This document shows positions 1-64,000 of a DNA stretch of 64,000 nucleotides, piece after piece (position 1 is the first letter of the stretch; every line of letters starts with the position of its first letter). The translations under genes were made by a program, and so were the position numbers. The stretch spans positions 6,205,001 to 6,269,000 of the forward strand of contig NZ_CP117449.1 of NCBI RefSeq assembly GCF_030687835.1, in the 5' to 3' direction. Below the pieces are notes generated by a model. The model was not told the origin of the DNA. It saw nothing but the letters and a program-made list of their open reading frames with translations, and made no database searches. This stretch comes from Pseudomonas hefeiensis. Lineage in GTDB: Bacteria > Pseudomonadota > Gammaproteobacteria > Pseudomonadales > Pseudomonadaceae.

Positions 1-231
1 TACAGATGACGCTGCCTGTTTGACCTCTGAGTCTATCGGGAAAAGCTTCCTGTCCGGTATATGGCAGGACGCTCGGACGGCTCAGCCAGATGAATCAGGC
101 CTGACGGCCACAAGTGCCGTCAGCTGGCCTTGCTGCGAAACTCTCTGCGCCTCCTTCGAGCGGCACAGCTGGACGGATCTGGACGGCAAGTCGGTATCAC
201 TCACCTTGTCGGTTGGCGCACTCGACATAAC
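1..231. other. Island interior downstream of ginD, no recognisable gene
   Basis: This stretch lies beyond the end of the recombinase operon, inside the integrated island, which runs off the window. No reading frame here looks like a known protein and the short open frames lack a convincing ribosome site. An 8-bp inverted repeat, CTGACGGC (101-108) and GCCGTCAG (116-123) with a 7-nt loop, could be a transcription-ending hairpin for the gin operon, but there is no T-run on the minus-strand side. Confidence 0.4.
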
Positions 232-654
232 CTAGGTGAACACAATAGGAGCCGAGCCTTTGCCTGCATTGCCGTCTTCTTTGATTTTTGATGTCAGAAG
301 TAGGATTCTGTCATTTGCTATCAAAAGCTTGGACAGCAGTAGGTCGCGTTCTTCTCGAAGGGAGTCCAGTTGGAGCATTGCATCCGCTAGCTGGGATTCA
401 AAATGTGGATCCTTCTCCTCCGCAATCACCACCTTTGTGGACGTGCCCGTCGTTGTGGAGGCCTTCATTACAATCCAAGCCTGGATGTCTGCGACAAGCT
501 TAGGATATCGAGACTTCCTCAAGGCAGAAGGGTCTCTACCGGCCTCCCTAGCAACGTTATTCTGAGAGACCGGGCTGCCGGGTGGAAGGATCAGGGTGTT
601 TCCATACTTAAGCCTCTCGAAGGACGCACTGAAACCAAGCTCCGCCTTACCCAT
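232..654 (-). CDS. ginD: GinD-like small helical protein of the GInt recombination module
   Basis: About 140 residues. The N-terminal half has a helix-turn-helix-like segment (VSQNNVAREAGRDPSALRKS) as in small DNA-binding partners of Tn554-type recombinases (TnpC). The C-terminal half is a predicted coiled coil rich in L, E and R (LDSLREERDLLLSKLL). It is the last gene of the operon and overlaps the end of ginC. I chose the ATG at 654 because a GGAG lies 8 nt upstream; the earlier starts at 660 and 687 have poor spacing. In the GInt family (known) the small fourth protein is required for integration and excision together with the three recombinases. Here the role is inferred from operon position, size and the HTH plus coiled-coil layout. 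Confidence 0.75.
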   Translation of the reverse strand: MGKAELGFSASFERLKYGNTLILPPGSPVSQNNVAREAGRDPSALRKSRYPKLVADIQAWIVMKASTTTGTSTKVVIAEEKDPHFESQLADAMLQLDSLREERDLLLSKLLIANDRILLLTSKIKEDGNAGKGSAPIVFT

Positions 655-2731
655 TATCATCACTCCGGAGAGTTTTGAGGGCTGCATCTATAGCCTTAAT
701 TTGGAACTCCATGGAAATATAATCCAAATCACCTGACTTGAAATCAACGAGGCGAGAAGTTAGTTCATCTTTAAGAGCGACTAATACAGCAACTTTACGT
801 TTATCCCCCAGACCCTCTGCGCAGGTACCGCAATCGCCTACAAAAGTAATTCCACCTGATGAACAATAGCCTTTTTTCAAACATATACCGAAGAATGTTT
901 CTCGGATCGAAAAAGACCTTGTGTCGGCAGTCTCGCCCAGGTCTTTGATGTCGGTCAAATCTACGAATTCGATGAGCTTCGCTTTATGCTCCTGACCATA
1001 GACAGAAACAAAATGATTTTCTTTAAGGCCCACAGCAGTTCTTGATAAACTTGCAACAATTTCAGCCATTAAGCCCTTACGCATTTCAGCGCTAAGATTG
1101 CTCTGAAAATTTGATATATAATAGCGAGTCATCGATGTATCCCGGTGTTTCGCTTGATACTGAGTTGATGACCTGCTTACCCCAGATTCAGTGGCGTCTA
1201 TCAGTAGCGTACGTCTCAGCTGATGAAGAGCAAAAGGCCAAATATTGCCAACGGCAAATTCTTGTATGTCCAATGACGGGGTATACTTTTTGGCCAACAG
1301 GAAGTCTTCTTCAGTAATAGTGAGCACTCTTGTATCAAAAAGGTTAGGGCATACCCCCTGCCAGCCATTGTAGGAAAAATCCTTACAGAGTTCGACGCTC
1401 TTATCTAATGCTTCACCCCTAGCACGGCCCCAAGGCTCATAAGCACGTAGGAGCAGAAGAGGGTTGAGCATATCGGCGCCTACGACATCGCCCCGATTAA
1501 AAATTTTTGCGCACCTCAATCTCATTGCTGAAACGGCACCCAGCGCCTTTACGACCTCACCACTATATTCATCAGTTACCCAAAGAGCATTGGGGTCATT
1601 GATTGTCTTTGATGTGCCGCCACAAAGAAAGTAAGCCTTACCTAGAACTTCATCATCATCTGAAATAAAGCAGTTTGCTCTCAACTTAGAAAGCTCGCCT
1701 CTTCGCATGCCGGAATAGTTAGCAAGATAGAGCAAGCCCACATAAGAAACAGCGGTCAAATACGATGAAAAAATTCTCGCCCCATCTTGAGAGATAATCG
1801 TATCAAGATCTCTCCCAAAAGGCACCATCCACTTTCTCAATAACGGAGACAATCTATAGAAAGTAGAATAATGGTGAAAGGTTAAATACCTATGGCCATC
1901 TTTACCCAATGGCTTGATATTATGCGTGTCGCTGGTGACGCGCCCCTTAACCCGCTTTCGCTTATAATCAGACCCTTCGTAAAGATCGATCAAACGGTTT
2001 TGGAGCCTATCTAGCCGCTCTGATGATGAGATGAAATCATCCATAAACTCCTTAAGCCGATCTTTCTGGTAATTCCAAATCCGCCATGGAATACATGGCG
2101 TTTGTTGAAACTCTACTGGCTCAAGCATTCGCTGCACCAAGGTGCTCTCCCACGGCGCCAAAAAATAAAAGCCTAAGCGACCACGTCCAACATACAAAAC
2201 GGCAATGAGCTGAAGCATAACGCTAGCGCGACGGTGAAGCCCGAACACCTTGCAGGCCTGATCCTCATTCATTGGGGCTTTAAGCACATCCACGTTATGC
2301 GAAGTCATTATGACGAAAAGGGCACGAAACTGCTTGTAGTAGTAGCTGTAAGTCTCAATCGAGATCGAGTGCCCACGGTTAATCCACAAGTACGCCATAA
2401 CCATCTTAAACGCTTTCCATCCCGAAGCAGAAATTTCCCCCTTCGCTGAATTTGAAAGCCTATAAAAATAGAAGTTTTTTATTGTTCCAGACACACTTGA
2501 AAAATCCCATCGATCTTGACTATAAGTGACAAGCACCTGATCCTGTCCCGTGGACTCGTCCTTTTTGACCAAAATAGGATAGTCGTTATCTAGCGGAAAC
2601 TTGAGCCCTGCCCCCAAGCCTTGTAATGCTTCCAGACTCTCCAGACCTTCCGAGCTTTCTGGGCTCTCTAGGCTTTCTAGGCTTTCTAGGCTTTCAAGAC
2701 CATTGAACAACTCAGGATCCAACGCGCTCAT
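647..2731 (-). CDS. ginC: GinC-like large tyrosine recombinase
   Basis: About 694 residues from the ATG at 2731, which overlaps the ginB stop by 4 bp (ATGA), implying translational coupling. An upstream in-frame ATG at 2830 would overlap ginB by about 100 bp and is less likely. The C-terminal half has the full tyrosine-recombinase set: SGMRRGEL (Arg about 343), HQLRR (His 503, Arg 506), KHRDTSMTRYY (His 529, Tyr 537/538). After the catalytic domain come four cysteines (about 617, 623, 634, 637) that could bind metal. The N-terminus carries a low-complexity LES repeat coded by a 9-bp tandem repeat. In GInt elements all three recombinases are needed for movement. The gene is AT-richer than the flanking chromosome. 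Confidence 0.85.
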   Translation of the reverse strand: MSALDPELFNGLESLESLESLESPESSEGLESLEALQGLGAGLKFPLDNDYPILVKKDESTGQDQVLVTYSQDRWDFSSVSGTIKNFYFYRLSNSAKGEISASGWKAFKMVMAYLWINRGHSISIETYSYYYKQFRALFVIMTSHNVDVLKAPMNEDQACKVFGLHRRASVMLQLIAVLYVGRGRLGFYFLAPWESTLVQRMLEPVEFQQTPCIPWRIWNYQKDRLKEFMDDFISSSERLDRLQNRLIDLYEGSDYKRKRVKGRVTSDTHNIKPLGKDGHRYLTFHHYSTFYRLSPLLRKWMVPFGRDLDTIISQDGARIFSSYLTAVSYVGLLYLANYSGMRRGELSKLRANCFISDDDEVLGKAYFLCGGTSKTINDPNALWVTDEYSGEVVKALGAVSAMRLRCAKIFNRGDVVGADMLNPLLLLRAYEPWGRARGEALDKSVELCKDFSYNGWQGVCPNLFDTRVLTITEEDFLLAKKYTPSLDIQEFAVGNIWPFALHQLRRTLLIDATESGVSRSSTQYQAKHRDTSMTRYYISNFQSNLSAEMRKGLMAEIVASLSRTAVGLKENHFVSVYGQEHKAKLIEFVDLTDIKDLGETADTRSFSIRETFFGICLKKGYCSSGGITFVGDCGTCAEGLGDKRKVAVLVALKDELTSRLVDFKSGDLDYISMEFQIKAIDAALKTLRSDDNG

Positions 2732-4362
2732 AAACTGGCCACGTCTAACAAATGAATAAAGCCGCTCCACCGAGGGTGGTAATTTCCCATCTGCGTCTGC
2801 TGCGCAGCTTTTGTTAACCATCCCGCACATTTCTTTCCAGCGGTCTCAAACGCGCCAATGATTTGGTCAAGGCGACTTATTGCAGAATCCAACCCAGAAA
2901 CATCCGCATTACTGCGCAGGGAAACTAACTTTTCACGCTCGCGTAAAATCTTATAAGAAAGAATAGACCATATATAAGAATATGTTTTTATGCCTTTGTA
3001 ACTAATACAGAAAATGCAAAGATTCGGATTGACGCAATTTGGCTTCTCAAAAGCCGCAGGTAACTCTTTTACAGGAATAGGCTGGCCAGTACATTCTCCC
3101 ACGAGTGCAGCGCGCTTAGCCTTTGCACTATTTCTATAGTAGTTCGACCACTCAGTGGTCGCTGCCTGGTGGTTTGGGCGCTCATAATATCTACCGAAAG
3201 TTTCCAAATCATGCTGGCCTATCTCAGCGGCGAGGGCGGGATCACCTGCTTTTCGGGCTAACCAGTTCTGCCGGGTTTTCCGGAGCTCTCCCGCTATAAC
3301 AAACGGACGCTCCAGCTTCTTCATCAAACGAATTAGTGAACGAGGGTTAGGATTGTCGCTAACAGTTCTTCCGGCCTGTGGCAACTTACCGAATAACAGG
3401 TTGGTATGTTCGCTGATGCCCAGCGCTTTTCTGAACGCAAGAAAATCCAAGAAATAAGGCTTATACTCACCGTAAGCCGTGAATATAACTTCGCCTTGTT
3501 TTCGGCCTTTGTATGTGCGCGCTTCAAAACTGGCACCAACTGTGTAGAACTTTAGCTCCTGAAATTTGAGCCCTGCAGCGTCCGACAAGTTCATGGACGT
3601 CTGACTTATAAATAACATCAATTCAGTTTCCACTCGGACATTATATAAGGCATACCGAACTCTTAAACTTACATTTGCAAGCTTATCAGCCAGTAATTGT
3701 TCATGCTGAGTTAGGCCACTGTACAGCATTATCTCCTGACCATTTGACATCTTAAGCTGCGCTGGCAGAGGTCGCTGAAATGCTTCGATTCCTAAGCAGT
3801 TACGAATATCCATCAAGTCATCGATAAAGCGCTTAGCACTGCCAAGGTTTTGCTTATCTATTTGGGGGAATGCATTTTTTTTGCTAGGGGCCGTTAGCCC
3901 AGCATTTAATACAAAAAATTCCCGGCCCAGGCCTGTAGCGTTTCCGAGCAACGTCGCCATGCCACTAGCTTTCCCGTAACAGCCGTCCTCTTTAGCATCA
4001 CCGCTATTAACACTTTTATAGAGGCTTTTGACCCATCCACAATATAGGCTGCAAGCATTTGCCTTGGTTGGGTCGATACCTAGTCCGTCACTGTACATAT
4101 AAAAAGCCCGTACACGAGACACACCGCCTTCCAAAGTTCTGGGACTACCCCCTGATGAAACAATCCCGTTCAATTCCGAGTGAAGGGCGTAGACGAGCGG
4201 GATGCGTGCAGTCACCACGAGCCCAAGGACGTTACCCAGACGATATTCTTCAAATTTCTTTGTATGGCAGCCAGCGCCATTCACGTAAAGGCAAGACCTC
4301 AACGTCAGTGGGATTCGCTCCTCCCCATAAACCACACCGTCAAATTCAAGATCGTCTATCAT
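2728..4362 (-). CDS. ginB: GinB-like tyrosine recombinase, first catalytic Arg not evident
   Basis: 544 residues; the ATG at 4362 overlaps the ginA stop by 4 bp. The C-terminal part has the second-half catalytic motif ELRKTRQNW (Arg 361/364) and QHDLETFGRYY (His 384, Tyr 392/393). At the place where the first catalytic arginine normally sits, the sequence reads SQTSMNLSDAAGL (about 254-264), with no arginine. A cysteine cluster (443, 449, 452) follows the catalytic core, resembling the one in ginC. It lies in the middle of a tandem recombinase trio, as in GInt islands and Tn554-like elements. It may have an architectural rather than strand-cleaving role (inference from the missing residue). 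Confidence 0.83.
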   Translation of the reverse strand: MIDDLEFDGVVYGEERIPLTLRSCLYVNGAGCHTKKFEEYRLGNVLGLVVTARIPLVYALHSELNGIVSSGGSPRTLEGGVSRVRAFYMYSDGLGIDPTKANACSLYCGWVKSLYKSVNSGDAKEDGCYGKASGMATLLGNATGLGREFFVLNAGLTAPSKKNAFPQIDKQNLGSAKRFIDDLMDIRNCLGIEAFQRPLPAQLKMSNGQEIMLYSGLTQHEQLLADKLANVSLRVRYALYNVRVETELMLFISQTSMNLSDAAGLKFQELKFYTVGASFEARTYKGRKQGEVIFTAYGEYKPYFLDFLAFRKALGISEHTNLLFGKLPQAGRTVSDNPNPRSLIRLMKKLERPFVIAGELRKTRQNWLARKAGDPALAAEIGQHDLETFGRYYERPNHQAATTEWSNYYRNSAKAKRAALVGECTGQPIPVKELPAAFEKPNCVNPNLCIFCISYKGIKTYSYIWSILSYKILREREKLVSLRSNADVSGLDSAISRLDQIIGAFETAGKKCAGWLTKAAQQTQMGNYHPRWSGFIHLLDVASL

Positions 4363-5690
4363 TTACTGCGCTCGTTATATCTGCCCATCATTGCTGCAGT
4401 GTATTCATTGGCATATTTGGCTTTGATTTTTGAATTTTGCAGAAACCTAACGTATTTCATTGTGGTTTCGACGTCTTTATGGAGAAGACAGTCCCTTGCG
4501 AAGCTCAAGATATCTGACAGTGGTATGCTGGGTTCGCATTCCATCCCACACTGAACTATCGCCACACCGAAGGTTGCACGAGCTCGATGAAAGTGAAAAT
4601 CATCGAAGTTCAAACCCATCTTCCTCGCCTTTTCTTTTGCCGCAAAAACAAGAGAGTTTATGGCGCTGCGATCAGTATCCGAACGACGACCGTAGGAGTT
4701 TCCATTTTTTGTTATGAATAACAGCTCGCCACAATCCTCAGATGCTCTATTTTCTCTAGTGATTCGCCGTATGGATTTGCAATATTCTTTCAGCTCATCT
4801 AAAAGCGCTGTGCCAATCATGACGGCCCCCTGCACCCCGAACTTAGTTGCAACAGGCGCGCCATCCACATTGGGCCCCACCTGTAACCAAGACAGCTCCG
4901 CATCAAAAAAATCAGGAGTGCCCCAGTTGACAGTATTGACTTTTAAATTACAGATCGACTCAATCCGTAGACCAGATTCAAACGCAATTCTAAGCATTAG
5001 ATATAGGTCATAACTTAGATGATCGCGTGCAAAATCAATCAGCTCATTTCTATAGTCTATCGAAACTGGCATCAGCCCGCCTTCAACTCGATCTGCCGAG
5101 GCTTTGCGATTAGGAATAGCCAAGTTCGAAAAACTTACACTTACGGCTAACTCCCGGCCATATTGGTCAGGAACCTTAACTACCTTAACTCCGGTTACCT
5201 CAAAAGCAACGGCGCTAATGATCTTGTTTATCTGGGCCCATCTAAACAAGCGCAGCACGACAGACATTTTTGCGGAGACAGTTGATGGTGCTAGCTCACC
5301 GCTCTCTCTGGCGTCGATCAGGTGCTTTCTGTACCTGTTTATTGTCCTATCTGCAGGAATCAAGGGAAGATAATTCCATGGGCGCCCTTCGCTCTCTACA
5401 AATCGCATAAAAGTTATCAGGGCATAGGCCAAAGACCTTATAGACTTAATTCGTATGCCCTGAGTAGGGATGCTTTGGGCAAGAGCACCTAGCCAAAGAT
5501 TCGCCTCATCCCATAACGCGCCTGTCGACCACCGCAGGATCGGGAACCCTAGGACGACGTAATTCTTCTGCCGCTTGAGGTCATGCGCGAATGGAAGGGC
5601 GTAGGAGGCGACACCTGGAGCCACTGTGATGTGAAAAAGGGTGAGGGTAATGAACTCCACGTAAGCCACGCATTTCGAACCTTTAGCCAT
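4359..5690 (-). CDS. ginA: GinA-like tyrosine recombinase, first gene of the gin operon
   Basis: 443 residues. A complete catalytic set is visible: ESGLRIES (Arg 242), a beta-hairpin Lys near 283, FHFHRARATF (His 368, Arg 371), LLHKDVETTMKYV (His 404, Tyr 413). The N-terminal part (about 75-155) looks like a SAM-like core-binding domain. It is the promoter-proximal gene of the ABCD operon, reading away from the comM junction into the island. The ATG at 5690 has no clear Shine-Dalgarno; a GTG at codon 11 is an alternative, so the start is uncertain. Function is inferred from the recombinase motifs and from the gene order matching GInt islands. Confidence 0.83.
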   Translation of the reverse strand: MAKGSKCVAYVEFITLTLFHITVAPGVASYALPFAHDLKRQKNYVVLGFPILRWSTGALWDEANLWLGALAQSIPTQGIRIKSIRSLAYALITFMRFVESEGRPWNYLPLIPADRTINRYRKHLIDARESGELAPSTVSAKMSVVLRLFRWAQINKIISAVAFEVTGVKVVKVPDQYGRELAVSVSFSNLAIPNRKASADRVEGGLMPVSIDYRNELIDFARDHLSYDLYLMLRIAFESGLRIESICNLKVNTVNWGTPDFFDAELSWLQVGPNVDGAPVATKFGVQGAVMIGTALLDELKEYCKSIRRITRENRASEDCGELLFITKNGNSYGRRSDTDRSAINSLVFAAKEKARKMGLNFDDFHFHRARATFGVAIVQCGMECEPSIPLSDILSFARDCLLHKDVETTMKYVRFLQNSKIKAKYANEYTAAMMGRYNERSK

Positions 5691-5831
5691 ATATTGACAA
5701 CGCCATACCCTTACCGTACCATTAGATTATCCGGTCTATTCTGGAGATATCTGCTCGACCAAAGAAACGTATATTTTACGCCAGATTCACTCCTCGTCAA
5801 TCTTGTAATTACCTTGACTTCTATATCAAAA

Positions 5832-6029
5832 TCAAGGGTTTGGCTTGAGAAAAGCCTGATATGCCGCTCCGCATTCCCATCTCGCATTCCCATCTTGCTG
5901 CCTTAGTACAGTAGCCATCCAAGATTCAAGTACGCGGATTTCGCTAGGCTGCTCGTCGATCCTGACGATATTTGCCCTCCACACCCCCGACCCATCTACA
6001 GAACTTCTTAGATCTGCTTGCTGGCTCAT
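5832..6029 (-). CDS. Possible small protein upstream of ginA, unknown function
   Basis: A 65-residue frame beginning MSQQADLRSS, with GAGGA 5 nt before the ATG, lies on the same strand as and 141 bp before ginA, close to the comM junction. It has no domain I recognise. It ends well before ginA, so it may be a separate short gene, an island regulator or excision factor, or a chance frame. The good ribosome site and the polar, tryptophan-containing composition are the only support. Confidence 0.35.
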   Translation of the reverse strand: MSQQADLRSSVDGSGVWRANIVRIDEQPSEIRVLESWMATVLRQQDGNARWECGAAYQAFLKPNP

Positions 6030-6150
6030 CTCGATCCTCATCTCCAGCAAAAGCCGCCAGTTATCGCAGCGACAACACTTCAGTTTGGGTCACTGGAAAT
6101 CCCTTGGGATCATCGAAACTTTATTGGTTAATTAGGGCTGGGCTGGAAGG

Positions 6151-6185
6151 TGTCCATATGGACATTTGTACTCTAGATGTCCATA
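6151..6185. promoter_or_regulatory. Dyad TGTCCATATGGACA plus third half-site next to island end
   Basis: A perfect 14-bp palindrome TGTCCATATGGACA (6151-6164) is followed by a direct third copy of the half-site TGTCCATA (6178-6185), 27 bp downstream of the first. These lie 20-50 bp inside the island from the comM junction, where recombinase arm sites or an operator for the gin promoter would be expected. The sequence is seen directly; the binding role is inference. Confidence 0.5.
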
Positions 6186-6206
6186 CCCCGGTATTGACCT
6201 GTAAAC
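6186..6206. other. Island-chromosome junction inside comM
   Basis: Reading comM backwards, its frame is intact to the Asn codon at 6204 (NLAPADLPKD). Just upstream the frame meets a TGA at 6195, and the residues expected in the family (an IT-L-NLAPADLPK context) are lost. The crossover therefore lies within about 6195-6206. The exact core cannot be set without the other end of the island or an uninterrupted comM. Confidence 0.6.
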
Positions 6207-7496
6207 CTGGCGCCGGCGGATCTGCCGAAGGACGGCGGGCGGTTTGACCTGGCGATTGCCTTGGGGATCCTGGCGGCCAGCGTGCAGGTGCCGACCCTGA
6301 TGCTGGACGATGTGGAATGCCTCGGTGAGTTGGCGTTGTCCGGCGCGGTGCGCCCGGTGCGCGGTGTGTTGCCCGCGGCGCTGGCGGCGCGCAAAGCCGG
6401 GCGTACGCTGCTGGTGCCGCGAGCGAATGCCGAGGAAGCCTGCCTGGCGTCGGGGTTGAAGGTGATCGCGGTGGATCATTTGCTCGAAGCGGTGGCGCAC
6501 TTCAACGGCCACACCCCGGTGGAACCTTATGTTTCCAACGGGTTGCTCTCGGCGAGCAAGCCCTACCCCGACCTGAATGAAGTACAAGGCCAGGTCGGGG
6601 CCAAGCGGGCATTGCTGATCGCCGCCGCGGGGGCCCATAACCTGCTGTTCAGCGGGCCACCGGGCACCGGCAAGACCTTGCTGGCGAGTCGTTTACCGGG
6701 GTTGTTGCCGCCACTGGCTGAAAGTGAAGCCCTGGAGGTCGCCGCAATTCAGTCGGTCGCCAGTTGCGTGCCGTTGAGTCATTGGCCGCAGCGCCCGTTT
6801 CGCCAGCCGCATCACTCGGCGTCCGGCCCGGCGTTGGTGGGTGGCGGCTCAAAACCGCAACCTGGGGAAATCACCCTAGCCCACCATGGCGTGCTGTTTC
6901 TCGATGAACTGCCGGAGTTCGACCGCAAGGTCCTGGAAGTCTTGAGGGAACCGCTGGAGTCCGGACACATCGTGGTTTCGCGCGCTCGTGACCGGGTGCG
7001 CTTTCCGGCGCGCTTCCAGTTGGTGGCGGCGATGAATCCCTGCCCCTGTGGATATCTTGGCGAGGCCAGCGGCCGATGCTCGTGTACGCCTGACATGGTG
7101 CAGCGCTACCGCAATAAACTCTCAGGCCCTTTACTGGACCGCATCGACCTGCACCTGACCGTCGCCCGGGAAGCCACGGCGTTGAGCCCCAAAAGCAAAC
7201 CCGGTGACAATACAGCTACCGTAGCCGAGCAGGTGGCCGAGGCCCGCGAACGCCAGCAAAAGCGCCAGGGTTGTGCCAACGCGTTCCTGGATCTGCCGGG
7301 GTTGCGTCGGCATTGCAAGTTATCCACAACCGATGAAACCTGGCTGGAAACCGCCTGCGAACGACTGACCCTTTCGCTGCGAGCGGCCCACCGCCTGCTC
7401 AAGGTCGCCCGCACGCTGGCTGACCTTGAGCGGGTGGATCGAATCAGCCGAGAGCACTTGGCCGAAGCATTGCAGTACCGGCCCGCGACGCCCTGA
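6204..7496 (+). pseudogene. comM: comM (yifB) 3' fragment, interrupted by the island
   Basis: ComM is a Mg-chelatase-like AAA+ helicase that promotes branch migration during natural transformation. The fragment codes for about 430 residues of a protein normally near 497, so roughly the first 68 residues are missing and should lie at the far end of the island. It keeps Walker A GPPGTGKT (from 6654), Walker B LFLDELPEF (near 6900), and the cysteine-rich CPCGYLGE...CSCTPD segment. No proper start or ribosome site is left; a TTG at 6261 could at best give a truncated product. comM is a known hotspot for genomic islands. Loss of function is inferred from the missing N-terminus. Confidence 0.9.
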
Positions 7497-7502
7497 AGGG
7501 CA

Positions 7503-8717
7503 TCATGGCTTGCTCAGGTCCACCAGCGGCGTATTTCGCACCTCGGTTTCCTGGGCGCCCTGGATTTCATCGATACGTTTGAGGGCTTTATCCACGGCGC
7601 CTTTATCCGCTAACAGGCTGTAGTGGATCTGGAACTGTTTCTGCTCTTTTGGCGCGATGGTGGGTACCAGGCCCAATGGCCGTTGATACCGGCGGTTATA
7701 AGAGAAACTGGTGCCCGGCTCCAGCCCGGTCACGTAACCCTGACCTTGGGTATCGGTGTTTTTCCACAGGGAGAACACGGGGAGCGTGCCGGTGTTGAAG
7801 CCCACCGATACACCGAGGCTACCGGCCTTGTTGTGCAGCACGGTGAGCGTGTCGCCCTTGGCATCGGCATAAGGCACGACGTTGTAGACGGTTTCGTCGT
7901 AGTCCTTGGTTGGTGCCCGGTAGGTTTGCCAATCCGCCAGATCGCCCTTGGCCTTGTCGTTGAACGGCGAGACCTGCTTGACCGGTGCCGCGAAGCGAGC
8001 CCCCTGCTCCAGGAACGGCGTACTGAAATTGCTGTGGTAGAGCGCCTGGTATTCCTTCGGATAGTCACCGTTGTTGGTCAGCGTGTCCTTGAGCGCGAAG
8101 GTCACGCTGCCGGGCTCGGTCAGCAGTTCGGTTTGTACCGAGAAATCGACTTTCTTGAAGGCTTGCTCCTTCAACTCGCCCCGCAGAGTAATCGCATAGG
8201 GCGGTTTTTCATCGATGTGCAGAGTCACTTTGTTGGCCGGGATGTTGGCGGCGCGGCCATGCAGGGTCAGCAGTTCGCCGTTGTCCATGCCGGGATGGCC
8301 GACCCATTCGTAGCCACAGCGGGTCACCAGTTCATTGAAGCCTTCGAGCCAACCCAACCCGCCGCGACCGTTGAGCTCGATGAACGACGGATTGACCACT
8401 TCCTTGACCGGCGAATCCCAGCCCATACGCACAGTCCCGACCGACGCTTGCAGCACGTTCATGCCCCGCGTCGGGACGACCGAGAGCTTCATGGTGCCGT
8501 TGTCGATATCGACGATGCTGACGCCTTCCTGTCGACCACCATGCAGAGTGCGCATCGTCACGGAAAAGGGCTTGTCGGTTTTCACGCCTAGCTGCTGGCT
8601 GGTGATTTTCCAGGGCTGAGCGGCTTTATCGGTGTCGAGCAGGACGTAATCCCAGGCCATGGCGTGGGACGTAGCGCTCAGGGCGCTGAGGGCAATGACA
8701 AGTTTGAGCGGAGTCAT
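7503..8717 (-). CDS. Secreted aldose 1-epimerase family protein (DUF4432-like)
   Basis: About 404 residues from the ATG at 8717, beginning with a signal peptide (MTPLKLVIALSALSATSHAMA). The body matches the DUF4432/galactose-mutarotase-like fold: a central GLGWLEGFNELVTRCGYEW segment, then LTLHGRAANIPANKV and a C-terminal GLEPGTSFSYNRRYQRPLG. The family binds sugars, probably as periplasmic epimerases; the substrate is unknown. It converges on the comM fragment, with 6 bp between the stops. Upstream is a long REP array rather than another gene, so it is probably a single-gene unit. Confidence 0.8.
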   Translation of the reverse strand: MTPLKLVIALSALSATSHAMAWDYVLLDTDKAAQPWKITSQQLGVKTDKPFSVTMRTLHGGRQEGVSIVDIDNGTMKLSVVPTRGMNVLQASVGTVRMGWDSPVKEVVNPSFIELNGRGGLGWLEGFNELVTRCGYEWVGHPGMDNGELLTLHGRAANIPANKVTLHIDEKPPYAITLRGELKEQAFKKVDFSVQTELLTEPGSVTFALKDTLTNNGDYPKEYQALYHSNFSTPFLEQGARFAAPVKQVSPFNDKAKGDLADWQTYRAPTKDYDETVYNVVPYADAKGDTLTVLHNKAGSLGVSVGFNTGTLPVFSLWKNTDTQGQGYVTGLEPGTSFSYNRRYQRPLGLVPTIAPKEQKQFQIHYSLLADKGAVDKALKRIDEIQGAQETEVRNTPLVDLSKP

Positions 8718-8839
8718 AGGAGCAGCCTTTTCTTGGAGTTGTGCGGTTTTTATAGACTTGAAGAAACGTTTCAGCAAGCTTAAAAACAGCGATAACCTTG
8801 AAAAAGGCAATGCTTGAACAAATTGCTTTTGCGGGGGGA

Positions 8840-9335
8840 CGGGCTTGCTTTGCGATAGCGATAGGTCAGTTGCGCTGATGTTGGCTATGCCGCCGCCTTC
8901 GCGAGCAAGCCCGCTCCCACACTGATCGAGGATGACCGCAAAATGTTTGTCCACCGCCAAGCCCTATGAGAGCGCGCCTGCTCACGATAGCGGTAGGTCA
9001 ATTGCGCTGATGTTGGCTATGCCGCCGCCTTCGCGAGCAAGCCCGCTGCCACACTGATCGAGGATGACCGCAAAATGTTTGGCCGCCGCCAAGCCCCTGT
9101 GGGAGCGAGCCTGCTCGCGATAGCGGTAGGTCAGTGGCGCTGATGCTGGCTATGCCGCCGCCTTCGCGAGCAAGCCCGCTCCCACATTGATCGAGGATGA
9201 CCGCAAAATGTTTGGCCGCCGCCAAGCCCCTGCGGGAGCGAGCCTGCTCGCGATAGCGGTAGGTCAGTGGCGCTGATGTTGGCTATGCCGCCGCCTTCGC
9301 GAGCAAGCCCGCTCCCCTATGGATCCCGGGTGAAC
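8840..9335. repeat. Tandem array of four ~133-bp REPIN-type units
   Basis: The segment GCGAGCAAGCCCGCT recurs at 8901, 9033, 9166 and 9299, a period of 132-133 bp. Each unit holds two inverted REPs separated by conserved spacers ('tgatcgaggatgaccg', 'gctatgccgccgcc'). The copies differ at a few positions (for example 'cctatgagagcgcgcctgct' against 'cctgtgggagcgagcctgct'). No gene is present. The array separates the start of the epimerase-like gene from the end of the chemoreceptor gene. Confidence 0.9.
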
Positions 9336-9363
9336 TTGCTCGCGACAGGACCAGCAGGACGCC

Positions 9364-11340
9364 TCAGCGGAACCGGTCAACCTCTTTGCGCAGGTCCTGC
9401 GCCAGTTTTTCCAGTTCCTTGGCGGTGATCGCCAGATTAGAGACCACTTCGCGCTGTTCGCTGTTGGCCATGGCGATGCTTTGCAGGTTGCTGCTGAGCA
9501 GGGTCGCGGTGCTGCTCTGCTCCTGGGTGGCGGTGGTGATCGCCGCAAATTGCTGGCCGGCCGAACGGCTTTGCTCGTCGATGCGCGCCAAGGCCGAGGC
9601 CACGTTGGCATTGCGCGACAAGCCTTCTTGCATCAACAAGTTGCCTTTTTCCATCGTGCTGATGGCGTTACCGGTTTCCTGCTGGATGCTGTTGATCATG
9701 CCGGAAATTTCGTCAGTGGCCTCACGGGTACGAGACGCCAGGCTACGGACTTCGTCAGCCACCACGGCAAAACCCCGGCCCTGTTCGCCCGCACGGGCGG
9801 CTTCGATGGCAGCGTTGAGCGCCAGCAGGTTGGTCTGCTCAGCGATCGAAGTGATGACACCGACGATGCCGCCGATTTCCTGGGACCGCTGGCCCAAGGT
9901 GTTGATGACCGTAGCGGTGCTGTTCAGGGCGCCAGCAATTTGCTCCAGCGACGAGGACGCTTCATCCATCGACGTACGACCGATGCGGGTTTGCTGGGCA
10001 TTATCCTGGGCCAGACGCTCGGTGTTACCCATGTTATCGGCGATGTTCAACGAGGTAGCGCTGAATTCTTCCACTGCGCCGGCCATGCTGGTGATTTCGC
10101 CGGACTGCTGCTCCATCCCCTCATACGCCCCACTGGACAATCCGGACAGGGCCTGCGCGCGGCTGTTGACCTCTTGAGAGGCCTTGCGGATATGTTCGAC
10201 CATGGTCGACAAGGCCTGGCTCATCTGGTTGAAGGCACGAGCCAGTTGACCGATTTCGTCGTGGCTCGACACGTTCAGACGCACGCTCAGGTCGCCGGCG
10301 CCCAGCGCCTCGGCCTGGCGCACCAGATCGCCCAGCGGTGCCAGTTTGCTGCGCAGTAGCCACACCGCCGAGCCAACGGCCAACAACATCGCCAGCAAGC
10401 TGCCGATAGCCAGTTGTGTACCGACACTCCAAGTCACGGCGCGAATCTCGGCTTTCGGCATGCTCGCCACCACCGCCCACGGACCGTCCTCGAACGGCAC
10501 GGCGACGCTGTAAAAGTCTTCGGCGGTATCGCTCCAGAACGCACCTTTGCCCGGCTTCTTGACCAGCTCCTTGATGGTCGTGGTCGCCTTCTCCAGCGCC
10601 TGCACACCCGCTGGAGGAACCAACCATTTGTTTTGTTCATCCAGCACGGCCAGCGAACCGGTCTGACCGATACGGAAGCGCTTGAGGTTCTCGAACTGGG
10701 CGTTCTGTGCGTCGGTGTAATCGAATCCCACATACAACACGGCAATGATCTTACCGCTGCTATCGCGTACGGGTGTGTACTGCGACATGTAGAAGCGCCC
10801 GAAAAGCAGGGCGCGACCAATGTAGCTCTGCCCACTCATCACCGGGGCATAAGCCGGGCCGGCACGGTCGAGCAAGGTACCGATCGCCCGCGTACCATCC
10901 TGCTTGGTCAACGAAGTGCTCACGCGAATGAAATCATCGCCGCTGCGCACAAACACCGTCGCCACCCCGGCGGTTGTCTGCTTGAAGTCATCAACTTCCT
11001 TGAAGTTGTTGTTCAGCACTTCGCTGCCCAGCCTCAGGCTTGGAGCCTGCACGCCTGCTACCGCGACCGGCTCGTCCGGGTGCACGCTCAGGCCCACGCT
11101 GAAGCGCTTATCGAATAGCCCGCTCAATCGCTGCGTGCTTTCACGCAGGGTGCCATGGAAGGTATTGAGCTGGTCGGCCATCAGGCGCGCTTCGCTGGCC
11201 AGGTGTTCTTCACGGGTCGCGAGGTTGGCGGAGTCCAGCGAGCGCAAGGCAAAGACGGTGCTGCCGGAGATCACGATCGCCAGTATCACGGCAAGGGCGA
11301 GGCCCAGCTGTGAGGCGATTCGGGCACGAGGTTGAGACAT
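9364..11340 (-). CDS. Methyl-accepting chemotaxis protein, Cache sensor
   Basis: 658 residues from the ATG at 11340 (AGGAG 5 nt upstream). Order: TM1 (about 11-33), periplasmic Cache-type sensor (about 40-325, with [19 protein letters not shown] and [13 protein letters not shown]), TM2 ([17 protein letters not shown]), a HAMP domain ([20 protein letters not shown]), and a cytoplasmic signalling domain with the conserved tip [20 protein letters not shown]. It senses a small ligand in the periplasm and signals through CheW/CheA; the ligand cannot be told from sequence. There is no C-terminal CheR-binding pentapeptide. It is probably a single gene: the next gene upstream is more than 180 bp away. 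Confidence 0.92.
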
Positions 11341-11528
11341 GACGGCTCCTGGCCAAGTGACCGGATCATCCTGATCACGTCGCACACTCGGCAATTTTAT
11401 TCGGGTGATGTGTAGGCAGTCCCTTTCTAATACGAAAGTACTACTTCCACACATTCGGCGGCGAAACCGAATACTTGAGCGGTTTGGAAGGAATAATGCC
11501 GGGTGGCTGGCACGCAAGCTTCAACGAT

Positions 11529-12449
11529 TCAGCCAAGACGCTTTACGTCGGGCAATTGCATGGCCTTGACTTCACTCTGGAGAAAATCGCTCAAACGGCG
11601 CAAACGTTCACCTCCTGGCCGGGTTTTCGGCCAGACGAGGTAATAGTGCTCGCCGCTGGCGACGGCGGTAGGCCATGGCAGGCTCAAGCGCCCCTGGGCC
11701 ACGTCCTCGGCCACCATCAACAGATCCCCCATGGACACGCCGTAGCCGCGCGCGGCTGCGATCATGCCCAGCTCCAGCGTATCGAACACCTGCCCGCCCT
11801 TGAGCGAGACCTGATCGGACAAGCCCATGCGCAAAAGCCAGTTGCGCCAGTCACGACGGTCCGGCGTGGGGTGCAGCAGTTCTGCGCTGGCCAACCGCGC
11901 CACATCCCAGGGCTGGTCGTTCAGCAGGTTCGGCGCACCTACCGGGATCAGTTCCTCGGGAAACAGCAAACTGGCCTCCCAGTCGGTAGGAAAATGCCCA
12001 TTGCCCAGTAATACCGCGCAATCGAAAGGTTCGGTGTTGAAGTCCACCGAATCGACGTCCATCCAGGCACTGGTCAGTTGCACCTCATTGCCGGGTTGCA
12101 GATGCCGGAAGCGACTCAGGCGCGCCAACAGCCAGCGCATGGTCAGTGTGGACGGCGCCTTCATGCGCAGGATGCCATCTTCGCCATGCAAGGTATGACA
12201 AGCCCGTTCCAGCGCCATGAACCCCTCACGCACGCCCGGCAGCAGCAACCGCGCCGCTTCGGTCAACTGCAGGTTACGGCCACTGCGCTGGAACAGCCGA
12301 CAGGCAAAGTGCTCTTCGAGTGTACGAATATGCCGGCTGACGGCACTTTGAGTAATCGACAGTTCTTCGGCGGCCCGGGTGAACGAGCTGTATCGCGCTG
12401 CCGCTTCGAATGCCCGCAACGCATAAAGAGGAGGGAGACGACGAGACAT
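11529..12449 (-). CDS. LysR-family regulator, GcvA-like
   Basis: 306 residues. The N-terminal winged HTH (LYALRAFEAAARYSSFTRAAEELSITQSAVSRH, written here only to locate residues 7-39) and a periplasmic-binding-like effector domain place it in the GcvA/AmpR branch of LysR regulators. The start at 12449 is chosen because AGGAG lies 8 nt upstream; an earlier frame start at 12479 lacks this. It is divergent from the MATE exporter gene 157 bp away, so it may control that exporter (inference from the arrangement, conserved in Pseudomonas). Confidence 0.85.
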   Translation of the reverse strand: MSRRLPPLYALRAFEAAARYSSFTRAAEELSITQSAVSRHIRTLEEHFACRLFQRSGRNLQLTEAARLLLPGVREGFMALERACHTLHGEDGILRMKAPSTLTMRWLLARLSRFRHLQPGNEVQLTSAWMDVDSVDFNTEPFDCAVLLGNGHFPTDWEASLLFPEELIPVGAPNLLNDQPWDVARLASAELLHPTPDRRDWRNWLLRMGLSDQVSLKGGQVFDTLELGMIAAARGYGVSMGDLLMVAEDVAQGRLSLPWPTAVASGEHYYLVWPKTRPGGERLRRLSDFLQSEVKAMQLPDVKRLG

Positions 12450-12606
12450 CGGGAAAGCTCCTATGGCGATATTACGCACCCTATCAGAAAGCTCTCAGCA
12501 TGAGTTTTAATCATGCCAGTGATCGCTTTTATCCTTTTGTGCAAATCGCTGAGAGCGCCGAGAATCGCCGTTTTACAGCCTTGTTTGAACATGGAGTGTG
12601 ATGATC

Positions 12607-14001
12607 ATGCGGCATCCGGTGCGAATCGAACTGTGGGCTATCCTGCGGCTGGCAGGGCCGTTGATTGCCTCGCAGTTGGCGCACATGCTGATGGTCCTGA
12701 CCGACACCCTGATGATGGCGCGCCTGAGCCCCGAAGCATTGGCCGGCGGCGGGCTCGGGGCAGCGACCTATTCGTTCGTCTCGATTTTCTGCATCGGGGT
12801 GATCGCCGCGGTGGGCACGCTGGTGGCGATCCGTCAGGGCGCCGGAGATGTCGAAGGCGCCACCCGACTGACTCAAGCCGGGTTGTGGCTGGCCTGGTTG
12901 ATGGCGTTGGTGGCCGGACTCCTGCTGTGGAACCTCAAGCCGGTACTGTTGCTGTTCGGCCAGACCGAAACCAACGTCCTCGCTGCCGGCCAGTTCCTGC
13001 TGGTGCTGCCATTCGCCCTGCCCGGCTATCTGAGCTTCATGGCCTTGCGCGGCTTCACCAGCGCCATCGGCCGGGCCACGCCAGTGATGGTGATCAGTCT
13101 CGGCGGCACGGTGGCTAATTTCCTGCTCAATTACGCGCTGATCACCGGCATGTTCGGCCTGCCAAAATTGGGCCTGATGGGGATCGGCCTGGTCACGGCC
13201 ATCGTCGCCAACTGCATGGCACTGGCGCTGGCCTGGCATATTCACCGACATCAAGCCTACCGCGCTTATCCGTTGCTCAATGGTCTGTCGCGACCCAATC
13301 GTCAGTACCTCAAGGAACTGTGGCGCCTGGGCCTGCCAATTGGCGGGACTTACGCGGTGGAAGTCGGGCTGTTCGCGTTCGCCGCGCTGTGCATCGGCAC
13401 CATGGGCAGCACGCCATTGGCGGCGCACCAGATCGCTCTGCAGATTGTCTCGGTGGCGTTCATGGTCCCGGCGGGGATGTCGTATGCGATCACCATGCGC
13501 ATCGGCCAGCACTACGGCGCCGGGCAACTGCTGATGGCGCGGCTGGCCGGTCGGGTCGGAATTGGCTTCGGCGCAGCGGTCATGCTGGCGTTCGCCATGG
13601 TGTTCTGGCTGTTGCCACACCCGTTGATCGGCTTGTTCCTGGACCACGACGACCCGGCGTTTCGCGGGGTGATCGACCTGGCGGTGAGCCTGTTGGCGGT
13701 AGCGGCGTGGTTCGAACTGTTCGACGGCGCGCAAACCATTGCCATGGGCTGCATCCGAGGGCTCAAGGACGCCAAGACCACCTTCCTGGTGGGCCTGGGT
13801 TGTTATTGGCTGATTGGTGCACCGGCGGCATGGTGGATGGCCTTTCACCTGAACTGGGGGCCGACCGGCGTCTGGTGGGGCCTGGCCCTGGGACTGGCCT
13901 GCGCGGCGGTGAGCCTGACGCTGGCATTCGAGTGGAAGATGAAGCGGATGATCCGCAGTGAGCCTGGGCTCCGGCGTTTCGAAAGCATCCAGGCCGAATG
14001 A
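12607..14001 (+). CDS. MATE-family multidrug/cation antiporter (NorM-like)
   Basis: About 464 residues with 12 predicted membrane segments and two MATE repeats (RLAGPLIASQLAHMLMVLTDTLMM in repeat one; LWRLGLPIGGTYAVEVGLFAF opening repeat two). The family exports cationic drugs in exchange for Na+ or H+ across the inner membrane. Three close starts exist (GTG 12598, ATG 12601, ATG 12607); GGAG at 12593 gives 10-nt spacing to 12607 and 4 nt to 12601, so 12607 is slightly favoured. It is divergent from the LysR gene and followed by a REP hairpin. Confidence 0.9.
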   Translation: MRHPVRIELWAILRLAGPLIASQLAHMLMVLTDTLMMARLSPEALAGGGLGAATYSFVSIFCIGVIAAVGTLVAIRQGAGDVEGATRLTQAGLWLAWLMALVAGLLLWNLKPVLLLFGQTETNVLAAGQFLLVLPFALPGYLSFMALRGFTSAIGRATPVMVISLGGTVANFLLNYALITGMFGLPKLGLMGIGLVTAIVANCMALALAWHIHRHQAYRAYPLLNGLSRPNRQYLKELWRLGLPIGGTYAVEVGLFAFAALCIGTMGSTPLAAHQIALQIVSVAFMVPAGMSYAITMRIGQHYGAGQLLMARLAGRVGIGFGAAVMLAFAMVFWLLPHPLIGLFLDHDDPAFRGVIDLAVSLLAVAAWFELFDGAQTIAMGCIRGLKDAKTTFLVGLGCYWLIGAPAAWWMAFHLNWGPTGVWWGLALGLACAAVSLTLAFEWKMKRMIRSEPGLRRFESIQAE

Positions 14002-14009
14002 GACTCCCT

Positions 14010-14038
14010 ATGTGGGAGCGAGCAAGCCCGCTCCCACA
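14010..14038. repeat. Single REP hairpin between convergent genes
   Basis: TGTGGGAGCG and CGCTCCCACA arms form a strong hairpin between the convergent ends of the MATE gene and the phosphodiesterase gene. It is a REP unit rather than a T-run terminator, but may protect or end both transcripts. Confidence 0.7.
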
Positions 14039-14048
14039 AGGGGTTGTG

Positions 14049-15719
14049 TTAGACCACGAGGACCTGCGTCGACTGGCTGCCGTCAAGCGTCAAGTATTCA
14101 ACCAACTCAGGCAACGGCAACGGCTTGCTGATCAAAAAACCCTGCACCTGATCGCAACCGTAACTTCGCAGCAAATCCAGTTGCTCCCGGGTTTCCACAC
14201 CTTCGGCCACTACTTCCAGGTTGAGGTTGTGGGCCAGGTTGATCATCGCGTGGACCAACTTGCGATTCTCTTCGCGCTGTTCCATGCCACCGACGAAGCT
14301 CTTGTCGATCTTGAGCAAGGCGATGGGCAGGCTGTTGAGGTGCACGAACGAGGAGAAGCCGGTGCCGAAGTCATCCAGGGAAAAGCGTACCCCCAGGCGA
14401 CCCAGGGCATCCATGGTCTGTTTGACCAGTTCGCTGCGGCGCATGACGGCGGTTTCGGTGAGTTCGAATTCCAGCCATTGAGCCTCAACCCCCCGCTCAG
14501 CGATCAAACGGCTCAGGGTCGGCAACAACTGACTGTCCTGAAACTGCCGGAACGACAGGTTGACCGCCATGTGTAACGGCGCCAATCCCCGCTCGCGCAG
14601 CGATTGCATGTCCCGTAGCGCCCGGGAAATCACCCAATAGCCCAGCGGCACGATCAGGCCGCTTTGTTCGGCCAGCGGCACGAACTCACTGGGGGGCAAC
14701 AGCCCGCGTTCGCTATGACGCCAGCGCACCAGGGCTTCGAGGCCGACGATGGTGCCGCCATCCAGGCTCAGCCGGGGCTGGTAATGCAATTCCAGCTCGT
14801 CGCGACGCAGCGCCCGGCGCAGTTCGCTTTCCAGGTCAGCGAGACTGCGGGCATTGCGATTGATGCGTTCGTTGAAGATATGAAAGGTGCAGCCCTGTGT
14901 GCTCTTGGCTTGCTGCATGGCGATATGGGCGTGCCACATCAGCGGGTCCGCGCCGGCCTGGGCCCGGGCATGGGCGATCCCCAGGCTGCAACCGATCAGC
15001 AGGCTTTCGCCGTCTACCCAATAGGGTTCGGCCATGGCTTCGGTGATGCGCTCGGCCATCCATTCAGCCCGCTGAGGCGCCCGGCGGGTGTCGATCAACA
15101 GCGCGAATTCGTCGCTGCCCAAGCGCGCCAGTTGATCGCCGGCCTCAAGCGAACCTTTGAGCCTCGACACTACTTGCAGGATCAAACGGTCACCGGCCTG
15201 GTGGCCAAGGGAGTCGTTGGCGTGGCGGAAGTTATCCAGATCCAGATGACCGAGCGCCAGGCCACGGCCTTCGTTTTCAGCCAGGCGCGCCGTCAGCAGG
15301 GTCTGGAAGCCCTGGCGATTGGCGATGCCGGTCAGCGGATCCTGTTCGGCGAGACGCTGCAGTGTGTTTTCCAGCACGCCACGTTCGCGCACATGGCGCA
15401 GGCAACGGCGCAGAGTAGCCCCATCGAGTACATCACGTACCAGCCAATCGCTGACGCCATCAGGCGGGATCGTAGGCTCGTGCTCGAGCAACAGGACAGT
15501 CGGCAAACGGCAACGACCGGGTGCCGGTTGCAGCGCCGCAACAGTCAGCAGTACCGCGTTGTGGGTGTCTTCGAACAGGCTGCTGACCGACTCCCAGTTC
15601 GGGGCACTGATCAACACGACCGACGGCCCCATGGGGGTCAGGCACTCGCGCAAAATCGCTGACCATACCGGCTCTTCGGCCAATAGCAGCAAACGCAAGG
15701 GTTCGACAGACGTTGACAA
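14049..15719 (-). CDS. c-di-GMP phosphodiesterase with degenerate GGDEF and intact EAL (ProE-like)
   Basis: 556 residues. The N-terminal ~115 residues resemble a receiver-like fold without a clear phosphoacceptor. The GGDEF domain (about 120-285) has a changed signature, GSDEF. The EAL domain (about 300-545) keeps the catalytic set: GLEALVRW, NLSFRQF, ELTET, LDDFGTG, KIDKSF, VAEGVET, QGFLISKP. A phosphodiesterase is therefore the likely activity. In P. aeruginosa the gene next to rep at this place is the phosphodiesterase ProE (PA5295), so orthology is likely. The start is a TTG with GGGAG 5 nt upstream. It is divergent from rep. Confidence 0.88.
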   Translation of the reverse strand: MSTSVEPLRLLLLAEEPVWSAILRECLTPMGPSVVLISAPNWESVSSLFEDTHNAVLLTVAALQPAPGRCRLPTVLLLEHEPTIPPDGVSDWLVRDVLDGATLRRCLRHVRERGVLENTLQRLAEQDPLTGIANRQGFQTLLTARLAENEGRGLALGHLDLDNFRHANDSLGHQAGDRLILQVVSRLKGSLEAGDQLARLGSDEFALLIDTRRAPQRAEWMAERITEAMAEPYWVDGESLLIGCSLGIAHARAQAGADPLMWHAHIAMQQAKSTQGCTFHIFNERINRNARSLADLESELRRALRRDELELHYQPRLSLDGGTIVGLEALVRWRHSERGLLPPSEFVPLAEQSGLIVPLGYWVISRALRDMQSLRERGLAPLHMAVNLSFRQFQDSQLLPTLSRLIAERGVEAQWLEFELTETAVMRRSELVKQTMDALGRLGVRFSLDDFGTGFSSFVHLNSLPIALLKIDKSFVGGMEQREENRKLVHAMINLAHNLNLEVVAEGVETREQLDLLRSYGCDQVQGFLISKPLPLPELVEYLTLDGSQSTQVLVV

Positions 15720-15995
15720 GCTGACTCCCTAGACTCTGCAAGGTAATAGGCGCGGGGCATTATGACCTGCTGACCGCTAATGACCAATGCCAGTGGTTCT
15801 CAAACACTTGCTTTAGACGGCTTTTTTTACGTTCAAAGTCGAACGTTAGACGCAAATTCGCCCCACATCCTGCGTGAAAGTAGCAAAAGCGGCAAATGAC
15901 AATACTGTGTTACGTCACAAGTCGGACAGAGCAGCACAATTCTCTGAGCCTGTTAAAATGCCGGCCCATTTCGCAAACGACTCCCTGACCCTGTC

Positions 15996-18005
15996 ATGTC
16001 CCGACTCAATCCCCGGCAGCAAGAAGCCGTGAACTATGTCGGCGGCCCTCTTTTGGTGCTCGCCGGTGCAGGCTCCGGCAAGACCAGTGTGATCACCCGC
16101 AAGATCGCGCACCTGATCCAGAACTGCGGTATCCGCGCCCAGTACATCGTCGCCATGACCTTCACCAACAAGGCCGCCCGGGAAATGAAGGAACGGGTCG
16201 GAGGCCTGCTGCGCGCCGGTGAAGGTCGTGGCCTGACGGTCTGCACTTTCCACAACCTGGGCCTGAACATCATCCGCAAGGAACATGCACGGCTGGGCTA
16301 CAAGCCGGGTTTCTCGATTTTCGACGAGACCGATGTCAAGGCGCTGATGACCGACATCATGCAAAAGGAATATTCGGGCGACGACGGCGTCGACGAAATC
16401 AAGAACATGATCGGCGCCTGGAAAAACGATCTGATCCTGCCGCCCCAAGCCCTGGAAAACGCCCGCAATCCCAAGGAACAGACCGCCGCGATCGTGTACG
16501 CCCATTACCAGCGCACGCTCAAGGCGTTCAACGCGGTGGACTTCGACGACCTGATCCTGCTGCCGGTCAAGCTGTTCCAGGACCACGCCGACATCCTCGA
16601 AAAATGGCAGAACAAGGTCCGCTACCTGCTGGTGGACGAATACCAGGACACCAACGCCAGCCAGTATTTACTGGTGAAGCTGCTGATCGGCATCCGTAAC
16701 CAGTTCACCGTGGTGGGCGACGACGACCAGTCGATCTACGCCTGGCGCGGCGCGCGGCCGGAAAACCTGATGTTGCTCAAGGAAGACTACCCGTCGCTCA
16801 AAGTGGTGATGCTGGAGCAGAACTACCGCTCCACCAGCCGCATCCTGCGTTGCGCCAACGTACTGATCTCCAACAACCCCCACGAGTTCGAAAAGCAACT
16901 GTGGAGCGAGATGGGTCACGGCGACGAGATCCGCGTGATTCGCTGCCGCAACGAAGACGCCGAAGCCGAGCGCGTGGCCATGGAAATCCTCAGCCTGCAC
17001 CTGCGCACCGACCGGCCGTACAGCGATTTTGCCATCCTGTATCGCGGCAACTACCAGGCCAAGCTGATCGAGCTGAAGTTGCAGCATCACCAGATCCCCT
17101 ATCGCCTGTCGGGGGGCAACAGCTTCTTCGGCCGCCAGGAAGTGAAGGACCTGATGGCCTATTTCCGCCTGATCGTGAACCCGGACGACGACAACGCCTT
17201 CTTGCGGGTGATCAACGTTCCGCGTCGGGAAATCGGCTCGACCACTCTGGAAAAACTTGGCAACTACGCCACCGAGCGCAAAATTTCGATGTACGCCGCC
17301 ACCGACGAAATCGGCCTGGGCGAGCATCTGGACAGCCGCTTCACCGACCGTTTGGCGCGCTTCAAGCGCTTCATGGACAAGGTGCGCGAACAGTGCGCCG
17401 GCGAAGACCCGATCTCGGCGCTGCGCAGCATGGTCATGGACATCGACTACGAGAACTGGCTGCGTACCAACAGCTCCAGCGACAAGGCAGCGGACTACCG
17501 CATGGGCAACGTCTGGTTCTTGATCGAGGCGTTGAAAAACACCCTGGAAAAGGACGAAGACGGCGACATGACCGTCGAGGACGCCATCGGCAAACTCGTG
17601 CTGCGGGACATGCTTGAACGCCAGCAAGAAGAGGAAGACGGCGCCGAAGGCGTGCAGATGATGACTCTTCACGCCTCCAAGGGTCTGGAATTCCCCTACG
17701 TGTTCATCATGGGCATGGAAGAAGAAATCCTGCCCCACCGCTCCAGCATTGAAGCCGACACCATCGAAGAAGAGCGACGCCTGGCCTACGTCGGTATTAC
17801 CCGCGCCCGTCAGACGTTGGCCTTTACCTTCGCCGCCAAACGCAAGCAATACGGCGAGGTGATCGACTGCGCCCCGAGCCGCTTCCTCGATGAGCTGCCG
17901 CCGGACGACCTGGCCTGGGAAGGCAATGACGACACACCGACCGAGGTCAAGGCCGTTCGCGGCAACAGCGCCCTGGCCGATATACGAGCGATGCTCAAGC
18001 GTTAG
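15996..18005 (+). CDS. rep: ATP-dependent DNA helicase Rep
   Basis: 669 residues, the usual length for the SF1A 3'-5' helicase that helps forks pass proteins on DNA. Motifs: Walker A GAGSGKT (24-30), TFTNKAAREMKERV (Ia), DEYQDTN (II), GDDDQSIYAWRGA (III), QNYRS (IV), TLHASKGLEFPYVF (V), RRLAYVGITRARQ (VI). A TTAAAAT -10-like element lies about 40 bp before the ATG. xpt follows 69 bp later with its own strong ribosome site, so the two may be co-transcribed. Confidence 0.97.
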   Translation: MSRLNPRQQEAVNYVGGPLLVLAGAGSGKTSVITRKIAHLIQNCGIRAQYIVAMTFTNKAAREMKERVGGLLRAGEGRGLTVCTFHNLGLNIIRKEHARLGYKPGFSIFDETDVKALMTDIMQKEYSGDDGVDEIKNMIGAWKNDLILPPQALENARNPKEQTAAIVYAHYQRTLKAFNAVDFDDLILLPVKLFQDHADILEKWQNKVRYLLVDEYQDTNASQYLLVKLLIGIRNQFTVVGDDDQSIYAWRGARPENLMLLKEDYPSLKVVMLEQNYRSTSRILRCANVLISNNPHEFEKQLWSEMGHGDEIRVIRCRNEDAEAERVAMEILSLHLRTDRPYSDFAILYRGNYQAKLIELKLQHHQIPYRLSGGNSFFGRQEVKDLMAYFRLIVNPDDDNAFLRVINVPRREIGSTTLEKLGNYATERKISMYAATDEIGLGEHLDSRFTDRLARFKRFMDKVREQCAGEDPISALRSMVMDIDYENWLRTNSSSDKAADYRMGNVWFLIEALKNTLEKDEDGDMTVEDAIGKLVLRDMLERQQEEEDGAEGVQMMTLHASKGLEFPYVFIMGMEEEILPHRSSIEADTIEEERRLAYVGITRARQTLAFTFAAKRKQYGEVIDCAPSRFLDELPPDDLAWEGNDDTPTEVKAVRGNSALADIRAMLKR

Positions 18006-18647
<642 letters not shown>

Positions 18648-18662
18648 TCGCCCTGCATCCGG

Positions 18663-18790
18663 CCTGTGGGAGCAAAGCTTGCTCGCGAGGCGGCCTGACA
18701 GCCGGCCTGGTTCTTTCGGCTGTATACCCATCGGACCTGCTTGAGCAGAACCTGCATCCCTGTGGGAGCGAGCAAGCCCGCTCCCACAAG
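18663..18790. repeat. REPIN with the same spacer as the 62-kb array
   Basis: Two inverted REPs (from 'tgtgggagcaaagcttgctcgcgagg' to 'tgtgggagcgagcaagcccgctcccaca') flank a spacer with 'ggctgtatacccatcggacctg' and 'gagcagaacctg'. This spacer is the inverse of the 88-bp unit repeated at 61990-62385, so both belong to one lineage. Confidence 0.8.
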
Positions 18791-18803
18791 GGATCTGTGG
18801 CGG

Positions 18804-20729
18804 TCATTGGATAGCGGTGATCTTGAGACCGGCGAGCAACAAGCGCTGGCCCAGCTCTTCTTTCAGCCCTTCAGGGCTCGCCAGCTGCATCCGCTCCAAA
18901 TGCTCGGGAAATTCCGATGGCGGCGGCGCATCCAGCGCCGCCTTGCCCAGCTCCAGCATTTCGGTGAGCTTGAACTTGCTCTTGAGCCAGTTGAGCGCCC
19001 GCAGCAGGTCCCGTTCTACACCGTCAAAATCGCAACCCAGGGGGTATTCCGGAAACAGATTCGGATGCCGCGCCTCGATGGCGTGCAAGCGCTCCGAGGT
19101 GTTGTCAGTGAACCTTGGATCAAGGCGGAAATCCTTCGGCAACTTGCCGGCATTTTGCGCCTGCTCGATCAGCTCCGGCTGGAAGCGTGAGTCGCTGATG
19201 TTCAGCAGCGCCTCGATCACTGCGGCATCAGTCTTGCCTCGCAGGTCAGCGATACCGTATTCAGTCACCACGATGTCTCGCAGGTGCCGGGGAATGGTGC
19301 AATGGCCGTATTCCCAGACGATGTTCGAACTGATCTCGCCCCCCGCTTCACGCCAACTGCGCAGGAGCAGAATGGAACGTCCACCCTCAAGCGCATGGCC
19401 CTGGGCAACGAAGTTGTACTGCCCGCCCACGCCGCTGAGTACCCGACCATCTTCCAGTTGATCCGCCACCCCGGCGCCCAGCAAGGTCATGGTGAAAACC
19501 GTGTTGATGAAGCGTGCGTCGAGTCGCTGCAGGCGCTTGAGTCGTTCCTGGCCGTACAGCTCGTTGATGTAACTGATGCGGGTCATGTTGAATTCGAGGC
19601 GCCGACTCTGGGGCAGCTCGCGCAAGCGCTGGTAAAAACTGCGCGGGCCGAGGAAGAATCCACCGTGGATGCAAATGCCGTCGGGTTGGGCCGCCTCGTC
19701 GAGGGTGCCGGCATTGGCCTGTTCCTGGGTCGGCTCGTCGGGATAGACCTTACGCCGGATGATCCCGGCCTCCGCCAGCACCAGCAAGCCGTTGACGAAC
19801 ATTTCGCTGCAGCCGTACAACCCTTTGGCAAAGGGCTCGACCCCGCCCTCGCGCTCGATCAACTGCGCCCACTGGCTGAGATTCAGCTCCGCCAGCAACG
19901 CCTGATAAGCGGCATTGTCGGCTTGACGCGCCAGCAGCGCCGCCGTCAACGCATCGCCCATTGAGCCGATGCCGATCTGCAACGTACCGCCGTCTCGCAC
20001 CAGAGTACTGGCGTGCAAGCCGATCATATGATCCTGAAACCCCACCGGCATGTTCGGCGTGGAAAAAAGCGTGTGGCTGTCCTTTTCATCGATCAGCAGG
20101 TCGAACGTGTCGATGCCAACTTCCGCATCACCGGGCATGTAGGGCAGATCGCTGTGCACCTGGCCCACCATGAGGATGGTCTCCCCCGCCGCACGCCGCT
20201 TGGCGATCATCGGCAACAGGTCGAGGGTGATGTCCGGATTGCAACTCAGGCTCAGGCGGTCCGGATGCTGCGGATCGCTCGCTACCAGTTGCGCGATCAG
20301 GTTCAAGCCGGCGGCATTGATGTCCCGCGCGGCGTGGCTGTAGTTGCTGCTGACGTAATCCTGCTGGGCCGACGCGCTGTGTAACAGGCTGCCCGGTTGC
20401 AGGAAAAATTGCTGGACGTGGATGTTGGCCGGCAGGCTGTCGCGGTGCAGATCGGCGAGGTAATCCAGTTCCGGATAATCGCCAAAGACCCGTTCGATAA
20501 AGGGTTCGAGAAAACGCTTCTGCAACCCATCACCCAGGTTTGGTCGGCCCAGGCTCAGGGCCGTGTAGATGGTCAGGCGTCGCTCGGGCAATTGCGCGAT
20601 ACGCCGGTACAGGGCGTTGGCGAACAGATTGGGTTTGCCCAACCCCAAGGGCATCCCCAGATGAATGTGCGCTGGCAGGCGCGCGAGTACGTCATCCACC
20701 GCCTGTTCGATTGAACACAACTGCACCAT
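18804..20729 (-). CDS. Acetyl-CoA hydrolase/transferase family protein
   Basis: 641 residues from the ATG at 20729, with GGAGG 5-6 nt upstream; longer upstream frames only read antisense to other sequence. The C-terminal half is a typical AcetylCoA_hyd_C domain: SGVGGQYNFVAQ, WEYGHCTIPRHL and IVVTEYGIADLRGKTD, the last holding the family Glu. The protein is longer than the common 500-residue acetate CoA-transferases, with extra residues in the middle (SQWAQLIEREGGVEPFAKG region). It probably moves CoA between short acyl groups; the true substrate is unknown. It follows cycB on the same strand after a terminator. Confidence 0.82.
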   Translation of the reverse strand: MVQLCSIEQAVDDVLARLPAHIHLGMPLGLGKPNLFANALYRRIAQLPERRLTIYTALSLGRPNLGDGLQKRFLEPFIERVFGDYPELDYLADLHRDSLPANIHVQQFFLQPGSLLHSASAQQDYVSSNYSHAARDINAAGLNLIAQLVASDPQHPDRLSLSCNPDITLDLLPMIAKRRAAGETILMVGQVHSDLPYMPGDAEVGIDTFDLLIDEKDSHTLFSTPNMPVGFQDHMIGLHASTLVRDGGTLQIGIGSMGDALTAALLARQADNAAYQALLAELNLSQWAQLIEREGGVEPFAKGLYGCSEMFVNGLLVLAEAGIIRRKVYPDEPTQEQANAGTLDEAAQPDGICIHGGFFLGPRSFYQRLRELPQSRRLEFNMTRISYINELYGQERLKRLQRLDARFINTVFTMTLLGAGVADQLEDGRVLSGVGGQYNFVAQGHALEGGRSILLLRSWREAGGEISSNIVWEYGHCTIPRHLRDIVVTEYGIADLRGKTDAAVIEALLNISDSRFQPELIEQAQNAGKLPKDFRLDPRFTDNTSERLHAIEARHPNLFPEYPLGCDFDGVERDLLRALNWLKSKFKLTEMLELGKAALDAPPPSEFPEHLERMQLASPEGLKEELGQRLLLAGLKITAIQ

Positions 20730-20824
20730 CCGACCCTCCGGGACATTCCATGAATGTGGGTTGGACCGAGCTTGCCGGGTCTTGGTTGCGATGAACAGTC
20801 TTTGTAAAACCACCGGGCACAAAA

Positions 20825-20845
20825 AAGCCGCTCGTAAGCGGCTTT
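20825..20845 (-). terminator. Rho-independent terminator after cycB
   Basis: AAGCCGCT and AGCGGCTT arms with a 4-nt loop, followed on the minus strand by a run of six T. It sits 20 bp after the cycB stop and before the acetyl-CoA hydrolase-like gene. Confidence 0.85.
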
Positions 20846-20865
20846 CTTGTGGAAGATGCGGGTTA

Positions 20866-21288
20866 TTACAGACCCGACATCTCTTTGATGGCGCCCTTGA
20901 GTTCGTCATCCGAGCAATCGGCGCAAGTACCTTTAGGCGGCATGGCATTGATGCCAGAGATCGCTTTGGCAAGCAGCCCGTCAAGGCCACCCTCTTTCTT
21001 GGCACGTTCACCCCACGCTGCTGCATCGCCGATCTTCGGAGCATCCAGCAGGCCGGTGCCGTGGCAAGCGTTGCAGTGTTTTGCAATAACATCCTTCGGC
21101 GTCTTGGCTCCACCGCCGCCAGCCGAAGCCACGACTTCCATGCCCTTGCATTCCTGCCCCTGAACGCAGACCTGGCCGACCGGTTCAAGGCGCTTGGCGA
21201 TTTCGTCGTTGGGCGCCGCTTGGGCGCTGGCTGCCCATAGGGCCAATACGGTTGCTGGTACAGCCAGCATTTTCATAATTAGATTCAC
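20866..21288 (-). CDS. cycB: Cytochrome c5, periplasmic c-type cytochrome
   Basis: 140 residues starting at a GTG (GAGGGT 6 nt before); an ATG at 21276 is an alternative. A signal peptide (VLALWAASAQA-A) targets the periplasm. One haem site, CNACH (about 72-76), and a distal Met in AMPPKGT, as in class I cytochrome c5. Two further cysteines in CADC form the disulfide typical of c5. It acts as an electron carrier between respiratory complexes. Its position between xpt and pauR matches the Pseudomonas order. Confidence 0.92.
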   Translation of the reverse strand: MNLIMKMLAVPATVLALWAASAQAAPNDEIAKRLEPVGQVCVQGQECKGMEVVASAGGGGAKTPKDVIAKHCNACHGTGLLDAPKIGDAAAWGERAKKEGGLDGLLAKAISGINAMPPKGTCADCSDDELKGAIKEMSGL

Positions 21289-21459
21289 GCGTACACCCTC
21301 AATGGTGGCTAGTCACGCCTGCGGCCACGGTTTGCAGGCGGGCGCAAGTATAGCGGTAAGGCCGTCACACTGAAACAACCCCAAAGTCGCAAGGGTCTTG
21401 TTTGTCATGACAGCTTATCTTTCGGGCGCCTTTGCCGTGCAGGCCCGGCGCCTCTTTTC

Positions 21460-22008
21460 CTAGAAATTGGCCGGTGTGGCTGCGCTGATCAGTCGCGCCG
21501 GCGCATCGAACGGATTACGGAAACGATGTGGCTTGGTGCTCTCGAAATAGTAGCTGTCGCCCGCTTCGAGTACGAATGTTTCGACGCCGACCACCAATTC
21601 CAGCCGCCCTTCCACCAGGATCCCGGTTTCCTCACCCTCATGGGTAAGCATCTCGTCACCGGTATCGGCGCCAGGTGGGTAGATTTCGTTCAGAAAGGCA
21701 ATCGCCCGACTCGGGTGCGCCCTGCCCACCAGCTTCATGGTGACGGCGCCGTCGGAAATGTCGATCAGTTCATTGGCTTTGTAGACGATCTGGGTCGGTT
21801 TCTCCTGAAGGATTTCTTCGGAGAAAAACTCGACCATGGACATGGGAATCCCGCCAAGAACCTTACGCAGCGAGCTGATCGAGGGGCTGACACTGTTTTT
21901 CTCGATCATCGAAATGGTGCTGTTGGTGACGCCCGCGCGCTTGGCGAGTTCACGCTGGGAAAGGCCTTTGAGTTTACGAATGGATTGCAGTCGTTCACCG
22001 ACGTCCAA
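21460..22008 (-). CDS. pauR: XRE-cupin regulator of polyamine use, PauR-like
   Basis: 182 residues. HTH of the XRE type at the N-terminus (LSQRELAKRAGVTNSTISMI, about 18-37), cupin_2 effector domain at the C-terminus (GEETGILVEGRLELVVG). This is the PuuR/PauR layout; in P. aeruginosa PauR sits at this locus and represses polyamine catabolism genes. The start is a TTG with GGAGG 8 nt upstream. It lies upstream of cycB and close to dadX, with pauC and an amine oxidase gene within 12 kb. Confidence 0.85.
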   Translation of the reverse strand: MDVGERLQSIRKLKGLSQRELAKRAGVTNSTISMIEKNSVSPSISSLRKVLGGIPMSMVEFFSEEILQEKPTQIVYKANELIDISDGAVTMKLVGRAHPSRAIAFLNEIYPPGADTGDEMLTHEGEETGILVEGRLELVVGVETFVLEAGDSYYFESTKPHRFRNPFDAPARLISAATPANF

Positions 22009-22136
22009 TGCTGGAGCCTCCAGGGAATCAGGTTGTGTGGAAAGTGAGCGTTATCATGGCGACAGCGTTCAGTATTTACAACACTTTGACCCCAATCCCG
22101 TGCGGTGAAGCGACTTTCGGTAGATTGCGCTGTGCG

Positions 22137-23210
22137 TCAGCCCCCGCAATAGAGCCGTGGCACCCGTCGCAGGTTGCAGAAAATCTGATAAGGAATCGTG
22201 CCGGCCGCTTTCGCCACATCGCTGGCCAGGATCGTCTTGCCCCACAGTTCCACGGTCGAACCGAGCCCGGCCTGGGGGATATGCGTCAAGTCGACACACA
22301 GCATGTCCATGGAGACCCGACCGACCAGTTGACTGCGCTGCCCGTGCACCAGCACCGGCGTACCGTTCGGCGCCTGGCGCGGGTAACCGTCGGCGTACCC
22401 CATGGCAACCACGCCGACCCGCGTCGGTTGCGCGGTGACAAAACGGGCGCCATACCCCACCGGCTCGCCGGCGGGCAATTCACGCACGCTGATGATCTTC
22501 GACTCCAGCGTCATGACCGGCTGCAGGCGCGCAGCGACGGCGTTGGCTTCCTCGAAGGGTGTCGCACCGTACAGCATGATGCCCGGCCGCACCCAGTCGC
22601 TTGGCATTTGCGGCCAGCCCAGCACTGCTGGGGAGTTACGCAAACTGATCTGCGCCACCAATCCCTGGCGCGCCGCCTCGAACACCGCCAGTTGCTCGGT
22701 GCTGCTGGGATCGTGCAGTTCATCGGCGCGGGCGAAGTGACTCATCAACACGATCTTCGCCACCTTGCCGCTGGCCAGCAGTCGACGATAGGCCGCCTGA
22801 TAATCCGCTGGATGCAGCCCCACCCGATGCATCCCCGAATCGAGCTTGAGCCAGACCGTGATCGGCTTGTTCAGGGTCGCGTTTTCAATCGCTTCGAGCT
22901 GCCACAACGAATGCACCACACACCAGAAATCGTGCTCGACGATCAGCGACAGTTCATCGGCCTCGAAGAAACCCTCCAGCAGCAAGACCGGCCCACGAAT
23001 CCCGCCGGTGCGCAGTTCCAGCGCTTCTTCGATGCACGCCACGGCAAACCCATCGGCCGTGTCCTGCAAAGCCTCGGCGCAGCGCACCGCGCCGTGCCCG
23101 TAAGCGTCAGCCTTGATCACCGCAAGAGCTTTGGCCCCCGTGACTTCGCGGGCCAATTGGTAGTTGTGACGCAAGGCTTGAAGGTCGATCAGGGCACGGG
23201 CAGGACGCAT
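22137..23210 (-). CDS. dadX: Catabolic alanine racemase
   Basis: 357 residues, PLP-dependent, fold type III. The PLP lysine is in [11 protein letters not shown] (Lys 33) and the catalytic tyrosine region is in [12 protein letters not shown]. Converts L-alanine to D-alanine, which DadA then oxidises to pyruvate. It lies last in the dadA-ridA-dadX gene group on the minus strand, 94 bp after the ridA-like gene, so it is the catabolic rather than the cell-wall racemase. Confidence 0.95.
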
Positions 23211-23304
23211 GGCGGCAGGCTTCTAGGCGGTCTAGGTAAAAAAACCGGCGCCGGCTGACGGCTTGAACCACCAACGGCACCGAAAGAGGGATCGTTTTCC
23301 GGAT

Positions 23305-23658
23305 TCAGGGCAGCGCCGCCACGACGGACAGTTCCACCAGGATTTCCGGTTCGCACAGCTTGGCTTGCACAGTGGCCCGGGCCGGCGCGACGCCGTTGGG
23401 CAGCCATTTGTCCCAGATCGCGTTCATGCCTTCGAAATGGGCGTCGATGTCTTTCAGGTAAATCGTCACCGACAGCAGATGGTTTTTGTCGGTCCCGGCC
23501 GAGTCCAGCAAACGCTCGATATTGGCCAGGGTTTCACGAGTCTGCTGCTCGATACCGGCACTCATGTCCTTGCCAACCTGCCCGGCCAGGTAAACGGTGC
23601 CGTTGTGCAGGACGACCTGACTCATGCGGTCATTGGTGAGCTGGCGCTGGATTGACAT
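23305..23658 (-). CDS. RidA-family protein in the dad operon
   Basis: 117 residues from the ATG at 23658 (AGGAG about 10 nt upstream), overlapping the dadA 3' end by 29 bp. YjgF/YER057c/UK114 fold with [24 protein letters not shown] and the conserved Arg in PARATVQ. RidA proteins hydrolyse reactive imines and enamines; DadA produces an imino acid from D-alanine, so a clean-up role for 2-iminopropionate fits the context (inference). A second, canonical RidA is encoded at 51120-51500. Confidence 0.9.
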
Positions 23659-24934
23659 GTTTTGCAGACTCCTGGTGTTTACTGCCATAACGGGAAATAT
23701 CGAGGCCTTCGGCGCTGATCTGTGGTTTTTTCTTCGCCATCAGGTCCGCCAGCAAGCGCCCGGAACCACAGGCCATGGTCCAACCGAGGGTGCCGTGGCC
23801 GGTGTTCAGGAACAGGTTCCTGAACGGGGTGGCGCCCACGATCGGCGTGCCATCCGGGGTGGTCGGGCGCAGACCGGTCCAGAAACTGGCCTGGGCCAGA
23901 TCGCCGCCCTGAGGATAAAGGTCGTTGACGATCATCTCCAGGGTTTCACGTCGACGGGGGTTGAGAGACAGGTCAAAACCGGCGATTTCCGCCATGCCGC
24001 CGACGCGGATGCGGTTGTCGAACCGGGTAATCGCGACTTTGTAGGTTTCGTCGAGAATGGTCGAGGTCGGTGCCATCGCCGGGTTGGTGATCGGCACGGT
24101 CAGGGAATAGCCCTTGAGCGGATACACCGGCGCACGAATGCCCAGCGGCTTGAGCAATTGCGGCGAATAGCTGCCCAGGGCCAGGACGTAGCGGTCGGCG
24201 GTTTCCAGCTTGCCGTCGATCCAGACGCCGTTGATACGATCACCGGCGTAGTCCAGGCGCTGGATATCCTGGCCAAAGCGGAATTGCACTCCGAGTTTCA
24301 CGGCCATTTGCGCCAGACGCGTGGTAAACATCTGACAGTCGCCAGTCTGGTCATTGGGCAGACGCAAGGCTCCAGCCAGGATGTCGGTGACATTGGCCAA
24401 CGCCGGCTCGACGCGGGCAATGCCTTCACGGTCTAGCACTTCGAAAGGCACACCCGACTCTTTCAGCACGGCGATGTCTTTGGCCGCACCATCAACCTGA
24501 GCCTGGGTACGGAACAATTGGGTAGTCCCCAGACTGCGGCCTTCGTAAGCAATCCCGGTTTCGGCGCGCAGTTCGTCGAGGCAGTCGCGGCTGTACTCAG
24601 ACAGGCGCACCATGCGTTCCTTGTTGACGGCATAACGATTGGCGGTGCAGTTGCGCAGCATCTGCGCCATCCACAGATACTGGTCGATGTCGGCGGTGGC
24701 TTTGATCGCCAGCGGTGCGTGGCGCTGCAGCAGCCACTTGATGGCCTTGAGTGGCACACCTGGCGCGGCCCACGGCGAGGCATAACCCGGCGACACCTGG
24801 CCGGCGTTGGCAAAACTGGTTTCCATGGCTGGCGCCGGCTGACGATCAACCACCACGACTTCAAACCCGGCACGGGCCAGGTAGTAAGCACTGACGGTAC
24901 CGATGACGCCGCTACCCAAGACCAGAACGCGCAT
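23630..24934 (-). CDS. dadA: D-amino acid dehydrogenase small subunit
   Basis: 434 residues, close to the usual 432. N-terminal FAD motif [19 protein letters not shown] (4-22), then the DadA/DAO domain ending in the typical [22 protein letters not shown] membrane-associated flavoenzyme that oxidises D-alanine and passes electrons to the respiratory chain. First gene of dadA-ridA-dadX, divergent from the Lrp-type activator gene 155 bp away, as in other pseudomonads. Confidence 0.95.
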
Positions 24935-25045
24935 GTTGAAGCCCTCATCGCGGATAGCCGCTGACGTTTTGTTGTACAGACCCTAATGTGCGCAGTTTAG
25001 AAAAGATCAGGCAGTGCTTTTCACTATATAAATGCCTATATTTGG

Positions 25046-25057
25046 CGAGAATTCTCG
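25046..25057. promoter_or_regulatory. Perfect palindrome between dadA and dadR
   Basis: CGAGAATTCTCG, extended by G on the left and G on the right, lies 33 bp before the dadR start and just after a TATA-like stretch (TATATAAAT). Lrp-family proteins bind AT-centred dyads, so this may be a DadR site for self-control or dadA activation (inference). Confidence 0.4.
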
Positions 25058-25089
25058 GCAAAAACCCTTTTCACGGAGGCGCATCACCT

Positions 25090-25578
25090 GTGCGAACCAA
25101 CACTCAGACCAAACGCGAGCTGGACAAGATCGATCGCAACATCCTGCGCATCCTCCAGGCGGATGGACGGATATCCTTTACGGAGCTTGGGGAAAAGGTC
25201 GGCCTCTCCACCACGCCCTGTACCGAGCGGGTGCGCCGCCTGGAGCGCGAGGGCATCATCATGGGCTACAACGCCCGGCTCAATCCGCAGCATTTGAAGG
25301 GTAGTCTGCTGGTGTTTGTCGAAATCAGCCTCGACTACAAGTCCGGCGACACCTTTGAAGAATTCCGGCGCGCGGTGTTGAAATTGCCTCACGTGCTCGA
25401 ATGCCATCTGGTGTCAGGGGATTTTGACTATCTGGTGAAGGCGCGGATTTCCGAGATGGCTTCGTACCGCAAGCTGTTGGGCGACATCCTGCTCAAGCTG
25501 CCCCACGTGCGCGAATCCAAAAGCTACATCGTGATGGAAGAAGTGAAGGAGAGCTTGAACCTGCCGATTCCGGATTGA
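25090..25578 (+). CDS. dadR: Lrp/AsnC-family regulator of alanine catabolism
   Basis: 162 residues from a GTG at 25090 with GGAGG about 10 nt upstream. The AsnC-type HTH (ISFTELGEKVGLSTTPCTERVRRLE, residues about 26-50) is followed by a RAM/ligand domain (VLECHLVSGDFDYLVKARI). The divergent position next to dadA and the 162-residue length match the Pseudomonas Lrp/DadR that activates dadAX in response to alanine. Confidence 0.92.
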   Translation: MRTNTQTKRELDKIDRNILRILQADGRISFTELGEKVGLSTTPCTERVRRLEREGIIMGYNARLNPQHLKGSLLVFVEISLDYKSGDTFEEFRRAVLKLPHVLECHLVSGDFDYLVKARISEMASYRKLLGDILLKLPHVRESKSYIVMEEVKESLNLPIPD

Positions 25579-25614
25579 CGGCAGCCTTCTGGCAATGGTC
25601 GTCTGGATGGCCGC

Positions 25615-25690
25615 TTCGCGAGCAGGCTCGCTCCCACATCGGGCGGTGAGCAACGGAGATCCATTGTGGGAGCGAGCCTGCTCGCGAAAG
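25615..25690. repeat. REP pair
   Basis: Inverted REPs, 'tcgcgagcaggctcgctcccaca' and 'tgtgggagcgagcctgctcgcga', with a 30-bp spacer, lie between the convergent dadR and YkgJ-family genes. Confidence 0.85.
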
Positions 25691-25713
25691 CTCCGACTCG
25701 GTATCCCTGCTTG

Positions 25714-26067
25714 CTAAACCAACACCTGCCGGGTGCTGGCCATATATTCGTGAATTTGCTTCTCGACCCGGGGATGGATCAACTCCACCGGCCGTCGTCC
25801 GTTGGGGCACGGCAGGGTTGCGGTGGTGCCGAACAACCGGCAGATCAGCGGTCGCTCGTCATAGACAGTGCAGCCATTGGGCCCCAGGTGTACGCAGTCG
25901 AGCGCCTCCATGGCCGCGTCCTGTTCGGCACGGGTCTTGCGCGGCAAGCGGGCCATTTCCTCGGGCGAGGTGGTCACTGGCCCGCAGCAGTCATGACAAC
26001 CCGGTACGCACTCGAACGAGGGAATCTGTTGGCGTAGCGTGCGGATTTTTTGACTGTTGCAGCTCAT
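25714..26067 (-). CDS. YkgJ-family cysteine-cluster protein
   Basis: 117 residues with the zinc/iron-chelating CxxCxxCC-type signature: CVPGCHDCCG (about 20-29), then DCVHLGPNGCTVYDERPLICR. The family is thought to bind metal through these cysteines; the function is not established. The ATG at 26067 is favoured; an in-frame TTG lies five codons earlier. It is divergent from the amine-oxidase gene. Confidence 0.82.
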   Translation of the reverse strand: MSCNSQKIRTLRQQIPSFECVPGCHDCCGPVTTSPEEMARLPRKTRAEQDAAMEALDCVHLGPNGCTVYDERPLICRLFGTTATLPCPNGRRPVELIHPRVEKQIHEYMASTRQVLV

Positions 26068-26213
26068 CGAGGCGGCTACCAAGGCGGGACAATCCAGGAT
26101 TTTGCACGAAAAGCCCTATCCCAGACAGCGCCAACCGACCGGTGTTGCCCCTGGATGAATCCCCGGCTTATGCTCCGTAAAATTTCTCAAACACAATAAT
26201 CAGGATTACGCAC

Positions 26214-27527
26214 ATGAACGCCCGTGTTCAGCAACCTGTCCCGAGCCATTCGCACGCCGCCTCTTACTATGCCGCCAGCAGCCTGCCGCAACCGGACCAT
26301 CCGCGGCTGCAAGGCGAACTGGTGGCGGATGTCTGCGTGGTAGGTGGCGGGTTCTCGGGGTTGAATACGGCGATCGAACTGGCCGAGCGCGGCATGAGTG
26401 TAGTGCTGCTGGAAGCGCACAAGATCGGTTGGGGGGCCAGCGGGCGCAATGGCGGCCAACTGATTCGCGGCGTCGGTCATGGCCTCGATCAGTTCGCCCC
26501 GGTCATCGGTGCCGACGGCGTACGCCAGATGAAGCTCATGGGCCTTGAGGCGGTGGAAATCGTCCGACAACGGGTCGAGCGTTTTCAGATCCACTGCGAC
26601 CTCACCTGGGGTTATTGCGACCTCGCTAACAAGCCGGGCGACCTGGAAGGCTTCGCTGAGGATGCCGAGGAGCTGCGCAGTCTGGGTTATCGCCATCAAA
26701 CCCGGCTGCTGCAAGCCCACGAAATGCACAGTGTGGTGGGTTCGGATCGCTACGTCGGCGGCCTGATCGACATGGGCTCGGGCCATCTGCATCCGCTGAA
26801 CCTGGCCCTTGGCGAAGCCAGCGCCGCGCAGCAACTGGGGGTCAGGCTGTTTGAACAATCAGCGGTCACACGCATTGATTACGGTCCTGAAGTGAAGGTG
26901 CATACCCAACAGGGCGCGGTCCGGGCCAAGACCCTGGTGCTGGGCTGCAACGCTTACCTCAACGGACTGAACAACGAACTCAGCGGCAAAGTACTGCCCG
27001 CCGGCAGCTACATCATCGCCACCGAACCCTTGAGCCAGACTCAGGCCCAGGCATTATTGCCGCAGAACATGGCGGTCTGTGATCAACGGGTGGCGCTGGA
27101 TTACTACCGGCTTTCAGCGGATCGGCGCTTGCTGTTCGGCGGGGCCTGCCACTATTCCGGGCGCGACCCGCAAGACATTGGCGCGTATATGCGTCCAAAA
27201 ATGCTCAAGGTGTTCCCGCAACTGGCGCAGGTGAAAATCGACTATCAATGGGGCGGGATGATCGGCATCGGCGCCAACCGCTTGCCGCAGATCGGCCGAC
27301 TCAAGGATCAGCCCAACGTGTACTACGCCCAGGCCTACTCTGGCCACGGCGTGAATGCCACGCACTTGGCCGGCAAGCTATTGGCCGAGACCATCAGCGG
27401 GCAGCAAGGCGGTGGCTTCGATCTGTTCGCCCAGGTGCCGCACATGACCTTTCCCGGCGGGAAACATTTGCGTTCGCCTCTGCTGGCGCTGGGGATGTTG
27501 TGGCATCGGTTGAAAGAGTTGGCCTAA
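26214..27527 (+). CDS. FAD-dependent amine oxidoreductase (PuuB/PauB-like)
   Basis: 437 residues. N-terminal dinucleotide motif VVGGGFSGLNTAIELAERG (about 42-60), GRNGGQLIRG, and a DAO-type C-terminus (QWGGMIGIGANRLPQIGR, YAQAYSGHGVN). This is the gamma-glutamylputrescine oxidase type; P. aeruginosa has pauB4 at this locus. Likely oxidises a gamma-glutamylated polyamine to an aldehyde that PauC (32523-34016) can process. No CDS follows on the same strand before a REP. Confidence 0.85.
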   Translation: MNARVQQPVPSHSHAASYYAASSLPQPDHPRLQGELVADVCVVGGGFSGLNTAIELAERGMSVVLLEAHKIGWGASGRNGGQLIRGVGHGLDQFAPVIGADGVRQMKLMGLEAVEIVRQRVERFQIHCDLTWGYCDLANKPGDLEGFAEDAEELRSLGYRHQTRLLQAHEMHSVVGSDRYVGGLIDMGSGHLHPLNLALGEASAAQQLGVRLFEQSAVTRIDYGPEVKVHTQQGAVRAKTLVLGCNAYLNGLNNELSGKVLPAGSYIIATEPLSQTQAQALLPQNMAVCDQRVALDYYRLSADRRLLFGGACHYSGRDPQDIGAYMRPKMLKVFPQLAQVKIDYQWGGMIGIGANRLPQIGRLKDQPNVYYAQAYSGHGVNATHLAGKLLAETISGQQGGGFDLFAQVPHMTFPGGKHLRSPLLALGMLWHRLKELA

Positions 27528-27550
27528 AGAACTTCAGCACTACGGATGAC

Positions 27551-27639
27551 GCTATCGCGGGCAAGCCTTGCTCCCACAGGTCAATTTCAAATCTGTGGGA
27601 GCAAGCATATCTGTGGGAGCAAGGCTTGCCCGCGATAGC
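27551..27639. repeat. REPIN with an extra half copy
   Basis: 'gctatcgcgggcaagccttgctcccacag' and its inverse at 27611-27639 enclose a spacer that itself contains a partial third copy ('ctgtgggagcaagca', 27593-27607), giving three 'gtgggagcaag' cores within 90 bp. Confidence 0.85.
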
Positions 27640-27660
27640 AATCTCAGGACCCACACCGCT

Positions 27661-27906
27661 TTAAAGCCGCCAGAACGGCTTCAAACCCTCCTCCCGCGCC
27701 TGCTCCCGGCTGAGCCCGATATCACGCAACTGTTCGGGTGTCAGCTCCAACAAGGCCTTGCGTGTATGCAGGCGACGCCAGAACAGGGCCCAGCGGCTCA
27801 GACCGGACGGGGCATTGTGCAACATCGCATTGCGCAGCTCCTTTTCCTGCCCCGCCGCCAGTTCCTGGCTGTGTAACGTCAGCCGCACATCGCTCAAGCC
27901 GTTCAT
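27661..27906 (-). CDS. DUF1127 small protein
   Basis: 81 residues ending in the classic DUF1127 arginine/tryptophan block: WALFWRRLHTRKALLELTPEQ, then LRDIGLSREQAREEG. DUF1127 proteins are small basic proteins, often under stress or metabolic control and in some bacteria linked to RNA and phosphate handling; the exact role here is unknown. It is divergent from the MocR-type gene, separated by 179 bp with repeated operator-like sites, so it may be controlled by that protein. Confidence 0.85.
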   Translation of the reverse strand: MNGLSDVRLTLHSQELAAGQEKELRNAMLHNAPSGLSRWALFWRRLHTRKALLELTPEQLRDIGLSREQAREEGLKPFWRL

Positions 27907-27968
27907 TTTGATCGCTCCTGTTTACTTGGGTAGCCAGAGCTTTCATGATGCGCGGACGGCCATAATCA

Positions 27969-28052
27969 ATACAGATTCAAATAATGTGTTTTCCATGCAT
28001 ACAGATTGCGGCTTTTCGACACTGAATTGTCTTTTTCCGTCGCAACTGTATT
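27969..28052. promoter_or_regulatory. Three ATACAG(A/T)TT sites between DUF1127 and mocR genes
   Basis: ATACAGATT occurs at 27969-27977 and 27999-28007 (30 bp apart, direct), and AATACAGTT in the inverse direction at 28044-28052. MocR-type regulators often bind spaced direct repeats near their own promoters, so this is a candidate operator for the adjacent gene. Confidence 0.45.
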
Positions 28053-28085
28053 GGTTGCCGTTGTCCACTTCATCGAGAGCGCGCC

Positions 28086-29519
28086 ATGACCCTTTATGTG
28101 AACCTCGCCGAATTGCTCGGCACCCGCATCGAACAGGGCTTCTACCGTCCCGGCGACCGGCTGCCGTCAGTGCGCGCACTGAGCATGGAACACGGCGTCA
28201 GCCTGAGTACGGTGCAGCAGGCCTACCGCGTGCTGGAAGACAGTGGGCTGGCGATGCCAAAACCCAAATCAGGCTATTTCGTCCCGGCCAGCCGTGAATT
28301 GCCGGACCTGCCGGTAGTGGGTCGCCCGGCCCAACGGCCGGTGGACATTTCCCAATGGGACCAAGTGCTGGAGCTGATACGCGCGGTGCCACGCAAGGAC
28401 GTGGTGCAACTGGGCCGTGGCATGCCGGATATCAACTCGCCGACCATGAAACCGCTGCTGCGCAGCCTGGCGCAGATCAGCCGCCGGCAAGACATGCCGG
28501 GCCTGTATTACGACAACATCTACGGCAACCTCGCGTTGCGCGAACAGATTGCTCGCCTGTCGCTGGACTCCGGTTGCAAACTGGGCGCCGGCGACCTGAT
28601 CGTCACCACGGGCTGTCACGAAGCGCTGTCGGTCAGCATTCGCGCCACCTGTGAACAGGGCGATATCGTCGCGGTGGACTCACCCAGCTTTCACGGTGCC
28701 ATGCAAACCCTCAAGGGCCTGGGCATGAAGGCCCTGGAAATCCCTACCGACCCGCTCACCGGCATCAGCCTGGAGGCACTGGAGTTGGCGCTGGAGCAGT
28801 GGCCCATCAAGGCCATGCAGTTGACGCCCAGTTGCAACAACCCGCTGGGCTACATCATGCCCGAGGCCAATAAGCGCGCCTTGCTGACCTTGGCGCAGCG
28901 CTTCGATGTGGCGATTATCGAGGACGATGTGTACGGGGAACTGGCCTACACCTATCCACGGCCCCGCACGATCAAATCCTTCGACGACGATGGTCGCGTC
29001 CTGCTCTGCAGTTCTTTTTCCAAGACATTGGCTCCGGGCTTGCGAGTTGGCTGGGTCGCACCGGGCCGCTATCTGGAACGGGTGCTGCACATGAAATACA
29101 TCAGCACCGGCTCCACCGCACCACAACCGCAGATTGCCATTGCGGAGTTTCTCAAGGGCGGACATTTCGAACCGCATTTGCGCCGGATGCGCAGCCAATA
29201 CCAACGCAACCGCGACGTCATGATCGACTGGGTCAGCCGCTATTTTCCAGCGGGTACCCGCGCCAGCCGCCCGCGGGGCAGCTTTATGCTCTGGGTCGAG
29301 TTACCCGAAGGCTTCGACACACTCAAGCTCAATCGGGTCCTGCATGACCAGGGCGTGCAGGTCGCGGTCGGCAGCATATTTTCAGCCTCCGGCAAGTACC
29401 GCAATTGCCTGCGCATGAACTACGCTGCCAAACCAACGGCACAGATCGAGGACGCCGTACGCAAGGTCGGCGCCGCGGCCATTGCGTTGTTGAACGAAAC
29501 CCGACTCGACGCCGTCTGA
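28086..29519 (+). CDS. MocR-family regulator (GntR HTH fused to aminotransferase fold)
   Basis: 477 residues. N-terminal GntR HTH (YRPGDRLPSVRALSMEHGVSLSTVQQAYR, about residues 20-48), C-terminal type I aminotransferase-like domain with substrate/PLP motifs (TPSCNNPLGY, EDDVYGELAY) and the PLP lysine in SSFSKTLAPGLRVGW. MocR proteins use PLP as effector to control B6, GABA or taurine-type genes; the target here is unknown, with the divergent DUF1127 gene the closest candidate. Confidence 0.88.
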   Translation: MTLYVNLAELLGTRIEQGFYRPGDRLPSVRALSMEHGVSLSTVQQAYRVLEDSGLAMPKPKSGYFVPASRELPDLPVVGRPAQRPVDISQWDQVLELIRAVPRKDVVQLGRGMPDINSPTMKPLLRSLAQISRRQDMPGLYYDNIYGNLALREQIARLSLDSGCKLGAGDLIVTTGCHEALSVSIRATCEQGDIVAVDSPSFHGAMQTLKGLGMKALEIPTDPLTGISLEALELALEQWPIKAMQLTPSCNNPLGYIMPEANKRALLTLAQRFDVAIIEDDVYGELAYTYPRPRTIKSFDDDGRVLLCSSFSKTLAPGLRVGWVAPGRYLERVLHMKYISTGSTAPQPQIAIAEFLKGGHFEPHLRRMRSQYQRNRDVMIDWVSRYFPAGTRASRPRGSFMLWVELPEGFDTLKLNRVLHDQGVQVAVGSIFSASGKYRNCLRMNYAAKPTAQIEDAVRKVGAAAIALLNETRLDAV

Positions 29520-29580
29520 GCTTTACTCAGGGAAGCAGCACCCACAAGCCGATCAACGCAAACAAGCGGAACGAGCCTAC

Positions 29581-31149
29581 GTGAGACCCAGACCCATCCT
29601 GCCTGTGCTCCTGCTAGTTGCCTCGTTACTGGGCGGCTGCGCCAGTTTTGACATCACCCGCGAACCCTCCCAAGCGCTACCGGCAACCGAATCTTCGTTT
29701 GGCCGCTCGGTACAGGCCCAGGCCGCTCCACACGAGGGACGCTCGGGCTTTCGCCTGCTATCTGACAGTACCGACGCCTTCTCCGCCCGGGCCGAGTTGA
29801 TCCGCAACGCCCAAAGCAGCCTGGATTTGCAGTACTACATCGTTCATGACGGCATCAGCACGCGAATGCTAGTGGATGAATTGCTCAAGGCCGCTGACCG
29901 GGGCGTGCGCGTGCGCATCCTGCTGGATGACACCACCAGCGATGGCCAGGATCAGACCATCGCAACCCTCGCCGCTCATCCGCGGATCCAGATCCGCCTG
30001 TTCAACCCACTCCATCTGGGGCGCGCCACCGGGGTAACCCGCAACCTGGGACGGCTGCTCAACCTGTCACTGCAACACCGACGCATGCACAACAAACTCT
30101 GGCTGGCGGACAACAGCATGGCCATCGTCGGCGGTCGCAATCTGGGGGATGAATATTTCGATGCCGAACCCAACCTGAACTTCACCGACATCGACCTGCT
30201 TGGCGTTGGACCGGTGGCCGAACAATTGGGGCACAGTTTCGACCAATACTGGAACAGCGCCCTGAGCAAACCCATCGAACAATTCCTGTCCCGTCGGCCA
30301 ACCCCCCAGGACCTGGCCAACAGCCGCCTGCGCCTGCAAGAGTCTCTTGAGCAGACGCACAAGGAAAATCACACGCTTTACCAGCAGTTGACTTCCTACC
30401 GGACCCAACCGCGCCTGGACACCTGGCGCAGTCAGTTGATCTGGGCCTGGAACCAGGCGTTGTGGGATGCACCCAGCAAAGTACTGGCCAATGATGAGCC
30501 GGACCCGCAGTTGTTGCTGACCACACAATTGGGCCCGGAGCTGACGGGGGTCAAGGAAGAACTGATCATGATTTCGGCCTACTTCGTGCCCGGCCAGCCT
30601 GGGCTGGTGTACCTGACCAGCCGCGCCGACGCCGGGGTGGCGGTGAGTCTTTTGACCAACTCCCTGGAAGCCACCGACGTACCGGCGGTGCACGGCGGGT
30701 ACGCGCCGTATCGCAAGGCTTTGCTGCAACATGGCGTACGGCTGTACGAACTGCGCCGCCAGCCCGGGGATACGGGTGGCAGCAGCCCACACTTGTTCTA
30801 CAGCAAGTCCTACGGCGAATCGGACTCCAGCCTGCATAGCAAGGCGATCATCTTCGACCGGCAGAAATCCTTCATCGGCTCGTTCAATTTCGACCCGCGT
30901 TCAGTGCTGTGGAACACTGAAGTCGGTGTGCTGGTCGACAGCACGGAACTCGCAGGCCAGGTCCGCGAACTGGCCTTGCAGGGTATGGCGCCGGCCCTCA
31001 GTTACCAGGCCCGCCTGAAGGACGGGAAGCTGGTATGGACCACCGAAGACAACGGCCAACTGCATGACCTGGAACGCGAACCCGGCAGCTGGTGGCGCCG
31101 CTTCAACGCCTGGTTCGCCATGACCGTTGGGTTGGAGCGAATGCTGTAG
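29581..31149 (+). CDS. Phospholipase D-family lipoprotein (ClsC/YmdC-like)
   Basis: 522 residues from a GTG. Lipoprotein signal with lipobox LLGGC (Cys about 20). Two HKD motifs, HNKLWLADNS with GGRN (about 165-184) and HSKAIIFDRQ with GSFNFD (about 420-440), as in cardiolipin synthase C-type enzymes that join phospholipid head groups. The last part (WWRRFNAWFAMTVGLERML) resembles the ClsC/YmdC tail. It probably acts at the membrane on phosphatidylglycerol or phosphatidylethanolamine. It follows the MocR gene by 61 bp. Confidence 0.85.
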   Translation: MRPRPILPVLLLVASLLGGCASFDITREPSQALPATESSFGRSVQAQAAPHEGRSGFRLLSDSTDAFSARAELIRNAQSSLDLQYYIVHDGISTRMLVDELLKAADRGVRVRILLDDTTSDGQDQTIATLAAHPRIQIRLFNPLHLGRATGVTRNLGRLLNLSLQHRRMHNKLWLADNSMAIVGGRNLGDEYFDAEPNLNFTDIDLLGVGPVAEQLGHSFDQYWNSALSKPIEQFLSRRPTPQDLANSRLRLQESLEQTHKENHTLYQQLTSYRTQPRLDTWRSQLIWAWNQALWDAPSKVLANDEPDPQLLLTTQLGPELTGVKEELIMISAYFVPGQPGLVYLTSRADAGVAVSLLTNSLEATDVPAVHGGYAPYRKALLQHGVRLYELRRQPGDTGGSSPHLFYSKSYGESDSSLHSKAIIFDRQKSFIGSFNFDPRSVLWNTEVGVLVDSTELAGQVRELALQGMAPALSYQARLKDGKLVWTTEDNGQLHDLEREPGSWWRRFNAWFAMTVGLERML

Positions 31150-31189
31150 GAGCCACAGGTTCACCACGCCCCCCAAGGCTCCACGTTGT

Positions 31190-32332
31190 TCAAGCAGGTT
31201 GCGTGGCCCCAAACGCCCCTTGGCGCAACAACAGAATCACCAACCCGAACGCCCCCGCCGCCATGAACAAGGGCAGCGCATGCCCACTGACCCATTGACT
31301 GCCCGCCCCTGCAGCCAGCGGACCAATCAGGCAACCGATCCCCCACAACTGCGCAATATGGGCGTTGGCCCGCACCAGTGCATCGTCGCGATAACGCTCG
31401 CCGATCAGGATCAGTGACAAGGTGAACAACCCGCCTGCGCTGGCGCCAAACAGCACCCACAGTGGCCAGATCAGCAAGGTATCAATCAGCAGAGGAACCG
31501 CCAGGCTCGACAGCATCAGCGCCACCGCGCAGCCAGTGAACAAGGACCGGCGCGACAAGCGGTCAGCAAGGGCGCCAATGGGCAACTGCAACAAGGCATC
31601 ACCGACCACTACCGTACTGACCATCGCCAGCGCGATGTCGGCGCTGAAGCCCTGACGCAGACAGTAAACCGGCAGCAAGGTCAGGATCATTGCCTCGAAC
31701 GCCGCGAACAAGGACACCGCCCAGGCGATTGCCGGCAACCCCCGACAAAACGCCCATAGATCCTTGAAAGTAACGCTGCAGGCTTCACTGGTGGGCGCGC
31801 CGCTACGTCCCAGCAACAGCAATGGCGAGACCAGCAGCAGACCGACACCCACCCAGAAGCCGTAATCGTGATCAGTCCCCAGCGCGCCCAGCAGCAAAGG
31901 GCCGGACAACTGACTCAAGGCGTAGCTGCTGCCGTACAGCGCCACCAACCGTCCGCGCCATTGCTCGATCACCAGTTGGTTGATCCAGCTTTCGCCAAGA
32001 ATGAACACCAGGGTCAGGACTACACCGATCATCAGCCGCAGCGCCAACCAGACCGGATAACTGGGCAACAGCGCCAGCAACCCGATGGATAGCGCCCCAC
32101 CCCATAGGCACAAGCGCATCAACGCCGCCGTGCCAAAACGCGCCGCGAGCCGGCTCGACACCTTGGCCCCGACCAGCACCCCCACGGCCGGCATGGCAGC
32201 CATCACCCCGATGGCAAACGAACCATAACCCCAACCCTCCAGACGCAGCGACACCAGCGGCATGCTCACGCCCAGGGCCAGGCCGACACTCAGGACAGAT
32301 GCCAACACGGCGAAATAGGTCGCCCAACGCAT
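31190..32332 (-). CDS. MFS transporter
   Basis: 380 residues with about 12 membrane segments, from the ATG at 32332 (AGGAG 7 nt upstream). The first half has GKV-type loop sequence GAKVSSRLAARFGTAALMR and the second IGALADRLSRRSLFTG, the two copies of the MFS loop 2-3 motif. It resembles the YcaD-type major facilitator group of unknown substrate. It converges on the phospholipase-D gene (40 bp between stops). Confidence 0.85.
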   Translation of the reverse strand: MRWATYFAVLASVLSVGLALGVSMPLVSLRLEGWGYGSFAIGVMAAMPAVGVLVGAKVSSRLAARFGTAALMRLCLWGGALSIGLLALLPSYPVWLALRLMIGVVLTLVFILGESWINQLVIEQWRGRLVALYGSSYALSQLSGPLLLGALGTDHDYGFWVGVGLLLVSPLLLLGRSGAPTSEACSVTFKDLWAFCRGLPAIAWAVSLFAAFEAMILTLLPVYCLRQGFSADIALAMVSTVVVGDALLQLPIGALADRLSRRSLFTGCAVALMLSSLAVPLLIDTLLIWPLWVLFGASAGGLFTLSLILIGERYRDDALVRANAHIAQLWGIGCLIGPLAAGAGSQWVSGHALPLFMAAGAFGLVILLLRQGAFGATQPA

Positions 32333-32382
32333 TTCCACGCTCCTGTGGATGGTTATTGATTTTCAGGCATCACCACAAAACA

Positions 32383-32475
32383 CTGTGGGAGCGAGCCTGC
32401 TCGCGATAGCGGAGCAACATTCAACAGAGTCGTCGACTGTCACACCACTATCGCGAGCAGGCTCGCTCCCACAGG
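32383..32475. repeat. REPIN
   Basis: 'ctgtgggagcgagcctgctcgcgatag' and its inverse 'ctatcgcgagcaggctcgctcccacag' with a 40-bp spacer, between the MFS gene start and the PauC gene end. Confidence 0.9.
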
Positions 32476-32522
32476 GGACCAGCACTGCATGCAGCCCCGA
32501 ACAGGATCCGGGGCCGTCCCTG

Positions 32523-34016
32523 TCAGAGTTTGATCCAGGTCGCCTTCAGTTCGGTGTACTTGTCGAATGCATGCAGCGACTTGTCGCGGCCGTTACCCGA
32601 CTGCTTGAAGCCCCCGAACGGTGCGGTCATGTCACCGCCGTCATACTGGTTGACCCATACGCTGCCAGCACGCAGCGCCTTGGCGGTCAGGTGAGCCTTG
32701 GAAATATCCTTGGTCCATACCGCTGCGGCCAGGCCGTACGGCGTGTCGTTGGCGATCTGGATGGCCTCTTCGGCGGTGTCGAAAGCGATGACCGACAACA
32801 CCGGACCGAAAATCTCTTCCTGGGCGATTTTCATGGCGTTGCTCACACCGTCGAAAATCGTCGGCTCAACATAGGTACCGCCGGTTTCTTCGAGGATCCG
32901 CTTGCCGCCGGCCACCAACTTGGCGCCGTCGCTGTGACCGGCCTCGATGTAGGACAACACGGTGTTCATCTGCTGGGTATCCACCAGAGCGCCGACATTG
33001 GTAGCCGGATCCAGGGGGTTGCCAGGTTTCCAGCCTTTGAGGGCTTCAATCACCAGCGGCAGGAAGGTGTCCTTGATGGAACGCTCCACCAACAGCCGCG
33101 AGCCGGCGGTGCAGACTTCGCCCTGATTGAAGGCGATGGCGCTGGCCGCGGATTCGGCGGCGGCTTGCAGGTCCGGGGCATCGGCGAAGACGATGTTCGG
33201 GCTCTTGCCGCCGGCTTCCAGCCAGACACGCTTCATGTTGGATTCGCCCGAGTAAACCATCAATTGCTTGGCGATTTTGGTGGAGCCGGTGAACACCAGA
33301 GTATCGACGTCCATGTGCAAGGCCAGGGCCTTGCCGACGGTATGACCGTAGCCAGGCAGCACGTTAAGCACGCCTTTGGGAATACCGGCCTCGACGGCCA
33401 GTGCGGCAATACGGATGGCAGTGAGCGGGGATTTTTCCGAGGGCTTGAGCACCACCGAATTACCGGTGGACAGCGCCGGGCCGAGTTTCCAGCAGGCCAT
33501 CATCAAAGGGAAATTCCACGGCACGATAGCGCCGACGACGCCAACCGGTTCGCGGGTCACCAGGCCCAATTGATCGTGTGGGGTCGCGGCCACCTCGTCG
33601 TAGATCTTGTCGATGGCTTCACCGCTCCAACTGAGCGCTTGAGCCGCACCGGGGACGTCGATGTTCAGGGAGTCGCTGATCGGCTTGCCCATGTCCAGGG
33701 TTTCGAGCAGGGCCAGTTCTTCGGCGTTCTGCTTGAGCAGGCCGGCGAAACGGATCATCGTCGCTTTGCGCTTGCTCGGCGCCAGGCGCGACCAGACGCC
33801 GGAATTGAAGGTCGCGCGGGCGTTTTCGACGGCGCGCTGGGCGTCGGCGACGTCGCAACTGGCGATCTTGCCCAGCACACGGCCGTCCACCGGGCTGAGG
33901 CAGTCAAAGGTTTCGCCAGACACCGCATCGGTGTATTCGCCGTTGATGAAGGCACGGCCTTCGATGGTCAGGTCGCGGGCGCGTTGTTCCCAGTCGGCAC
34001 GAGTCAGGGTGGTCAT
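32523..34016 (-). CDS. pauC: Aldehyde dehydrogenase of polyamine catabolism (PauC/KauB-like)
   Basis: 497 residues, the ALDH family length. NAD-binding VVLKPSEKSPLTA and FTGSTKIAK, general-base Glu in LEAGGKSPN, and catalytic Cys in FNQGEVCTAGSR. Related to PuuC/KauB, which oxidise gamma-glutamyl-aminobutyraldehyde and similar amino-aldehydes. Its place between the MFS gene and rpmG agrees with P. aeruginosa pauC. Works downstream of the amine oxidase at 26214-27527 and probably under the PauR-like regulator. Confidence 0.9.
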   Translation of the reverse strand: MTTLTRADWEQRARDLTIEGRAFINGEYTDAVSGETFDCLSPVDGRVLGKIASCDVADAQRAVENARATFNSGVWSRLAPSKRKATMIRFAGLLKQNAEELALLETLDMGKPISDSLNIDVPGAAQALSWSGEAIDKIYDEVAATPHDQLGLVTREPVGVVGAIVPWNFPLMMACWKLGPALSTGNSVVLKPSEKSPLTAIRIAALAVEAGIPKGVLNVLPGYGHTVGKALALHMDVDTLVFTGSTKIAKQLMVYSGESNMKRVWLEAGGKSPNIVFADAPDLQAAAESAASAIAFNQGEVCTAGSRLLVERSIKDTFLPLVIEALKGWKPGNPLDPATNVGALVDTQQMNTVLSYIEAGHSDGAKLVAGGKRILEETGGTYVEPTIFDGVSNAMKIAQEEIFGPVLSVIAFDTAEEAIQIANDTPYGLAAAVWTKDISKAHLTAKALRAGSVWVNQYDGGDMTAPFGGFKQSGNGRDKSLHAFDKYTELKATWIKL

Positions 34017-34189
34017 GCGAGTGTCCTCCTCTTATTGAGTACGAACGCCACGCTAGGCGCAGCGCTCCAAGAATTCTGCCCAGCCAGCCTGTTTTCAGCG
34101 CTGTTTTCGGCGCGGGGCACCCGCCACCCTAAACCAGCGGCTGGTAATGTTTCAATATATTTGACACAACGCTGGCAAACGGCCTTGCG

Positions 34190-34209
34190 ATGTTCGTTTT
34201 AATAAACAT
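34190..34209. promoter_or_regulatory. Dyad in the divergent pauC/cupin promoter region
   Basis: ATGTTCGTT and AATAAACAT arms (7 of 9 paired) separated by TT lie 51 bp before the cupin start and 174 bp before pauC. An operator is plausible, since PauR-like proteins bind dyads near pau promoters, but the site could not be compared with a known PauR box. Confidence 0.3.
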
Positions 34210-34260
34210 AGACTTTGACTCCTACAGCCATTCGCGCCGTCATTACCGGGGTATTACCGC

Positions 34261-34623
34261 ATGAGCATCCAGGACATCGTCGATTTCAGTCAGGCCAGTA
34301 CTACCGCTGAACGCTATCGCCCGGACCCGGCCAAGGTGCTCAAGGGCGACCCCGAGCAAGCGGTGTTCAACCACTACAACAGCCCTTGCGGGCAAATGAA
34401 TGCAGGTGTGTGGGAAGGTGCGGTCGGCCAGTGGACAGTCAACTACACCGAACATGAATACTGCGAAATCGTCCAGGGCGTTTCCGTGCTGCGCGACAGC
34501 GAGGGCAATGCCAAGACCCTGCGGGCCGGCGACCGCTTTGTGATCCCGGCGGGGTTCAAGGGCACTTGGGAAGTGCTGGAGCCGTGCCGCAAAATTTATG
34601 TGGTGTTTGAACAGAAGGCTTGA
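34261..34623 (+). CDS. Cupin-domain protein (DUF861-like)
   Basis: 120 residues. Cupin fold with WTVNYTEHEYCEIVQGVSVL and AGDRFVIPAGFKGTWEV, close to the DUF861/(S)-ureidoglycine aminohydrolase-like single cupins. Such proteins are often found beside polyamine or amino-acid catabolic genes; here it is divergent from pauC. No enzyme activity can be assigned. Confidence 0.85.
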   Translation: MSIQDIVDFSQASTTAERYRPDPAKVLKGDPEQAVFNHYNSPCGQMNAGVWEGAVGQWTVNYTEHEYCEIVQGVSVLRDSEGNAKTLRAGDRFVIPAGFKGTWEVLEPCRKIYVVFEQKA

Positions 34624-34648
34624 GGATTTGATCGTCAGACCTGGCCAC

Positions 34649-34740
34649 ATCGCGAGCAGGCTCGCTCCCACAGGGAATTGTGTTTGCCTAAAACTCAGGC
34701 ATTACACAGCTGCAATGTGGGAGCGAGCCTGCTCGCGATG
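34649..34740. repeat. REPIN
   Basis: Inverted REPs 'atcgcgagcaggctcgctcccaca' and 'tgtgggagcgagcctgctcgcgat' with a 44-bp spacer between the cupin gene and the rpmG terminator. Confidence 0.9.
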
Positions 34741-34771
34741 AGGCCCTGACAGGCAACAAAAATCCGGCAAC

Positions 34772-34806
34772 AAAAAAGGCCCGTATCTCGCGATACGGGC
34801 CTTTTT
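34772..34806. terminator. Bidirectional terminator between cupin gene and rpmG
   Basis: AAAAAAGGCCCGTATC and GATACGGGCCTTTTT arms around a 4-nt loop give A/T runs on both sides, suited to end both the cupin gene (plus) and rpmBG (minus). Confidence 0.9.
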
Positions 34807-34826
34807 CGTAAGAAGGGAAAAATCAA

Positions 34827-34982
34827 TTACTTGATTTTGCCTTCCTTGTAGATCACGTGCTTGCGAACAACCGGATCATATTTCTTGATCTCGATTTTGT
34901 CCGGGGTAGTACGCTTGTTCTTGTCGGTAGTGTAGAAGTGACCAGTACCGGCGCTCGAGATCAAACGAATCAATTCACGCAT
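34827..34982 (-). CDS. rpmG: 50S ribosomal protein L33
   Basis: 51 residues ([20 protein letters not shown] start). This is the form without the CxxC zinc pairs. It is second in the rpmB-rpmG operon, starting 11 bp after the rpmB stop. A terminator lies immediately downstream. Confidence 0.97.
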
Positions 34983-34993
34983 GATTAGCTCCC

Positions 34994-35227
34994 TTAAATC
35001 TTGCCATCGCGGCGAAGTTCGGCGAGCACGACACTGATGCCACGCTTGTCGATGATACGCATGCCTTTGGCAGATACGCGCAGACGCACAAAACGTTTCT
35101 CTTCTTCAACCCAGAAGCGGTGATGCTGCAGGTTCGGCAGGAAACGACGACGGGTTTTGTTGTTTGCGTGGGAAATGTTATTCCCAGTCACCGGACCCTT
35201 ACCGGTAACTTGACAGACTCTCGACAT
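34994..35227 (-). CDS. rpmB: 50S ribosomal protein L28
   Basis: 77 residues, [20 protein letters not shown] at the start and the RRRFLPNLQ motif. Only one cysteine is present near the N-terminus, so it is not the four-cysteine zinc form. First gene of the rpmB-rpmG operon. Confidence 0.97.
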
Positions 35228-35663
35228 GCCTCAGCCCTCTAAAACCACATGCCCAACCCGGCATGGGTTGGCCGCTTAATCTCTCAGTCATTTGGCGCCA
35301 GGCGCCGCGTTTCTTTAAGGGTCTTACCGGCTACACCTACAGTGAAGGAACCGGGCCCCTAGAAAAGAGCGCTGCTTTATACCAGAAAGACCACAGCGCA
35401 ACAACAGGCGGTGTGATTTGTCTTCGTTGGAAAGCGCCGAGCAACGCCCCCGAGCGGCTGGGGCACAGGCTGGCGCCGCCTTTGACCGCTCGTCGCTGCC
35501 GGCCGGTTTTTTTAACCGATGCCGAGCTAGAGCCGTTAATACTGCGGCGCAGGGTGCCGGAAAATGCAAAAAGGGGATAGTCATTTTCCAACGGGGCCAC
35601 TAGGGTAGGTCTTTTCCAGACTGCACATGCAGATGGGCCTTCGACTTGCACAGGAAACCGACC
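35228..35663. other. Gene-free gap, promoter regions of rpmB and dppA-like gene
   Basis: No convincing coding frame, repeat or RNA gene is seen here. It must contain the rpmB-rpmG promoter (right to left) and that of the peptide-binding protein. Imperfect dyads such as TGGCGCCAGGCGCCGCG (about 35293) occur but no clear terminator. Confidence 0.5.
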
Positions 35664-37250
35664 ATGCGCCTCGCTGCCCTCCCACTGTTGCTCGCCCCTC
35701 TGCTGATCAGCCCGCTGGCTCAGGCAGCCGCCCTGAGCGTTTGTACCGAGGCCAGCCCGGAAGGATTCGATGTAGTTCAATATAATTCGCTGACCACCAC
35801 CAACGCATCCGCCGACGTGCTGATGAACCGCCTGGTGGATTTCGACACCGCCAGCGGCAAGGTCATCCCCAGCCTCGCCGAGAGCTGGGAAGTCTCGTCC
35901 GATGGACTGACCTATGTGTTCAAGCTGCGCCCGCAGGTCAAATTCCACCGGACCGAATACTTCACGCCGCGCCGCGATCTGACCGCCGAGGACGTGAAGT
36001 TCAGCTTCGAGCGCATGCTTGACCCGGCGAACCCCTGGCACAAGGTCGCCCAGAGCGGTTTCCCCCACGCCCAGTCCATGCAGCTACCGAGCCTGATCAA
36101 GAAAATCGACGCGCTGGACCCGCTGACCGTGCGTTTCATCCTCGATCATGCGGATTCGACCTTCCTGGCCACCTTGAGCATGGGCTTTGCCTCCATCTAT
36201 TCGGCTGAGTACGCCGACCAATTGATGAAAGCCGGCACGCCAGAAGTACTCAACAACCAGCCCATCGGCACCGGCCCGTTCATTTTCAGCCGGTTCCAGA
36301 AAGACGCTTCGATTCGCTACAAAGCCAACCGCGACTATTTCGGCGGTAAGCCCCAAGTGGATCCACTGATCTTCGCCATCACGCCGGACGCGAATGTGCG
36401 CCTGCAAAAACTGCGGCGCAACGAATGCCAGATCGCTCTGTCCCCCAAGCCCCAGGACGTACAGGCCGCCAGGCAGGAGCCTACGTTGAAAGTGGCGCAG
36501 ACCGACGCCTTCATGACCGCATTCGTGGCGATTAACAGCCAGCACCCGCCCTTCGACAAGCCCGAGGTTCGACAAGCCGTCAACCTGGCCTTCGACAAGG
36601 CCAGCTACCTCAAGGCCGTTTTCGAAGGCACCGCCGAAGCGGCCAAGGGCCCCTACCCACCGAACACCTGGAGCTATGCCAAAAACTTGCCCGGCTACGC
36701 CTATGATCCGGCCAAGGCCCGCGACCTTCTGGCCAGGGCGGGCTTGAAGGAAGGCTTTCAGACCACCATCTGGACCCGTCCTTCCGGCAGCCTGCTGAAC
36801 CCCAACCCCAGCCTGGGCGCGCAACTGTTGCAGGCCGACCTGGCGCAGATCGGCATTCAGGCCGAGATCCGGGTGATCGAATGGGGCGAACTGATCCGTC
36901 GCGCCAAAGCCGGCGAACATGATTTGCTGTTCATGGGTTGGGCCGGCGACAACGGTGACCCGGACAACTTCCTCACGCCGCAGTTTTCCTGCGCGGCGGT
37001 CAAGTCCGGCACCAACTTCGCCCGTTACTGCAACCCGGAACTGGATAAAGTGATCAGCGCCGGCAAGACCACGAGCGAACAGGGTGTGCGCACCAAACTC
37101 TATGAGCAGGCCCAGGCGCAGATTCAGCAACAGGCCCTGTGGCTGCCCCTGGCGCACCCAACCGCCTTCGCCCTGACCCGCAAGGATGTGCAGGGTTATG
37201 CGGTGAGCCCGTTTGGGCGCCAGGATTACTCCAAGGTCAGCCTCAAGTAA
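35664..37250 (+). CDS. Periplasmic peptide-binding protein of an ABC transporter (DppA-like)
   Basis: 528 residues from the ATG at 35664 (AGGAAA upstream). Signal peptide LLLAPLLISPLAQAA. SBP family 5 features: LAESWEVSSDGLTYVFKLR, RPLTAEDVKFSFERM-type segment, and the C-terminal MGWAGDNGDPDNFLTP typical of DppA. Binds di- or oligopeptides for uptake. No permease or ATPase genes follow here, so it probably supplies an ABC importer encoded elsewhere. Confidence 0.9.
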   Translation: MRLAALPLLLAPLLISPLAQAAALSVCTEASPEGFDVVQYNSLTTTNASADVLMNRLVDFDTASGKVIPSLAESWEVSSDGLTYVFKLRPQVKFHRTEYFTPRRDLTAEDVKFSFERMLDPANPWHKVAQSGFPHAQSMQLPSLIKKIDALDPLTVRFILDHADSTFLATLSMGFASIYSAEYADQLMKAGTPEVLNNQPIGTGPFIFSRFQKDASIRYKANRDYFGGKPQVDPLIFAITPDANVRLQKLRRNECQIALSPKPQDVQAARQEPTLKVAQTDAFMTAFVAINSQHPPFDKPEVRQAVNLAFDKASYLKAVFEGTAEAAKGPYPPNTWSYAKNLPGYAYDPAKARDLLARAGLKEGFQTTIWTRPSGSLLNPNPSLGAQLLQADLAQIGIQAEIRVIEWGELIRRAKAGEHDLLFMGWAGDNGDPDNFLTPQFSCAAVKSGTNFARYCNPELDKVISAGKTTSEQGVRTKLYEQAQAQIQQQALWLPLAHPTAFALTRKDVQGYAVSPFGRQDYSKVSLK

Positions 37251-37270
37251 CCACAGCCCCACAGAGCCCC

Positions 37271-37394
37271 CCTGCGGGAGCCTGTGAGAGCCTGTGAGAG
37301 CCTGTGGGAGCAAAGCTTGCTCGCGATGCCGTCGTCACATACAACACCTCTGTTGGCTGTAAAACCGCTATCGCGAGCAAGCTTTGCTCCCACA
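37271..37394. repeat. REPIN preceded by four 10-bp tandem copies of its edge
   Basis: Four tandem decamers, CCTG(C/T)G(G/A)GAG, at 37271-37310 lead into a REPIN (37301-37394). The REPIN spacer 'caacacctctgttggctgta' is shared with the copy at 52303-52399. Confidence 0.9.
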
Positions 37395-37419
37395 AGGGAT
37401 TATTCAAGCCTGACCGTGC

Positions 37420-38094
37420 CTACATCCACCCATACTCCGCCATGGACAGCGGCTCACCATCGCCGACGATGAAGTGGTCGAGCACCCGCACATCAATCAG
37501 CTCCAGCGCCTCCTGAAGCCGCTCAGTGAGTGCCCGGTCGGCCTGGCTGGGCTCGGTGTTGCCGGAGGGGTGGTTGTGGCACAGGATCAACGCTGCGGCG
37601 TTATGGGCCAGGGCGCGCTTGACCACCTGCCGGGGATAGACACTCGCGCTGTCGATGGACCCGCGAAACAACGCCTCATACGCCAGCACCCGATGCCGGG
37701 AATCGAGGAACAGGCATCCAAACACTTCATGAGGCTCATGACGCAACATGGCCTTGAGGTAGTCCCGCACGGCCAGCGGGCTCTCCAGCACCGAATCCCG
37801 CCGTAAATGTTCGGCCAGATGCCGACGGCCCATTTCCAGCACCGCCTGCAACTGCGCGAATTTCGCCGGTCCCAGCCCCAGTTGCGCGTTGAAGGTGCGC
37901 AGATCAGCCTCGAGCAAAACCCGCAGGCCACCAAATTGATGCAGCAGGTGTCGCGCCAAGTCCACCGCACTTTTACCGGACACGCCGGTTCGTAAGAAAA
38001 TTGCCAGCAACTCGGCGTCTGAAAGACTTCCCGCCCCCAATGCCAGCAACCTCTCCCTTGGCCGCTCGGCCAGCGGCCAATCGCGAATACTCAT
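37420..38094 (-). CDS. radC: RadC/YeeS-type JAB-domain protein
   Basis: 224 residues from the ATG at 38094 (GGGAGA 6 nt upstream). Helix-hairpin-helix part at about 35-85, then a JAB/MPN+ domain with the metal motif HNHPSG (173-178) and Asp 186. RadC was once tied to DNA repair; the real function is uncertain, although the metal site suggests a hydrolase. It is divergent from coaBC, as in most gamma-proteobacteria. Confidence 0.93.
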
Positions 38095-38239
38095 AGCATC
38101 TCCCTGATTGTGGGCGCCGCTGTTCCGTAGCGGTCGCTGTGATATCGTAGCCCATCTTTTTTGCAGGCGATTTGCACCCAGGCAGGCTGCTGCCCCGGGG
38201 TTCGCCCTGCACTGACCACTGAAATCGAAAGGCAGGCCT

Positions 38240-39448
38240 ATGCAGCGGCTGTATCGGAAACGCATCGTTCTGGGCGTCGGCGGCGGCATTGCCGCCTACA
38301 AGAGCGCCGAGCTGGTCCGCAGGCTTATCGACCAGGGCGCGGAAGTGCGGGTCGTCATGACCCGTGGCGGCAGTGAATTCATCACCCCGCTGACCATGCA
38401 GGCCCTGTCCGGGCACCCGGTCCACCTGGACCTGCTCGATCCGGCGGCTGAAGCCGCCATGGGTCATATCGAACTGGCCAAGTGGGCCGACCTGGTGCTG
38501 ATCGCCCCGGCCACGGCCGACCTGATCGCCCGCCTGGCCCAAGGCATCGCTGATGACTTGCTGACCACCCTGGTGCTCGCCACCGACGCCGTGGTTGCCA
38601 TCGCGCCGGCCATGAACCAGGCCATGTGGCGCGACCCGGCCACCCAGGCCAACCTGCAATTGCTTCAGAGCCGCGACCTGAAAGTCTTTGGCCCGGCTTC
38701 CGGCAGCCAGGCCTGCGGCGATGTCGGCATGGGTCGCATGCTCGAAGCCAATGACCTGGCCCAGTGCGCCGCCGACTGCTTCCAGCGCCAGGCGCTGACC
38801 GGCAAGCATGTGCTGATCACCGCCGGACCGACCCAGGAAAACATCGACCCGGTGCGCTACATCACCAACCACAGCTCCGGGAAAATGGGCTTCGCCCTGG
38901 CCGAAGCCGCCGTGGAAGCCGGTGCCCGGGTCACGCTGATCACCGGCCCCGTGCATTTGCCCACCCCTGATCGGGTGACCCGCATCGACGTGGTCAGCGC
39001 CCGGGACATGCTGGCGGCCTGCGAAGCGGCCATCCCGTGCGACCTGTTCATCGCCTCGGCGGCGGTGGCGGACTACCGCCCCGAAGTCGTCGCCCCGCAA
39101 AAATTGAAGAAAGACCCTACAAGCGGCGACGGCCTGTTGCTACAAATGGTGCGTAACCCGGACATCCTCGCTACCATTGCTACCCGTCCCGACCGTCCGT
39201 TCAGTGTCGGCTTCGCCGCCGAAACCGAGCACTTGCTCGATTACGCCGCGCGCAAGCTCAAGGACAAGAACCTGGACTTGATCGTCGCCAACGACGTCGC
39301 CAACCCGAGCATCGGTTTCAACAGCGAAGAAAACGCCTGCAGCGTGATCGACCGCCAGTTGCACGCCACCCTTTTCGCCCAGACCAGCAAGAGCAAGATT
39401 GCCCGCCAGCTGATCACTTTTATCGCCGAACGGCTGAACCAGGTTTAA
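38240..39448 (+). CDS. coaBC: Bifunctional CoaBC, phosphopantothenoylcysteine synthetase/decarboxylase
   Basis: 402 residues. The N-terminal flavoprotein CoaC half has [23 protein letters not shown] and [12 protein letters not shown] (the active-site Cys loop). The C-terminal CoaB half has [26 protein letters not shown] and the KKDPTS loop. Makes 4'-phosphopantetheine from phosphopantothenate in CoA synthesis. dut follows 5 bp after the stop, so the two are co-transcribed. Confidence 0.97.
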
Positions 39449-39453
39449 TTGAC

Positions 39454-39909
39454 ATGCACGCCCTACAAGCCAAAATCCTCGACCCTCGCATCGGCACCGA
39501 ATTCCCCCTGCCGCAATACGCCACGCCGGGCTCCGCCGGCCTCGACCTGCGAGCGATGCTCAAGCAGGACACGATCCTCGAACCGGGCCAGACCTTGCTG
39601 ATTCCAACCGGCCTGTCGGTGTACATCGGCGACCCGGGCCTGGCTGCCCTGATTCTGCCGCGCTCGGGCCTGGGCCATAAACACGGCATCGTACTGGGCA
39701 ACCTGGTGGGCCTGATCGACTCCGATTACCAGGGCGAACTGATGGTGTCGTGCTGGAACCGCGGTCATACGACATTCAATATCGCCGTGGGCGAGCGCAT
39801 CGCCCAACTGATGCTGGTACCGGTGGTCCAGGCCCACTTCGAACTGGTAGAAGAGTTCGACGAGAGCCAGCGCGGCGCTGGCGGCTTCGGACATTCCGGC
39901 AGCCACTGA
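39454..39909 (+). CDS. dut: dUTP diphosphatase
   Basis: 151 residues, trimeric dUTPase type. Motifs: [11 protein letters not shown] (1), [11 protein letters not shown] (2), [11 protein letters not shown] (3), [10 protein letters not shown] (4), [10 protein letters not shown] (5). Hydrolyses dUTP to dUMP, protecting DNA from uracil. Immediately downstream of coaBC. Confidence 0.97.
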
Positions 39910-40167
39910 TCCTGCTGTTTCAGGCCGGGCGCCCTTCCCGGCCCGTTTATTAAGCTTCTGTTTCAGGACGAAAAATGCATCAAGGCTTGCTGCAAGGTTT
40001 CCCGCCCGGAATCAACGTATTAGGCGATGGACGTCGAGGTAACGCTGTCTCATGGCACTTTCCCACCACGAACTCTCTGTCAAAAACGCCGTCATACCCT
40101 TCAGTTTGAGCCTGCCGACGCGAACCGCCGGCCTCTCCAGTCATCTTCCTGATAGAGCACCTCGCCC

Positions 40168-41565
40168 ATGAACACCCCAGCCGCAATCGCACCGATCTTC
40201 CCTGACAGCATCTTCCGCGCCTACGACATCCGTGGCGTGGTGCCGGAGACCCTCACCGCCGAAACCGCCTATTGGATCGGCCGCGCCATCGGCTCCCAGA
40301 GCCTGGCCCAGGGTGAACCGAACGTGTGCGTTGGTCGCGATGGCCGCTTGTCCGGCCCCGAGCTGGTTGAACAATTGATCAAAGGGGTTGCCGACAGCGG
40401 GTGCCATGTCAGCGACGTGGGCCTGGTGCCGACGCCAGCGCTCTACTACGCCGCCAACGTGCTGGCCGGTAAATCCGGTGTGATGCTCACCGGCAGCCAC
40501 AACCCGTCGAACTACAACGGCTTCAAGATCGTCATCGCCGGCGACACCCTCGCCAACGAGCAGATCCAGGCCCTGCACACCCGCCTCAAGACCAATGACC
40601 TGAGCAGCGGCCAGGGCAGCGTCACCAAGGTGGATATCCTCGAGCGCTACAACGATGAAATCGTCAAGGACGTGAAGCTCGCCCGCCGCCTGAAAGTGGT
40701 GGTTGATTGCGGCAACGGCGCGGCCGGCGTGATCGCCCCACAACTGATCGAAGCCCTGAACTGCGAAGTCATCCCGCTGTTCTGCGAAGTGGACGGCAAC
40801 TTCCCCAACCATCACCCGGACCCGGGCAAGCTGGAAAACCTGCAAGACCTGATCGCCAAGGTCGAGGAAACCAACGCCGACCTGGGCCTGGCCTTCGACG
40901 GCGACGGCGACCGCGTGGGCGTGGTCACCAACACCGGCAGCGTCGTGTTCCCGGACCGCTTGCTGATGCTGTTCGCACGTGACGTGGTGGCGCGCAATCC
41001 GAACGCCGAGATCATTTTCGACGTTAAATGCACCCGCCGCCTGGTGCCACTGATCAAGGAATATGGTGGTCGCCCGCTAATGTGGAAAACCGGCCATTCG
41101 TTGATCAAGAAGAAAATGAAGCAAAGCGGCGCCCTGCTGGCCGGCGAGATGAGCGGCCACATCTTCTTCAAAGAGCGCTGGTTCGGTTTCGACGACGGCA
41201 TCTACAGCGCCGCGCGCCTGCTGGAGATCCTCAGCAAAGAGAAATCCACGGCCGAAGAGCTCTTCGCGACCTTCCCGAACGATATTTCTACGCCGGAAAT
41301 CAATATCCATGTGACCGAAGAGAGCAAATTCAGCATCATTGATGCACTGCATGACGCTCAATGGGGCGAAGGGGCCGAACTGACCACCATCGACGGTGTG
41401 CGAGTCGACTATCCCCAAGGCTGGGGCCTGGTTCGCGCATCCAACACCACACCGGTGCTGGTGCTGCGTTTCGAAGCCGACAACGAAGCCGAACTGCAGC
41501 GCATCAAGGATGTGTTCCACACCCAACTCAAACGTGTTGCACCCGATCTTCAACTACCGTTCTGA
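40168..41565 (+). CDS. algC: Phosphomannomutase/phosphoglucomutase
   Basis: 465 residues, the normal AlgC length. Catalytic phosphoserine in MLTGSHNPSNYNG (Ser 110), metal-binding DGDGDR, and sugar-binding GEMSGH. Interconverts mannose-6-P/mannose-1-P and glucose-6-P/glucose-1-P for alginate, LPS and rhamnolipid precursors. A 258-bp gap upstream (39910-40167) holds its promoter; no conserved extra N-terminal domain is seen. argB follows after 26 bp. Confidence 0.96.
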   Translation: MNTPAAIAPIFPDSIFRAYDIRGVVPETLTAETAYWIGRAIGSQSLAQGEPNVCVGRDGRLSGPELVEQLIKGVADSGCHVSDVGLVPTPALYYAANVLAGKSGVMLTGSHNPSNYNGFKIVIAGDTLANEQIQALHTRLKTNDLSSGQGSVTKVDILERYNDEIVKDVKLARRLKVVVDCGNGAAGVIAPQLIEALNCEVIPLFCEVDGNFPNHHPDPGKLENLQDLIAKVEETNADLGLAFDGDGDRVGVVTNTGSVVFPDRLLMLFARDVVARNPNAEIIFDVKCTRRLVPLIKEYGGRPLMWKTGHSLIKKKMKQSGALLAGEMSGHIFFKERWFGFDDGIYSAARLLEILSKEKSTAEELFATFPNDISTPEINIHVTEESKFSIIDALHDAQWGEGAELTTIDGVRVDYPQGWGLVRASNTTPVLVLRFEADNEAELQRIKDVFHTQLKRVAPDLQLPF

Positions 41566-41591
41566 TTTTTGAAGCACCACCGGAGCCCTGA

Positions 41592-42497
<906 letters not shown>

Positions 42498-42508
42498 GCG
42501 ACACCCAT

Positions 42509-42549
42509 AAAAAAGACCCCGTTCAGCCAGACTGAGCGGGGTCTTTTTT
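42509..42549 (+). terminator. Rho-independent terminator after argB
   Basis: AAAAAGACCCCG...CGGGGTCTTTTTT with an inner TCAG/CTGA pair, about 12-40 bp after the argB stop. The A/T symmetry means it could also act on the minus strand. Confidence 0.9.
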
Positions 42550-42561
42550 ACCCACCGATTC

Positions 42562-42656
42562 CCTGTGGGAGCGAGCCTGCTCGCGATAGCGGTGGATCAG
42601 CCAACATGAATGTTGAATGGAAAATGGCTATCGCGAGCAGGCTCGCTCCCACAAGG
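42562..42656. repeat. REPIN
   Basis: 'ctgtgggagcgagcctgctcgcgatagc' and its inverse 'gctatcgcgagcaggctcgctcccaca' around a 40-bp spacer, between the argB terminator and pyrE. Confidence 0.9.
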
Positions 42657-42670
42657 GAATGTGCAAATCT

Positions 42671-43315
42671 TTAAACGCCGAACTGCGCCCGATACGCCTC
42701 AACCGCCGGCAAATGCTGCTTGAGCTGCGGATCGTCGGCCAAAAACTCCAGCACCTGGGTCAGCGACACGATGCTGACCACCGGAATGTTGAAGTCACGC
42801 TCCACTTCCTGGATCGCCGACAACTCACCATTGCCGCGCTCCTGACGGTTCAGGGCGATCAGCACACCGGCGGCCTTGGCGCCTTCCTGGGAGCCGATGA
42901 TCTGCATCACTTCACGAATGGCGGTGCCGGCGGTGATCACATCGTCGATGATCAGCACTTCACCGGTCAGCGGCGCGCCCACCAGGCTGCCCCCTTCGCC
43001 ATGGGCCTTGGCTTCCTTGCGGTTGAAGCACCAAGGCAGGTCGCGGTCGTGGTGTTCGGCCAAGGCGACGGCGGTGGTGGCGGCCAGAGGAATGCCTTTG
43101 TAGGCCGGGCCAAACAGCACGTCGAACGGGATCGCGCTCTCGACAATGGCCGCCGCGTAGAAACGGCCCAGTTGCGCCAGGGCGGAACCGGTGTTGAACA
43201 GGCCGGCATTGAAGAAGTACGGGCTCGTGCGTCCGGACTTGAGGGTGAACTCACCGAAGCGCAAAACGCCGCGATCGATGGCAAAACGAATGAAATCGCG
43301 CTGATACGCCTGCAT
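42671..43315 (-). CDS. pyrE: Orotate phosphoribosyltransferase
   Basis: 214 residues from the ATG at 43315. PRPP motif [16 protein letters not shown] (about 119-134) and [11 protein letters not shown]. Makes OMP from orotate in pyrimidine synthesis. Divergent from crc with an 82-bp gap, as in all pseudomonads. Confidence 0.97.
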
Positions 43316-43322
43316 GAAAAAA

Positions 43323-43393
43323 GCCCCAAATACCACGGATTTAGCTAAATAGGTACACGCCGTGTATCATACACGCACGTGATTTTTGGGGCC
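43323..43393. promoter_or_regulatory. Mirror-image leader of pyrE and crc
   Basis: GCCCCAAA (43323-43330) and TTTGGGGC (43386-43393) form an 8-bp inverted repeat, so both genes carry TTTGGGGC 6-8 nt before their ATG. A second, central perfect dyad CGTGTATCATACACG lies at 43361-43375. The arrangement could be an operator or a shared translation-control motif. Confidence 0.4.
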
Positions 43394-43397
43394 ATTT

Positions 43398-44177
43398 ATG
43401 CGGATCATCAGTGTGAACGTCAATGGTATTCAGGCTGCAGTGGAGCGAGGGTTGCTCAGTTGGCTGCAAGCACAGAATGCCGACGTCATCTGCCTGCAGG
43501 ACACCCGCGCCTCCGCCTTTGAACTGGACGATGCAGCCTTCCAACTGGATGGTTACTTCCTTTATGCCTGCGATGCCGAAGTCCCCGCCCAGGGTGGCGT
43601 GGCTTTGTACTCGCGGCTGCAACCGAAGGCTGTCATCAACGGTCTCGGTTTCGAGACGGCGGACCGCTACGGGCGCTACCTGCAAGCCGATTTCGACAAG
43701 GTCAGCATCGCGACCTTACTGCTTCCTTCGGGGCAGAACGGCGATGAAGATTTGAATCAGAAATTCAAGTTGATGGACGATTTCGCCCGTTATCTGGATA
43801 AACAGCGACGCAAACGTCGCGAGTACATTTATTGTGGCTCGCTGTACGTGGCGCAACAGAAGCTGGACATCAAGAACTGGCGCGACAGCCAGCAATCCCC
43901 GGGTTTCCTGGCGCCGGAACGGGCCTGGATGGACGAGATTGTCGGCAACATGGGCTATGTTGACGCCCTGCGGGAAGTCAGCCGTGAAGGCGACCAATAC
44001 AGCTGGTGGCCGGATAACGAACAGGCCGAGATGCTCAACCTCGGCTGGCGTTTCGACTACCAGTTGCTGACGCCTGGTCTGCGCCGTTTCGTACGAAGCG
44101 CTCGCCTGCCGCGCCAGCCACGGTTCTCGCAGCACGCGCCACTGATCGTGGATTACGACTGGACGCTGACAATCTGA
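43398..44177 (+). CDS. crc: Catabolite repression control protein Crc
   Basis: 259 residues, exactly the Crc length. EEP (exonuclease III-like) fold with ISVNVNGIQAA, LQDTRAS, YCGSLYVAQQ and QHAPLIVDYD. The catalytic residues of true exonucleases are changed (LQDTRA in place of LQETK, no DH pair near the end), in agreement with Crc having no nuclease activity and acting with Hfq to repress A-rich target mRNAs. Divergent from pyrE, terminator directly downstream. Confidence 0.96.
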   Translation: MRIISVNVNGIQAAVERGLLSWLQAQNADVICLQDTRASAFELDDAAFQLDGYFLYACDAEVPAQGGVALYSRLQPKAVINGLGFETADRYGRYLQADFDKVSIATLLLPSGQNGDEDLNQKFKLMDDFARYLDKQRRKRREYIYCGSLYVAQQKLDIKNWRDSQQSPGFLAPERAWMDEIVGNMGYVDALREVSREGDQYSWWPDNEQAEMLNLGWRFDYQLLTPGLRRFVRSARLPRQPRFSQHAPLIVDYDWTLTI

Positions 44178-44195
44178 GTGTCGTTTCGCAGCCAC

Positions 44196-44224
44196 AAAAA
44201 AACCGACAGCCATGTCGGTTTTTT
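44196..44224 (+). terminator. Rho-independent terminator after crc
   Basis: AAAAAACCGACA and TGTCGGTTTTTT arms with a 4-nt loop, about 20-48 bp after the crc stop. Confidence 0.93.
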
Positions 44225-44352
44225 ACAGGCGCTGAAAAAACCAACTGTGGGAGCAACTGTCTTGGATGGTTTATTTAGCCATCTTTTTCAGAGGCAGCGA
44301 GCCTCCCACAGCTCTGGGCTATGCAATTGTCTGAGGGAACCGGAATCACAAT

Positions 44353-45285
44353 CTACGCGACGTCTCCCTTCCACTCAGAACCATCCCGGATCATTGCGTT
44401 TAGACGTATCAACAAGATCCGCATACATGCGATGAGCGCAACCTTCGCGCATTTGCCTTTCTCGCGCAGCGCCTTGTAGCGTGCATTGAAGTCAGGCTGA
44501 TACCTGATCACTGACCAGCAGGCCATGTACAGAGCGCGCCTGGCGGAGAACCTACCGCCGCTGATATGGCGTTGGCCTTTGTGCGTGCCGCTATCGTCGT
44601 TGTAGGGGGCGATGCCTGCTAATGCGGCTATCTGATGTCGCCCAACCTCGCCGAGCTCTGGAAGATAGGCCATTACGCTGGCTGCCGTGACGAGACCGAT
44701 CCCCTTGACCGAGCACAGGCGAGTGACTTTTTCACTGTCCAGGCTTTCAGCGCTTTGACGGATCATCTTTTCTATCAACTTAATGGCTTCGCACAGGTAG
44801 TCGATATGACTCTGCAACGCGGGTTTAACGGCCTCAGATGAGGCCGTTTTAAATCTGCGTTTGTCGTCATCTCTCTGCTGAGTAAAGTTTTCCCGTTGCT
44901 GGACCAGTGCGCGCAAGTCGTCCTGTTCGGCACTTGTGATCCGGCTGTTAGCCGATTTGATGACCGCTGCAAATTGCGCCAGGAGGCGCGCATCTATCGG
45001 GTCGGTTTTAGCTTGTTGTCCCATTGCTTTGGCAAAGCTCTTGGCTCGGCAGGGGTTGATCCGAATGACCTCAAAACCTGCAGCCTGAAGCGCTTTCATG
45101 ACGTTTCGCTCGTAACCGCCAGTGGCTTCCAACAACACACGGGTGACCTGATGGAGCAGCAGCCAACCAATTAATCCAGGAAAATCATCTTCAGCGTTAG
45201 GGCAACTCACCCCAACATCTAAGAGATCAACCTGAACCTGAAGACTGTCTTTTGAAACATCAATACCTGCTGGATAGGAAAACAT
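44353..45285 (-). CDS. IS110-family transposase (DEDD recombinase)
   Basis: 310 residues from the ATG at 45285 (AGAGGG 7 nt upstream). N-terminal RuvC-like DEDD domain: GIDVSK (Asp 9), LLEATGGYE (Glu 53), TDPIDARLLA (Asp 95, Asp 98). A coiled-coil region (about 115-190) is followed by the C-terminal Tnp domain with SVKGIGLVTAASVMAYLPEL and RHISGGRFSARRALYMA, which holds the candidate catalytic serine (242 or 247). No frameshift or stop is seen, so it looks intact. In this family the enzyme works with a bridge RNA encoded in the element's own non-coding end. Confidence 0.95.
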   Translation of the reverse strand: MFSYPAGIDVSKDSLQVQVDLLDVGVSCPNAEDDFPGLIGWLLLHQVTRVLLEATGGYERNVMKALQAAGFEVIRINPCRAKSFAKAMGQQAKTDPIDARLLAQFAAVIKSANSRITSAEQDDLRALVQQRENFTQQRDDDKRRFKTASSEAVKPALQSHIDYLCEAIKLIEKMIRQSAESLDSEKVTRLCSVKGIGLVTAASVMAYLPELGEVGRHQIAALAGIAPYNDDSGTHKGQRHISGGRFSARRALYMACWSVIRYQPDFNARYKALREKGKCAKVALIACMRILLIRLNAMIRDGSEWKGDVA

Positions 45286-45305
45286 GGCCAAACCCTCTTA
45301 CACTC

Positions 45306-45470
45306 AAGGTGAGAGCGCTCTGGCTTGGCCCACGCTTGTAACTGTTCGAGGTGGGCTCGTTCAACTGTTCGGGCTCAATGACCAGAGTGGAGAGGTGAGT
45401 GGCAGCATGGGCTCCCACACGTGCTTTAAGCACTCCGGGCATTCAGCTTGCCACCCACCGCTCTCACCTT
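45306..45470 (-). ncRNA. Candidate bridge RNA of the IS110 element
   Basis: The segment is bounded by a perfect 12-bp stem (45459-45470 with 45306-45317). Inside are two stem-loops, each with an internal loop around a small apical hairpin. Loop 1 (stem 45446-45459 with 45394-45406) has AUGCCCGG (45435-45442) before and UGUGGGAGC (45411-45419) after a GUGCU/AGCAC hairpin; these correspond to the left and right sides of the REP target. Loop 2 (stem CUCUGG/CCAGAG, 45382-45387 with 45318-45323, plus GCCC/GGGC) has ACAGUUG (45362-45368) and ACAAGC (45334-45339) around CGAG-CCCAC-CUCG; these match the element's own two ends. Structure and pairing are seen in the sequence; the RNA role is inferred from known IS110 biology. 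Confidence 0.8.
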
Positions 45471-45496
45471 CAGTCTAAACGTAGCGCAAGACACAA

Positions 45497-45582
45497 GCGG
45501 GCTTGCTCGCGAAGGCGGAGTGTCAGGCACCTCAACGCGGACTGACCCACCCCATTCGCGAGCAAGCCCGCTCCCACAGGGG
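45497..45582. repeat. Right part of the REPIN split by the IS110 element
   Basis: 'gcgggcttgctcgcgaaggcgg' at 45497 is a REP lacking its first 8-10 bases, which are found left of the element at 44245-44254. The partner REP 'ttcgcgagcaagcccgctcccacag' lies at 45554-45578. Confidence 0.85.
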
Positions 45583-45597
45583 AGTACTCATCGATCG

Positions 45598-45966
45598 TTA
45601 TTTGACCAGCCGCCAGGTAAACGGATACCGATACGGCAGCCCTTCATTGGCCTTCACTCCACCGATGATGGTCAGCACCAGCGCACCGATAGCCACCAGC
45701 CCGAACAGGAAGAAGCCGATCACCACGATCATCAATAGCAGGCTGATAGCCGAGGCAATTGCCACAGTGATCTGGAAGTTCAGCGCTTCCTTGCCTTGTG
45801 CATCGATGAGCGGGTCAGTTTCGCGCTTGAGCTGCCAGAGCACCAGCGGACCGATCAGCGTACCGAACGGAATCCAGATGCCCAACAAGGCGGACAAGTG
45901 ACAGAACATCGCCCATTGGCGCGCCTCCTTGCTGGGCTGGGGCAGTAGGGTTTGCTCATCACTCAT
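45598..45966 (-). CDS. DUF4870 membrane protein
   Basis: 122 residues, three to four membrane segments (about 21-45, 68-90, 92-108). The signature WAMFCHLSALLGIWIPFG and DAQGKEALNFQITV is that of DUF4870/Tic20-like small membrane proteins of unknown role. Lies between the IS110 insertion and rph, on the same strand as rph. Confidence 0.85.
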   Translation of the reverse strand: MSDEQTLLPQPSKEARQWAMFCHLSALLGIWIPFGTLIGPLVLWQLKRETDPLIDAQGKEALNFQITVAIASAISLLLMIVVIGFFLFGLVAIGALVLTIIGGVKANEGLPYRYPFTWRLVK

Positions 45967-45996
45967 GACGTTCTCCTTGTCTGAAGCGCGAAACGA

Positions 45997-46719
45997 TCAG
46001 TCAGCCAATGCGGCTTTTTGCAGTTCGAAAATCTCGTTCATGCCTTTCTTTGCCAATTCCAGCATAGCGCTCAACTCTTCCGGCTGGAACGGCGCGCCTT
46101 CGGCGGTGCCCTGGATTTCGATGAAGCCGCCGGCGCTGGTCATGACCACGTTCAGGTCAGTCTCGGCGGCGGAGTCTTCCAGGTAGTCCAGGTCCAGCAC
46201 CGGCTCGCCCTGGTACATGCCCACGGAGACCGCGGCGATCATCTGCTTGAGCGGATCGCCGCCCTTGAGGCCGCCACGCTTCTTGATCACTTTCAAGGCA
46301 TCGGCCAGCGCGACCATGGCGCCGGTGATGGACGCGGTGCGGGTGCCGCCGTCGGCCTGGATCACGTCGCAATCGACATACAGCGTCACGTCACCGAGCT
46401 TGGACATGTCCAGCGCGGCACGCAGCGAACGGCCGATCAGGCGCTGGATTTCCAGGGTACGCCCGCCCTGCTTGCCGCGGCTGGCCTCGCGCTGGTTGCG
46501 CTCACCGGTGGAGCGCGGCAGCATGCCGTATTCGGCGGTCAGCCAGCCTTGACCCTGGCCCTTGAGGAACCGTGGCACACCGTTTTCGACGCTGACGGTG
46601 CAGATGACTTTGGTATCACCGAATTCGACCAGTACAGATCCCTCGGCGTGTTTGGTGTAGTTGCGGGTAATGCGGATCGAGCGAAGCTGATCGGCAACGC
46701 GACCACTTGGACGTTTCAT
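45997..46719 (-). CDS. rph: Ribonuclease PH
   Basis: 240 residues from the ATG at 46719. Phosphorolytic 3'-5' exoribonuclease that trims tRNA 3' ends. Motifs: [19 protein letters not shown] start, [17 protein letters not shown], and the phosphate-site region [18 protein letters not shown]. The protein runs to the normal end, unlike the frameshifted rph of E. coli K-12. Divergent from yicC with a gap of 280 bp. Confidence 0.97.
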
Positions 46720-46999
46720 AGGGAACACCTGTACAAAGGACGGAAAACTGCCGAGCATTATAGAGCCGTGGGCCGCCATAGGGCAGTTTAAACGTCGCGC
46801 AGTTCTAAAAAACCGTTGCGCCAAGCCAAGCCCCTTTGACCCCAGACCGACGAGCCGCAGCGCTTTGTCACATGCACGGTTTGGGGGCGTGCGCCTCACT
46901 GCGCTACAATCCCGCGCCTTTGCTGCCCTTCGGCTTTTATCCACAGATACTAGGTGCTACGACTACCCGTTGCGAGCGCCTGCATTGCGAGGAATCTCC

Positions 47000-47863
47000 A
47001 TGGTGCACAGCATGACCGCCTTCGCCCGCGTCGAGAAAGCCGGCATCCAAGGCACGCTGAGCTGGGAACTGCGCTCGGTCAACAGCCGCTACCTGGAGCC
47101 GCACCTGCGCCTGCCCGAATCCTTTCGTGACCTTGAAGGCAGCGTCCGTGAAGCCCTGCGCCAGGGCCTGTCCCGGGGCAAACTGGAATGCACCCTGCGC
47201 TTCACCGAAGAAAGCACCGGCAAGGCCTTGCAGGTGGACCGTGAGCGCGCCACGCAACTGGTGGCTGCCGCCGAAACCGTCGCCAGCCTGATCAAGCACC
47301 CTGCCGCCCTGAACCCGCTGGAAGTCCTGGCCTGGCCCGGCGTGCTGGTAGGTGATGCGAGCGACCCGCAGGCCCTGAATGCCGAAGCGCTGGCGCTGTT
47401 CAACCAAGGCCTGAAAGAACTCAAGGCCGGCCGCGAGCGTGAAGGCGCGGAGCTGGCCCGGTTGATCAACGAGCGTCTGACCTCCATAGAGGAAGACGTC
47501 GTCACCCTGCGCGAGCTGGTCCCGCAAATGCTCGCCACCCAACGCCAGAAAGTGCTCGACCGCTTCGCCGACATGAAGGCCGAGCTGGACCCGCAGCGCC
47601 TGGAACAGGAAATGGTCATGCTCGCGCAAAAGAGCGACGTGGCCGAAGAACTGGATCGCCTGAGCACCCACATCATCGAAGTTCGCCGGGTGCTCAAATC
47701 CGGTGGTGCGGCCGGTCGCCGCCTGGACTTCCTGATGCAGGAACTCAACCGCGAAGCCAACACACTGGGCTCCAAAGCCTTCGACCCGCGCAGCACCCAG
47801 GCTGCGGTCAACCTCAAGGTGTTGATCGAGCAAATGCGCGAACAAGTGCAGAACATTGAGTAA
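47000..47863 (+). CDS. yicC: YicC-family endoribonuclease
   Basis: 287 residues from the ATG at 47000 (GAGGA 6 nt upstream). N-terminal MVHSMTAFARVEK and C-terminal DUF1732 block GRRLDFLMQELNREANTLGSK. YicC proteins form hexamers and cut small RNAs. gmk starts 12 bp later, so the two are co-transcribed, as in most gamma-proteobacteria. Confidence 0.95.
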   Translation: MVHSMTAFARVEKAGIQGTLSWELRSVNSRYLEPHLRLPESFRDLEGSVREALRQGLSRGKLECTLRFTEESTGKALQVDRERATQLVAAAETVASLIKHPAALNPLEVLAWPGVLVGDASDPQALNAEALALFNQGLKELKAGREREGAELARLINERLTSIEEDVVTLRELVPQMLATQRQKVLDRFADMKAELDPQRLEQEMVMLAQKSDVAEELDRLSTHIIEVRRVLKSGGAAGRRLDFLMQELNREANTLGSKAFDPRSTQAAVNLKVLIEQMREQVQNIE

Positions 47864-47869
47864 GGCTAA

Positions 47870-48496
<627 letters not shown>

Positions 48497-48580
48497 ACAG
48501 CCCTTCCCAAAACCGCTGCGACGGCTTTACATTGGAGCTTGCAGCGGGTCGAGGGGCTGGTTAAAAAATCAGCGCTTCCC

Positions 48581-48599
48581 TAAACGCTGGCGTTTTTTT
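48581..48599 (+). terminator. Weak terminator-like hairpin between gmk and rpoZ
   Basis: AAACG and CGTTT arms with a CTGG loop followed by a T-run, 85 bp after gmk. The short stem suggests partial termination or attenuation before rpoZ. Confidence 0.5.
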
Positions 48600-48662
48600 A
48601 AACTGTTGAGTCCGCTCGCCCAACCGGGCAGCGCGCATATTGCATTCGCTCCGAGGAATACC

Positions 48663-48926
48663 ATGGCCCGCGTAACCGTTGAAGACTGCCTAGAACACGT
48701 GGAAAACCGCTTTGAGCTGGTCATGCTCTCTACCAAGCGTGCCCGTCAACTGGCCACCGGTGGCAAAGAGCCGTTGGTCCAGTGGGAAAACGACAAGCCT
48801 ACCGTGGTAGCGCTGCGTGAAATCGCCGAAGGCCTGATGAGCTACGAGTTCATCGCCAACGCTGAAATCGTTGAAGACGAACCGCTGTTCGCAGCGTTCG
48901 AGGACGAGTCCAACGAGGCGGTCTAA
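48663..48926 (+). CDS. rpoZ: RNA polymerase omega subunit
   Basis: 87 residues, [20 protein letters not shown] start, with the conserved ARQL and [15 protein letters not shown] segments. Helps assemble RNA polymerase and forms part of a ppGpp site. Directly before spoT. Confidence 0.97.
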
Positions 48927-48986
48927 GCCTATGCCTGGTCGACGTAGCACGGCGCGGGGTCACAGCAAACGGCAGGAGTCATTATC

Positions 48987-51092
48987 ATGCCGAGCATAGA
49001 CGCCCTCGCCGATCGCTTATCGGCCTACCTCGGCACGGACCAGGTCAACCTGGTCCGCCGAGCCTATTTCTACGCCGAACAAGCCCACGACGGCCAGCGC
49101 CGCCGCAGCGGCGAGGCGTACGTCACGCACCCGCTTGCGGTGGCGAACATTCTTGCCGACATGCACATGGACCATCAGAGCCTGATGGCGGCGATGCTGC
49201 ATGACGTGATCGAAGACACCGGGATCGCCAAGGAAGCGCTGCAAGCGCAGTTCGGCGAAACCGTGGCCGAACTGGTCGACGGGGTCAGCAAACTGACCCA
49301 GATGAACTTCGAGACCAAGGCCGAGGCCCAGGCCGAAAACTTCCAGAAAATGGCCATGGCCATGGCACGCGACATTCGCGTGATCCTGGTCAAGCTCGCC
49401 GACCGCCTGCACAACATGCGCACGCTGGAAGTGTTGTCCGGTGAGAAACGCCGGCGAATCGCCAAGGAAACCCTGGAAATCTATGCGCCCATCGCCAATC
49501 GCCTGGGCATGCACGCGATCCGCATCGAGTTCGAAGACCTCGGCTTCAAGGCCATGCACCCGATGCGTTCGGCGCGGATCAACCAGGCCGTCAAGCGCGC
49601 CCGGGGCAACCGCAAGGAAATCGTCAACAAGATCGAAGAATCCTTGAGCCACTGCCTGACCATCGACGGCATCGAAGGCGAGGTCAGTGGCCGACAGAAA
49701 CACCTCTATGGCATCTACAAGAAGATGCGCGGCAAGCGTCGGGCCTTCAACGAGATCATGGACGTCTATGCGTTCCGGATCATCGTCGACAAGGTCGATA
49801 CCTGCTACCGCGTATTGGGTGCTGTACATAATTTGTACAAACCTTTGCCAGGGCGTTTCAAGGACTACATCGCGATCCCCAAGGCCAACGGCTACCAGTC
49901 GCTGCACACCACGCTGTTCGGCATGCACGGCGTACCGATCGAAATCCAGATCCGCACCCGTGAAATGGAAGAGATGGCCAACAACGGCATCGCCGCGCAC
50001 TGGCTGTACAAATCCAGCGGTGACGAACAACCCAAGAGCACCCACGCCCGGGCCCGCCAGTGGGTCAAAGGCGTGCTGGAAATGCAGCAGCGGGCCGGCA
50101 ACTCCCTGGAGTTCATCGAAAGCGTGAAGATCGACCTGTTCCCGGACGAGGTCTACGTTTTCACCCCCAAAGGCCGGATCATGGAGCTGCCTAAAGGCTC
50201 CACGGCGGTGGACTTTGCCTATGCGGTACACACCGATGTTGGCAACAGCTGCATCGCCTGCCGGATCAACCGCCGCCTGGCGCCGTTGTCCGAACCGCTG
50301 CAAAGCGGTTCCACGGTGGAAATCGTCAGCGCCGCCGGCGCGCGGCCAAACCCGGCATGGCTCAACTTCGTGGTCACCGGCAAGGCCCGCACGCACATCC
50401 GCCACGCCCTGAAGCTACAACGCCGCTCTGAATCCATCAGCCTGGGCGAACGCCTGCTCAATAAAGTACTGAACGGCTTCGACAGCTCCCTGGACAAGAT
50501 CCCGGCCGAACGCGTGCAGATCATGCTCAGCGAATACCGCCTGGAACTGATCGAAGACCTGCTGGAAGACATCGGCCTGGGCAATCGCATGGCCTACGTC
50601 GTCGCCCGCCGCCTGCTCGGCGAAGGCGAACAGTTGCCAAGCCCCGAAGGCCCCCTGGCCATTCGCGGTACCGAAGGCCTGGTGCTCAGTTATGCCAAGT
50701 GCTGCACGCCGATCCCTGGCGATCCGATTGTCGGCCATTTGTCCGCCGGCAAAGGGATGGTGGTGCACCTGGACAACTGCCGCAACATCAGCGAAATCCG
50801 CCACAACCCGGAAAAATGCATCCAGCTCTCCTGGGCCAAGGATGTCACCGGCGAATTCAATGTCGAGCTGCGGGTCGAACTGGAGCACCAGCGTGGCCTG
50901 ATCGCCTTGCTGGCCAGCAGCGTCAACGCCGCCGACGGCAATATCGAAAAAATCAGCATGGACGAGCGCGATGGCCGCATCAGCGTCGTCCAACTGGTGG
51001 TCAGCGTGCACGACCGCGTACACCTGGCCCGCGTGATCAAGAAGCTGCGCGCCCTGACTGGCGTCATCCGCATCACTCGCATGCGCGCATAG
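48987..51092 (+). CDS. spoT: Bifunctional (p)ppGpp synthetase/hydrolase SpoT
   Basis: 701 residues. HD hydrolase domain with LHDVIEDT (His 72, Asp 73, Glu 76, Asp 77), synthetase domain with GRQKHLYGIYKKM and YKPLPGRFKDYIAIPK, TGS domain (LFPDEVYVFTPKG), zinc-finger/helical region with CCTPIPGD, and a C-terminal ACT domain. All hydrolase residues are present. Sets the alarmone level in response to carbon, iron and fatty-acid stress. In the rpoZ-spoT-ridA operon; GGAGT 6-10 nt before the ATG. Confidence 0.97.
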   Translation: MPSIDALADRLSAYLGTDQVNLVRRAYFYAEQAHDGQRRRSGEAYVTHPLAVANILADMHMDHQSLMAAMLHDVIEDTGIAKEALQAQFGETVAELVDGVSKLTQMNFETKAEAQAENFQKMAMAMARDIRVILVKLADRLHNMRTLEVLSGEKRRRIAKETLEIYAPIANRLGMHAIRIEFEDLGFKAMHPMRSARINQAVKRARGNRKEIVNKIEESLSHCLTIDGIEGEVSGRQKHLYGIYKKMRGKRRAFNEIMDVYAFRIIVDKVDTCYRVLGAVHNLYKPLPGRFKDYIAIPKANGYQSLHTTLFGMHGVPIEIQIRTREMEEMANNGIAAHWLYKSSGDEQPKSTHARARQWVKGVLEMQQRAGNSLEFIESVKIDLFPDEVYVFTPKGRIMELPKGSTAVDFAYAVHTDVGNSCIACRINRRLAPLSEPLQSGSTVEIVSAAGARPNPAWLNFVVTGKARTHIRHALKLQRRSESISLGERLLNKVLNGFDSSLDKIPAERVQIMLSEYRLELIEDLLEDIGLGNRMAYVVARRLLGEGEQLPSPEGPLAIRGTEGLVLSYAKCCTPIPGDPIVGHLSAGKGMVVHLDNCRNISEIRHNPEKCIQLSWAKDVTGEFNVELRVELEHQRGLIALLASSVNAADGNIEKISMDERDGRISVVQLVVSVHDRVHLARVIKKLRALTGVIRITRMRA

Positions 51093-51119
51093 CTCCCCAT
51101 CCATTACAAGGAGTCATAA

Positions 51120-51500
51120 ATGACCAAGACCGTTATCACCAGCGACAAAGCCCCGGCCGCCATCGGTACGTATTCCCAGGCAATCAAGGCGGGCAACACC
51201 GTGTACATGTCGGGCCAGATCCCGCTGGACCCGAAAACCATGGAACTGGTAGAAGGCTTCGAAGCCCAGACCGTGCAGGTGTTCGAGAACCTCAAGGCCG
51301 TGGCCGAGGCTGCCGGCGGTTCGTTCAAGGACATCGTCAAGCTCAACATCTTCCTCACCGACCTGAGCCACTTCGCCAAGGTCAACGAGATCATGGGCAA
51401 GTACTTCGACCAGCCTTACCCTGCCCGCGCCGCCATCGGCGTGGCTGCCCTGCCAAAGGGTTCGCAGGTTGAGATGGACGCCATCCTGGTCATCGAGTAA
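51120..51500 (+). CDS. ridA: 2-iminobutanoate/2-iminopropanoate deaminase RidA
   Basis: 126 residues, canonical Rid[30 protein letters not shown], and the catalytic Arg in [15 protein letters not shown] with the C-terminal [10 protein letters not shown]. Removes reactive enamine/imine intermediates. Follows spoT by 28 bp with AAGGAG before its ATG. A second, more distant RidA lies in the dad operon. Confidence 0.96.
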
Positions 51501-51507
51501 CAAGCCC

Positions 51508-51541
51508 GGCGCAGCCTCCCCCCGCTGCGCCGTTTTCGTTT
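51508..51541 (+). terminator. Rho-independent terminator after ridA
   Basis: GGCGCAGC (51508-51515) and GCTGCGCC (51524-51531) arms with an 8-nt loop, then GTTTTCGTTT. Confidence 0.85.
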
Positions 51542-51553
51542 AAGGATTCCACC

Positions 51554-52294
51554 ATGCGCAAAGCGCTTGCTCTTTCGCTGGCTGCCCTGCTGTTGGGCGG
51601 CTGCGCCAGCGACCCTGCCGACCGTGATATCAGCGGCACCTGGATCAACCAGGCGGCGATCGACGCCGCCGCCAAGGGCGGCCCGCTGCGCGAGGCGCTG
51701 CAGGCCTATGGCCCGAACCTGGAATGGGACGTTAATACCCGGGCCGGCCAGGCGCGTTACACCAACGGCTTCGAGAATGTCGAAGGCAAGGTGCTGGGCG
51801 AAGCAGACGGTGCGTGGAAAGTCGATTTCTACGGCAGTTCCGCCAGCGAACTGCAACGCGACGGTGATCAGTTGAACCAGACCGCCACCGAGAACGAGCC
51901 GCAGCAAGTGTTCGAGCGCGCCCAGGTCCAGGTGCCGGAGGGTGCGCCGCTGGGCGCCAGTTTCGAGCGGGCGCTGTATACCGCCTACCTGGGCGGCACC
52001 TGGAACATCGTCAACGGCCCCGGCCAAGGCGCCAACGTGCAGTTCCAACCCGACGGCCAGATCACCGGGCTGCCAGGCGCCGACCGCTACGCCCTGTGCC
52101 TGGCCGGCGATTGCGCCTCCATGAGCGGCGGCAACGACAACATCTGGCTGCAACAGAACGGCCAGGGCAACACCTGGATCTTCTCCCGCGACGGCAAGAA
52201 GCTGGAAATTTTCCAGACCGTTAATGCGGCACTGGCGGATGAAATGCCTTCGTTCACGCCGGGTGACCGGCAGTGGGTGTTGGAAAAGCAGTAA
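51554..52294 (+). CDS. Lipoprotein of unknown function (META-like)
   Basis: 246 residues with a lipoprotein signal, lipobox LLLGGC (Cys 17). Two similar lobes can be seen, each with a SGTW or GGTW motif (ISGTWINQAA near 26; LGGTWNIVNG near 149), suggesting a duplicated beta-domain. A cysteine pair (CLAGDC) could form a disulfide. It is conserved next to ridA in pseudomonads (PA5340 position). Function not known. Confidence 0.8.
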   Translation: MRKALALSLAALLLGGCASDPADRDISGTWINQAAIDAAAKGGPLREALQAYGPNLEWDVNTRAGQARYTNGFENVEGKVLGEADGAWKVDFYGSSASELQRDGDQLNQTATENEPQQVFERAQVQVPEGAPLGASFERALYTAYLGGTWNIVNGPGQGANVQFQPDGQITGLPGADRYALCLAGDCASMSGGNDNIWLQQNGQGNTWIFSRDGKKLEIFQTVNAALADEMPSFTPGDRQWVLEKQ

Positions 52295-52302
52295 CGCGGA
52301 CT

Positions 52303-52399
52303 CCCTGTGGGAGCAAAGCTTGCTCGCGATGACGTCGTCACAGACAACACCTCTGTTGGCTGTAAAACCGCTATCGCGAGCAAGCTTTGCTCCCACAGG
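52303..52399. repeat. REPIN nearly identical to the one at 37.3 kb
   Basis: 'ctgtgggagcaaagcttgctcgcgat' and its inverse flank a spacer that differs from the 37301-37394 copy at only about 2 positions over some 93 bp. A partial third core (CTCGTCGCTCCCACAG) follows directly. Confidence 0.92.
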
Positions 52400-52438
52400 C
52401 TCGTCGCTCCCACAGTTGTTTTTGGGGTGCCTGGAAGA

Positions 52439-53296
52439 TCAGCAGCGCCCTTCCAGAATCGCCGCATACCCCTCACGAAAACTCGGATACCGCGGGGTCC
52501 AGCCCAAGGCCTTCGCCCGTGCATTGCTGCAACGCTTGCTGCCGGCGCGGCGCACGCTGGCGTTCTCGGCCCATTGGGTGACGCCCATGTAATCACGCAG
52601 CCAACCCACTACCTCGGCCAGCGCGGCGGGAGCGTCGTCGACGCCGATGTAGCAGTCTTCCAGGGTCTTGCCCTGGCGGTCGGCTTCCAGCAGGAAGGCC
52701 AGCAGGCCCGCCGCGTCGTCGGCATGGATGCGGTTGGCGTACAGCGGCGGGTCTTCCACCACGCTATAGCCCTGGCGCACCTGGTTCAGCAACCATTCGC
52801 GGCCCGGACCATAGATGCCGGTCAGACGCACACGGCTGGCCGGGATGCCGCTGTCCAGCGCCACCTGTTCAGCTTCGAGCATCAGCCGGCCGGAATAGCC
52901 ACCGGCCACGGTGGGCGAGGTTTCATCGACCCACTCGCCACCCTGCTGCCCGTAGACGCTGCTGCTGGACACAAAAAGCAGTCGTTTTGGCTGCTGTCCG
53001 TGCTGCTTCAACCAGCTCAACACATGCTGCAAGCCTTGGACATAAGCTGCGCGGTAACCCGCTTCGTCATGCTCGGTGGCGGCGACGCTGTACACCAGGT
53101 AATCCAGCGCATCGGTGGGCCAATCAGCGGGACATTGCTCGCTGAACAGATCCCCCGCCACCCCGACCACCCCGGCCGGCAGCTGCGAAACGGTACGGCG
53201 CAAGCCGTAGACCTGCCAATGCTGGGCCCGTAACTGGCTCGCCAGGCGGCCGCCGATATCACCGCAGCCGGCGATCAAAACAGAAGGCGCGGACAT
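52439..53296 (-). CDS. NAD-dependent epimerase/dehydratase-like protein (YeeZ-like SDR)
   Basis: 285 residues from the ATG at 53296 (AAGGAG 6 nt upstream). Extended SDR fold: cofactor motif IAGCGDIGGRLA (about 8-19), SSSSVYGQQ (about 108-116) with the active-site Ser/Tyr region, RLTGIYGPGR. The usual YxxxK motif is altered (YSGRLMLEAE), so catalysis may be lost or shifted. Substrate unknown. Divergent from exbB. Confidence 0.85.
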   Translation of the reverse strand: MSAPSVLIAGCGDIGGRLASQLRAQHWQVYGLRRTVSQLPAGVVGVAGDLFSEQCPADWPTDALDYLVYSVAATEHDEAGYRAAYVQGLQHVLSWLKQHGQQPKRLLFVSSSSVYGQQGGEWVDETSPTVAGGYSGRLMLEAEQVALDSGIPASRVRLTGIYGPGREWLLNQVRQGYSVVEDPPLYANRIHADDAAGLLAFLLEADRQGKTLEDCYIGVDDAPAALAEVVGWLRDYMGVTQWAENASVRRAGSKRCSNARAKALGWTPRYPSFREGYAAILEGRC

Positions 53297-53387
53297 CAAA
53301 ATCTCCTTTCATAAAGCCGCAGACTAGCTGCCTGAGGGGACGAGCGGCTAGCAATGCAGGAAAAAAAGATACTGTATTACTTTTGTT

Positions 53388-53406
53388 AACAAGAATTACT
53401 TGCAAT
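53388..53406. promoter_or_regulatory. Candidate Fur-type operator before exbB
   Basis: AACAAGAATTACTTGCAAT lies in an AT-rich stretch about 80 bp before the exbB ATG. Its complement resembles the Fur boxes of TonB genes in Pseudomonas (TTGCAA-TNATTCTTGTT-like). Iron control of this operon is expected from family knowledge; the match is partial. Confidence 0.4.
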
Positions 53407-53484
53407 AATGCCCGCCACTTTTGTTCTCGGCCCCACGAGGCCTGGAAGAACATCAACCTTCTTTTTCTCTCAGGTCCGGCCAGC

Positions 53485-54465
53485 ATGACACGCTATCTCT
53501 CCTCCGCTTCGCCAACCAACCGACCTCGCGCCTGGAGCGCCATGGCAGCCCTGCTGCTCAGCCTGCTACTGGCGCCCACCGCCGCGCTCGCCGATGCCCA
53601 AGCGCCAGCCACGACCCCGGCCACCGCACCCGCGGCCAGCCAGACGCCGGTCGATGCCGCCGAACCTGTAGCGGCCCCTCAGGCCACCGACCCGGCCCAG
53701 GCCGTCGAAGCCAGCGCCGCAGACACACCTCAAATGCTCGAAGCCGATAATACCCTGGGCATGGCCCACGATCTGTCGCCATGGGGCATGTACCAGAACG
53801 CCGACATTATCGTGAAAATCGTCATGATCGGCCTGGCCATCGCCTCGATCATCACCTGGACCATCTGGATTGCCAAAGGCTTCGAACTGATGGGCGCCAA
53901 GCGCCGCCTGCGCGGTGAAATCGTCAATCTGAAAAAAGCCACCACCCTCAAAGAGGCCAGCGCCTCTGCGGCGAAAGAAGGCACGCTCGCCAATCTGCTG
54001 GTTCACGACGCCCTCGAAGAGATGAGCCTGTCGGCCAACAGTCGCGAGAAGGAAGGCATCAAGGAACGCGTGAGCTTCCGCCTCGAGCGTCTGGTCGCGG
54101 CCTGCGGTCGCAACATGAGCAGCGGCACCGGCGTGCTCGCCACCATCGGTTCCACCGCGCCGTTCGTCGGCCTGTTCGGCACCGTGTGGGGCATCATGAA
54201 CAGCTTCATCGGCATCGCCAAGACCCAGACCACCAACCTCGCTGTCGTGGCACCCGGCATCGCCGAAGCCCTGCTTGCAACCGCTCTGGGTCTGGTCGCG
54301 GCGATCCCGGCGGTGGTCATCTACAACGTGTTCGCTCGCTCCATTGCCGGTTATAAGGCCCAGGTCTCCGACGCTTCGGCCGAAGTCCTGTTGCTGGTCA
54401 GCCGCGACCTCGACCACCTGCCACCCGAGCGTGGCTCGCAACCGCACATGGTGAAAGTGGGGTAA
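53485..54465 (+). CDS. exbB: ExbB, TonB-system proton channel subunit
   Basis: 326 residues. A signal-like segment (about 20-37) and a long Ala/Pro/Thr-rich linker precede the MotA/TolQ/ExbB domain with three membrane helices: IVMIGLAIASIITWTIWIAKG, then GVLATIGSTAPFVGLFGTVWG and AEALLATALGLVAAIPAVVIY. The long N-terminal extension is typical for Pseudomonas ExbB. With ExbD it turns proton flow into TonB motion. An ATG at 53542 is a possible shorter start. exbD follows by 6 bp. Confidence 0.94.
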   Translation: MTRYLSSASPTNRPRAWSAMAALLLSLLLAPTAALADAQAPATTPATAPAASQTPVDAAEPVAAPQATDPAQAVEASAADTPQMLEADNTLGMAHDLSPWGMYQNADIIVKIVMIGLAIASIITWTIWIAKGFELMGAKRRLRGEIVNLKKATTLKEASASAAKEGTLANLLVHDALEEMSLSANSREKEGIKERVSFRLERLVAACGRNMSSGTGVLATIGSTAPFVGLFGTVWGIMNSFIGIAKTQTTNLAVVAPGIAEALLATALGLVAAIPAVVIYNVFARSIAGYKAQVSDASAEVLLLVSRDLDHLPPERGSQPHMVKVG

Positions 54466-54471
54466 TCGGCC

Positions 54472-54900
54472 ATGGGCCTGCATTTGAAAGAAGGCGCAGA
54501 CGACGATCTGGCCGAGAACCACGAAATCAACGTCACGCCGTTCATCGACGTGATGCTGGTGCTATTGATCATCTTCATGGTGGCCGCTCCGCTCGCCACC
54601 GTGGACATCAAGGTCGACCTCCCCGCCTCGACGGCCAAGCCATCGCCACGGCCGGAGAAACCGGTATTCCTGAGCGTCAAGGCCGACCAACGACTGTTCC
54701 TGGGCGAAGACGAGGTCAAGGCCGATAGCCTCGGCGCGACCCTCGACGCCCGGACCCAGGGCAAAAAGGACACGACGATCTTCTTCCAGGCGGATAAAGG
54801 CGTGGATTACGGTGACCTGATGAACGTGATGGATGCCCTGCGCGCCGCCGGATACTTGAAGGTCGGCCTGGTCGGACTCGAGACGGCGCCCAAGAAATGA
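54472..54900 (+). CDS. exbD: ExbD, TonB-system energising subunit
   Basis: 142 residues. N-terminal EINVTPFIDVMLVLLIIFMV (about 16-35), the single membrane helix with the essential Asp (in PFIDVMLV), then a periplasmic domain. Between exbB and tonB; the stop overlaps the tonB start by 4 bp (ATGA). Confidence 0.96.
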   Translation: MGLHLKEGADDDLAENHEINVTPFIDVMLVLLIIFMVAAPLATVDIKVDLPASTAKPSPRPEKPVFLSVKADQRLFLGEDEVKADSLGATLDARTQGKKDTTIFFQADKGVDYGDLMNVMDALRAAGYLKVGLVGLETAPKK

Positions 54901-55652
54901 TCACGACGCGCCAAAAGCTGACGCGTTACAGCGGTAGCCTGGCCGTGGTGCTGGGCGTGCATGCGCTCGCCATTGCCCTGGCGCTGAACTGGACGTCAAA
55001 CCCGCCCATTGAATTGCCGCCCCAGGCGATGATGGTCGAGCTGGCGCCGGTTCCGGCTCCACCACCGCCCGCACCGCCTAAAGTCGTCACGCCACCGCAG
55101 CCTCCGGAGCCGGTCGAAGAACTGCCGTTGCCTAAAATCGCCGAAGTCGAGAAACCGGAAATTTCGGTGCCCAAACCGGTCAAGCCCAAGCCTAAACCGC
55201 CCAAGCCCAAGCCCAAACCCGTGGAGAAAAAACCGGAACCGCCCAAGGAAGAACCGTCAGAGCAAAAGCCCAGCGATACTCAGCCGACCAAGGCACCGAC
55301 CGAGAAATCCGCACAGCCGGCGCCTGGCCCTTCCCCCGCGCAAATGGCGGCCAAGGCCAGCTGGCAAGGCACATTGCTTGCGCACTTGGGCAAGTACAAG
55401 AAATACCCTGCCAGCGCCCAGTCGCGCGGCAAGGAAGGCTTGAACCGTTTACGGTTCGTGGTGGACGCCGAAGGCAACGTATTGTCCTTCGAGCTGGTGA
55501 GCAAGTCCGGCAACGCCGCCCTGGACCGGGCGACCCTGGAAATGATTCGCCGCGCCCAACCGCTGCCCAAGCCACCGGCCGACATGCTGGTTAACGGCTC
55601 CATCGAAATCGTCGCGCCGTTCGTTTACTCCATCGACAAGCGTCGGCGTTAA
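54897..55652 (+). CDS. tonB: TonB energy-transducing protein
   Basis: 251 residues. N-terminal anchor (VVLGVHALAIALAL), a long Pro/Lys/Glu-rich spacer (about 50-140, repeated KPKP and PPEP blocks), and the C-terminal TonB fold with LGKYKKYPASAQSRGKEG and IEIVAPFVYSID. Carries energy to outer-membrane siderophore and vitamin receptors. Translationally coupled to exbD. Confidence 0.95.
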   Translation: MITTRQKLTRYSGSLAVVLGVHALAIALALNWTSNPPIELPPQAMMVELAPVPAPPPPAPPKVVTPPQPPEPVEELPLPKIAEVEKPEISVPKPVKPKPKPPKPKPKPVEKKPEPPKEEPSEQKPSDTQPTKAPTEKSAQPAPGPSPAQMAAKASWQGTLLAHLGKYKKYPASAQSRGKEGLNRLRFVVDAEGNVLSFELVSKSGNAALDRATLEMIRRAQPLPKPPADMLVNGSIEIVAPFVYSIDKRRR

Positions 55653-55661
55653 CCCATTGGC

Positions 55662-55684
55662 AAGCCCCTGTTACAGGGGCTTCT
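55662..55684 (+). terminator. Rho-independent terminator after tonB
   Basis: AAGCCCCTG and CAGGGGCTT arms with a 3-nt TTA loop, 10 bp after the tonB stop. Confidence 0.8.
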
Positions 55685-55721
55685 TGCTTCGGGTGAAGGG
55701 AACGTATCTGTAGAGCAAGGG

Positions 55722-55812
55722 ACCTGTGGGAGCAAAGCTTGCTCGCGATACAGGCGCCTGGGTTCCAGAGAAGACCGCGTTAGCTTCATCGCGGGCAAGC
55801 CTTGCTCCCACA
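55722..55812. repeat. REPIN
   Basis: 'ctgtgggagcaaagcttgctcgcgat' and 'atcgcgggcaagccttgctcccaca' inverted around a 40-bp spacer, between tonB and oxyR. Confidence 0.88.
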
Positions 55813-55947
55813 AATAAATCCATATTCATCGATAAATCCCCTCGCCACACCCACATTAGACAGTGTCACACCGCGCCCCCAGTCTGATAACGTGCGTCTA
55901 TCGATTGCAGCCGGTATGCTTGGCTCGCAACTTCACGGACGCTTGCC

Positions 55948-56868
55948 ATGACCCTCACAGAATTACGCTACATCGTCACCCTCGCCCAGGAGCAGCATTT
56001 CGGTCATGCGGCCGAGCGTTGCCATGTCAGCCAGCCGACGCTGTCGGTGGGCGTGAAAAAGCTTGAAGACGAGCTCGGTGTGCTGATTTTCGAGCGCAGC
56101 AAAAGCGCCGTGCGCCTGACCCCGGTGGGCGAAGGTATCGTTGCCCAGGCGCAAAAAGTCCTGGAACAGGCCCAGGGCATCCGTGAACTGGCCCAGGCCG
56201 GCAAAAACCAGCTGACCGCGCCGCTGAAAGTCGGTGCCATCTACACCGTCGGCCCGTACCTGTTCCCGCACCTGATTCCGCAACTGCACCGGGTCGCCCC
56301 GCAGATGCCGTTGTACATCGAAGAAAACTTCACCCATGTGCTGCGCGACAAACTGCGCAACGGCGAACTGGACGCGATCATCATCGCCCTGCCGTTCAAC
56401 GAAGCCGATGTCCTGACCCTGCCGCTCTACGATGAGCCGTTCTACGTGTTGATGCCGGCCCAGCATCCGTGGACCCAGAAAAAATCCATCGACGCCGCCC
56501 TGCTCAACGACAAGAGCCTGCTACTGCTCGGCGAAGGCCACTGCTTCCGCGATCAGGTGCTCGAAGCCTGTCCGACCCTGACCAAAGGCAGCGAAGGCGC
56601 CAAGCACACCACGGTGGAATCCAGCTCCCTGGAAACCATTCGCCACATGGTCGCCTCGGGCCTGGGCATTTCGATTTTGCCGCTGTCGGCAGTGGACAGT
56701 CATCATTACGCCCCTGGCGTGATTGAGGTTCGCCCACTGACGCCGCCCGTGCCGTTCCGCACCGTTGCCATCGCCTGGCGCGCCAGCTTCCCGCGACCCA
56801 AGGCCATCGAGATCCTCGCTGACTCGATCCGCCTGTGTTCCGTGGCCAAGCCGCCCACTGCCAAGTAA
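55948..56868 (+). CDS. oxyR: Hydrogen-peroxide regulator OxyR
   Basis: 306 residues. LysR HTH (about 18-37), then the redox domain with the peroxide-sensing cysteines at 199 (GEGHCF) and 208 (LEACPT), the same spacing and numbers as E. coli OxyR. Activates catalase and alkyl-hydroperoxide reductase genes. recG starts 9 bp after the stop, an operon conserved in pseudomonads. Confidence 0.97.
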   Translation: MTLTELRYIVTLAQEQHFGHAAERCHVSQPTLSVGVKKLEDELGVLIFERSKSAVRLTPVGEGIVAQAQKVLEQAQGIRELAQAGKNQLTAPLKVGAIYTVGPYLFPHLIPQLHRVAPQMPLYIEENFTHVLRDKLRNGELDAIIIALPFNEADVLTLPLYDEPFYVLMPAQHPWTQKKSIDAALLNDKSLLLLGEGHCFRDQVLEACPTLTKGSEGAKHTTVESSSLETIRHMVASGLGISILPLSAVDSHHYAPGVIEVRPLTPPVPFRTVAIAWRASFPRPKAIEILADSIRLCSVAKPPTAK

Positions 56869-56877
56869 GCCACGGCC

Positions 56878-58953
56878 ATGACTGAGCTGTCGAAAGTGCC
56901 GGTCACGGCACTCAAGGGTGTCGGTGAAGCCATGGCCGAGAAGCTGGCCAAGGTCGGCCTGGAAAACCTTCAGGACGTGCTGTTTCACCTGCCGCTGCGT
57001 TATCAGGACCGCACCCGCGTCGTGCCCATCGGTCATTTGCGGCCGGGGCAGGACGCCGTGATCGAAGGCACCGTCAGCGGCGCCGACGTGGTCATGGGCC
57101 GGCGCCGTAGCCTGGTGGTGCGCCTGCAGGACGGCACCGGCGGGCTGAGCCTGCGCTTCTATCACTTCAGCAATGCGCAAAAGGAAGGCCTCAAGCGTGG
57201 CACCCGCGTGCGCTGCTACGGTGAAGCGCGGCCCGGTGCGTCCGGGCTGGAGATCTATCACCCGGAGTACCGCGCCATCACCGGCGACGAGCCGCCGCCG
57301 GTGGATGAAACCCTGACCCCGGTCTACCCGCTCACCGAAGGCCTGACCCAACAGCGCCTGCGCCAGCTCTGCCAACAAACCCTGACCCTGCTCGGCCCCA
57401 GTAGCCTGCCCGACTGGCTGCCCAACGAACTGGCCCGGGATTATCAACTGGCGCCACTGGCTGATGCGATTCGTTACCTGCACCATCCGCCGGCCGATGC
57501 CGATGTCGACGAACTCGCCCTTGGTCATCATTGGGCCCAGCACCGGCTGGCCTTTGAAGAGTTGCTGACCCATCAACTGTCCCAGCAACGTCTGCGCGAA
57601 AGCCTGCGTTCCCTGCGGGCCCCGGCCATGCCCAAGGCCAAGGACTTACCGGCCCGCTACCTGGCCAACCTCGGCTTTAAACCTACGGGGGCCCAGCAAC
57701 GGGTCGGCAACGAAATCGCCTACGATCTGAGCCAGCCCGAGCCGATGCTGCGGTTGATCCAGGGTGATGTCGGCGCCGGCAAGACCGTGGTTGCCGCCCT
57801 CGCCGCGCTGCAGGCCCTGGAAGCCGGTTATCAAGTGGCGTTGATGGCGCCTACCGAAATTCTTGCCGAACAGCATTTCATCACCTTCCAGCGCTGGCTC
57901 GAACCGCTGGGAATCGAAGTCGCCTGGCTGGCCGGCAAGCTTAAAGGCAAGAATCGCGCAGCAGCCCTGGCGCAAATCGCGGCTGGCGCGCCGATGGTGG
58001 TCGGCACCCATGCCTTGTTCCAGGACGAAGTGCAGTTCAAGAACCTGGCGCTGGTGATCATCGACGAACAGCACCGCTTCGGCGTGCAGCAGCGCCTGGC
58101 CTTGCGGCAGAAAGGCGTGGGCGGGCGGATGTGCCCTCACCAATTGATCATGACCGCCACGCCGATTCCGCGGACCCTGGCCATGAGTGCCTACGCCGAC
58201 CTCGACACCTCGGTCCTCGACGAATTGCCTCCCGGGCGCACGCCGGTCAATACCGTGCTGGTTACCGACACCCGGCGCGTTGAAGTGATCGAGCGCGTAC
58301 GCGGTGCCTGCGCCGAAGGGCGACAGGCCTATTGGGTGTGCACGCTGATTGAAGAGTCCGAAGAGCTCACCTGTCAGGCTGCCGAAACCACCTATGAAGA
58401 CCTCACCACCGCCCTCGGCGAACTCAAGGTCGGGCTGATCCACGGGCGCATGAAGCCCGCCGAGAAAGCGGCCGTGATGGCCGAATTCAAGGCCGGGGCG
58501 CTGCAATTGCTGGTGGCCACCACGGTGATTGAGGTCGGGGTCGATGTACCCAATGCCAGCTTGATGATCATCGAGAACCCCGAACGCCTGGGCCTGGCGC
58601 AGTTGCACCAGCTACGCGGCCGGGTCGGTCGGGGCAGTGCCGCCAGCCATTGCGTCTTGCTGTATCACCCGCCGCTGTCGCAGATTGGTCGCCAGCGTCT
58701 GGGCATCATGCGCGAAACCAACGACGGGTTCGTCATCGCCGAAAAAGACCTGGAGCTGCGCGGGCCCGGTGAAATGCTCGGCACACGCCAGACCGGCCTG
58801 CTTCAATTCAAGGTAGCCGACCTGATGCGCGACGCCGATCTGCTCCCCGCCGTACGCGACGCCGCCCAGGCGTTGCTGGAACGCTGGCCGGAGCATGTCA
58901 GCCCGCTACTGGATCGCTGGTTGCGTCATGGGCAGCAATACGGCCAAGTGTGA
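56878..58953 (+). CDS. recG: ATP-dependent DNA helicase RecG
   Basis: 691 residues. N-terminal wedge/OB domain (RYQDRTRVVPIGHLRPG), helicase motifs GDVGAGKT (296-303), IIDEQHRFG (II), MTATPIPRT (III), VATTVIEVGVDVPNAS (V), HQLRGRVGRG (VI). Drives fork reversal and branch migration. Downstream of oxyR with 9-bp spacing. Confidence 0.97.
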   Translation: MTELSKVPVTALKGVGEAMAEKLAKVGLENLQDVLFHLPLRYQDRTRVVPIGHLRPGQDAVIEGTVSGADVVMGRRRSLVVRLQDGTGGLSLRFYHFSNAQKEGLKRGTRVRCYGEARPGASGLEIYHPEYRAITGDEPPPVDETLTPVYPLTEGLTQQRLRQLCQQTLTLLGPSSLPDWLPNELARDYQLAPLADAIRYLHHPPADADVDELALGHHWAQHRLAFEELLTHQLSQQRLRESLRSLRAPAMPKAKDLPARYLANLGFKPTGAQQRVGNEIAYDLSQPEPMLRLIQGDVGAGKTVVAALAALQALEAGYQVALMAPTEILAEQHFITFQRWLEPLGIEVAWLAGKLKGKNRAAALAQIAAGAPMVVGTHALFQDEVQFKNLALVIIDEQHRFGVQQRLALRQKGVGGRMCPHQLIMTATPIPRTLAMSAYADLDTSVLDELPPGRTPVNTVLVTDTRRVEVIERVRGACAEGRQAYWVCTLIEESEELTCQAAETTYEDLTTALGELKVGLIHGRMKPAEKAAVMAEFKAGALQLLVATTVIEVGVDVPNASLMIIENPERLGLAQLHQLRGRVGRGSAASHCVLLYHPPLSQIGRQRLGIMRETNDGFVIAEKDLELRGPGEMLGTRQTGLLQFKVADLMRDADLLPAVRDAAQALLERWPEHVSPLLDRWLRHGQQYGQV

Positions 58954-59031
58954 GCACGCTCTCAGTTTCTGGGCGCGCCCGCCCGGCAAGCTGGTTATAC
59001 TGCTCAACTTGTAGGAAAACGGATACAGACC

Positions 59032-60432
59032 ATGACAGAAGCTGCCCTCGTCCCCGAAACCCCGCACGCTCCGTCTGTTATTCGGCTGTTGCTCGAGAAA
59101 CTGGGCATCGGCTTTGACGAAGTAATCGAACGACCGGGCCTGAACCCCGCCCGTAAAGTGCAGGCCGTTCTGTTACACGATGCCGTTGGCGCCCTCATGG
59201 TGCTGTTCCCGCAAAGCCAACTGCTGGACCTCAACCGCTTGGCCGAACTCACCGGTCGCAAACTCACGGCGGTGCCTACTGACCGTCTGGAGCGCATGCT
59301 CGGCAAGCACAACCTGAGCCTGCTGCCCGGTCTGCCGGCGCTGACCAGCTCCCCTTGCCTGTATGAAGAAAGCCTGCTGCGCGAGCCGAAGCTGCTGATC
59401 AACTCAGGCGAACCGGGGCTGCTGCTGGAAGTGACCAGCGAGGCCTTCAAGACCATGCTCACCAAGGCCAGCGCCGCGACGTTCGGCGAAGCCGTGAGCA
59501 ACATCACCCCGAACCTGGACCGTCCGCACGACGACCGCGCGGAAATCACCCAGGCTGTGCAGGCGTTCACCGCCCGGCGCATCCAGCAACGGCTGGAAGA
59601 AACCATCGAAATTCCGCCACTGGCCGAAACGGCGCAAAAGATCATCAAGCTGCGGGTCGACCCGGACGCCACCATCGATGACATCACCGGCGTCGTGGAA
59701 ACCGACCCGGCCCTGGCCGCGCAAGTGGTGAGCTGGGCCGCCTCGCCGTACTACGCCTCGCCCGGCAAGATCCGTTCGGTGGAAGACGCCATCGTCCGGG
59801 TACTGGGCTTCGACCTGGTGATCAACCTGGCACTGGGCCTAGCCTTGGGCAAAACCCTGAGCCTGCCCAAGGACCACCCGCAACACACCACGCCGTACTG
59901 GCATCAGTCGATCTACACCGCCGCCGTCATCGAGGGCCTGACCCGCGCCATGCCGCGCGCCCAGCGTCCTGAAGGCGGCCTGACCTACCTGTCCGGCCTG
60001 CTGCACAACTTCGGTTACCTGTTGCTGGCCCATGTCTTCCCGCCGCACTTCTCGTTAATCTGCCGGCACCTGGAGGTCAACCCGCACCTGTGCCACAGCT
60101 ACGTGGAACAGCACCTCTTGGGCATCAGTCGCGAGCAGATCGGTTCATGGCTGATGCGCTACTGGGACATGCCCGACGAGCTGGCCACCGCCCTGCGCTT
60201 CCAGCACGACCCGCACTACGACGGCGAATACGCCGCCTACCCGAACCTGGTATGCCTGGCCGTGCGCCTGCTGCGCGCCCGGGGCATCGGCTCGGGTCCC
60301 GATGAGGAAATCCCCGACGCCCTGCTCGAACGCGTCGGCCTGAGTCGCGACAAAGCCAATGAAGTGGTGAGCAAAGTGCTGGAGGCTGAGGTGTTGTTGC
60401 GCGAACTGGCTTCGCAGTTCAGCCATGGTTGA
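59032..60432 (+). CDS. YbaK-type deacylase fused to HDOD signalling domain
   Basis: 466 residues. Residues about 15-155 resemble the YbaK/ProX aminoacyl-tRNA deacylase fold (VQAVLLHDAVGALMVLFPQSQLL). Residues about 195-400 form an HDOD domain (IPPLAETAQKIIKLRVDPD, SYVEQHLLGISREQIGSWLM), a non-catalytic HD relative linked to signalling and motility control. The fusion is conserved downstream of recG in Pseudomonas (PA5346 position). Function unknown. Confidence 0.88.
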   Translation: MTEAALVPETPHAPSVIRLLLEKLGIGFDEVIERPGLNPARKVQAVLLHDAVGALMVLFPQSQLLDLNRLAELTGRKLTAVPTDRLERMLGKHNLSLLPGLPALTSSPCLYEESLLREPKLLINSGEPGLLLEVTSEAFKTMLTKASAATFGEAVSNITPNLDRPHDDRAEITQAVQAFTARRIQQRLEETIEIPPLAETAQKIIKLRVDPDATIDDITGVVETDPALAAQVVSWAASPYYASPGKIRSVEDAIVRVLGFDLVINLALGLALGKTLSLPKDHPQHTTPYWHQSIYTAAVIEGLTRAMPRAQRPEGGLTYLSGLLHNFGYLLLAHVFPPHFSLICRHLEVNPHLCHSYVEQHLLGISREQIGSWLMRYWDMPDELATALRFQHDPHYDGEYAAYPNLVCLAVRLLRARGIGSGPDEEIPDALLERVGLSRDKANEVVSKVLEAEVLLRELASQFSHG

Positions 60433-60480
60433 AATAGCTCATGATCAAGCCAGCCTGGCAATCGGGCTGACGAGCCCTTT

Positions 60481-60614
60481 GTGGCGAGGGGATTTATCCC
60501 CGCTGGGCTGCGAAGCAGCCCTAAAAACCTGCTTCCCCGGTTAAGCAGGCTGAACACAGTCAGCCCTTTTTGGGTCTGCTGCGCAGCCCAGCGGGGATAA
60601 ATCCCCTCGCCACA
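60481..60614. repeat. Long inverted repeat of a non-REP family
   Basis: 'gtggcgaggggatttatccc' and the following 'cgctgggctgcgaagcag' at 60481-60518 pair with the inverse at 60576-60614, about 38 bp per arm with one or two mismatches and a 60-bp spacer. It lies between the HDOD and SCP2-like genes, which are convergent. Confidence 0.9.
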
Positions 60615-60634
60615 GGTACCGCAGCAACTCAAAA

Positions 60635-61012
60635 CTAGGCTTTGGCCTTCTTCGGCTTCAAATACCGCATCAACCCCTGAAACCAGATCACCAGCGCCGG
60701 ATTGCCCTTGATCTGGATCGACTTGTCCTGAATCCCGGTCATGAACGCCAACTGCTTGTTCTTGGCCTGCATCGTCGCGAAGCCATAGGCCGCGTCCTGG
60801 AAGGCGATGGCGAACGCAGGTTCCGGGTAGGTGCCGGACTGGCTGGTGATGCGCTGGTCTTTCACCGTGAAATGCCGGGCGACCTTGCCGTCCAGGGTTT
60901 GCAGTTGAAACACCAGCTCCTTGTCGCCCAACTGCTGCTGGAACGCCGGATTGGTCCGACTGGCCCTGCCCATCAACAACCCCAGCATCCACAGCAGAAA
61001 GCGAAATTTCAT
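60635..61012 (-). CDS. SCP2-like sterol-carrier fold protein
   Basis: About 125 residues from the ATG at 61012. A hydrophobic N-terminus (FRFLLWMLGLLMG) is followed by an SCP-2-like domain: LVFQLQTLDGKVARHFTVKD, then a lipid-binding-type segment and IQIKGNPALVIWFQGLMRYL. The domain binds hydrophobic molecules. The role is unknown; it is conserved near recG in pseudomonads. Confidence 0.75.
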   Translation of the reverse strand: MKFRFLLWMLGLLMGRASRTNPAFQQQLGDKELVFQLQTLDGKVARHFTVKDQRITSQSGTYPEPAFAIAFQDAAYGFATMQAKNKQLAFMTGIQDKSIQIKGNPALVIWFQGLMRYLKPKKAKA

Positions 61013-61149
61013 GGGCACGGCCTCGTAAGAAAGATGAATGGCGGGGGCAGTTTAGCGATTCCACGGTGGAACGCCATCATCGGATCGCTTTAGCGGAAGA
61101 TAAGCTTGTTTTCACGAAAGATGACCGCCAAGTCACAAAACCAAAAATC

Positions 61150-61218
61150 AAAAGATCGCAGCCTTCGGCAGTCCCTGCACTCATTTCCCGCAGGAGCTAC
61201 CGGAGGCTGCGATCTTTT
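61150..61218. repeat. Inverted repeat 'agatcgcagcctncgg'
   Basis: AAAAGATCGCAGCCTTCGG (61150-61168) and CCGGAGGCTGCGATCTTTT (61200-61218) form a near-perfect hairpin. It is a separate, short intergenic repeat type of this bacterial group, with no gene content. The rest of 61013-61382 shows nothing else I can identify. Confidence 0.85.
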
Positions 61219-61382
61219 GCTCTTTTCCCCCGCCACACCCTCGGACATTTCCTTCAAAACGCCGCGCTGTTCATGAACTAGGCAGCGCTTTCGAGCGGCG
61301 ATAACCTTTGTCCGTCATCGCAAAAAACGGTGACACGGACGTGCAAGTCCGATCTAGGAACGCATTCGTTATGGCTATTCGC

Positions 61383-61494
61383 CGAGCATTTTTCTATGCT
61401 CGCCGATTGTTATGGCGGCTGCGCGTGGGAGACTTTCGAGTCTGCCGGGTTCCTGGACCGGTCTTGCACACCTACGTACAGCTGCCACCTTTTT
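61383..61494 (+). ncRNA. Structured leader before the DUF6124 gene, attenuator-like
   Basis: Hairpin CGAGCAT/ATGCTCG (61383-61402) is followed by an outer stem GGCGGCTG (61414-61421) with CAGCTGCC (61479-61486). That stem encloses AGACT-TTCG-AGTCT (61430-61443, a UUCG tetraloop) and CCGG...CCGG (61445-61461). A run of T (61489-61494) follows the closing arm. This looks like a regulated terminator or structured 5' UTR about 50 bp before the gene. Pairing is seen; the function is inferred. Confidence 0.5.
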
Positions 61495-61541
61495 TCGAAG
61501 TGCAATCGAAGGGTGTCGGCTCCACCTCCAGGGAAATCATT

Positions 61542-61925
61542 ATGTTCAAAGCAACACCAAATCCGCCGCAAAGCGGCCACAAATCCCGCGTCGAAGCCCT
61601 CGAAGAAAAGAAGCTTGAAGACGCCGCCACCCGCGCTCTCGATTACTACCTCAAACCCCAACCTTCCTCACCGCCCGAACCCGACAAACACCAGCTTTTC
61701 ATCGTCTCCCCTCACATCGACACCGAAACCCTGCTCGCCAACGCCTCCGAAGACCTGCTATCCATCAGCACCATCGCCGCCGACCTGGCCGATGATGTCG
61801 ATGACTCACGCCGCTGCGTAGCCCTGGCGATCAGCCGCATGGCTGATGGGGTTCAGTTGTTGGTTGAGCGGGCGTTGGATCATCTGGATACAAAAGAGAT
61901 GGCGGCGCCTGGGAGCAAGGGGTAG
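61542..61925 (+). CDS. DUF6124 family protein
   Basis: 127 residues from the ATG at 61542 (CAGGGA 7 nt upstream). It has the layout of a small Pseudomonas-specific family: a variable polar N-terminus, then LFIVSPHIDTETLLANASEDL, then a helical stretch ISTIAADLADDVDDSRR and VQLLVERALDHL. Such genes occur in several copies per genome and their role is unknown. The structured leader upstream and the REP array downstream isolate it. Confidence 0.82.
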   Translation: MFKATPNPPQSGHKSRVEALEEKKLEDAATRALDYYLKPQPSSPPEPDKHQLFIVSPHIDTETLLANASEDLLSISTIAADLADDVDDSRRCVALAISRMADGVQLLVERALDHLDTKEMAAPGSKG

Positions 61926-61989
61926 CGCTTTGCTTTGATGCAAGCTGTGCCGACGCCTTCGCGAGCAAGCCCGCTCCCACAATTGGATT

Positions 61990-62385
61990 GAGGTACGACC
62001 AGAGAGACAGGTCGGCTACCAGGCCGCCTCGCGAGCAAGCTTTGCTCCCACAGGTTCTGCTCAAACAAGTCGGATGGGTGTACACCCGCTAAAGCCAGGC
62101 CGGCTACCAGGCCGCCTCGCGAGCAAGCTTTGCTCCCACAGGCTCTGCTCAAACAGGTCTGATGGGTGTACACCCGCTAAAGCCAGGCCGGCTGTCAGGC
62201 CGCCTCGCGAGCAAGCCTTGCTCCCACAGGCTCTGCTCAAACAGGTCGGATGGGTGTACACCCGCTAAAGCCAGGTCGGCTACCAGGCCGCCTCGCGAGC
62301 AAGCTTTGCTCCCACAGGTTCTGCTCAAACAGGTCGGATGGGTGTACACCCGCTAAAGCCAGGCCGGCTATCAGGCCGCCTCGCG
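61990..62385. repeat. Tandem array of 88-bp REP units with a 12-bp palindrome
   Basis: GCGAGCAAGC begins at 62031, 62119, 62207 and 62295, an exact 88-bp period; a fifth copy breaks off at 62383 (GCGGTGG). Each unit carries one REP and the perfect palindrome GGGTGTACACCC (first at 62076-62087). Copies differ by only a few bases. No gene is present. A related single unit lies inverted at 18663-18790. Confidence 0.93.
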
Positions 62386-62421
62386 GTGGACGTTGATCTT
62401 GGGGCCCCGTTAACCACGCTG

Positions 62422-62640
62422 GCCGAACGCAGGTATTGCGCAGTGGGCATCCCGGCATGGATGCCGGGATAGCCGCGCTGGGCCATGGATGGCCCTTCGC
62501 GGCGGGCCCACGGAGCAATGCCTGCGTTCGGGCATGCCGAGCCTAGGCGAGGCACCAAGTGGTGGGGCAAGACCTTTTGGTTACTTTTGGGGCGTTTGCC
62601 AAAAGTGACCCGCCGTAAGGGCGGAACCCTAAGCCGCCGT
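62422..62640. repeat. Multi-hairpin structured intergenic block, not REP
   Basis: Outer arms GCCGAACGCAGGTATTGC (62422-62439) and GCAATGCCTGCGTTCGGG (62515-62532) enclose a second helix GTGGGC/GCCCAC (62443-62448 with 62506-62511) and two hairpins: CCCGGCAT-GG-ATGCCGGG (62451-62468) and GGGCCAT-GG-ATGGCCC (62480-62495). Two more hairpins follow: GGTTACTTTTGG/CCAAAAGTGACC (62579-62610) and CCGCC/GGGCGG (about 62610-62624). No protein gene fits. Whether it is an RNA, a protein-binding element or a dispersed repeat cannot be told here. Confidence 0.7.
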
Positions 62641-62689
62641 TACCGCAGCAACGGATATGTACCCAGTCAACCAAATCCTGGCTGGCTAT

Positions 62690-63003
62690 CAGACCGCCAT
62701 CGCGAGCAGGCTCGCTCCCACAGTTTGATCGGAGTACAACCGGGAGAGCCAGGCCGGCTGTCAGGCCGCCTCGCGAGCAAGCTTTGCTCCCACAGATCTG
62801 ACGGGCGTACGACCGGGAGAGCCAAGTCGGCTGTAAGGCCGCTTCGCGAGCAACCTTTGCTCCCACAGGGGATTAAAGGTTGTCGCGGATACTTCAGCCA
62901 GCACAAAACAAATGTGGGAGCGAGCCTGCTCGCGATGGCGGCGTATCAGTCAACATTGATGTCAACTGAACCGACCCTATCGCGAGCAAGCCAGCTCCCA
63001 CAG
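62690..63003. repeat. Cluster of five REPs with diverged spacers
   Basis: REP cores occur near 62700, 62772, 62846, 62916 and 62982. The first three share the spacer 'gtacaaccgggagagccagg' or 'gtacgaccgggagagccaag' (period about 73-74 bp) and resemble the 88-bp array. The last two form an ordinary REPIN. This fills the gap up to the glycine-zipper lipoprotein gene. Confidence 0.88.
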
Positions 63004-63053
63004 GTTTGGTGCAGTGATCACTCCCGAGGGGATGATCAACAGCGTTCACTCAA

Positions 63054-63983
63054 TCAAACATTCGGGCAAGGCACCGGTGCCCAGTCACCCAGGTCCGGGT
63101 TTTTGCACATGCTGTTGACCTGGCTGGTGCCGGCGCTGGCAACCTGCTTGCTTTCATCCTGCTTGGCCTTGGCGGTCTGCAGGGTTTTCTCGGTGGTGAC
63201 CGCTTCTTTCGGCACGCTTGGCAACACCGGTTTTTTCGCCGGCTTCACAGCTTTTTTGGTCTTGGTCGAAGCCACAACCGGCTTGGTTTCCGCGGTCGCC
63301 ACGGTCACCACGTCAGTACGCTGCACACCCACTTGTTGCAGGTCTTTTTCATAGGCCTGGGTGTAGTTGTTCAGGTCTTCGGCGGCTTTGCCGTTGACCG
63401 CGACGATCAGGTCGTTGGACTCTTTCAGGCCAGAGACGATTTCTGCCAGGCGCTTGCGGCCTTCAGTTTCGTTGACGGTCTTGGCCTTGCGGTCAGCCAC
63501 CAGCTTGGTGAACGCGCTCTGGTAGCACTGCTGCGAAGCCTTGGCGTACGCGGTGCTGCGGTCGATGTCGGCGGCGCTTTTGTTGACGTCAGCGGCGTAG
63601 GAGGCGATGCGCTGGTTGTCATCGGCGATCTGCTTCTGACGCTCGGTGTAATAACCGGTTGCGCCACCGGCCAAGGCACCACCGGCTGCACCGATGGCGG
63701 CGTTGCGGCCACGGTTTTCCGAATCGGTCAGCGCCCCCAACAGGGCACCCCCGACCGCGCCAACGGCTGCGCCGGTGAGTACCGACTTGGTCATGTTCCC
63801 CTCGGTGGAGCGCAAGTGCTGCACCGGCTCGTAGCAGTTAGGGTAATACTCGACCTTGGTGCTCGACGCGACCTTGGACGTCGGCGACGTCGCGCAGCCG
63901 GTCAGTACAGTGCTGAAGCCGACAGCGACCATCAGCAGGTGACGCTTGGAAACCGAAGCAAAAGGTGTACGGGAGAAAAGCAT
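63054..63983 (-). CDS. Glycine-zipper lipoprotein
   Basis: 309 residues with a lipoprotein signal (lipobox VLTGC, Cys about 30). A glycine-zipper stretch, SVLTGAAVGAVGGALLGAL and AAIGAAGGALAGGATGYY (about 67-110), resembles YMGG/SlyB-type membrane-inserting segments. A coiled-coil region (about 115-220) and a Lys/Thr/Ala-rich tail follow, ending in a short Cys-containing segment (MCKNPDLGDWAPVPC). Likely attached to the outer membrane; function unknown. The gene is complete, with its start 17 bp from the window end. Confidence 0.85.
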   Translation of the reverse strand: MLFSRTPFASVSKRHLLMVAVGFSTVLTGCATSPTSKVASSTKVEYYPNCYEPVQHLRSTEGNMTKSVLTGAAVGAVGGALLGALTDSENRGRNAAIGAAGGALAGGATGYYTERQKQIADDNQRIASYAADVNKSAADIDRSTAYAKASQQCYQSAFTKLVADRKAKTVNETEGRKRLAEIVSGLKESNDLIVAVNGKAAEDLNNYTQAYEKDLQQVGVQRTDVVTVATAETKPVVASTKTKKAVKPAKKPVLPSVPKEAVTTEKTLQTAKAKQDESKQVASAGTSQVNSMCKNPDLGDWAPVPCPNV

Positions 63984-64000
63984 GATTGTGTTCTCTTTTT

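Follow-up and report, generated by a model that had tools for sequence, protein, structure and literature searches.

REP-targeting IS110 elements and the element in the window

IS621 is an IS110-group element of E. coli that is described as having a bridge RNA (PMC11208160, PMC11208158). According to these papers, the target loop of this RNA comes first, and in each loop the 5′ guide reads as the top strand and the 3′ guide is complementary; the top strands are reported to be cut directly 3′ of the core, between positions 9 and 10 (PMC11208158). A 2006 report already described ISPpu9, ISPpu10, and ISPa11 as targeting REPs (PMC1525189), and a bridge RNA is predicted for ISPpu10 in an extended-data figure (PMC11208160). 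ISPa11 and other IS1111 elements are described as choosing their targets with a seekRNA, and the target given for ISPa11 is a REP (PMC11187229). Since both the bridge-RNA principle (2024) and REP targeting by IS110 elements have already been published, the element described here joins a known kind. An earlier sequence-only reading of this DNA overlooked the published REP-targeting IS110 elements with bridge RNAs (IS621, ISPpu10), and also that the small RNAs described or modelled over such regions are antisense (Asr9, sX15). What is added here is the tracking of REP dialects by the guides, the record left by the core dinucleotides, and the antisense match, none of which was found among the matches listed from the open-licence literature.

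The window, the whole 64,000-nt stretch of Pseudomonas hefeiensis DNA that was analysed, contains a 1242-bp element at 44255-45496 on the minus strand. From its sequence, this is very probably an IS110-group element whose 5′ end encodes an IS621-type bridge RNA on the sense strand that directs insertion into REPs. The sequence-only reading had already proposed a REP-directed RNA-guided recombinase, and that proposal is supported by the ends of the element, the guide matches, the fold, the positions of the contact motifs, the tracking of targets, and the cores.

A search of the host genome (6.45 Mb, a single contig) showed four identical copies, all in REPs, in which the identity extends over exactly 1242 bp and is bounded by ...CCCGC|TTGTGTCT and ACAGTT|GCTCCCACA. 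These shared ends confirm independently the boundaries given earlier, with the left end (LE) beginning TTGTGTCT and the right end (RE) finishing ACAGTT on the minus strand. The interval 45306..45498, previously assigned to the bridge RNA, runs past the element, which itself stops at 45496, and takes in the core copy at 45497-45498. The duplicated core in the window copy is the dinucleotide GC. The left core copy (45498-45497) stands with the left half of the split REP, CAAGCCC, at 45497-45505, and the right core copy (44254-44253) with the right half, TCCCACA, at 44246-44254, both on the minus strand. A fifth genome copy, with a protein 95% identical, has the same ends and target. A second, inverted REP at 45555-45580 adjoins the split REP, so the insertion struck one member of a REP pair. 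There is also a REP-like CTGTGGGAGGCTCGCTG at 44311-44295, just inside the right terminus, with a similar word in L029, and a decayed copy of the element at L006-L008 and L018 (G000:C1:2196652-2197580), in which the transposase matches in pieces.

Right-end scars, ...AGACAGTT-GCTCCCACA, were seen beside REPs with the left end not found, at L146 (G000:C1:4274700-4276400) and L147-L149; L148 has two such scars 133 bp apart. Among 20 stretches with extra right junctions that were read, three hold intact elements (L150, L153, L154), two hold a partial transposase match (L161, L163), and four likely hold short RE scars (L146-L149); the remainder were cut by contig ends or taken no further. Non-autonomous mini-elements may lie behind some of the extra right junctions.

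The recombinase (310 aa from ATG; 44353-45285, minus strand) is preceded by an SD-like AAGAGGG. It matches PF01548 (DEDD_Tnp_IS110, 4.1e-23) and PF02371 (Transposase_20, 2.6e-16), and scores 215.8 bits against NF033542, 'IS110 family RNA-guided transposase'. Among recombinases in the PDB, its sequence matches IS621 (8wt6, E 1.8e-30) and ISCro4 (9t56, E 9e-31). As judged by eye, the D, E, D..D, and serine stretches align with those of IS621 (FSARRAL vs VSLRRAL). An in-frame TGA in relatives of about 57-60% identity is probably an ordinary stop, since database relatives of that identity are mostly 305 aa long. Residues 114-278 have a weak, sub-cut-off similarity (24.9 bits) to the TIGR-Tas endonuclease model NF052498.

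How does this element compare with the described ones? It shares with IS621 a DEDD/serine recombinase of the IS110 group, though the protein similarity is distant (about 110 bits), a bridge RNA (here a predicted one) in the LE with the target loop before the donor loop, the layout of left and right target guides (LTG, RTG) and left and right donor guides (LDG, RDG), A-N4-G motifs, insertion into REPs, and, as predicted here, strand exchange 3′ of the core. The core of IS621, however, is CT and not GC, its RTG has 4 nt where the present one has 8-9, and its REP family is different. Furthermore, IS621 has a separate 5′ stem-loop, which need not be a defining trait of the group, whereas here the outer stem encloses both loops, and a separate 5′ stem-loop of that kind was not seen in the consensus fold of 19 leaders. 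ISPpu10 and ISPpu9 of P. putida are likewise Pseudomonas IS110 elements described in REPs with a 2-bp direct repeat (PMC1525189, PMC8450116), and ISPpu9 is reported to have a long structured leader (PMC8450116). The repeat of ISPpu9, however, is given as AG, which is CT in the window orientation, with ISPpu10 said to occupy that same REP point, so the window element would lie one base off. With ISPa11 and the IS1111 elements it has in common an RNA-guided choice of target, here by the predicted bridge RNA, and with ISPa11 also a location in a REP. IS1111 elements differ in that their guide RNA is placed downstream of the transposase gene and they have subterminal inverted repeats of 11-13 bp (PMC11187229); in the window element the long non-coding end is upstream of the transposase gene, and the RE is only 98 bp.

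Predicted leader fold and guide segments

The leader upstream of the transposase gene is 205 nt long and contains the predicted bridge RNA at 45470-45306 on the minus strand. Its sense strand has a folding energy of −78.6 kcal/mol (z −5.9), and none of 200 shuffles was equally stable; the antisense strand has z −3.9, likewise with 0/200 shuffles. The predicted fold consists of an outer closing stem (5′ arm 45461-45470, 3′ arm 45306-45315), a target-binding loop at 45394-45459 with its stem (45459-45446 / 45406-45394) and an apical hairpin at 45433-45421, and a donor-binding loop with its stem at 45318-45387 and an apical hairpin at 45359-45347, all on the minus strand. In this fold, the target guides are partly base-paired to each other. 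The 12-bp outer stem described earlier is indeed perfect in the window (AAGGTGAGAGCG at 45470-45459 with CGCTCTCACCTT at 45317-45306), but only about 7-9 of its pairs are kept in relatives. A simple consensus scan of 44200-45600, in the integrated copy, showed no sigma-70 promoter on either strand.

Covariation was assessed in 19 leaders, from elements with proteins 52.7-100% identical to that of the window; L040 was excluded from the alignment since its leader is identical to that of L039. In the curated fold of 38 pairs, 99.6% of the cells are paired, compared with 27-47% after sliding the partners. Six curated pairs change on both sides, a number reached by none of 500 shuffles; the target-loop stem contributes five of them (5/13 of its pairs). 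In the other helices, most pairs are invariant and thus uninformative on covariation. The count of further pair types in the 19 leaders was not above that in shuffles (11 vs a mean of 12.3). The stem covariation across the relatives supports the predicted fold.

The RTG, UGUGGGAGC (45419-45411, minus strand), is the exact complement of GCTCCCACA at 9/9, core GC included, just as had been claimed, and is kept in relatives. The LTG, AAUGCCCGG, at 45435-45443 on the minus strand, reads CAAGCCCGC, with GCCCG as the reliably paired part. The earlier count of 6 of 8 matches for this guide stands in its own framing (6/9 over CAAGCCCGC), and the first core base is matched, but the second is not. The LDG, AACAGUUG (45362-45369, minus strand), matches RE ACAGTT plus core G. 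For this guide too the earlier claim holds in part: ACAGUUG (45368-45362) equals the 3′ end of the element and the first core base, with the second core base unmatched. The RDG, ACAAGC (45334-45339, minus strand), exactly complements core GC plus LE TTGT, as proposed. With the four guides placed in order as well as possible, the score is 28/33, which was reached by 1/3000 dinucleotide shuffles (maximum 29) and by 0/3000 random decoy target/donor pairs. The 9-nt RTG on its own turns up in 8/3000 shuffles.

In the IS621 complex, a flipped-out A and a syn G, contacted by the protein and five bases apart, are found at A43/G48, A67/G72, A116/G121, and A150/G155. A corresponding A-N4-G motif stands before all four guides of the window element, and before the four guides in 19, 19, 19, and 12 of the 19 leaders; this count is partly post hoc, since motif words served to anchor where the guides of the relatives begin. 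The seven leaders that lack A-N4-G at the fourth site are all of one subfamily and have A-N3-G instead. Counted from the motif G, the RDG ends after 10-11 nt in the A-N3-G and P. putida-like subfamilies, after 12-13 nt in the subfamily of the window, and after 10 nt in IS621 (G155 to G165). On the antisense strand, A-N4-G stands directly before 0/4 guides, and before 1/4 with a 1-nt linker.

We propose a mechanism in which transcription from the excised circle, RNP formation, cleavage, and strand exchange would all proceed as in IS621. The target loop would pair with both strands of the REP half-site, the LTG with the bottom strand around GCCCG and the RTG with the top strand at GCTCCCACA, while the donor loop would pair with the RE-core-LE junction of the circle. 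Cleavage of the top strands by the recombinase, immediately 3′ of the GC core, would then be followed by their exchange, and the element would enter the REP.

Junction cores and REP dialects

In four hosts, REPs with a CC core are far commoner than those with GC: 301 vs 18 in G165, 1020 vs 6 in G309, 1073 vs 10 in G188, and 481 vs 53 in G158. The right junction in these mostly-CC hosts reads ACAGTT-GC-TCCCACA in 14/14 matches, at least one of them a degenerate copy (L163). By contrast, the left junction is CC in all seven copies traced at both ends (three in G165, one each in G309 and G188, two in G158); for one G158 copy only the two junctions were seen, 1242 bp apart, and several other G158 copies have left ends that were cut or untraced. 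So the left junction keeps the core of the target and the right junction that of the donor. With an IS621-type top-strand cut 3′ of the core, the top strand should have CC at the left and GC at the right, and the bottom strand the opposite arrangement; repair or replication would then have settled on the top-strand version in these copies. Position 8 of the LTG is C in G158, G309, and G188, matching the host core, and G in G165; since the elements of G158, G309, and G188 are closely related, the shift at this position may be a single event.

Guide bases in use were tabulated for 62 copies, 57 of them with a full left target; the table omits fragments, extra copies of one draft genome, unreadable left ends, and L150, L153, and L154. 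LTG positions 6 and 7 match in 57/57 copies, and at positions 4 and 5 there is a match or a wobble pair in 57 and 55 of the 57. Position 8 matches in 54/57, and the copies that miss are the three of G165. At position 9 only 24/57 match, and positions 1-3 are loose. About five bases of the LTG are thus read reliably. For the RTG, each of positions 9-15 matches in 61 or all 62 copies and position 16 in 54/62; position 8 on the right side was not counted, since it is donor-derived in some hosts. These elements form a compact natural data set for the rules of bridge RNAs: which guide bases matter, what core mismatch is tolerated, and which core survives at each junction.

The REPs of the host genome itself occur in two dialects, with 587 exact sites of AAGCCCGCTCCCACA (the first) and 412 of AGGCTCGCTCCCACA (the second), and such dialects are ready-made reprogramming experiments. 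Every tabulated guide of the window family has C for target position 6 and so reads the first dialect. Eight hosts have both dialects (G000, G298, G363, G262, G156, G046, G316, G010), and in them the guides track the insertion sites, which answers a concern raised with the sequence-only reading, that loops might fail to do so: 27/27 retrieved window-family copies lie in the guide-matching dialect, where 12.1 would be expected (P 2.6e-11 on the assumption of independent copies; P 0.0019 with one draw per host). At most five candidates were scored per genome, here and for the sister lineages below, so the dialect sample is not every copy of each host. Excluded were G219, G121, G175, G179, G308, and G310, which have none or one exact second-dialect site, as well as the four CC-core hosts and G289. 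G010 has about six times as many second-dialect sites as first-dialect ones (970 vs 164), yet the window-family copies use the first (3/3), while the sister element there, with the other guide, uses the second (2/2). A guide for the other dialect was found in no retrieved window-family lineage, and the causal role of the guide therefore rests partly on sister families.

The other IS110 lineages of the host genome (L009-L013; L014, L016, and L017; L015) have proteins 25-29% identical to that of the window. They sit in REPs, with a CT core and one base off, and have different LTGs. Two close relatives within this one genome differ together in guide and target: L014 has LTG AAGTCCGCT with target AAGCCCGCT, and L015 has AGGTTCGCT with AGGCTCGCT. 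Over 66 sister copies from 22 lineages, treated as independent and with the contig-end copy L117 dropped, the mean LTG match is 6.40/7 compared with 5.59 when permuted, and 0/20000 permutations were as high. A sister in G070 has an AAGCCGG guide with an AAGCCGG target, and one in G094 has TAGTTCGCT with AAGTTCGCT together with an RTG GTAGGAG with CTCCTAC (5/5 copies), so that LTG and RTG co-vary with the target. Where host counts could be used, 44/45 sister copies are in the dialect of their guide (34.1 expected, P 1.2e-5), with near variants (e.g., AAGCTCG, AGGCTTG, GAGCCCG, GAACCCG) pooled with their dialect; the hosts of the other 21 copies had no census or did not have both dialects counted. 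There are exceptions to the tracking. Guides in G205, G290 (3/4 copies), and G267 read AGGCTCG yet sit in AAGCTCG, and L013 is in the other dialect. L098 (G186) has an unrelated left flank that is not a REP half, although its right flank is one, possibly because of a rearrangement.

Antisense strand and alternative readings

Rfam searches at gathering thresholds found nothing in the element, and RF02234 (sX15) surfaced only in permissive searches of the region, as a full-length match on the plus strand at 45308-45473 (43.1 bits, E 2.8e-6; gathering score 55). A second permissive match, mir-1253, was set aside as chance (18.8 bits against a gathering score of 103, E 0.43). The sX15 family is a Xanthomonadaceae sRNA that originated from Xanthomonas RNA sequencing. 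The antisense match was seen in all six window-family loci tested (the window, L005, L035, L039, L043, L050), in 0/5 sister loci, and in none of four plasmid-borne IS110 loci that are more distant, including one from Xanthomonas; at L043, the score of 61.7 exceeds the gathering score. The sX15 consensus keeps, nearly identical, the segment opposite the LDG (CAaCuGUUCggGC) and differs opposite the target guides, as would be expected for a relative aimed elsewhere. No title linking sX15 with IS110 was found among the matches listed from the open-licence literature.

For ISPpu9, the RNA reported over the transposase leader is Asr9, which is stable, antisense, and about 180 nt long; a further RNA, Ssr9, is in the sense direction and lies downstream of the transposase gene (PMC8450116). 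Since Asr9 and the sX15 match are both on the opposite strand, there may be a conserved antisense RNA across the bridge RNA. Could this antisense transcript (plus strand, 45308-45473), of the sX15/Asr9 type, be the working guide, with the sense fold as its mirror image? Complementarity by itself cannot distinguish the strands, the abundant stable RNA of ISPpu9 is reported to be the antisense one (PMC8450116), and the antisense match is present in every window-family locus tested, once above the gathering score. The lengths that the target guides would have in the antisense (9 and about 5) also seem to resemble those of the IS621 LTG and RTG. The A-N4-G contact motifs, however, are placed on the sense strand and not on the antisense, and the order of target loop and then donor loop fits IS621 in the sense direction only. 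The curated stems, minus two marginal outer pairs, contain 9 G-U and 2 A-C cells, which favours the sense strand, albeit from few events, and the absence of sX15 from the five sister loci also argues against an antisense guide. We consider that alternative unlikely, and we take the sense RNA as the probable bridge RNA and the antisense RNA as its putative regulator.

It might also be supposed that the protein alone recognises REPs and that the similarity between RNA and REP is incidental, in a leader derived from a REP; every retrieved copy targets the same REP side, and the genome offers 587 exact sites. Sister IS110 elements with close proteins nevertheless change guide along with target, even in one genome (L014 vs L015), the donor guides match the ends of the element itself and not REPs, and the fold has compensatory change, so protein-only recognition is highly improbable. 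The 5′-UTR of ISPpu9 reportedly hides the ribosome site and holds down translation of the transposase (PMC8450116), and the leader could, as proposed there, be merely a structured regulator of translation. Such a role predicts neither the guide-target matches, nor the guide-donor matches, nor the dialect tracking, and as the sole explanation it is scarcely credible; translation control may hold alongside the guide role of the predicted bridge RNA.

We suggest, as a tentative picture that may well prove wrong, that Pseudomonas IS110 elements form a guild of RNA-guided REP parasites, in which guides evolve with host dialects, lineages share genomes by using different dialects, and a conserved antisense RNA of the sX15/Asr9 type restrains or licenses the bridge RNA, making sX15 an anti-bridge RNA. 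If true, the antisense match would link an Rfam sRNA family to the control of RNA-guided transposition. Elsewhere in the window, Rfam matches were obtained for C4 antisense RNA (61408-61492) and TwoAYGGAY RNA (62411-62544).
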